From a virus, in the IMG/VR virus record IMGVR_UViG_3300042691_020330, positions 1 to 25,054 of that record: DNA of 25,054 bases; one strand, written 5' to 3'. A model generated the notes under the pieces. That model did no database searches. It was not told the DNA's origin and saw nothing but the letters and a program-made list of their open reading frames with translations. Made by a program: the position numbers and the translations under genes. Positions 1-25,054 of the stretch are shown one piece after another. Within the stretch, counting starts at the first letter, position 1. Each line of letters begins with the position of its first letter.

Positions 1-65
1 TTGATAACACGAAGGTGCTTAAGACCGATGTTACCAACCATACCTGATTCTAATAATGCTCCCAT
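1..65 (-). CDS. Probable major capsid protein (gp23-like), N-terminal 21 codons only
   Basis: An ATG at 65 opens a frame that runs off the left edge, giving MGALLESGMVGNIGLKHLRVI. Too little is visible for a family call from sequence alone. The assignment rests on synteny: in T4-like phages the major capsid gene directly follows the core scaffold gene (gp22), and here it starts 32 nt after the scaffold stop. The gap is A-rich (AAAATACAAAAAATG on the coding strand) with no TATTTATA element and no hairpin, so it is probably co-transcribed with the scaffold gene. It could instead be another small head gene. Moderate confidence. Confidence 0.5.
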   Translation of the reverse strand, partial: MGALLESGMVGNIGLKHLRVI

Positions 66-97
66 TTTTTGTATTTTTTTGGTTTTTTTATTTTTTA

Positions 98-1279
98 TTA
101 TTTTATTTTACTCATCAAATCTTTCATTCTCTTGAATTGTGGATTCTCATATGCTTTTGATTCCGACAAGACTTCTTGAGAACTTGATGTTTGAGGAGTT
201 GTTGAGATTTTGTCAACTACTGACTCTGTAACGGGCTTTTTAGTACCTAACTCTGATTTAATTGTGTTGAATAAATTTTTAGCCTCATTCATAGTTGAAA
301 CTGAATCAAATCTCTTAAGAATATTCAATTTCTCTTGTTTTGTTGTTGAGTGTTCGGTAAATAAACGAGTAGCGTAAGCTAAGTTTGCGTTGAAAACTGC
401 AACTTCGTTAAGTTTTTCCTTAAATAACACTAACGCTTTTTTGTATTCTGCGTTTTGTTTTTTTAAGGTTTCAACCTCTTCGTTGATTTCCTTACGACCA
501 GATTTGTATTTTTTACCTTGGTTCGCAGGTTTTCTTACATCGTTAGCGAATGTTCTCGCGGCCTCTGACGCCTCTACTTCTTTTGGTTCATCACCTTCAG
601 ATGCTTCAACATTAGAATCCTCCTCATCCAACTCAATTTCGTATATAGGTTCTTCTTCAATTTCAGATTCACCCTCTCCATCAAGTTTGATGATATATTC
701 TTCACCGTCCAAATCCATTTCGATATCATCTCCATCTTTTTTTACAACAATACCATCTTCTGGTTTCATTGCTTTGAATACTTTCAATACTTCATCATCA
801 GATGCACCTGTCATATCCATAACATCGTCATCAAATGGCATATCGTCTGTACCCATGTCATCAGATGGCATATCGTCTGTACCCATGTCATCAGATGGGT
901 TTAGTGCGTCTTCACCACCTTCTGAATCGATTGAATCGATACCTTTCATTGGATCTTCATTATCGAGGTCGTCTATATTTTCTTCATCATCCTCATCCTC
1001 ATCTTCTGATTCTTCATCATCAGATTCGTCTTCAGGTTGTTCAGACATATCTTTTTCCTCTTCTTTAGGTTCATTAGACTCTTCATCATCTTTCATTGGA
1101 GGAACATCCCCCTCAGACACTTCTTCGTCTTTTTGACCCTCTTCTTCTGACTCTTTCAGCAATTCATTAAGTTCTTCCTTCATTGTTGAAGCAAGTATAC
1201 CTTTTGCATTTTGCTTAACTGCCTCCTCAAGTGTTTGTACTTGAAGTAACGCTTGTTCTAAAATTGATTTTTCAGTCAT
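98..1279 (-). CDS. Prohead core scaffolding protein (gp22-like)
   Basis: This 393-residue, extremely acidic protein sits between the prohead protease and the presumed capsid gene, exactly where T4 has gene 22. The N-terminus (about 1-50) is helical and resembles gp22-type scaffolds of T4-like phages. Residues 45-240 are dominated by Asp/Glu/Ser runs and contain a duplicated ten-residue unit (GTDDMPSDDM). Residues 265-345 form a predicted coiled coil with regular Leu/Ala spacing, and the tail is a basic helix ending MKDLMSKIK. In the family, such proteins form the internal core of the prohead and are degraded by the gp21 protease before packaging. It is longer than T4 gp22 (about 270 residues) because of the acidic insert. 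A TATTTATA element lies 19 nt before the start. Confidence 0.8.
   Translation of the reverse strand: MTEKSILEQALLQVQTLEEAVKQNAKGILASTMKEELNELLKESEEEGQKDEEVSEGDVPPMKDDEESNEPKEEEKDMSEQPEDESDDEESEDEDEDDEENIDDLDNEDPMKGIDSIDSEGGEDALNPSDDMGTDDMPSDDMGTDDMPFDDDVMDMTGASDDEVLKVFKAMKPEDGIVVKKDGDDIEMDLDGEEYIIKLDGEGESEIEEEPIYEIELDEEDSNVEASEGDEPKEVEASEAARTFANDVRKPANQGKKYKSGRKEINEEVETLKKQNAEYKKALVLFKEKLNEVAVFNANLAYATRLFTEHSTTKQEKLNILKRFDSVSTMNEAKNLFNTIKSELGTKKPVTESVVDKISTTPQTSSSQEVLSESKAYENPQFKRMKDLMSKIK
841..900. repeat. Tandem 30-bp duplication inside the scaffold gene
   Basis: Two adjacent 30-bp units (841-870 and 871-900) are identical except at the last two bases. They encode two copies of GTDDMPSDDM/GTDDMPFDDD in the acidic part of the scaffold. 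The near identity suggests a recent slippage duplication in a region where length appears tolerated. Confidence 0.9.
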
Positions 1280-1298
1280 TTGATTTGTTTTATTATCT

Positions 1299-1306
1299 TA
1301 TAAATA
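1299..1306 (-). promoter_or_regulatory. TATTTATA element upstream of the scaffold gene
   Basis: On the coding (minus) strand TATTTATA lies 19 nt before the scaffold start codon. It follows a T-rich stretch with a weak dyad (GATTTT/AAAATC). It is one of eight copies placed just upstream of minus-strand units, so I read it as a candidate phage late-promoter -10 element. The DNA is AT-rich, so any single copy could be chance. Confidence 0.5.
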
Positions 1307-1360
1307 TTATGATTTTATAAAAAAATCGGGATGTCGTTATTAAAAACAGAATAAAACCTT

Positions 1361-2044
1361 TTACTTGGATAAAAATCTATCTAAATTCCCCATAAGTTTT
1401 TTCATTCTATCGGTAACAACAGGTTTTTCGTCAATAGATTCTTGGTATTGGTCTCTTTCAGACGGGTCTGTAAATATATAGGCACCCGGAGTAGATGGTG
1501 ATGATACTAAATCAAAACAAACTAATTCGAAATCGTCTTGTACCACATTTTGACCTTTAACGTTCTTTAGTGAACCTACCCCACGTGAGGATATACCCAA
1601 AGTAGCCCCATTCATTAATAACATGGCAGCTTGGTCACCCTTAGTGGAAACAATACCCATTTTTTTCCAACCAGGAGATGTAAATAATTTAATTTTACCC
1701 ATTAACATTTTACCATCCCACCATGTTTCCATAATTGAATGTGATACTCTATCTAAATCTATTAATGATGAGGACGGATGGTTTAACTCATTTAATGCTC
1801 CACCTTTTTTAATAAGATTTTGATATTTTTCATTTTCTCTCTTTAATAAAATTTCAGGGTAAATTCTACCGTTCTTATTTGGGGTGTCGTACTTTTGTAA
1901 AACCGCATAAAGAATAAGGTCTTCAGAGAAGTCCATATTCTTCATTTCAGAAATAATTTTCTTATTTTCGTCAGGTGAAACATGACCGGCGTCATATTCA
2001 ATCAAAATCCCTTTGCCGGTTTCATTTGGTCCTAATATCTTCAT
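1361..2044 (-). CDS. Prohead core protein protease (gp21-like, peptidase family S80)
   Basis: This serine protease matures T4-type proheads by cutting the scaffold and trimming shell proteins. Its 227 residues match the usual family length (T4 gp21 is about 212). Visible hallmarks are VLQKYDTPNKNGRIYP near 48-63, the His motif NELNHPSS (His89) and the Ser motif LGISSRGVGS (nucleophile Ser152 or Ser153), followed by FDLVSSPSTPGA at 177-188. The order His then Ser fits the S80/herpesvirus-assemblin-like fold. It lies between a small unknown gene and the scaffold gene, as in the T4 order 20-(67-68)-21-22-23. A TATTTATA element lies 20 nt upstream, and the leader contains the dyad ATAGTA-TAAT-TACTAT. 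Confidence 0.93.
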   Translation of the reverse strand: MKILGPNETGKGILIEYDAGHVSPDENKKIISEMKNMDFSEDLILYAVLQKYDTPNKNGRIYPEILLKRENEKYQNLIKKGGALNELNHPSSSLIDLDRVSHSIMETWWDGKMLMGKIKLFTSPGWKKMGIVSTKGDQAAMLLMNGATLGISSRGVGSLKNVKGQNVVQDDFELVCFDLVSSPSTPGAYIFTDPSERDQYQESIDEKPVVTDRMKKLMGNLDRFLSK

Positions 2045-2064
2045 TTACTATAGTAATTATACTA

Positions 2065-2072
2065 TATAAATA
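2065..2072 (-). promoter_or_regulatory. TATTTATA element upstream of the protease gene
   Basis: TATTTATA on the minus strand ends 20 nt before the protease ATG, in the 42-nt gap after the preceding stop codon. Its context (GTATTTATATAG) is shared with the copies at 10712 and 20675. Candidate phage promoter. Confidence 0.5.
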
Positions 2073-2086
2073 CATCGATATATAAG

Positions 2087-2512
2087 TTATTTTTTGTTTT
2101 TATTGAAGTTGAATAAGTTTTTATCGGATAAACCAGTTTCTACTATTGTTTCAATAATTTCTCTAATCAGTAATTTAGTTGTTTTTGATTTTACATCAAA
2201 CTGTTTTTCAATAAACAATGTAACCTCTAAATTCATAAAAGACCTCTTTTCAATTTTTATACCCCTAGTCTTTATGTCTAAATCCACAATACATTGTGGT
2301 TTAAAATTTTCATTTTTTAAATTATAAACAATTTCCTTAATTACCCTTCTTGTTTTGTTTATTAAATAGTCAAAATCATCTTCATTGTTTTCTGGCTGAA
2401 CCCAAGAATTAAGTTTTAGATATATTGTTTTTAAATTTTTAAAATCTACTGTTCCATATCCAATTTTAACATTCCTGTAATCTCCTAATGAGATATACTT
2501 TCCGTTTTTCAT
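2087..2512 (-). CDS. Hypothetical head-region protein, 141 aa
   Basis: I do not recognise a family. The 141-residue sequence starts MKNGKYISLGDYRNVKIGYG and alternates predicted beta-strands (for example KTIYLKLNSW, CIVDLDIKTRGIKI, MNLEVTLFIEKQF) with a long helix near 45-68. It ends in a Lys/Asn-rich tail. There is no signal peptide or membrane segment. It lies between the plus-strand bS21 gene and the protease, inside the conserved head block, so a capsid-assembly or virion role is plausible by position only. The ATG at 2512 is the first in frame, and the AT-rich upstream gap is shared with the divergent bS21 gene. No exact TATTTATA is present there. Confidence 0.75.
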   Translation of the reverse strand: MKNGKYISLGDYRNVKIGYGTVDFKNLKTIYLKLNSWVQPENNEDDFDYLINKTRRVIKEIVYNLKNENFKPQCIVDLDIKTRGIKIEKRSFMNLEVTLFIEKQFDVKSKTTKLLIREIIETIVETGLSDKNLFNFNKNKK

Positions 2513-2567
2513 TACTTATTTCATATTTCATAATTTTATGGTGTAAATAAAAAAATAAATAAAATTA

Positions 2568-2598
2568 TTTGAAATAAAAAATATTTTCACTATATTTT
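2568..2598 (+). promoter_or_regulatory. Candidate host-type promoter for the bS21 gene
   Basis: TTTG at 2568-2571 is followed after 19 nt by TATATTTT at 2591-2598, a 7/8 match to the Bacteroidota -7 consensus TAnnTTTG. It sits 17 nt before the bS21 ATG. The arrangement matches the Bacteroidota sigma-A promoter layout (TTTG, 17-23 nt, TAnnTTTG), but the last base of the -7 box is off consensus. Confidence 0.45.
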
Positions 2599-2615
2599 TA
2601 ATATACTTATATATT

Positions 2616-2801
2616 ATGTTAATAGTAAATGTCGATAAAAGTATTGAGTACGCTTTAAAGATTTATAAAAGCAAAGTTCAACGAACAAAACAAATTCAAA
2701 AACTCAGAGAGAGACAAGAATTTGTGAAACCTTCGGTAAAAAGAAGGGAAGAAATTTTAAAAGCTCAATACGTTGAAAAAATTAAAAATGGTCTTGATTA
2801 A
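2616..2801 (+). CDS. rpsU: Ribosomal protein bS21 homologue, phage-encoded
   Basis: This 61-residue basic protein has the bS21 layout. It starts MLIVNVDKSIEYALKIYKSK (family: strand, then a helix starting with the xSIExALKxxK pattern). The conserved block RERQEFVKPSVKRREEILKA follows at about 32-51, then a C-terminal helix. The family length is 55-70 residues. In the ribosome bS21 sits on the 30S platform beside the 16S rRNA 3' end; in Bacteroidota it helps occlude the anti-Shine-Dalgarno sequence. It is the only plus-strand gene in the first 12 kb, inserted between two head genes. Its last codons and stop lie in a palindrome shared with the convergent gene. No Shine-Dalgarno is visible upstream. 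A role in redirecting host translation is inference. Confidence 0.88.
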   Translation: MLIVNVDKSIEYALKIYKSKVQRTKQIQKLRERQEFVKPSVKRREEILKAQYVEKIKNGLD

Positions 2802-2815
2802 TCAAGACCATTTTT
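2784..2815. terminator. Perfect 32-bp palindromic bidirectional terminator containing both stop codons
   Basis: The 32 bp form an uninterrupted palindrome centred between 2799 and 2800 (AAAAATGGTCTTGATT and its complement), flanked by T runs in both directions. The bS21 gene and the convergent 245-residue gene both end inside it, their TAA stops overlapping by two bases at the centre. Both proteins therefore end in the same five residues, KNGLD. Confidence 0.85.
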
Positions 2816-3535
2816 TAATTCTACTAATCTATAGTAATTTATTCTCGAAGATTTTTTATTGTTAACCTCTTCTTTAACATTGTTTAATTTAGATTTCATT
2901 TCATCATCGGATGATTCTATTAGTAAACCCTCAATTTTTTTAATTAAAGATTCCTTTAATTCATTAGTTTTAGATTCTAATTCATTTGTAGGAATTGATA
3001 AAATATCCTTTAATGTGTGTTTTTGTTCCTCACTTAAATTATTATCATATAACACATTAAAGTTATTCACTAATACCGCATGTAAAAGATTCTCATTTTG
3101 TGTATGAACAACCTTATCCGATTCTTTAATCTCCTTCTTGGTAATTAAATGTTCATATAATTTCTTTTTTGCGATTACTTTTTTATCTAAATTAGATAAA
3201 CTCTCTTCTTCTGACAATTGGTCTAAAACAGAATACAAATCATTGTCCTGAACCTCAACATCTTTTAAAATTTCGTTCAAAGATTTACAAAACTCTTTAA
3301 TTTTATTTGTTTTATTTTTTAAAACTGATGATAATTCTTCTACAAATAACTTCGCAACTTCCTTATCATCAAAATATTTTTTCTCCACCTCTTCGTAAAA
3401 AAGATACATTTCCTTAAAATCTTCGTTTTCTTTAATTGTTTTAAGGATTTTCTTCATCTCAGTTTTATTCTTTGATGAATAGGATTCTGTTAATTTACCT
3501 AATATTTTTGATTTTATTTTTCCGAAACTGTTCAT
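2798..3535 (-). CDS. Helical head-assembly protein in the gp67/gp68 position, 245 aa
   Basis: I do not recognise a domain. The 245-residue protein is almost entirely predicted helix with many Lys and Glu, including long amphipathic stretches near 20-55, 60-95 and 165-225. It starts MNSFGKIKSKILGKLTES, a basic helix reminiscent of the portal tail segment SRKSKILGMLGE. It starts two nucleotides after the portal stop, so the two are surely co-transcribed and probably translationally coupled. In T4 this slot holds the small prohead-core genes 67 and 68, so a core or portal-associated assembly role is likely by synteny only. The C-terminal codons are shared with the palindromic terminator at 2784-2815. 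Confidence 0.8.
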   Translation of the reverse strand: MNSFGKIKSKILGKLTESYSSKNKTEMKKILKTIKENEDFKEMYLFYEEVEKKYFDDKEVAKLFVEELSSVLKNKTNKIKEFCKSLNEILKDVEVQDNDLYSVLDQLSEEESLSNLDKKVIAKKKLYEHLITKKEIKESDKVVHTQNENLLHAVLVNNFNVLYDNNLSEEQKHTLKDILSIPTNELESKTNELKESLIKKIEGLLIESSDDEMKSKLNNVKEEVNNKKSSRINYYRLVELKNGLD

Positions 3536-3537
3536 TT

Positions 3538-5352
3538 TTAATCGTTTAAGATGTCTTTTATTTTATTTTCTATTTCATAAATATTCTGTTGAGCCTTGTT
3601 CATGTCAAATAAATCATTAAAATCTAATTTTTCTTCACCCAACATACCTAATATTTTTGATTTTCTACTTTCACTTAATGGTTCTGCCCCTCCCGCTGCT
3701 GGTTCTGGTGGAGGCGGGGTTCCACCCATTGCACCACCCATATCACCTCCAGGTGCCGCGGTTTGACCACTTGATTCCGCGGCTTTTCTTTCTTCTTCGG
3801 GTATACCGTATTTAGCGTCAACATCATCAAATACACCCGAACGTTTAATAATATTTTGAGTGTTCTGTAATTCAAATCCCATTGCTCTTTCAAGACGTTG
3901 TTGTTGTAAGTCAAGAATTACTTCACTATCACTCATACCAAGAATATTTTTCTTCGCCCACGTGTGTGATACAGGAAGAATACCAACTTGAGATTGATCA
4001 GAAGTTGCGTCTTTATATAGAGTAACCTTTTCTTTCCATTGTTCAATACGTAATAAATCTGATTGAGCCGATGGGTTAGTTAGGGATAATGAGAAATTAC
4101 CCAACTCATCCTCTAATCCTAAAAGATATAAATGAATTAAAGCAATTTTATTTAGTTCCTGAATTAATGATTTTTGTATTCTATTGATTGTTCTTGCGAA
4201 ACGAATATCCATTAGGGCTAAAGTTTTACCTTCACCCACAACTTCTTCAAAACCTAAGAACGCTTTAGGTATTCTTAGTGCTGCTAATAATTTCTTTTGA
4301 ATATATTCAATATCCGCAATTTCACCCAAGTTTTGTGCTCCAGCTAATGTTTCAATCGGATTAGTTTGTGAGGGGTCACGAACAGGTATAAAATAGTCCT
4401 GATCAACAGCCATCTGATTATATCTCATATCCACCTGACCATTTCTTGGGTCGGCGATTTGGTCTCTTTTAAATTTATTTGCAACTCTTTGTACGTAAGC
4501 CTCAATATCTTTATCATCCATGTTACCAACAAACACTTTAAACACCCTTCTTTCAGGGGCTCTTGATGTTCTATAAATTAACATAGCATCTTCTGCAAGT
4601 AACAATTGTTTCCAAATACGTCTAATTTTATCCAACATAGATGTACCATAAGGAAGTTTTCTGTCGTCACCTAACAATCTAAAATGTGCTATTTCCCAAG
4701 ATTGAAATTCCATTTCTTTGTTTTTCCACTGAAATCTCAATTCTCTTGATGGGATTTTAATGTCTCTTTCATTACCTGGTGTTTTAGATGATGCACCTTC
4801 AATTCTTTCAATTTCAATATTTGGTAATTGTTGACAACCAACAATACCTTTTTCAGGATCGACCTTCAAATAGACAAAGTTATCTCCATACTTACACAAA
4901 CCACGCGTCCACATTTGAAGGTTTGTATTGATGTCTAATTTTTCCTTAAATAAATCCTCCAACAAATTCTTAACTCTATCTGATTCGGAATATATTGTTA
5001 ATATTTCACCCTTTTCAGATAGTGTTGTTGATTCCTCTGCATATATATCGAGAGCCGCGGATATTTCAGGAGTGAACTCCATAGATTCATAATCATAATA
5101 AGCCGATAACCTATTTGGTTCATAATATACCGATTGATTGTAAAGAGATTGATCTAATTTTGTCCATTTATCCGCAATGTATTGACTTTGTTGAGCCTGT
5201 AACATCGCCTTTTCGTATTCTTCTCTACTATCAGTTTTTAAAAGTTCATCTTTCGAGAAATTAAAAGATGGTGAGTTCTCGGGTTTCGTTTTACCCGGAA
5301 AACCAAATACTCTTGTTAATTTCTGAAATACTGTGAGATTATTATCTGCCAT
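3538..5352 (-). CDS. Portal vertex protein (gp20-like)
   Basis: The 604-residue protein forms the dodecameric portal through which DNA is packaged and to which the tail attaches. It carries typical T4-gp20 family stretches: YYEPNRLSAYYDYESMEFT near 78-96, SAALDIYAEEST, MWTRGLCKYGDNFVYLKVDP, LPYGTSMLDKIRRIWKQLLL, EDAMLIYRTSRAPERRVFKV, and RIPKAFLGFEEV with the following long helix. Length is close to T4 gp20 (524 residues) plus a C-terminal extension. That extension (about 520-604) is a Gly/Pro/Ala-rich linker followed by two short helices (LSESRKSKILGMLGEEK, FDMNKAQQNIYEIENKI). It directly follows the terminase gene, whereas in T4 the tail genes 18 and 19 lie between 17 and 20. A TATTTATA element lies only 3 nt before the ATG. 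Confidence 0.95.
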   Translation of the reverse strand: MADNNLTVFQKLTRVFGFPGKTKPENSPSFNFSKDELLKTDSREEYEKAMLQAQQSQYIADKWTKLDQSLYNQSVYYEPNRLSAYYDYESMEFTPEISAALDIYAEESTTLSEKGEILTIYSESDRVKNLLEDLFKEKLDINTNLQMWTRGLCKYGDNFVYLKVDPEKGIVGCQQLPNIEIERIEGASSKTPGNERDIKIPSRELRFQWKNKEMEFQSWEIAHFRLLGDDRKLPYGTSMLDKIRRIWKQLLLAEDAMLIYRTSRAPERRVFKVFVGNMDDKDIEAYVQRVANKFKRDQIADPRNGQVDMRYNQMAVDQDYFIPVRDPSQTNPIETLAGAQNLGEIADIEYIQKKLLAALRIPKAFLGFEEVVGEGKTLALMDIRFARTINRIQKSLIQELNKIALIHLYLLGLEDELGNFSLSLTNPSAQSDLLRIEQWKEKVTLYKDATSDQSQVGILPVSHTWAKKNILGMSDSEVILDLQQQRLERAMGFELQNTQNIIKRSGVFDDVDAKYGIPEEERKAAESSGQTAAPGGDMGGAMGGTPPPPEPAAGGAEPLSESRKSKILGMLGEEKLDFNDLFDMNKAQQNIYEIENKIKDILND

Positions 5353-5355
5353 GTA

Positions 5356-5363
5356 TATAAATA
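5356..5363 (-). promoter_or_regulatory. TATTTATA element immediately before the portal start
   Basis: On the minus strand the sequence reads TATTTATATACATG, leaving only three bases between the element and the start codon. If it acts as a -10 box, transcription would start at or just inside the ATG, giving a leaderless message. Otherwise the portal is transcribed from the terminase unit and this copy is chance. Confidence 0.35.
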
Positions 5364-5395
5364 GTTTTGATTATAATATAAACATTAATTCTTAA

Positions 5396-7177
5396 TTAGG
5401 AAACATTTTTCTTTTTACTAAATAACCAAGAATACTCTTGATAGGCGGATTTCGAAGTATTCATGGGGTTATTTTGATGAAAAAATGATGGATCTGTCTG
5501 CATAGAACCTATTGGATCTAAAGATGTCCCATATGAATAAAAAGTTTTACTTGGCTCATATGTTCTTTCAGACATTGCCCAAGATTCTAACATTGCTTTG
5601 TTTTTTGAATCGTTTCTTTGTAATTGATTAAAACAAATGTCACCGGCGTACAACGCCATAGAAAGACTCATAATTGAATCATCATGTGATCCTTTCATAT
5701 GGTCAGGTCTACCATTAATATAAACAAATGTGTTTAATTCGTTTAATAATCTAGTAGAACGTACCGCGAATCCTTTTCTAACCTGCTCTTCAAATGCCGC
5801 AACTATTTGGGTTCTTTTATTATTAAAATTTAATCCTGGTATTTTTTCCATTACTTTTTTATTATAATCCCATATATTTTGAGTATTAATACCATCAATA
5901 TATAAGTTCTTATAATTCATTTCTTGTAACTTACGAGAAGTTGCAATACCCATACCACCAGTAATGTCAATTACAATAAACGCATCATATAACACACCCC
6001 ATTTATACGCAATTGACGCCAAGTCATCGGGTGGTATTTTACCAATATATTCAACTACCTGTTCTCTATCATCAAAATCCACTATATTAATCGATGAAAA
6101 ATCTTCACTATCACCCCTACTCACATCTACACCCATAATATATCGATGTCCATCTACAGGTTCTTTCCACTGCCAAAAAGTTCCCTGCATATATTTTTCC
6201 TTGGGTTGTCTAATCATATTCTTAGCAATGTTTTCCTGAATTTCACCAGGTATTACACCGTCACCTGAACCCAAGAAATCACACTCTAACTCTTGAGCAA
6301 TTTTACGTCTATCATATTTAAATTTTTTAGACATGGACTCAAACCAAGATGAAAATGGTTTATAACCTTGTTCGTGATACTGTTGATATTTTTCAATATC
6401 GAAGTCGTACATAACAACTTCATCATCATTGTATTGCTCTCTATTCAACATGTAATGACAGATGTCTTGACACTTAACCCAACGTAAATCTTTGGTATAA
6501 CGTGGGTCCTTAAACCATCTTAAATCTGTAATATGAAAATCGTTTACTCCACGAATTGCTTGGTCATATACACCATAATAAATTTGGTCGTAACCATTCG
6601 GTGTCGAAATAAGAATAATTTTACCTCCAGTAGATAAAGAAGCCATTGACGCCGCCCAAAAATCATCACCCGCTTCTATATATGCCGCCTCATCAAATAC
6701 AAGTATTGTGGGTGTATAACCACGAAGTGCATCCGCAGAAGTTGCAACCGCTTTCACTTCACAACCATTATTCAATCTAAATCTACTTTCAGAGTTTTTA
6801 TCAGGAGAAAACCCAACATTAATCCAATCCGGCCATTGTTCCAAAAAATGTCTAACCTTATTAGCCATTTCAACCGCGGTGTCCCTTTTGTTTGCAATTA
6901 ATAATACTCTATCAGGATTTTCTGGTTTTGCAAATTGTAATCTTTTTGAAATCCAAGCAGCAGTAACTGTTGTAACACCAGCTTGTCTATATTTTCTTGT
7001 AATGTTTTCATTATAATTTTCATAATCATTTAATAGTTGTATTTGATCAGGAAATAATTCTAATGGTACATACTTTTTTTGTGTATTGTCGAATGTTTGT
7101 AGATATGTCTTAAGAGCGTAAGGTGTATCCTTAATAATCTTAGCATACTCTTTTAATTGTTCTAATTTTGAATTCAT
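5396..7177 (-). CDS. Terminase large subunit (gp17-like packaging ATPase and nuclease)
   Basis: The 593-residue protein pumps and cuts phage DNA at the portal. The ATPase half shows a Walker A region at about 62-71 (KYRQAGVTT), Walker B ILVFDE at 158-163 with catalytic Glu163, and the coupling motif LISTPNG at 189-195. The nuclease half has an RNase H-like fold with the acidic cluster at Asp351 (MGVDVSRGD), Asp404 (IVIDITGG) and Asp499/Asp500 (GSHDDSIMS). Length matches T4 gp17 (610 residues). The P-loop lacks the usual lysine before Thr (GVTT where T4 has GKTT). This variant occurs in other phage terminases, where another basic residue is thought to substitute. It lies upstream of the portal gene. 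No small terminase subunit is recognisable. Confidence 0.96.
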   Translation of the reverse strand: MNSKLEQLKEYAKIIKDTPYALKTYLQTFDNTQKKYVPLELFPDQIQLLNDYENYNENITRKYRQAGVTTVTAAWISKRLQFAKPENPDRVLLIANKRDTAVEMANKVRHFLEQWPDWINVGFSPDKNSESRFRLNNGCEVKAVATSADALRGYTPTILVFDEAAYIEAGDDFWAASMASLSTGGKIILISTPNGYDQIYYGVYDQAIRGVNDFHITDLRWFKDPRYTKDLRWVKCQDICHYMLNREQYNDDEVVMYDFDIEKYQQYHEQGYKPFSSWFESMSKKFKYDRRKIAQELECDFLGSGDGVIPGEIQENIAKNMIRQPKEKYMQGTFWQWKEPVDGHRYIMGVDVSRGDSEDFSSINIVDFDDREQVVEYIGKIPPDDLASIAYKWGVLYDAFIVIDITGGMGIATSRKLQEMNYKNLYIDGINTQNIWDYNKKVMEKIPGLNFNNKRTQIVAAFEEQVRKGFAVRSTRLLNELNTFVYINGRPDHMKGSHDDSIMSLSMALYAGDICFNQLQRNDSKNKAMLESWAMSERTYEPSKTFYSYGTSLDPIGSMQTDPSFFHQNNPMNTSKSAYQEYSWLFSKKKNVS

Positions 7178-7181
7178 ATAT

Positions 7182-7189
7182 TATAAATA
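7182..7189 (-). promoter_or_regulatory. TATTTATA element before the terminase start
   Basis: TATTTATA ends 4 nt before the terminase ATG and lies directly downstream (minus sense) of the terminator hairpin at 7195-7215. The terminator-then-element order recurs at 11790, 20675 and 21549. The short distance would give a leaderless or nearly leaderless message. Confidence 0.45.
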
Positions 7190-7194
7190 TGAAA

Positions 7195-7215
7195 AAAGGT
7201 GGATTAACCACCTTT
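7195..7215 (-). terminator. Intrinsic terminator after the four-gene 10678-7218 operon
   Basis: The hairpin AAAGGTGG / CCACCTTT has an 8-bp stem and 5-nt loop. In the minus direction it is followed by a run of six T. It begins 3 nt after the stop of the gene ending at 7218. Confidence 0.8.
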
Positions 7216-7217
7216 GT

Positions 7218-8573
7218 TTATCTTACGGGAACCAACTCACCACCATCATCTTCGTCTTCATCGTCATCAAAATCAATTGATCCACTAATACCTATTGACC
7301 TTAAATAACTATCTATATCACCATCTTCGGTTTCCTCTGTTGCATCTTCTAAATCATCTCTAAACAACGCAACAGAATCTTCATACTCTTGGTCGTTAAA
7401 CATTTTGTTTATTCCGTCCATTAATTGGTTCATTAATCTTTTACCTCTATCTGAATTAGATAGGACTTCTTTCATAAACACTAAGAAATTCTTAGCGGGT
7501 AGTTTAAAAATCTCAAGAAGTAAGTAACTTTGTAATTCTACTTTATTTTCATCTGTTAGAATATCTTCAGGGAATTGACTTCTGATTCTATCCCATATCG
7601 CCGGACCTAATCTTAAATCCCACATTTCTTTTTCTAACGTATCTTCTGAACCCTCAATATCACTAAAATCACCTTCAGGTCTACCTTGTAAAGCTATCAA
7701 TTCCATTGTACCTTTTATTAATTCGTGTACTAAAACAGGAAAGTTTATACCTCTCGCAATAACTTTTCCCGGTCCACCTTCCTCTTCTGGACCTTCCGCA
7801 CTTTCTTTACCACCAGCCGAACCACCTAAGTTTTTAATCATTTGGTCACTAATCTGCCAATATGTTATATCATTTATTGACATTAAAGTTCCATATAAAT
7901 TAAGAATATTCGGATTACCCGTGATTTGTTCTAATCTTTCGGGTACTAAATGAAACATGTAATGACCTTTTTTAGATGCACCCTGAATGATTGCGTTTAT
8001 CATTCTTCTTTTTGCCTTTTCTAAATCTAAGTTTTGTAACTCATTAAAAATTTCAATTTCATTTTCTATATCTACTTGTTCTGGATTTTCTCCATTTTCC
8101 TCATCATGATTAAAATCATCCATATCTATCTCACCCATCCCAACTATTTTTGCATCAAATTCAACCGCACCCTCAGGTATACCCATTTCTTTCATCACCA
8201 ATTCAATAGCTAATTGTTCTAACTCTTCTCTATGGTCTCTTTCAATTGCAACCACACTATTATGTGCGTTCATTAATGTTTGTTGAAGTTGCATAACACC
8301 TTCCATACCACGTTGTATTGGTGCATTGTCTCCAAGATATCTTCTTAAGTTTTCTACTACTTGTTTATATCTTTCTGACGCTAAAACTTCTTGGAAATTC
8401 TTATTTGGTTCCTCACCAGTAGTAGGTAATGGAACTTTTTTCATTGGGGTATCACCTTGAGATAATTTATCCTGAACACCTTGATCGGGTCTATCGGGTG
8501 TATCAAAATCCATTGCCATTTCTTTAATATTGTTTTCTATTAAAGATAACAAATTTTTCTTACTTATTTGCAT
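7218..8573 (-). CDS. Hypothetical acidic structural-region protein, 451 aa
   Basis: No family recognised. The 451-residue protein is acidic and mainly helical. It starts MQISKKNLLSLIENNIKEMA, then has a disordered Pro/Asp segment (25-60) and a helical region with a probable coiled coil (about 62-130). A Gly/Glu-rich linker near 255-275 (SAGGKESAEGPEEEGGPG) separates the middle from a C-terminal helical domain, and the end is an Asp/Glu tail closing with ELVPVR. There is no signal peptide or membrane segment. It is the last gene of an operon ending in a strong terminator directly upstream of the terminase gene. Its start overlaps the preceding gene by 14 nt. A virion or assembly role is suggested by position only. 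Confidence 0.8.
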   Translation of the reverse strand: MQISKKNLLSLIENNIKEMAMDFDTPDRPDQGVQDKLSQGDTPMKKVPLPTTGEEPNKNFQEVLASERYKQVVENLRRYLGDNAPIQRGMEGVMQLQQTLMNAHNSVVAIERDHREELEQLAIELVMKEMGIPEGAVEFDAKIVGMGEIDMDDFNHDEENGENPEQVDIENEIEIFNELQNLDLEKAKRRMINAIIQGASKKGHYMFHLVPERLEQITGNPNILNLYGTLMSINDITYWQISDQMIKNLGGSAGGKESAEGPEEEGGPGKVIARGINFPVLVHELIKGTMELIALQGRPEGDFSDIEGSEDTLEKEMWDLRLGPAIWDRIRSQFPEDILTDENKVELQSYLLLEIFKLPAKNFLVFMKEVLSNSDRGKRLMNQLMDGINKMFNDQEYEDSVALFRDDLEDATEETEDGDIDSYLRSIGISGSIDFDDDEDEDDGGELVPVR

Positions 8574-9240
8574 TCTTCTTCTCTTTTAAAGCCTTTGGTT
8601 TAGATTTTTCACCCGGTTTTGGAGACCAAGGAGTTTTTGGTTTTGTTCCTGGGTCAACCTTAGGTTTTGTTGGAGCTGGTTTTGTTGTTGGTGATGATTC
8701 CTTTACTTCCGTATTTGAAATCGCGTCATAACTCATAAACTCAGGAACCCCATTGTGTCCTTTTTTTACATTTGGACCAACCTCAACTTCGTTTAGTTTT
8801 GTTTTAATTAATTCCATAATTTCACTTTTTGAAGTCATGGAATGAAAATTATCTTCAGCAATTGTTTCTAACCAATTTTTAACTTCTACATTTTCTTTTT
8901 TAACAACACCACTTTTCTTTTTCTTTTTTAATTCTTTATCAAAAAATTTAATCACACCTTCTTCACCACCTAAATCTTTAAGTGCCTTATCGTATATTGT
9001 TTCTTTTTTCTTTTTTTTTGATAAACCCGCAGATGGTTTTTCTTCACTATAAACCTGAAAAGGTAATTTTTTCTTTCTTAACTCATCTTGTGTCTTTACA
9101 TCCGTTGAAGCAACATTGGTTATCGATTCACCAATAATTCTTGATGATAAATCCGATAGTTGTTTATCTGTAAATTTTACCAAAGTCTTTTCAGAAAAAC
9201 CTTCTTTTATTAGTTTCTCTACAATTTCATTTCTTTTCAT
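8560..9240 (-). CDS. Hypothetical lysine- and proline-rich protein, 226 aa
   Basis: No family recognised. The N-terminal 35 residues (MKRNEIVEKLIKEGFSEKTLVKFTDKQL...) look like a small helical module, possibly SAP- or LEM-like in rhythm, but this is weak. The middle contains several Lys clusters (KKKKK near 75-80, KKKKK near 108-112). Residues 185-226 are Pro/Lys/Thr-rich and probably disordered (repeated PTKP, PKPG, KPK). Such basic tails often bind nucleic acid or acidic partners, and its operon neighbours are strongly acidic. The start overlaps the previous stop as ATGA and the end overlaps the next gene by 14 nt, so it is translationally coupled within the operon. Confidence 0.75.
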   Translation of the reverse strand: MKRNEIVEKLIKEGFSEKTLVKFTDKQLSDLSSRIIGESITNVASTDVKTQDELRKKKLPFQVYSEEKPSAGLSKKKKKETIYDKALKDLGGEEGVIKFFDKELKKKKKSGVVKKENVEVKNWLETIAEDNFHSMTSKSEIMELIKTKLNEVEVGPNVKKGHNGVPEFMSYDAISNTEVKESSPTTKPAPTKPKVDPGTKPKTPWSPKPGEKSKPKALKEKKNANK

Positions 9241-9638
9241 GATTCTTTGAATTTTATTTCTTCTTTTAATAAGTGATAGTTTCTTTGTTTTAATTTTTTA
9301 GTTACTGATTCAACAGACTCACCAAATCTAAATGATAGTCTATCAAACTCACTATCAAAATCAAATTTTTCCCACGCCAATGCAATTACATTGTCTACAG
9401 CATCAATAACTCCGAAATAATCGGAGTTTTGAATTAATTCTAAATCTAAATCTGTATTTTTAAGTAAACCAACTAAATCAACATATTGGATGTCAGGTGA
9501 TTTACTTTGTTGTGTGGATGATGCGGGTATAACAAACCAATCCTCTATGTCAAGATCAGTTGATTTACTAAAGATAAATTCGTACTGTTTTTGACCTTTA
9601 TAATCGGAACCAATTTCATTAACATAGATTAAAACCAT
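9237..9638 (-). CDS. Hypothetical conserved-looking phage protein, 133 aa
   Basis: No named family recognised. This compact globular protein starts MVLIYVNEIGSDYKGQKQYEFIFS, with predicted strands, then WFVIPASS. A helical C-terminal half includes VIALAWEKFDFDSEFDRLSFRFGESVESVTKKLKQRNYHL. Aromatic and acidic residues are well spread, unlike its low-complexity neighbours, suggesting a folded domain. It is coupled on both sides: its ATG overlaps the upstream stop by one base (TAATG) and its stop overlaps the next start (ATGA). Function unknown. Confidence 0.78.
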   Translation of the reverse strand: MVLIYVNEIGSDYKGQKQYEFIFSKSTDLDIEDWFVIPASSTQQSKSPDIQYVDLVGLLKNTDLDLELIQNSDYFGVIDAVDNVIALAWEKFDFDSEFDRLSFRFGESVESVTKKLKQRNYHLLKEEIKFKES

Positions 9639-10678
9639 TATTGATTAAAATATTTACTTAAGGTTTCACCAACCGCCTGGCTTATACTATTTTTTATTTC
9701 ATCTAAATCGATTTCTTTCTCTTCGTCCATATGAGATGTCTCGTCGATATCTGCGTATTTTTTTAACTCATCCTCACCCATTTCATCAACCATATCAACC
9801 GGAGTATCAACAAAAGATTCTAAAGCCGCCATGGCATCCATTTCACCTAAATCTTCCTCTGGTGCAGGTTCTTCTGCAGGGACCTCTTCGTCACCCATTG
9901 ATGGTTCTTCAGCGGGAACTTCTTCTTCCCCACCCATTTCGTCTTCTTCTCTTTCGAACTTCTTACCTATTTCTTCGATATCTTCATCTTCTAATTTATC
10001 CAAATCCACCGCGGATATAACCATGTTCAAAACGTACTTAATATCGTCACTTTCCATTCTATCTTTTTGATCTCTTAGTTCTTGACCTAACTTACCAGCG
10101 AATTTTTGAACTTCAGCCATGTAGTCAGAACGTTTAGACTCACCACCTTCTTCACCCTCAGGTCCCATAGATGGTTCTTCCATTGATCCCATTTCAGATG
10201 ACCCCATATCAGGTGCAGGTGAATCTGCAGAAGGTTCTGTAGCCATAGGAGGTAACTCACTAGATGCATCCGAAGGTGCAGCAGGAGGTAAGTCCATTGA
10301 TGGTTCAGCCATAGGGGCCTCTTCTTGAGAAGGTTTTGTTTTCAAAACATATTTTGTTGCTTCTTGTAAATCTTCTTGTCCCTTTAAAAGTTCTAATCTT
10401 TTAAGTGCTTCTGCGTATGATGAAAACTTGTTTTTGTTCTTCATAAACATACCACCTATGTAATCCAAAGATTGTTCGTTTAAACCTCTTTTTACATAGT
10501 ACCCGTCCTTTTCTCTGACAATACCATATACACCACCAGTTTTGGTTTCTGACACCAATTCAGGTGAAGTTTTTGTGGTTTTATTATTCGAGTTTTTGTA
10601 GTACGCTAATTCGAGGATTCTTTTTAATTTATCATCACCCGATAACTTTTCACTACCTATTGGTTTTAAATCTGCCAT
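9638..10678 (-). CDS. Hypothetical acidic, Pro/Met-rich protein, 346 aa (scaffold-like composition)
   Basis: No family recognised. Residues 1-110 look folded (MADLKPIGSEKLSGDDKLKR, GGVYGIVREKDGYYVKRG, SSYAEALKRLELLKG). Residues 117-185 are Pro/Ser/Met/Glu-rich with repeated EPSM and PSM units. Residues 185-250 form helices (MAEVQKFAGKLGQELRDQKDRM), and 250-310 repeat EEVPAEEPSMGDEEVPAEEP. The C-terminus is a helix, IKNSISQAVGETLSKYFNQ. Composition parallels the core scaffold at 98-1279, so an internal head or assembly role is possible, but this is inference. It is the first gene of a four-gene overlapping operon. A TATTTATA element lies 33 nt before the start. Confidence 0.78.
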   Translation of the reverse strand: MADLKPIGSEKLSGDDKLKRILELAYYKNSNNKTTKTSPELVSETKTGGVYGIVREKDGYYVKRGLNEQSLDYIGGMFMKNKNKFSSYAEALKRLELLKGQEDLQEATKYVLKTKPSQEEAPMAEPSMDLPPAAPSDASSELPPMATEPSADSPAPDMGSSEMGSMEEPSMGPEGEEGGESKRSDYMAEVQKFAGKLGQELRDQKDRMESDDIKYVLNMVISAVDLDKLEDEDIEEIGKKFEREEDEMGGEEEVPAEEPSMGDEEVPAEEPAPEEDLGEMDAMAALESFVDTPVDMVDEMGEDELKKYADIDETSHMDEEKEIDLDEIKNSISQAVGETLSKYFNQ

Positions 10679-10711
10679 TTTTTAAAAATTAAGATTGACT
10701 TATTCTTATCC

Positions 10712-10719
10712 TATAAATA
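10712..10719 (-). promoter_or_regulatory. TATTTATA element for the 10678-7218 operon
   Basis: TATTTATA with context GTATTTATAGG lies 33 nt before the start of the 346-residue gene, in the 70-nt gap after the nucleotidyltransferase stop. No strong hairpin precedes it; an 8-bp inverted repeat (10697-10704 and 10738-10745) brackets it. Confidence 0.5.
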
Positions 10720-10748
10720 CATAGATATATAGAAAAAAATAAGTCTCT

Positions 10749-11522
10749 TTATTGTGTTATGGACAATTTTTTGTCCGTTATTTGATTTTTTAAATCTAAT
10801 AGTTTCTTTATGTATCCGTTTCTTCTTAATAATTTGAAGGTTAAATTCTCATAAGAATACTCCCCACCTGAATCTAAACCACTTTGTCTGAATTTTTTAA
10901 TCCTCTTTCTTAAATCCTCAATTTTTAATAAAACATTTTCTTTTTCATCTGAATCAACAAGATTATCTATTTTTTTAGCAAATTCCTCACCCTTATCTAA
11001 AATCTTTCTATCATCAATATTAGGTGTTTCTTTCTTGGGTTGAATAATCCATTCATCGTTTAACACAGAATAAACCCCTGAGGAAATGTGTGGTTCATTG
11101 ATATCTTGAACATAAAGTTCAACATCAAACCCTTTAATTTTAATATTATGTTTTTCATTCCATACATTTTTTTTCGCATCAAAAAACTCCTTCATTATTG
11201 TATGTAATGCAACTGAATCTTTTTTATTATCTTTATCTAATTCATCGAAATCGATTAAAATATGTAAATCAACATCAGAATATTCAGACCAATTGTAATT
11301 TGCTAATGATCCAGTGAGGACTATATCGTGTATAAAAAACTCAACACCTAAGGATTCAATAAAGTCATCAGATATTTGTAATAACCTTTTTCTGAGATCT
11401 TCCCTCATTTTTAAGGTTGGTCTATGAAAAATCAATGAACACAGTGTATCCTTTGTTTTAAAAGATTTTACTATCTTTTCATCTCCTTCCCTATCTTCAA
11501 TCAATTCTTCAAATAAACTCAT
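10749..11522 (-). CDS. Pol-beta-superfamily nucleotidyltransferase, 257 aa
   Basis: The active-site signature is clear: LTGSLANYNWSEYSDVDLHI gives the helix GS (Gly71-Ser72) followed by SDxD (Ser82, Asp83, Asp85), with a third acidic residue in GFDVELYV near Asp133/Glu135. Such enzymes transfer a nucleotide from NTP to RNA, protein or a small molecule. The C-terminal part (about 200-250: RKRIKKFRQSGLDSGGEYSY, NLTFKLLRRNGYIKKLL) is a helical domain seen with this kind of phage enzyme, as far as I recall. The substrate cannot be told. It overlaps the upstream KTSC gene by four bases (ATGA). No antitoxin partner is obvious, although the small KTSC protein is in that position. Confidence 0.85.
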   Translation of the reverse strand: MSLFEELIEDREGDEKIVKSFKTKDTLCSLIFHRPTLKMREDLRKRLLQISDDFIESLGVEFFIHDIVLTGSLANYNWSEYSDVDLHILIDFDELDKDNKKDSVALHTIMKEFFDAKKNVWNEKHNIKIKGFDVELYVQDINEPHISSGVYSVLNDEWIIQPKKETPNIDDRKILDKGEEFAKKIDNLVDSDEKENVLLKIEDLRKRIKKFRQSGLDSGGEYSYENLTFKLLRRNGYIKKLLDLKNQITDKKLSITQ

Positions 11523-11764
11523 CCTACTTTGGTATATTTATAACTTCTTGAGATATTCTCATTAAAGTATTTTCCTTGGGATTTAGCCATTCTGAATTTT
11601 GTGAACATTTCCCATGGAACATTATTATACTCATAAATAGCACCACTATTAAAAGTCACCGATAAATCCTTTGATTCGGTGTTGTAAGATGCTGATTTCA
11701 GGTTTGAGGATTCAATAATTACCTCAATCATTTGACCCTCGATTTTTTCTGATAAAATTGCCAT
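11519..11764 (-). CDS. KTSC-domain protein, 81 aa
   Basis: The sequence follows the KTSC pattern (Pfam family named for its motif). It has ESSNLKSASYNTESKDLSV at about 17-35, a second strand pair FNSGAIYEYNNVP, then WEMFTKFRMAKSQGKYFNEN and a terminal aromatic-basic segment ISRSYKYTKV. The domain is about 60 residues and commonly stands alone or next to nucleic-acid enzymes; its function is not established, though RNA or DNA binding has been suggested. It is coupled to the nucleotidyltransferase. A TATTTATA element lies 25 nt upstream, directly after the Hsp20 terminator. Confidence 0.85.
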   Translation of the reverse strand: MAILSEKIEGQMIEVIIESSNLKSASYNTESKDLSVTFNSGAIYEYNNVPWEMFTKFRMAKSQGKYFNENISRSYKYTKVG

Positions 11765-11789
11765 AATCTTTTTTATGAATAATATAACA

Positions 11790-11797
11790 TATAAATA
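11790..11797 (-). promoter_or_regulatory. TATTTATA element for the KTSC-nucleotidyltransferase unit
   Basis: The minus strand reads terminator T-run, then TTTGATATTTATATG, 25 nt before the KTSC ATG. The spacing between terminator and element (9 nt) resembles that at 20675 and 21549. Confidence 0.55.
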
Positions 11798-11806
11798 TCA
11801 AATAAA

Positions 11807-11828
11807 AAACCCCACATAAGTGGGGTTT
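11807..11828 (-). terminator. Intrinsic terminator of the Hsp20 gene
   Basis: AAACCCCAC / GTGGGGTTT forms a 9-bp stem with the loop ATAA (TTAT on the minus strand), followed in the minus direction by six T. It lies 4 nt past the Hsp20 stop. Confidence 0.9.
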
Positions 11829-11832
11829 AGTT

Positions 11833-12204
11833 TTAATTTAGAGAAATTAACCTCTCCAAATTTTTTTTCTTGTCTTTTGGTAATATCAGTTCTAATATTC
11901 CATTCTCAACCTTACCTACGATATCTTTTTCTTTAACATCATCTGGTAATATGTAAGATTTCCTAAAACCACTTACAAATCGTGTTTTGTCTGTTTTCTC
12001 CTCTGTTTCAAAAGAAATAGTTAAAACACTATCCTTTGTGGTAATTTTTATGTCTTCTTTTGTGAGACCTGGAACACTCATCAATATTTTGTAATCGCTT
12101 TCAGTCTTACTAATATTGATTTGTGGTACTGAAGTACCAACATAAGATGGTTCGAAAACTTTATCGAACACATCAAAAAACGGATCTTTAAATAATGTTA
12201 TCAT
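11833..12204 (-). CDS. Small heat-shock protein, Hsp20/alpha-crystallin family
   Basis: The 123-residue protein has a short N-terminal arm (MITLFKDPFFDVFDKVF), then a full alpha-crystallin domain (about 27-115). Hallmarks are SDYKILMSVPGLTKEDIKIT, LTISFETEE, the loop before GFRKSYILPDDV, and the C-terminal motif VENGILELILPKD. A short tail includes the IxL-like ERLISLN. Such chaperones hold unfolding proteins in an ATP-independent way and pass them to Clp/Hsp100 or Hsp70 machines. It is transcribed divergently from an Hsp100-family gene (ClpC), and the shared 157-nt gap carries an iterated element. T4-like phages of other hosts also carry hsp20 genes. I see no convincing host-type -7 box on this strand. 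Confidence 0.95.
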   Translation of the reverse strand: MITLFKDPFFDVFDKVFEPSYVGTSVPQINISKTESDYKILMSVPGLTKEDIKITTKDSVLTISFETEEKTDKTRFVSGFRKSYILPDDVKEKDIVGKVENGILELILPKDKKKNLERLISLN

Positions 12205-12244
12205 ATGTTTTTAATTTTGTAAATCCATAAACAATTTTTTTACC

Positions 12245-12304
12245 AAATGTCTAAAACTGACATTTAGACATTCGTTAGACATTTTTTTAGACATTTTGTC
12301 TTAA
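12245..12304. promoter_or_regulatory. Iterated operator-like element TTAGACATT between hsp20 and clpC
   Basis: TTAGACATT occurs three times in direct orientation (12264-12272, 12275-12283, 12287-12295), with starts 11 and 12 bp apart, about one helical turn. An inverted copy, AATGTCTAA, lies at 12246-12254. It forms a 10-bp dyad with the first direct copy (12246-12255 and 12263-12272, 7-nt loop). A degenerate inverted copy, TTGTCTTAA, ends at 12304, touching the -33 box of the clpC promoter. The arrangement suggests cooperative binding of a regulator controlling both chaperone genes. Confidence 0.6.
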
Positions 12305-12336
12305 TTTGTTTTTTTAATGTTTTAATATTATATTTG
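12305..12336 (+). promoter_or_regulatory. Host-type (Bacteroidota sigma-A) promoter of clpC
   Basis: TTTG at 12305-12308 and TATATTTG at 12329-12336 (a perfect TAnnTTTG) are separated by 20 nt, the canonical Bacteroidota layout. The -7 box ends 25 nt before the clpC ATG. The adjacent repeat array would allow regulation at the -33 box. Confidence 0.7.
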
Positions 12337-12361
12337 TAATAACAAAACAATTTTTAAAAAT

Positions 12362-14380
12362 ATGCCAGTGGATTTCTTTGAAGACGGACAAACAACAAAC
12401 CCAAAACGTATACGTAAGGGTTCAGAAACACCAATACTTGATAACTTTAGTAGGGACTTAACAAAACTTGCTGAAGAGGGTAAAATTGACCCTGTTATTG
12501 GTAGGGATAAAGAAGTGAAAAGAATCGCACAAATTTTATCAAGAAAGAAAAAAAATAATGCGGTAATCGTGGGTGAAGCTGGTGTCGGTAAATCCGCGTT
12601 AGTGGAGAAATTAGCTTTATCGATAAAAGAAGGTAACTGTCCTTCAAGTCTTATTGATAAAAGGATAGTATCTTTAGATTTAACGTCATTAGTTGCGGGT
12701 ACAAAATATCGAGGACAATTTGAGGAGAGGATAAAGGCTATATTAAACGAATTACAAGAAATAAAAAATATTGTAATTTTTATCGACGAACTACATACTA
12801 TGATTGGAGCGGGTAACGCGAGTGGTTCCATGGACGCAGCTAACATATTAAAACCCGCATTAGCAAGAGGTGAGATTCAATGTATTGGTGCAACCACATT
12901 TGATGAATATAAAAAACATCTTGAAAAAGATTCTGCATTAGTTAGAAGATTCCAAAAAATAATTTTGTCGGAACCAACAGAAAAAGAAACAATCGACATT
13001 TTAACTAACCTTAAAAAGTCTTATGAAGATTATCATAAGGTTGTTTATGGTGACAATGTAATTGAAACAATTGTAAAACTTTCAAAACGATTCATCACTG
13101 ATAGACAATTTCCTGATAAGGCAATTGATATTATGGATGAACTTGGTTCAGAAAAAAAGATTTCAAACAAAACTCCCGATTCAATTGAGAAATTGAAAAA
13201 AGATGTTGACGATATCAGAGAGAAAAAAATCATGGTAGTTAAATCTCAAGATTATGAACAAGCAGCCAAACTAAGAGATGAAGAAAAAAAAATAAATCTA
13301 AAATTAGAAAGTGAAAAGAAAAAGTGGATTGATAATTTAAAGAATAATAAAGTACCAATTTCTTTAGATGATGTATATGAAATAGTTACACAAATAACGG
13401 GTGTACCTATTACAAAATTAGATGATAAAGAAACTGAAAAACTATTGAAACTAGAAGAGGTCCTTACTTCAAAAGTAATAGGTCAAGACGAGGCAATAGG
13501 TGTAATATCTAAATCAATTAGAAGAAACAGGGTGGGAATTAAAGACACCAGTAGACCTATTGGTTCTTTTATCTTCTTAGGGTCTACTGGTGTTGGTAAA
13601 ACTTTCTTAGCGAAATCAATTGCAGAAATTTTATTTGGGGATCCTGAAAAAATCATTCGTGTTGATATGAGTGAATTTATGGAAAAACACAACGTGTCAA
13701 AATTAATTGGTTCTCCTCCAGGATATGTTGGTTATGATGAGGGTGGTCAATTAACAGAAAGAGTTAAAAACAACCCATTCTCTGTAATTCTTTTCGATGA
13801 AATTGAAAAGGCTCACAAAGATGTCTTCAATATACTATTACAAATTTTAGATGAAGGACATTTAACAGATTCATTTGGTAGAAAAGTAAACTTCACAAAT
13901 ACAATCATTATCATGACTTCAAATGTTGGAGCAAAAAAAGTATCTGATTTTGGTGGTGGTGTTGGATTTTCTACGTCTTCTTCCGAACAACAAAAATATG
14001 AGGTTAGAAAATCAATAATTCAAAAAGCACTAAAACAACAGTTTAATCCTGAATTTCTTAATCGTATTGATGATGTAATTTTATTTAACCATTTAAGTGA
14101 AGATGTTCTTAAAAAAATTGTGTTCATTGAAATGGGTAAATTAATTAAAAGATTAACAGAAAAGAACTATAAAATAACTTTTGATAAATCTGTAATTAAT
14201 AAAATATTCGAATTGAATTCACAAGAAGAATATGGTGCAAGACCTATAAAAAGAATAATTCAGAATCTTTGTGAAGATTTTTTGAGTGAAGAGATTTTAA
14301 AAGGTAACATCATTGAAAATCAACAGATTTCGATAAAATGGAAAGACGATAAATTAAACATTGTGAAAAAAATATTGTAA
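12362..14380 (+). CDS. clpC: ClpC-type AAA+ unfoldase lacking the N-terminal adaptor domain
   Basis: The 672-residue Hsp100 ATPase has two AAA+ modules. D1 has Walker A GEAGVGKS at 71-78 and Walker B VIFIDE at 138-143. D2 has Walker A GSTGVGKT at 407-414, pore loop GYVG at 454-457 and Walker B ILFDE at 476-480, then the C-terminal small domain. The middle insert is short and contains a UVR-like helix (QDYEQAAKLRDEEKK, 296-310), the mark of ClpC rather than ClpB. The D2 loop SDFGGGVGF (528-536) carries VGF, the ClpP-docking tripeptide. Host ClpC is about 840 residues; here the first ~150 (N-domain) are gone and the protein starts in the acidic linker (MPVDFFEDG) just before TPILDNFSRDLTKLAEEGK. 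It probably unfolds proteins for host ClpP with altered substrate choice (inference). Confidence 0.94.
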   Translation: MPVDFFEDGQTTNPKRIRKGSETPILDNFSRDLTKLAEEGKIDPVIGRDKEVKRIAQILSRKKKNNAVIVGEAGVGKSALVEKLALSIKEGNCPSSLIDKRIVSLDLTSLVAGTKYRGQFEERIKAILNELQEIKNIVIFIDELHTMIGAGNASGSMDAANILKPALARGEIQCIGATTFDEYKKHLEKDSALVRRFQKIILSEPTEKETIDILTNLKKSYEDYHKVVYGDNVIETIVKLSKRFITDRQFPDKAIDIMDELGSEKKISNKTPDSIEKLKKDVDDIREKKIMVVKSQDYEQAAKLRDEEKKINLKLESEKKKWIDNLKNNKVPISLDDVYEIVTQITGVPITKLDDKETEKLLKLEEVLTSKVIGQDEAIGVISKSIRRNRVGIKDTSRPIGSFIFLGSTGVGKTFLAKSIAEILFGDPEKIIRVDMSEFMEKHNVSKLIGSPPGYVGYDEGGQLTERVKNNPFSVILFDEIEKAHKDVFNILLQILDEGHLTDSFGRKVNFTNTIIIMTSNVGAKKVSDFGGGVGFSTSSSEQQKYEVRKSIIQKALKQQFNPEFLNRIDDVILFNHLSEDVLKKIVFIEMGKLIKRLTEKNYKITFDKSVINKIFELNSQEEYGARPIKRIIQNLCEDFLSEEILKGNIIENQQISIKWKDDKLNIVKKIL

Positions 14381-14386
14381 ATACTT

Positions 14387-14403
14387 GATTTTTTTCGAAA
14401 ATC
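14387..14403 (+). terminator. Weak hairpin after clpC
   Basis: GATTTT / AAAATC can form a 6-bp stem 7 nt after the clpC stop. It has no GC core and no clean T run after it, so termination here is uncertain. Confidence 0.3.
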
Positions 14404-14408
14404 ATATA

Positions 14409-14416
14409 TATTTATA
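14409..14416 (+). promoter_or_regulatory. TATTTATA element on the plus strand after clpC
   Basis: This is a copy of the octamer in plus orientation in an intergenic gap, following a weak hairpin. That is the order seen on the minus strand at 7182, 11790, 20675 and 21549. It would drive the gene-free stretch ending in the terminator at 14495-14524. Confidence 0.4.
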
Positions 14417-14524
14417 TTCTCAAAGGTTCTCTTTGTCGATTACCTTTTCGTTTTTTTTCATAAGTAAGTGGGGTTGAATCCACTGAAAGACCTTAAAACC
14501 CCGACATCCTTGTTGGGGTTTTTT
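14417..14524 (+). ncRNA. Candidate small non-coding RNA (about 100 nt)
   Basis: The stretch between the TATTTATA element and a strong terminator has no open frame of note on either strand. It can fold into three hairpins in series: AAAGGT/ACCTTT starting at 14422, AGTGG/CCACT near 14466-14483, and the GC-rich terminator stem. The layout of promoter element, stable hairpins and terminator is what a phage small RNA looks like. It could equally be a leader of the lipoprotein gene with an attenuator. No known RNA family recognised, and it is not a tRNA. Confidence 0.35.
14495..14524 (+). terminator. Intrinsic terminator before the lipoprotein gene
   Basis: AAAACCCCGAC / GTTGGGGTTTT pairs over about 11 bp (one G-T wobble) with a small loop, then a T run to 14524. 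It could end the candidate RNA or clpC transcripts. Confidence 0.8.
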
Positions 14525-14555
14525 ATTTTCAAAATATTTTTGTATATTTACACTT

Positions 14556-14747
14556 ATGAAGAAATACATTTTATTCTTGATTGCTATTGCTACATTTGCA
14601 ATGGTGTCCTGTGGTTCAGGGTCAACCACAACTGAAACAACTGACTCTGCGGCGGTAGAAGTTGATACAACAGCATCTGTTGTGGATTCAACTAATGTCG
14701 AAGCACCGGCTGGTGGTGGTTCTGATACAGAACAACCAATTAAGTAA
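14556..14747 (+). CDS. Small lipoprotein, 63 aa
   Basis: The sequence has a classic lipoprotein signal: MKKYILFLIAIATFAMVSC, with the lipobox Cys19 followed by GSGS. The mature 45 residues are Thr/Ser/Val/Asp/Glu-rich and lack predicted structure, ending GGGSDTEQPIK. It should be lipidated and anchored in a host membrane after signal peptidase II cleavage. It is a monocistronic gene, bounded by terminators at 14495-14524 and 14753-14780. A TATATTTA sequence (7/8 match to TAnnTTTG) ends only 5 nt before the ATG. Its role is unknown. Superinfection exclusion is one known use of small phage lipoproteins, but nothing here shows that. Confidence 0.8.
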   Translation: MKKYILFLIAIATFAMVSCGSGSTTTETTDSAAVEVDTTASVVDSTNVEAPAGGGSDTEQPIK

Positions 14748-14752
14748 AATAT

Positions 14753-14780
14753 GGGCCGGTATCAACACCGGCCCTCTTTT
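14753..14780 (+). terminator. Intrinsic terminator after the lipoprotein gene
   Basis: GGGCCGGT / ACCGGCCC is a perfect 8-bp GC-rich stem with the loop ATCAAC, followed by TCTTTT. It starts 5 nt after the lipoprotein stop and ends 13 nt before the kinase start. Confidence 0.93.
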
Positions 14781-14793
14781 AAATTTATTTAAA

Positions 14794-15213
14794 ATGGAAT
14801 ATGTTGGTGATTTAATATTATTAAGAGGTTTACCGGGTAGTGGTAAATCAACTTTAGGTGAGGTAATCCTTAAAACACACGGATTAAATAACACTAATTA
14901 TGTTTTATCCGCAGATGATTTTTTTATAGACGAAAAGGGAAATTATAATTTTGACCCAACAAAATTAAAAGAAGCTCACAATAGTTGTCAATTAAAATGT
15001 GCGGAGAGAATGAAATTACAATTATCTAAGATTGTAATTGCAAATACTTTTACACAAGAGTGGGAAATGGATATATATTTTGAAATGGCCGAAAGATATC
15101 ATTATAGGGTACACACTATAATAGTTGAAAATAGACACGGAAACAAAAATATACATGGTGTTCCTGAAGATAAACTTCAAATAATGAAAGATAGGTTCAA
15201 CATTGAGTTGTAA
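14794..15213 (+). CDS. P-loop polynucleotide-kinase-like ATPase, 139 aa
   Basis: I chose the ATG at 14794; longer frames upstream would run back through the terminator at 14753-14780 and the lipoprotein gene. The product has Walker A RGLPGSGKST (11-20), LSADDFF at 39-44, KLKEAHNSCQLKCAERM at 58-73 and VIANTFTQEWEMDIYFEMA near 81-99. These match the AAA_33/N4BP2-like kinase group that includes the kinase half of T4 Pnkp. These enzymes phosphorylate 5'-OH ends of RNA or DNA. T4 Pnkp has a C-terminal 3'-phosphatase of the HAD type; this protein stops after the kinase. It is followed by an RNA ligase and, three genes on, a cREC protein, so a role in RNA repair is likely. Confidence 0.85.
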   Translation: MEYVGDLILLRGLPGSGKSTLGEVILKTHGLNNTNYVLSADDFFIDEKGNYNFDPTKLKEAHNSCQLKCAERMKLQLSKIVIANTFTQEWEMDIYFEMAERYHYRVHTIIVENRHGNKNIHGVPEDKLQIMKDRFNIEL

Positions 15214-15261
15214 TGAGCAAATTTTTTATTTCTTTTTACAAATCATCATATCCTGAAAAAA

Positions 15262-16317
15262 GTGCAAGTAGAGTTTTTAAATACATTAGAAGAATATTAT
15301 CAAAATGGTTTGTTATTAAAACAAACACACCCAAATCATGATTTAACTATTTGGAACTATTCCCCTAAAGTCCAATACGAAAGATTATGGGATGAAATTA
15401 CAATACAATGTCGAGGATTAGTTACCAATTCAGAAGGTAAAATTATTGCAAGACCATTTAAGAAATTCTTCAACTATGAGGAACACAAACCAGAAGACAT
15501 ACCAAATGAAGATTATGTTGTTTATGAAAAACTAGATGGTTCATTAGGTATACTTTTTAATTATAAAAATGAGTGGATTTTAGCCACCCGTGGATCTTTT
15601 AAATCACCACAATCAATTAAAGGAAAAGAAATTCTTGATAGACACGACATCAGTGCGTGGAGAAAAGATAATACATATTTGTTTGAAATTATTTATCCCG
15701 AAAATAGAATTGTTGTTGATTATGGTAATGAAGAAAAATTAGTTGTTATAGGTGGTGTTCATACCGAAACTGGTGAAGAGATACCTGATAGTAGTTTATT
15801 TTGGACACAAGACTCAGGATTTGAAGTTGTGACAACATATAAGACATGGGGAGAGGGTTATGATTTATTAAAAGAGGAAATTAGTAAAGACAAAGAAGGA
15901 TATGTGATTCGTTTTAAAAATGGTTTTCGTATGAAAATCAAGGGTGAAGAATATAAACGACTACATAGAATACTAACTAACATATCTAATAGAGATATTT
16001 GGGAGTATCTAAAAGATGGTAAACCTTTAGATGAAATATTAGATAAAGTACCCGATGAATTTTATAATTGGGTTAAAGAAACTAAGAATACACTAGAAAC
16101 AGATTATTCCAAAATTGAAAACGAATATATTTGGATTTATAAAATTTTAAGTCGTGATGAAAAAATTAACGGTAGAAAGATATTTGCTGAATATGCTTTG
16201 AAATACAAACACCCATCAATATTATTTTCTATGTATGATAATAGGGATTATAAAAACATAATTTGGAAAATACTATATCCGAATTATTCTAAACCATTTA
16301 AAAAGGATGATGAATAA
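15262..16317 (+). CDS. RNA ligase, T4 Rnl1 (RnlA) type
   Basis: The 351-residue protein carries nucleotidyltransferase motifs in order. CRGLV is at 50-54 and ARPFKKFFNYEE at 63-74. Motif I, EKLDGS, has the AMP-accepting Lys90. Motif III-like YLFEIIYP is at 139-146, motif IV EGYVIRF at 212-218 and motif V MKIKGEEY at 224-231. A helical C-terminal region of about 110 residues follows. T4 Rnl1 is 374 residues. Such ligases join 5'-phosphate and 3'-OH RNA ends, classically to reseal tRNA anticodon loops cut by host nucleases. The start is GTG at 15262 (no ATG before the motifs); a second in-frame stop at 15214 bounds it upstream. It lies 48 nt after the kinase and overlaps the next gene by 11 nt. 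Confidence 0.92.
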   Translation: MQVEFLNTLEEYYQNGLLLKQTHPNHDLTIWNYSPKVQYERLWDEITIQCRGLVTNSEGKIIARPFKKFFNYEEHKPEDIPNEDYVVYEKLDGSLGILFNYKNEWILATRGSFKSPQSIKGKEILDRHDISAWRKDNTYLFEIIYPENRIVVDYGNEEKLVVIGGVHTETGEEIPDSSLFWTQDSGFEVVTTYKTWGEGYDLLKEEISKDKEGYVIRFKNGFRMKIKGEEYKRLHRILTNISNRDIWEYLKDGKPLDEILDKVPDEFYNWVKETKNTLETDYSKIENEYIWIYKILSRDEKINGRKIFAEYALKYKHPSILFSMYDNRDYKNIIWKILYPNYSKPFKKDDE

Positions 16318-16930
16318 TTTATACGTGTGTGGAGATAGCTTTGTTGATTGGGATACACCTGAAACACATTGGATTGATTATTTGTCCAATCATTATAATG
16401 TTGTAAAATTAGGTAAGTATGGTTCTGATAACCATTCTATCCTATACCAAACCGGTTTAATATCTAATTATTTAGAAGGTGATAGAATCGTAATTGTGTT
16501 CACCGCACCCGGTAGATTTCCGAGAAGGTATTTTGGTGAGAGAGAAATTAATCAGGATATTAAATACATATCATGGGAATGGTATAAAAATAAAGAATTT
16601 GCTAAACAACTTATGGAATTGCGAATTTTAGAAACGGAAAGATGGTTAAACGGTGAAAGAGATTCAGAAATCATGTTTCTAAAAAAAGTTAAATTATTTT
16701 ATAAGGATTTTGAACCGGTTTTTGTGACATGGAATGAAGACTTTTATAAAATGACAAGCGATTTCGTAGAATTAATAAATGTAACATCTATATCTGATGA
16801 GGGTGGTGATAAAAATGATTGGCATCCAGGTTGGAAAGGCTGTTATGAATTTTACAAAAGACTACACCATTTATTAGGTATTAAAGAAAATGTTGTGAGT
16901 TATATTGATAAAATTGATAAACTATTATGA
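16307..16930 (+). CDS. SGNH/GDSL-hydrolase-like protein, 207 aa
   Basis: The N-terminus MMNNLYVCGDSFVDWDTPETHW places GDS (9-11) right after a first beta-strand, as in block I of SGNH hydrolases. A Gly in KYGSDNHS (39-40) could serve as block II. Near the C-terminus DKNDWHPGW (168-176) supplies an Asp171/His173 pair as in block V. Block III (usually GxND) is not conserved: FTAPGRF stands there. The protein is therefore SGNH-like by pattern, but its catalytic competence and substrate are uncertain. Possible jobs are esterase or deacylase activity on a modified nucleotide or a tRNA-linked group, given its place between an RNA ligase and a 2OG oxygenase. It overlaps both neighbours, so it is coupled. 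A second ATG at 16310 is an alternative start. Confidence 0.75.
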   Translation: MMNNLYVCGDSFVDWDTPETHWIDYLSNHYNVVKLGKYGSDNHSILYQTGLISNYLEGDRIVIVFTAPGRFPRRYFGEREINQDIKYISWEWYKNKEFAKQLMELRILETERWLNGERDSEIMFLKKVKLFYKDFEPVFVTWNEDFYKMTSDFVELINVTSISDEGGDKNDWHPGWKGCYEFYKRLHHLLGIKENVVSYIDKIDKLL

Positions 16931-17445
16931 GATTATCTAACGAGGAAATTAATTTTTTATTGAATGAATTATCTAATGCGACCTTAATGAATGAGGATGA
17001 GATAAAATATATAATGAAGGCACATCCACAACTATATTACACTTTGGATGGAAAGAGGGAAGATGGGGTATCATTATTTACAGAAAAAAGTTATATCTAT
17101 AGTTTAAGTAACAACAATTTAAAAAAATTTTTATCAGAAAAATTCAACGAAGATGTAAGTGATGTTTATTCCATACATAAACTAATTTACGGTGTTGGTG
17201 GTGTGGCTAAAAGACATAGGGATAGATTCACAACACATAAGACAGTTAGTATTATTTTATCTGATAAATTTAAAGGTGGGGACATGTACGTAAATGATGA
17301 ATTTGTGGAGATGAATTCTTTAGGTGATTACGTCATATTTGACGGGGCAAAAGATGTACATGAAGTAAAAGAAATAACCGACGGTAAAAGAGAAGTACTA
17401 ATAATATGGTTTTCAAAAAAACCAGCAAAATTTAATTTAATATAA
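16927..17445 (+). CDS. 2-oxoglutarate/Fe(II)-dependent oxygenase, 172 aa
   Basis: The double-stranded beta-helix signature of prolyl-4-hydroxylase-type oxygenases is visible. The proximal HxD is in GGVAKRHRDRF (His97, Asp99), followed by TVSIILSDKFKGGDMYV (106-122). The distal His145 is in GAKDVHEVKEI, and a basic 2OG-binding residue in DGKREVLIIWF (Arg155). These enzymes hydroxylate proteins, nucleic acids or small molecules. The N-terminal 80 residues are helical and not assigned. The start overlaps the SGNH-like gene (ATGA) and the stop overlaps the next start (TAATG). The context with ligase and kinase suggests an RNA or translation-factor substrate, but this is inference. Confidence 0.85.
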   Translation: MRLSNEEINFLLNELSNATLMNEDEIKYIMKAHPQLYYTLDGKREDGVSLFTEKSYIYSLSNNNLKKFLSEKFNEDVSDVYSIHKLIYGVGGVAKRHRDRFTTHKTVSIILSDKFKGGDMYVNDEFVEMNSLGDYVIFDGAKDVHEVKEITDGKREVLIIWFSKKPAKFNLI

Positions 17446-17927
17446 TGGAAACACAAAAAAAGAGGCTTTATTTAGATGATGTTAGAACACCAATAAGTGA
17501 AGACTGGATAATTGCACGTGATTATGATGAATTTGTAAAACAAGTTAATTTATATGGTTTGGAGTCATTTGACGTGATTTCTTTAGATCACGATTTAGGT
17601 GAAGGTGCAATGGTTGAGTATTACACAAATGTAAAAAATAACTTTACATTAGATTATAAAAACATTGAAGAAAAAACAGGTATGGATTGTTGTAAATTTT
17701 TAGTTAGTTTGAGTATGACTAAAAATATACCACTTCCACAAATATATGTCCATTCTGCAAACCCTATTGGTAGTGCTAATATGATGGGATACATAAACAA
17801 TTACCTAATGAATTCTCGTCTACCACAAACCTGTATAAGAGTAACAATAGAACATACAATACACGAGAGTCACCTTATTTCACCCGAACTAAGAAAAGCT
17901 AAATGGGATAGAAGTATAAAAAAATAA
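17445..17927 (+). CDS. cREC-type receiver-like protein (predicted cyclic-phosphate processing), 160 aa
   Basis: The sequence matches what I recall of the cREC family, a receiver-fold domain described by comparative genomics as linked to RNA end processing. LYLDDVRTP is at 8-16 (acidic pair Asp11/Asp12), a helix DYDEFVKQV follows, then VISLDHDLGEG at 44-54 (Asp48, His49, Asp50). TGMDCCKFL is at 78-86, and IYVHSANPIGSANMMGYI at 100-117. It lacks any sign of a response-regulator output domain. The family is predicted to act on 2',3'-cyclic phosphate RNA ends; I know of no direct proof. As last gene of the kinase-ligase operon it could supply the 3'-end healing step missing from the kinase. It begins at the stop of the oxygenase gene (TAATG). 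Confidence 0.72.
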   Translation: METQKKRLYLDDVRTPISEDWIIARDYDEFVKQVNLYGLESFDVISLDHDLGEGAMVEYYTNVKNNFTLDYKNIEEKTGMDCCKFLVSLSMTKNIPLPQIYVHSANPIGSANMMGYINNYLMNSRLPQTCIRVTIEHTIHESHLISPELRKAKWDRSIKK

Positions 17928-17964
17928 TTATTATATTTTTAATTAAAAAAAATGTCATCATTTT

Positions 17965-17994
17965 TTTGACTTCTCGAAAAAAATCTTAATTTTG
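17965..17994 (+). promoter_or_regulatory. Host-type (Bacteroidota sigma-A) promoter
   Basis: TTTG at 17965-17968 and TAATTTTG at 17987-17994 (perfect TAnnTTTG) are spaced by 18 nt, 28 nt before the ATG of the 105-residue gene. This is a textbook host housekeeping promoter and suggests early expression. Confidence 0.75.
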
Positions 17995-18022
17995 TTTACA
18001 ACAAAACTTAAAACTTACTAAC

Positions 18023-18340
18023 ATGCCCAGGACTAAAATCTTTAAGGAACTTGTCTTCAAAAAGAAGTACAAGTCCTACCACGAATTTCACTACGAAAAC
18101 AAAGAAAAAATTTACAAATCAATAGTTGAATTGTTTTCTGAATTTCAAATAGTTAGAAACAAAACCTTATCTATTACAATAAGTGCAAAAATTGAAAACA
18201 TTGACTGGACTACAGAGCTACTTTTCAATAAAAATGAAGTTGACATTTTGAAAAAAGATTTAATGGGTTACTTCGAAGATATTGAAGATTACGAAACTTG
18301 TTCAACAATAATTTCTTTATCAAATAACTTGACAAAATAA
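18023..18340 (+). CDS. Hypothetical protein, 105 aa, behind a host promoter
   Basis: No family recognised. The protein starts MPRTKIFKELVFKKKYKSYH, with a basic N-terminus, then a helix (NKEKIYKSIVELFSEF) and a strand pair (KTLSITISAKI, WTTELLFN). An acidic helical end follows (DILKKDLMGYFEDIEDYE). There is no signal peptide or membrane segment. It is monocistronic, with a strong host-type promoter and the bidirectional terminator at 18405-18435. Small soluble proteins expressed from host promoters in large phages are often early host-takeover factors; that is inference from context. Confidence 0.78.
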   Translation: MPRTKIFKELVFKKKYKSYHEFHYENKEKIYKSIVELFSEFQIVRNKTLSITISAKIENIDWTTELLFNKNEVDILKKDLMGYFEDIEDYETCSTIISLSNNLTK

Positions 18341-18404
18341 TAAATAACATTTATATTATATTATAAGTAAATCTATCGTAAGATACTTTTATTTATTTTG
18401 TCCC

Positions 18405-18435
18405 AACCCCCCTCCGTTCTCGGTGGGGGTTTTTT
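18405..18435. terminator. Bidirectional terminator between convergent genes
   Basis: CCCCCTCCG / CGGTGGGGG forms a GC-rich stem (one T-T mismatch) with the loop TTCT, followed by TTTTTT on the plus side. It separates the plus-strand gene ending at 18340 from the minus-strand gene ending at 18434, whose stop codon abuts the T run. The minus-strand T run is poor, so its main direction is plus. Confidence 0.8.
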
Positions 18436-19837
18436 ATAATATTAATCTAGATCCAATTAAAAAGTTGTGTAAAACAGGTATACCTTTAGTTGTGTTAATA
18501 TTTGCTTTATAGTTAAAACTAAAACCAAACCTCTTACTAATTTTGTAATCGAAACTACTACCAACTAAAAAACCTAAATTTCTATTTACATAAGTGTATC
18601 CACTACTTGGATCGAAAGATATTGGAGATGACATAATAAAAACTTGTGGTGACAGAGATAATTTTTTTGAATATTGGTATGGTTTTGTCCAAAAGGCAAC
18701 AAATGAAGATGATAAATTTATATTTCTTTTATCTTCTATACCTTTTGTTAGTAAAGTAATAGAGCCAACGTTGAATCCATATGTTCCATATTTTATATGT
18801 GGTTTTACATATGTATAAGAAGTTAACAACATCCAAGCACCCTTCAAATAACCAACAGACGCACCATAAGAGTGTATACTATTTAATTTACCCTCATCAA
18901 ATTTCATTTTAGTGTAATTCGATGATACGGCGTATTGGTCTAATGTTGACCATATCATTGCGTTTGCTCCGTATGAAACGTCACCGGCCATTGATGATTT
19001 ACTGACTCCCATAGATAAAATCGCACTAAAACGACCATCTATACTTTGTGCAGTTGTTAAATCTGATGCTAACAACAATGGATTTAAATTTTGTTGTTTC
19101 TTTTTATCCTCTTTTTTCTCATCTTTCTTTTCTTCCTTTTTTTCTTCTTTTGATTCTTCCTTTTTTTCTTCTTTACTTTCTGATTTACTTTCTTCCTTTT
19201 TTTCTTCACTCTTACTTTCAGATTTAGATTCAGATTCAGATTTAGATTCACTTTTTTGATCACCACTTCCACTACTTTTACTTTCTGAAGATGACGAACC
19301 ACTTGATGAAGAACTATTTGACGATGATCCACTTGATGTGGACGTATTTGTTGTAGACGAACTTGTGGTATTGCTAGCACTTGAACTTGCAGATGAACTT
19401 GCGGCAGACGATGCAGATGAACTTGCGGCAGACGATGCAGATGAACTTGCGGCAGACGATGCAGATGAACTTGCAGCCGCACTTGCTGCCGATGAGGCTG
19501 CGGATGATGCCGCTTGAGAAGCCGCTTGTTGTGTTGCCTGTTGTGTTGCTTGTTGGACCGCTTGTTGTACCACTGGATTGGTTGCACATGATAAATTGGC
19601 GTATGTGTTATAAACACTCAATAACCATGTTTGCATTGCACCACTTTGTACTTCTAAAGGTGTAAAAACTTTTATTTGATTGTAAAATGAAACAACCGCA
19701 TTACCATTTACATATTGAATGGTTGCAACTTTAGTTTCACCCGTACATTTATCAACAAAAGTTTGAGAAATGATTTGTCCATTCACTTTAAGTGCAAATA
19801 GAATAGATAATATAAAAACTCCAAACCATTTTTTCAT
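18434..19837 (-). CDS. Exported outer-membrane barrel protein with Ser/Ala and Lys/Glu stalk, 467 aa
   Basis: Residues 1-20 form a signal peptide (MKKWFGVFILSILFALKVNG, cleaved before Q). A small N-terminal domain (21-85) contains two Cys (KCTGE, LSCAT). A long low-complexity stalk follows: Gln/Ala (VQQATQQATQQA), Ser/Ala repeats, Ser/Gly/Thr, then an extreme Lys/Glu/Ser tract to about 250. The last 210 residues have alternating aromatic-rich strands ending NFLIGSRLIL, typical of an outer-membrane beta-barrel. This barrel resembles that of the gene at 23622-24515: SMGVSKSSMAG versus NLGYSKSSLNG, LSPQVFIMS versus ISPQIFAMS, FDYKISKRF versus LDWKITKRF. It starts 3 nt after the stop of the 271-residue barrel gene. 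Function unknown; insertion into the host outer membrane is predicted. Confidence 0.8.
   Translation of the reverse strand: MKKWFGVFILSILFALKVNGQIISQTFVDKCTGETKVATIQYVNGNAVVSFYNQIKVFTPLEVQSGAMQTWLLSVYNTYANLSCATNPVVQQAVQQATQQATQQAASQAASSAASSAASAAASSSASSAASSSASSAASSSASSAASSSASSSASNTTSSSTTNTSTSSGSSSNSSSSSGSSSSESKSSGSGDQKSESKSESESKSESKSEEKKEESKSESKEEKKEESKEEKKEEKKDEKKEDKKKQQNLNPLLLASDLTTAQSIDGRFSAILSMGVSKSSMAGDVSYGANAMIWSTLDQYAVSSNYTKMKFDEGKLNSIHSYGASVGYLKGAWMLLTSYTYVKPHIKYGTYGFNVGSITLLTKGIEDKRNINLSSSFVAFWTKPYQYSKKLSLSPQVFIMSSPISFDPSSGYTYVNRNLGFLVGSSFDYKISKRFGFSFNYKANINTTKGIPVLHNFLIGSRLIL
19392..19480. repeat. 24-bp tandem repeat, about 3.5 copies
   Basis: Units at 19392-19415, 19416-19439 and 19440-19463 are identical, and a fourth starting at 19464 decays after about 11 bases. 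They encode an eight-residue Ser/Ala unit in the stalk of the 467-residue protein. Exact identity at DNA level points to recent slippage expansion. Confidence 0.92.
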
Positions 19838-19840
19838 TTA

Positions 19841-20656
19841 TCAAAAATTCAGACCTACACCAAATTGACTATAATTCCTTATTGGGTCGGTATCAAACTT
19901 CAACGTAAAATTTTTGAAATCTCTCATAACACCAACTTTCAAAGATGTATATTCGGTATAGGATTTTGGAAATGTAATTTCCCCTATTACATCTTTACCT
20001 CTGAATAAAACCCTCTCACTTCCAAACCCCAACATAGTATGTATACCCAATCTTCCAAATCTTTTACCTACACCTAAATAAAGTGACCTTTTTTTGACTA
20101 AATCATTTATTAATGGAAAATCGACTTTATCCAAAGTACCATAAGGAAAAAAAGTTGAGTTGTCTATTTCGAAACTCGAAGTGAAATCCATTATAAAATA
20201 ACCTTTGTTTCCAACCGTGAAAAACCCACCTAATTGTTTATCTGTTGTTTTGTGTAAACCAAAACTTATAATTGGTTTTTTTCCTCTTATGGTATCTCTT
20301 TTTCCATCCTCGTAGATATAAATTCTACCCGGTTGTCTGTAACCCCAATCGTTATAATACCACATTGGAGACCAGTAATTCCAACCAAAATTTGGTGCGC
20401 CCCACATGTTCCATCTATTCCAACCCCATCCCAAATCAAACCATGGGTCTCTTAATATTACATTTGATCCTGGCTTTGTTGGTCTCGGACGATTCTCGTC
20501 TCTTGGTGGATTTGTTCTCCACATACTTATGTCACTTCTTTGACCTTGAATTGTTGGTCCACTTTGAACCCTTGATGGTGGATTGTTTCTCCAAGAGGAT
20601 ACTTGTGAAAATGTTACCACCGGAATTAATAGTAGTAAGAATAATAACTTTTTCAT
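19841..20656 (-). CDS. Exported outer-membrane barrel-like protein with Trp/Asn/Pro-rich segment, 271 aa
   Basis: A signal peptide (MKKLLFLLLLIPVVTFSQ) is followed by two similar units, SSWRNNPPSRVQSG and SMWRTNPPRDENRP. Next comes a strikingly aromatic stretch (about 70-110: DPWFDLGWGWNRWNMWGAPN, then NYWSPMWYYNDWGYRQPG). The remainder (about 130-271) alternates short strands and ends SQFGVGLNF, a terminal Phe strand typical of outer-membrane barrels. No enzyme motif is visible. It shares an operon with the 467-residue barrel protein, 3 nt apart. A terminator plus TATTTATA unit lies 18-54 nt upstream of the start. Envelope location is well supported; function is not known. Confidence 0.78.
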   Translation of the reverse strand: MKKLLFLLLLIPVVTFSQVSSWRNNPPSRVQSGPTIQGQRSDISMWRTNPPRDENRPRPTKPGSNVILRDPWFDLGWGWNRWNMWGAPNFGWNYWSPMWYYNDWGYRQPGRIYIYEDGKRDTIRGKKPIISFGLHKTTDKQLGGFFTVGNKGYFIMDFTSSFEIDNSTFFPYGTLDKVDFPLINDLVKKRSLYLGVGKRFGRLGIHTMLGFGSERVLFRGKDVIGEITFPKSYTEYTSLKVGVMRDFKNFTLKFDTDPIRNYSQFGVGLNF

Positions 20657-20674
20657 AGTGATAGATTTATACTA

Positions 20675-20682
20675 TATAAATA
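20675..20682 (-). promoter_or_regulatory. TATTTATA element for the two-barrel operon
   Basis: TATTTATA lies 18 nt before the start of the 271-residue gene and directly after the terminator hairpin at 20685-20710. The element, T run and hairpin arm (20675-20696) are identical over 22 bp to 21549-21570. Confidence 0.6.
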
Positions 20683-20684
20683 TT

Positions 20685-20710
20685 AAAAAAGGGAGTTTAA
20701 ACTCCCTTTT
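20685..20710 (-). terminator. Palindromic terminator containing the stop of the 38-aa gene
   Basis: GGGAGTTTAAACTCCC (20691-20706) is a perfect 16-bp palindrome flanked by A and T runs. In the minus direction it ends in six T. The TAA stop at 20697-20699 lies in its centre. Confidence 0.88.
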
Positions 20711-20813
20711 CTATTTTCTTTAAGATTTCTAAATTTTTCTTTATTAATCTCATTGTTTTAACACCACTTTTTCTACTTCTCATAGGTCGTGGTTTTGTTT
20801 TTGCCTTTGCCAT
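20697..20813 (-). CDS. Small basic protein, 38 aa
   Basis: A short frame begins with ATG at 20813, 6 nt after the stop of the CsgG-like gene. It encodes MAKAKTKPRPMRSRKSGVKT followed by a predicted amphipathic helix, MRLIKKNLEILKKIEKGV. About 40 percent of its residues are Lys or Arg. The position, filling the gap up to the terminator and ending within it, and codon use like its neighbours support a real gene. There is no signal peptide, so it would stay in the cytoplasm, unlike its operon partner. Nucleic-acid or ribosome binding is possible from composition; nothing more can be said. Confidence 0.6.
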   Translation of the reverse strand: MAKAKTKPRPMRSRKSGVKTMRLIKKNLEILKKIEKGV

Positions 20814-20819
20814 GATTCT

Positions 20820-21539
20820 CTATTTTTGAAATATACCCTTTTTAATCATTCTGTCTAAAATTCTAGCACAAGCAATGTCCAAAGCCTTTTTTGTTGCAAT
20901 AGAAATAGTTGATTGATTGAATTTAACTTCATCTACTGTTGCGTCTGATAAAAAAGTTAATTCTCTTGTTGTCTTTGCTTCACCTAAACCTGATGCACCA
21001 AAAACTACACCGGTTTCTGCGTCAGTAAATCTAACTTGTAAACCTATACGAGTTACCATCATGTTCTTTACTCCATCTTTAAGATTTACGGTTTCGTCTT
21101 CTGATATTGAATAGTCATAACATTCAATCGTTACGAAATATTTCGCCAAATTAATTTTACCGAAACCATCTAATTTGTTTTCGGATATACCGGCTTGAGA
21201 AGCTTGGAACTGTTTTACCATTCTATTTTTTATCTCTGTCTTATCCTCAGTAAATTTAAAACGATTTAAGTTCTCCAAATATTCCATAGAAATATTTGCA
21301 ACACCTAAACCAACACGTTTTTCTTTTAATTCAGGATACATTTCGTACATTTCATCACTAATACCACATTTCAATATTTGAATTGGAATTTGTGGACCAT
21401 CATAATCCAAAAAATTGGATATATCGATTGCTGTCTCAAACGATGCTTTGTATTGCTCTGTTTGAGTTTTTCCTACAGTTTGACCAAATGAGTTTACACT
21501 AACAAGTATAATACTCAAAAGTAAAAATATTTTCTTCAT
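20820..21539 (-). CDS. CsgG-family-like exported protein, 239 aa
   Basis: A signal peptide (MKKIFLLLSIILVSVNSFGQ) precedes a domain that follows the CsgG pattern: VGLGVANISMEYLENLNRFKF near 76-96, then a helix to QASQAGISENKLDGFGKINL. The family's strand YFVTIECYDYSISE comes next, then RIGLQVRFTDAETGVVFGASGLGEA (about 164-188) and a final helix with IATKKALDIACARILDRMI. CsgG forms the outer-membrane secretion pore for curli in enterobacteria and its homologues occur across Bacteroidota. The N-terminal Cys used for lipidation in CsgG is absent here: cleavage looks like signal peptidase I. Whether it forms a pore is unknown. A role in host exit, receptor masking or secretion is speculative. It is co-transcribed with the 38-residue gene. 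Confidence 0.65.
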   Translation of the reverse strand: MKKIFLLLSIILVSVNSFGQTVGKTQTEQYKASFETAIDISNFLDYDGPQIPIQILKCGISDEMYEMYPELKEKRVGLGVANISMEYLENLNRFKFTEDKTEIKNRMVKQFQASQAGISENKLDGFGKINLAKYFVTIECYDYSISEDETVNLKDGVKNMMVTRIGLQVRFTDAETGVVFGASGLGEAKTTRELTFLSDATVDEVKFNQSTISIATKKALDIACARILDRMIKKGIFQK

Positions 21540-21548
21540 CTTTTTTAT

Positions 21549-21556
21549 TATAAATA
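21549..21556 (-). promoter_or_regulatory. TATTTATA element for the CsgG-like unit
   Basis: TATTTATA lies 9 nt before the ATG of the CsgG-like gene and directly after the terminator at 21559-21582. It is a near copy of the unit at 20675-20710. Confidence 0.55.
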
Positions 21557-21558
21557 TT

Positions 21559-21582
21559 AAAAAAGGGAGTATAACTCCCTTT
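21559..21582 (-). terminator. Intrinsic terminator of the 25054-21585 operon
   Basis: AAAGGGAGT / ACTCCCTTT forms a 9-bp stem with a 3-nt loop, followed by a T run in the minus direction. It starts 2 nt past the stop of the 87-residue gene. Confidence 0.88.
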
Positions 21583-21584
21583 AT

Positions 21585-21848
21585 TTACCCTTCCATCTCT
21601 TCAGACTCTTCTTTTTTATTGTGTTTGTTGTTTATATACTTGTCTACCGATGCAATACCGAAAGCACCAAGTGTAATAACCAAGAAACCATCAAAGATAA
21701 ATTCGTTAATAAGTAATTCTTTACCTAACCAACCTGTTACAAGGTCAACTACTAAAGCTAATACCATACAAACGAACGATGCAAAACCAACAACTGATTT
21801 TTCGTTGATTGTGTTACCGTCATTAAATAATTCTTTTAAAAATCCCAT
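21585..21848 (-). CDS. Small two-helix membrane protein, holin-like, 87 aa
   Basis: Two membrane segments are evident: SVVGFASFVCMVLALVVDLV at 19-38 and FDGFLVITLGAFGIASVDKY near 52-71. They are separated by a short loop (TGWLGKELLINEF) and followed by a charged tail (NNKHNKKEESEEMEG). Size and topology fit a class II-type holin, but no family signature is decisive. It is the last gene of a run of three small membrane-protein genes, so lysis or envelope function is plausible. The ends of this gene and of its upstream neighbour share a 15-base sequence around the stop, both encoding a terminal MEG. Confidence 0.72.
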   Translation of the reverse strand: MGFLKELFNDGNTINEKSVVGFASFVCMVLALVVDLVTGWLGKELLINEFIFDGFLVITLGAFGIASVDKYINNKHNKKEESEEMEG

Positions 21849-21882
21849 AATTTGTGTTTTGTGTTTGTTTATTGTTTATTAT

Positions 21883-22545
21883 TTACCCTTCCATATGGTC
21901 ATCTGGTTCGGGGTCTTTTATCTTACCACACTTAAGACATTCTAAATCTCCGTCTCCATCTGAGTCACCCCAAATGTGTTCACATTGTCTGTGTGCGAAA
22001 TATACATCAATCTTACCATCACCATCGAAGTCAATACCATCCATAGTACCATCACCGTCCTCATCTACTTCAATACCCATTCTTGGTTGTATTTTTGGTG
22101 ATTCTGTCGCAATTGGTGGTACTTCAGGTCCAATAGGTACTTGTTCATACACATCGTTTACCTTAGGTTCATTTTTCATGTCATCTATCACCTTTGAAAA
22201 TGCATCAGGTATGATGGGGGTTGGTGGAGTATTATTTACTGGCATATCCGCAGTGTTACTCATAGATATACCATCTTCTTCATCCATTTTCTGAACTAAC
22301 ATTTTATCCTTATCAGTATCACTAAACCAATAGTCTATGATTTTACCATAAGAACCAATGAAAGCTCCTAACAATAATAATAGAAGTTCTTTCCATTCAC
22401 CACTAATTTCGGTATTTCCGATGATTGCACCGAATATACCCATAATTATGATCATAAAACCACCCAATACGATTGCAGTGATGAACCATCTACGTTTCAT
22501 CATACTACCTAATAATTCTCTAAATCCACTTGGTTTTTGTTCCAT
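21883..22545 (-). CDS. Two-helix membrane protein with calcium-loop-like repeats and a zinc-ribbon-like end, 220 aa
   Basis: Residues 18-43 (RRWFITAIVLGGFMIIIMGI and on) and 50-72 (EWKELLLLLLGAFIGSYGKI) are membrane segments. They are followed by an amphipathic helix with DYWFSDTDKDK. A Pro-rich linker (100-150) leads to a cluster of Asp-rich loops, DEDGDGTMDGIDFDGDGKID and DSDGDGD, as in dockerin/thrombospondin-type-3 calcium sites. These interleave with a CxH...CxxC set (CEHIWG...CLKCGK) that could bind zinc. The first half looks like phage holin-type membrane proteins. The C-terminal half is an unusual addition. It lies 6 nt downstream of the 106-residue gene. Confidence 0.75.
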   Translation of the reverse strand: MEQKPSGFRELLGSMMKRRWFITAIVLGGFMIIIMGIFGAIIGNTEISGEWKELLLLLLGAFIGSYGKIIDYWFSDTDKDKMLVQKMDEEDGISMSNTADMPVNNTPPTPIIPDAFSKVIDDMKNEPKVNDVYEQVPIGPEVPPIATESPKIQPRMGIEVDEDGDGTMDGIDFDGDGKIDVYFAHRQCEHIWGDSDGDGDLECLKCGKIKDPEPDDHMEG

Positions 22546-22551
22546 ACTATA

Positions 22552-22872
22552 TTACCATTTAGGTGCCTCTTCTTTAAATTCGTCACCTTCCTTTTTCTTA
22601 GGTTTAGCAACAGGTTGAGACGCTGGTTTTTCAACCACTCTTTCTTTGATTATGGTAGTATTACCACCAGCCGATTGTTGCTGTTGATTTGAGTTTGTAA
22701 TGTTAATTACGGGTGCAGCTTGTTGTACAGGTGCAGGTTCATCTCCACCACCTGTTATTTGAGTTACTCCCCAAGTACCAAGACCCATAACGGCAGTGGT
22801 TGCCACACCGATTATGGTTTTCTTTAAACCTGACCAAGTACCATCGTTTGAACTTTCTACTTCTTCTGACAT
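22552..22872 (-). CDS. Single-pass membrane protein with Gln-rich linker, 106 aa
   Basis: A short polar N-terminus is followed by one hydrophobic segment (TIIGVATTAVMGLGTWGVTQI, about 19-39). After a GGGDEPAP linker come a Gln/Asn-rich part with PVINITNSNQQQQ and a Lys/Pro-rich C-terminus (KPKKKEGDEFKEEAPKW). There is no cleavable signal. The pattern of a single N-terminal anchor and a long polar tail is compatible with an inner-membrane spanin or accessory lysis protein, but it is not diagnostic. It is the first of three adjacent small membrane-protein genes. Confidence 0.7.
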   Translation of the reverse strand: MSEEVESSNDGTWSGLKKTIIGVATTAVMGLGTWGVTQITGGGDEPAPVQQAAPVINITNSNQQQQSAGGNTTIIKERVVEKPASQPVAKPKKKEGDEFKEEAPKW

Positions 22873-22888
22873 ATGTTTGTTTTTTAAA

Positions 22889-23260
22889 TTATAGTTTATT
22901 AAAATCTGTTATTCCTAACATTTTATTATTTGAGTCAAATAAACCAATTCTATAAGCAGAACTTGGTAATGCTGTTGTGTAAACCTTAAGAATATTATCC
23001 CCCACTTTTACAGTTGTTGTTTCTTTAGAAACCACTCTATTAGAAATATCAAATATTTTAATAGTTACGACACCAGATGTTTCAGTTTTTACATTCATTG
23101 AAACTTCAGATGTGACAAACGCCGATTCTAATTTAATACCTACACTAGATTTAATCTCTAATAGGTTAGGTGTTGGTTCAGGCATCTCAGTGAATATGTC
23201 ATCTTTACGACATCCACTCAGGACTAATACACCTAATAAAAGTAATAGTGTTTTTTTCAT
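22889..23260 (-). CDS. Lipoprotein with surface-export-like signal and beta-sandwich domain, 123 aa
   Basis: The signal MKKTLLLLLGVLVLSGC has a clear lipobox, and the residues after Cys are RKDD. This resembles the Lys-Asp/Glu-rich surface-export signal known for Bacteroidota lipoproteins. After a Pro linker, the remaining 90 residues read like a small beta-sandwich of the type-A T9SS sorting-domain style: VTIKIFDISNRVVSKETTTV, KVGDNILKVYTTALPSSAYR, then GLFDSNNKMLGITDF. It closely resembles the neighbouring 118-residue lipoprotein, so the two are probably a duplicated pair. Predicted location: host outer membrane, perhaps on the cell surface. Function unknown. Confidence 0.8.
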   Translation of the reverse strand: MKKTLLLLLGVLVLSGCRKDDIFTEMPEPTPNLLEIKSSVGIKLESAFVTSEVSMNVKTETSGVVTIKIFDISNRVVSKETTTVKVGDNILKVYTTALPSSAYRIGLFDSNNKMLGITDFNKL

Positions 23261-23261
23261 T

Positions 23262-23618
23262 TTAGTTTAATATTAATGTTGTTTTGTTTATTTCTTTTTT
23301 ATTATCATCTTCTAACACTAAATATAAATACTTGATTTGTATGGATTTGGTATATATTTTTAAATTATTTTCACCTATTTTACATGTTATTTTTTCCTTA
23401 CTAATTACCTGATTACTAGATACATCTATAAGTTTTATTGTATATGTTGTTGCCAAATCAGACTTGAACATTACCTCTTGTCCGTCTGAAATTTTTGTTT
23501 CTTTAGTTGAAAAAATATCCACCACTGGTTTAGGTTGTGGAGAGGGTTCTATTTCCATTTTATTACAGGATATTATAAAACCCATACAACACAATATTAT
23601 AATTTTACTCCACTTCAT
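23262..23618 (-). CDS. Lipoprotein paralogue of the neighbouring gene, 118 aa
   Basis: The signal MKWSKIIILCCMGFIISC carries a lipobox (Cys18, followed by NKME). The folded part matches its neighbour segment by segment: YTIKLIDVSSNQVISKEKIT versus VTIKIFDISNRVVSKETTTV, and KIGENNLKIYTKSI versus KVGDNILKVYTTAL. The basic surface-export-like pattern seen in the neighbour is weaker here. It starts 3 nt after the barrel gene stop and ends 1 nt before the next gene, so it is tightly packed in the operon. Function unknown. Confidence 0.8.
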   Translation of the reverse strand: MKWSKIIILCCMGFIISCNKMEIEPSPQPKPVVDIFSTKETKISDGQEVMFKSDLATTYTIKLIDVSSNQVISKEKITCKIGENNLKIYTKSIQIKYLYLVLEDDNKKEINKTTLILN

Positions 23619-23621
23619 ATC

Positions 23622-24515
23622 TTAAAATTGAAAGTTTGTTCCTATCATAAACATTATTGGATTTTCTTTTTTGTATCCCGTAGATTCAACCAACCAATCC
23701 CAAGTTGTATTGTATCTTATGTTAGTATTCAAAACAAATCTTTTAGTTATTTTCCAATCCAAAGATGTTCCATAATAAAGGTCTATGTTAAAATTCTTTA
23801 CATACCCAAAATTATAATCAATACCATCTTTATATTTTGTATATGCATCACTCATGGCAAATATTTGTGGTGATATGTTTACAACTTTTGTTCTTATAGT
23901 ATAAGTGTACATCAACATACCCCTTAAAGTAAGTTCGTTTGATGCGGGTATTGTTGGGTAAATTAAATCTAAAAAATCACCATTTTCATCAACGGTGTAC
24001 TCACCTTCCCATTCACCCTGATAAGAGTTCCAAAATGTTTTAGATACAATAAAACTATATCCGAATGTTCCCCACTTTTTTGTTCGATGAACATCTATTA
24101 GTGAAATATTAATATCCTTTTGAAAGTTAAAATCGGTTGAATAAAATGTTTGTAAGGTAGTAGTTCTGTTTTCGGTATTTCTTGATAAACCATAACCGCC
24201 ACCATAATATTTCCATGCAGGATTTATTGATACTGCAAATGAATGACCCCATCTACCATTTAAAGATGATTTACTATATCCTAAATTTAATGTTGTGGAT
24301 ATTTGCCTACCAATTATACCGACAGAAAGATTTGATGATGATAATATATCTTTTGAGAAATCAATATATGATTCCAAAATACCTAAATCGTTCCAATCAT
24401 CAGTTTCTTCAAACAACTCTCTGTTTGTTAATTCCAACGTGTCAGGTGTTGATATTTGTGCAGTTGAAACAAAACTGATAGAAAGTAGTGATAATATGAT
24501 TATTATTTTTTTCAC
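23622..24515 (-). CDS. Exported outer-membrane beta-barrel protein, 297 aa
   Basis: The start is GTG at 24515, chosen because it gives a proper signal peptide (MKKIIIILSLLSISFVSTAQ) and abuts the previous stop. A short acidic segment (ELTNRELFEETDDWNDLGIL) resembles a periplasmic plug or linker. About 230 residues of alternating amphipathic strands follow, ending NPIMFMIGTNFQF with a terminal Phe, the usual outer-membrane barrel signature. It is paralogous to the C-terminal barrel of the 467-residue protein at 18434-19837 but lacks the stalk. In the operon it lies between a cohesin-like protein and two lipoproteins. Function unknown; host outer-membrane insertion predicted. Confidence 0.82.
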   Translation of the reverse strand: MKKIIIILSLLSISFVSTAQISTPDTLELTNRELFEETDDWNDLGILESYIDFSKDILSSSNLSVGIIGRQISTTLNLGYSKSSLNGRWGHSFAVSINPAWKYYGGGYGLSRNTENRTTTLQTFYSTDFNFQKDINISLIDVHRTKKWGTFGYSFIVSKTFWNSYQGEWEGEYTVDENGDFLDLIYPTIPASNELTLRGMLMYTYTIRTKVVNISPQIFAMSDAYTKYKDGIDYNFGYVKNFNIDLYYGTSLDWKITKRFVLNTNIRYNTTWDWLVESTGYKKENPIMFMIGTNFQF

Positions 24516-25054
24516 TTATAGAACTTTTACATTTATTTTATTTAACGATGTATTAAGTGTTTCTACACTTTTTACAGAAATCAAACCCAATATGTTTGTT
24601 ATTGTAGTTTTTGGTTTGAATACTATTTTGTATCCTACATTTGATATTGTACCGCCCGATGTGATTAATGAACCCAAACTAATAAACGAACCATTATTTC
24701 TACTAAAGTTTGTGGATTGAGTATTGTTAAATTCAACTTTAGAAAATTCTATTTTTGAATTATCAAAATAAACATCAAATTGAGTTGCTCCTATTTGATT
24801 ACCATTTGGATTTAATACAATAGTTGCAACGATATTGTCATCTATTTTTTCCATCATAATATCAGCTTCGACATCACCAACTGAATTAGTTGACACCGCC
24901 ATTGATTTAATTTGAGACACATCACTATTATTTGCTGATGGTACATATCCTGTTGGTTGGGAAGAATGTGAAAGGTTTACATCCCCCTTCCAAGTTACAT
25001 CTAACCCATAAGAATTAAGTGTACCATTTGTAAATGTGAATGGGTATCTATATC
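24516..25054 (-). CDS. C-terminal part of a larger protein with a cohesin-like domain (5' end outside the window)
   Basis: The frame stays open from the right edge to the stop at 24516, so the visible 178 residues are a fragment. An internal GTG at 24920 should not be taken as the start. Visible sequence begins YRYPFTFTNGTLNSYGLDVT and runs through a Ser/Asn-rich stretch into a beta-rich domain: ATIVLNPNGNQIGATQFDVY, FDNSKIEFSKVEFNN, a Gly-rich loop GSLITSGGTISNVGYKIVF, and NKINVKVL at the end. That order matches cohesin/carbohydrate-binding-like sandwiches. Such a domain at the end of a long phage protein could belong to a virion fibre or an exported adhesin. It heads the operon that continues through the barrel and lipoproteins. 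Confidence 0.75.
   Translation of the reverse strand, partial: YRYPFTFTNGTLNSYGLDVTWKGDVNLSHSSQPTGYVPSANNSDVSQIKSMAVSTNSVGDVEADIMMEKIDDNIVATIVLNPNGNQIGATQFDVYFDNSKIEFSKVEFNNTQSTNFSRNNGSFISLGSLITSGGTISNVGYKIVFKPKTTITNILGLISVKSVETLNTSLNKINVKVL

Follow-up and report, generated by a model that had tools for sequence, protein, structure and literature searches.

How the 3' end of a broken RNA would be finished is the question raised by a gene cassette in a 25,054-nucleotide stretch of DNA from an uncultured bacterial virus, here called the window, which is a fragment of a genome that is probably ~300 kb in full. The cassette runs from the first base of a kinase ATG to the last base of a cREC stop codon, at positions 14794-17927. 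A preliminary description of this DNA had placed here a kinase without a phosphatase, an Rnl1 RNA ligase and a cREC (cyclic-phosphate-processing receiver domain) protein, all three of which are present, and had proposed that cREC stands in for the missing 3'-phosphatase. The features of the locus are as follows.

14753..14774, + strand: upstream terminator-like hairpin (GGGCCGG...CCGGCCC then TCTTTT), dividing a lipoprotein gene from the cassette
14794..15213, + strand: kinase, 139 aa, Pnkp kinase-domain type, a standalone 5'-OH polynucleotide kinase by family
15262..16317, + strand: Rnl1-type ATP-dependent RNA ligase, 351 aa, GTG start (PF09511, phrog_562)
16307..16930, + strand: SGNH-hydrolase-like protein, 207 aa, inserted non-core passenger; motif-based assignment only
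16927..17445, + strand: 2OG-Fe(II) oxygenase, 172 aa, inserted passenger (PF13640, phrog_61)
17445..17927, + strand: cREC protein, 160 aa (PF20274)
18023..18340, + strand: conserved 105-aa protein, function not assigned, the last gene ahead of the terminator
18411..18429, + strand: downstream terminator-like hairpin closing the unit (CCTCCG..CGGTGGGGG plus a T run)

The cREC gene had been taken as the end of the operon, and its stop codon does close the named triad, but the 105-aa gene follows before the downstream hairpin. This gene, the SGNH-like gene and the 2OG-Fe(II) oxygenase gene had not been named previously. Homologues of the 105-aa gene are found 3' of cREC or the ligase in most locus clusters, and its product has a weak Pfam match to ERF (E 0.014, below the cut-off). 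There are 10 terminator-like hairpin sites in the region, against 2.1 +/- 1.5 expected from shuffles. A scan of the window with Rfam found no RNA family, and no PADLOC result named the cassette as a defence system.

The kinase, ligase and cREC proteins

The kinase matches PF13671 (AAA_33, 3.8e-12), phrog_2071 (7e-36) and phrog_505, annotated 'polynucleotide kinase' (4e-7). Its structure model (pLDDT 85) is closest to the kinase domain of T4 Pnkp (VIA Z 14.6, rmsd 2.6, 133 aligned), covering T4 Pnkp residues 1-148 only, and by this model alignment it is a P-loop 5'-kinase domain with the Pnkp fold, in which the P-loop G12..K18, D41, N113 and H115 are invariant among 31 aligned homologues. The HAD 3'-phosphatase domain is absent from this 139-aa protein, which matches only the kinase half of phrog_505, as do nearly all of the phrog_505 matches in the relatives. 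The model also aligns with the Clostridium Pnkp kinase (Z 13.6) and with O-phosphoseryl-tRNA kinase (Z 13.9), the latter score being close to that for T4 Pnkp, which means that the substrate of the window kinase is not fixed by its fold alone.

The ligase matches PF09511 (7e-19, 69 bits against a cut-off of 28.3) and, over nearly its full length (residues 14-348), phrog_562 (1e-71), and can be aligned to T4 Rnl1 (2c5u, E 2e-15); the phrog_562 match takes in the C-terminal part, where the tRNA-specificity domain of the Rnl1 family would lie. The Rnl1 nucleotidyltransferase motifs KxDG, FE..., EGYV and KxK are present at 90, 141, 212 and 225, with K90-x-D92-G93 of motif I, R149, E212-G213 and K225-x-K227 invariant or nearly so among 76 homologues. 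With 76.4 bits against the 242-bit cut-off of the T4 RnlA equivalog TIGR02308, it is classed on its sequence as an Rnl1-type ligase and not as a T4 RnlA equivalog.

The cREC protein belongs to PF20274 (2.3e-21, 76.7 bits against a cut-off of 27), a family matched by 39/39 aligned homologues, and its DD, DHD and H..N motifs are conserved. Neither a PDB sequence search nor Foldseek alone with the structure model (pLDDT 94; best E 0.02) returned a significant PDB match, and the receiver-domain fold emerged only via VIA re-alignment, in which the model matches the RpfC REC domain (Z 10.5, rmsd 2.8, 96 aligned) and many others. Residues D11, D12, R14, D48, H49, D50, T78, G79, H103, N106, G109 and N112 are invariant across phage families. 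No lysine like the canonical receiver lysine (beta5-alpha5) is listed as conserved in 77 cREC homologues, as judged from the alignment rather than from superposed positions.

Conservation of the cassette and related systems

A search for kinase-ligase-cREC neighbours in other phages had been suggested, and the triad is found together in 48 of 78 locus clusters; it recurs, differently arranged, in distant phages. Around the ligase (n=80 loci), cREC is present in 62 and the kinase in 76; around cREC (n=80 loci), the ligase is present in 64 and the kinase in 62, in each case far beyond chance. In most loci the ligase stop and the cREC start overlap by 8-17 bp. In other phages a metallophosphoesterase (MPP), which is a calcineurin-like phosphoesterase, lies inside the operon, with the order kinase-MPP-Rnl1-cREC in the L042 group and MPP-cREC-kinase in L058, and locus L144 has two tRNA genes 3' of the cassette. 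In dozens of uncultured T4-like phages, cREC and the phosphatase-less kinase form a fixed pair around Rnl1, and some cultured phages (rV5-like coliphages such as JES2013, and Ochrobactrum phage OC) have this pair arranged differently. The kinase and Rnl1 are kept without cREC in 8 of the 78 clusters, and a good number of cREC genes (11 clusters, 77 bacterial loci) lie away from any ligase or kinase, so that cREC is neither required by nor tied to the ligase. A host-borne cassette was considered and rejected, as none of the kinase or ligase profiles used here has a match near the 77 bacterial cREC loci.

The cassette represents a variant form of a repair module that earlier work had predicted in other phages. 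Its kinase-domain fold and Rnl1 motifs are those of the T4 tRNA repair pair Pnkp (pseT) and Rnl1 (rnlA), but the HAD phosphatase domain is lacking, cREC is added and the ligase scores 76 bits, far under the 242-bit cut-off for RnlA equivalogs. The jumbo-phage cRec domain (Iyer et al. 2021, PMC7824862) is likewise PF20274, with operonic links to RNA ligases noted there, whereas the window's clade consists of uncultured T4-like phages in which the kinase-Rnl1-cREC order is uniform and lies 3' of ClpA/C-like and lipoprotein genes. The 'V5-type' system of Vequintavirus rV5/JES2013 (Iyer et al. 2022, PMC9503650) also brings together a T4-like Rnl1, cREC and a nucleotide kinase, in this case a short standalone kinase, that of an rV5-like coliphage being 43% identical to the window kinase. 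It differs in having a sirtuin and a MazG-type gene, and in these coliphages Rnl1-cREC-Sir2 is divergent from kinase-MPP, whereas the window has a co-directional kinase-ligase-cREC unit with neither sirtuin nor MPP inside; SIR2 is found in 1/17 related phage records, and the window's own genome is incomplete. Ochrobactrum phage vB_OspM_OC has kinase, Rnl1 and cREC in one operon (HAD_PNKP-cREC-Rnl1-kinase-MPP), but there the Pnkp phosphatase is retained as a separate gene adjoining cREC, and the kinase is only 20% identical to that of the window.

The 3' end and the role of cREC

When a 2',3'-cyclic phosphate is opened a monophosphate end remains, and Rnl1 cannot join such ends. Whether another 3'-phosphatase is encoded elsewhere, as had been asked, was addressed in the 17 related phage records. 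The strict Pnkp-phosphatase family PF25109, in a search backed by a positive control, is found in 0/17, but HAD_SAK_2, an RNA-repair HAD phosphatase, is present in seven (G001, G003, G004, G008, G009, G014, G016). These include the three longest same-clade records (287-336 kb), in which an MPP is also present, outside the cassette, and in G014 HAD_SAK_2 adjoins the MPP, the kinase and 22 tRNA genes. Most of the 17 records are fragments, which limits the weight of any count of HAD_SAK_2 and cREC occurring together. Judged by family matches, candidates for the phosphatase seemingly missing from the window are thus encoded in trans in the best-covered relatives, and since the window is a 25-kb piece of a far larger genome, it is from these relatives that the phosphatase of its phage is inferred. 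Other candidates for the 3' end were rejected: a 2H phosphoesterase (one weak match in the 17 records), a KptA route (0/17) and a sirtuin route (SIR2 in the single record noted above).

The reading preferred here, to which we would give about an even chance, is split healing by a phage RNA-repair module. A host RNase would cut tRNA into halves that end in a 2',3'-cyclic phosphate and a 5'-OH; the 5' end would be phosphorylated by the short kinase, and cREC would turn the cyclic phosphate into a monophosphate. This monophosphate would then be cleared by a separate phosphatase encoded elsewhere in the clade genomes, which may be the calcineurin-like phosphoesterase, HAD_SAK_2 or both, and Rnl1 would join the 5'-phosphate to the 3'-OH. 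With tRNA as the inferred substrate, the set would probably serve as a counter-defence, repairing tRNAs that host defences have cut. The idea of cREC as a cyclic-phosphate enzyme beside RNA ligases is already published (Iyer 2021, PMC7824862; Iyer 2022, PMC9503650) and is a prediction there as it is here; biochemistry for any cREC was not found, and the predicted activity rests on genomic context. The clusters that keep kinase and Rnl1 without cREC, the many cREC genes away from both, and the NAD genes or sirtuin beside some cREC genes speak against this reading.

The RNA-repair cassette, its phosphatase-less kinase, the cREC coupling and their conservation thus hold up from the preliminary description, but cREC as a substitute for the 3'-phosphatase finds no support. 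That cREC alone heals the 3' end, both opening and removing the cyclic phosphate, is improbable given the phosphate left after opening, the presence of both cREC and HAD_PNKP in the OC operon, the HAD_SAK_2 and MPP of the longest same-clade records and the 8 clusters that do without cREC, despite the lack of PF25109 in the relatives, the direct coupling of the cREC gene to the ligase gene, and an acidic cluster that might allow phosphomonoester chemistry together with H103 and N106, both invariant. We give still less credence to the specific proposal that the clade's cREC is by itself a probably metal-dependent receiver-fold enzyme taking a 2',3'-cyclic phosphate to a 3'-OH, making a Pnkp phosphatase unnecessary. 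It is also doubtful that cREC is a non-catalytic receiver-fold partner in a repair complex, either an RNA-end sensor or a ligase/kinase adaptor. The clear receiver fold, the lack of a listed conserved lysine and the overlap with the ligase gene, which suggests a complex, are consistent with this, but families that share only about 35% identity have a dozen invariant residues in common, H103 and the entire acidic cluster among them, which is the pattern of an active site.

A reading that deserves more weight, while still rather unlikely, is that cREC acts not on RNA ends but on NAD/ADP-ribose derivatives (cADPr, Appr>p) or cyclic-nucleotide alarm signals, with the triad as one component of a broader anti-defence island; substrates of both kinds have been proposed by the authors who named cREC (PMC7824862, PMC9503650). 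The cREC gene adjoins NadR and PnuC in AhSzq-1 and Sir2 in JES2013, overlaps a sirtuin gene in Aeromonas bivalvium, and in L058 Prs and a nicotinamide phosphoribosyltransferase lie between the kinase and Rnl1. Against this, the cassette of the window's clade has no sirtuin or KptA, both being as rare in the 17 records as given above, and cREC is tightly coupled to Rnl1. If cREC does open cyclic phosphates, as in split healing, it would be a case of a signalling fold recruited for RNA repair. The predicted cREC activity can now be put to a direct test using three small proteins and a laboratory coliphage.

The SGNH-like and 2OG-Fe(II) oxygenase genes

Of the 78 clusters, only 3 have the SGNH-like and 2OG-Fe(II) oxygenase genes at the ligase/cREC junction. 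The SGNH-like protein has GDSF and DWHPG motifs that are invariant in 8 homologues, and no match in Pfam, PHROG, NCBIfam or PDB. The oxygenase matches PF13640 just below the cut-off of 27 (3.6e-5, 25.1 bits) and phrog_61 (5e-7), with H97-x-D99...H145...R155 conserved. The two genes travel together, and in other phages they are found amid several 2OG oxygenases and a tryptophan halogenase; this, and their presence in so few clusters, led to their rejection as core repair chemistry. A different SGNH-like protein (273 aa, assigned by motif) is present at the same ligase/cREC junction in L016 and L047, which leaves some small chance of a functional link.

Gene order and predicted proteins

The structural genes of the 25-kb window are T4-like, and its terminase matched ~2,400 phage records, the best by coverage and identity being Flavobacterium phages immuto (28%). 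On the + strand from 12362, a ClpA/C-like ATPase and then a small lipoprotein precede the cassette, the five genes of which are all co-directional, with overlaps between most:

14753–14774 and 18411–18429: terminator-like hairpins flanking the unit, including the 105-aa gene
14794–15213, +: kinase, 139 aa, open frame
15262–16317, +: Rnl1-type ligase, open frame
16307–16930, +: SGNH-like gene, open frame, motif-based assignment
16927–17445, +: 2OG-Fe(II) oxygenase, open frame
17445–17927, +: cREC, a receiver-fold protein, open frame
18023–18340: conserved 105-aa gene after cREC, inside the hairpin-bounded unit

The region has ten terminator-like hairpins, where 2.1 would be expected. The coordinates of the preliminary description are exact and the genes that it named are present, while two others within the span and one after it had gone unmentioned.

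The kinase model (pLDDT 85) is closest to T4 Pnkp, where it aligns with the kinase domain at residues 1–148 (Z 14.6, rmsd 2.6, 133 residues). The next matches are O-phosphoseryl-tRNA kinase and then the Clostridium Pnkp kinase domain. The fold thus points to a polynucleotide kinase, a tRNA-linked kinase being a close second. The ligase scores far over the PF09511 cut-off, its phrog_562 match spans nearly the full length, and alignment to T4 Rnl1 identifies the catalytic lysine motif and motifs III to V; the NCBIfam cut-off for a T4 RnlA equivalog is not reached. Both assignments are strong.

The cREC matched PF20274 and its model (pLDDT 94) has a receiver fold (Z 10.5); Foldseek alone returned nothing significant with this model. 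Residues D11, D12, R14, D48, H49, D50, T78, G79, H103, N106, G109, and N112 are invariant across phage families 34–39% identical to the window's cREC, which has the appearance of an active-site pattern; no conserved lysine is listed among the homologues. The odds that cREC is an RNA cyclic-phosphate enzyme, as predicted, are about even, and no experimental test of it was found in the literature searched. Its fusion to a SpoU-type RNA 2'-O-methyltransferase in a Spirochaetes MAG (locus L242:5998-6873) is independent support for an RNA-linked role.

Upstream, the ClpA/C-like gene (12362-14380, +) encodes a phage AAA+ unfoldase of 672 aa with two AAA domains, a UvrB/C-like motif, and a VGF tripeptide as a potential docking site for host ClpP. 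This gene and a divergent Hsp20 chaperone gene (11833-12204, -) are kept beside the cassette in most relatives. The same neighbourhood is kept for a nucleotidyltransferase (10749-11522, -; GS...DVD motif intact; PF01909 1.7e-4, phrog_36119), possibly a tRNA- or nucleotide-modifying enzyme. The lipoprotein (14556-14747), which is PG1828 family-like (NF050142 E 7e-12, slightly under cut-off) and conserved directly 5' of the kinase, may act in superinfection exclusion.

Linkage in other phages

Among loci fetched from IMG/VR by scans with cREC, ligase, and SGNH queries, the kinase is present in 76/80 ligase loci and cREC in 62/80; the 80 cREC loci have the ligase in 64 and the kinase in 62. Once similar proteins were clustered, all three were present in 48 of 78 clusters, and kinase and ligase occurred without cREC in 8. 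Most of the 48 have the order ClpA/C-like, lipoprotein, kinase, ligase, cREC, 105-aa gene. In the majority of these loci the end of the ligase gene overlaps the beginning of cREC by 8–17 bp.

Other arrangements of the association also exist. In the L042 group the order is kinase, a gene of no assigned function, a calcineurin-like metallophosphoesterase (MPP), Rnl1, cREC. In L058 the MPP ends on the first base of cREC, followed by kinase, Prs, nicotinamide phosphoribosyltransferase, and Rnl1. The ribose-phosphate pyrophosphokinase-like and phosphoribosyltransferase genes here (NAD salvage; L058:7659-10029) have similar counterparts in Pseudomonas phage M5.1 and Vibrio phage Achelous. A short kinase is also beside an RNA ligase and MPP in Achelous, and a few genes apart in M5.1. 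In the cultured Ochrobactrum phage OC the order is HAD_PNKP phosphatase (as a standalone gene), cREC, Rnl1, kinase, MPP. In the rV5-like coliphages JES2013 and rV5_ev156, Rnl1 and Sir2 share a strand with a gene between them (cREC in JES2013), and kinase then MPP lie on the opposite strand, with tRNA genes nearby; the JES2013 kinase is 43% identical to the window's.

Operonic links of cRec to RNA ligases were reported by Iyer et al. 2021 (PMC7824862), who defined cRec and predicted action on cADPr or 2',3'-cyclic nucleotides. The cassette is a real, conserved RNA-repair module and usefully extends that prediction; it is not a new kind of system, being of the V5 type described by Iyer et al. 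2022 (PMC9503650), but without the sirtuin and with phosphatases outside the operon. Among 17 related phage records, SIR2 is present in one and KptA in none. A counter-defence role against anticodon nucleases is inferred from T4 and from the tRNA genes near the cassette in some relatives.

The 3'-end step

The preliminary description suggested that cREC may stand in for the missing Pnkp 3'-phosphatase. The 17 related records (79–336 kb) were scanned for phosphatases, and the Pnkp type (PF25109) is indeed absent from all of them, the same search readily detecting it in Tenacibaculum phage pT24. However, 7/17 have PF18143, the HAD domain known from 'Swiss Army Knife' RNA-repair proteins. Among these are the window clade's three longest records (G001, 336 kb; G003, 287 kb; G004, 311 kb), which also carry, far from the cassette, the MPP family found in the operon elsewhere. 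In record G014 the HAD, MPP, and kinase genes form one contiguous run with 22 tRNA genes, and in phage OC cREC and a Pnkp phosphatase share one operon. When a 2',3'-cyclic phosphate is opened, a monophosphate remains, and the end that Rnl1 joins must be a 3'-OH. That cREC is the sole 3'-end healer is therefore unlikely. A division of labour is likelier, in which the kinase would act on the 5' end, cREC would open the cyclic phosphate, a separate phosphatase would complete the 3' end, and Rnl1 would seal. The candidate phosphatases come from relatives, as the window probably lacks about nine-tenths of its phage's genome.

Inserted genes

The SGNH/2OG pair, which splices into the ligase–cREC overlap, is at this junction in 3 clusters only and is found elsewhere alongside a tryptophan halogenase, within a 2OG oxygenase cluster, which marks it as a passenger rather than part of the core. 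In L168, L169, and L178 the pair is surrounded by several 2OG oxygenase and sulfotransferase-like genes. L169 also has a tryptophan halogenase (Pfam) and L168 a protein similar to it; the whole resembles a secondary-metabolism phage island. An unlike SGNH-like protein (273 aa, motif-based) is present at the ligase/cREC junction in L016:5181-6002 and L047:5175-5996, so that two dissimilar SGNH-type genes have inserted at the same position.

A GIY-YIG/NUMOD1 homing endonuclease lies between ligase and cREC at L020:1275-2048. In L067/L069 the ligase gene is interrupted by ~1.1 kb and is immediately preceded by a LAGLIDADG ORF (L067:3015-6011); Rfam detected no intron in L067. Many relatives also carry a conserved ORF of ~80 aa that separates kinase from ligase (L006:4699-4938) and is absent from the window.
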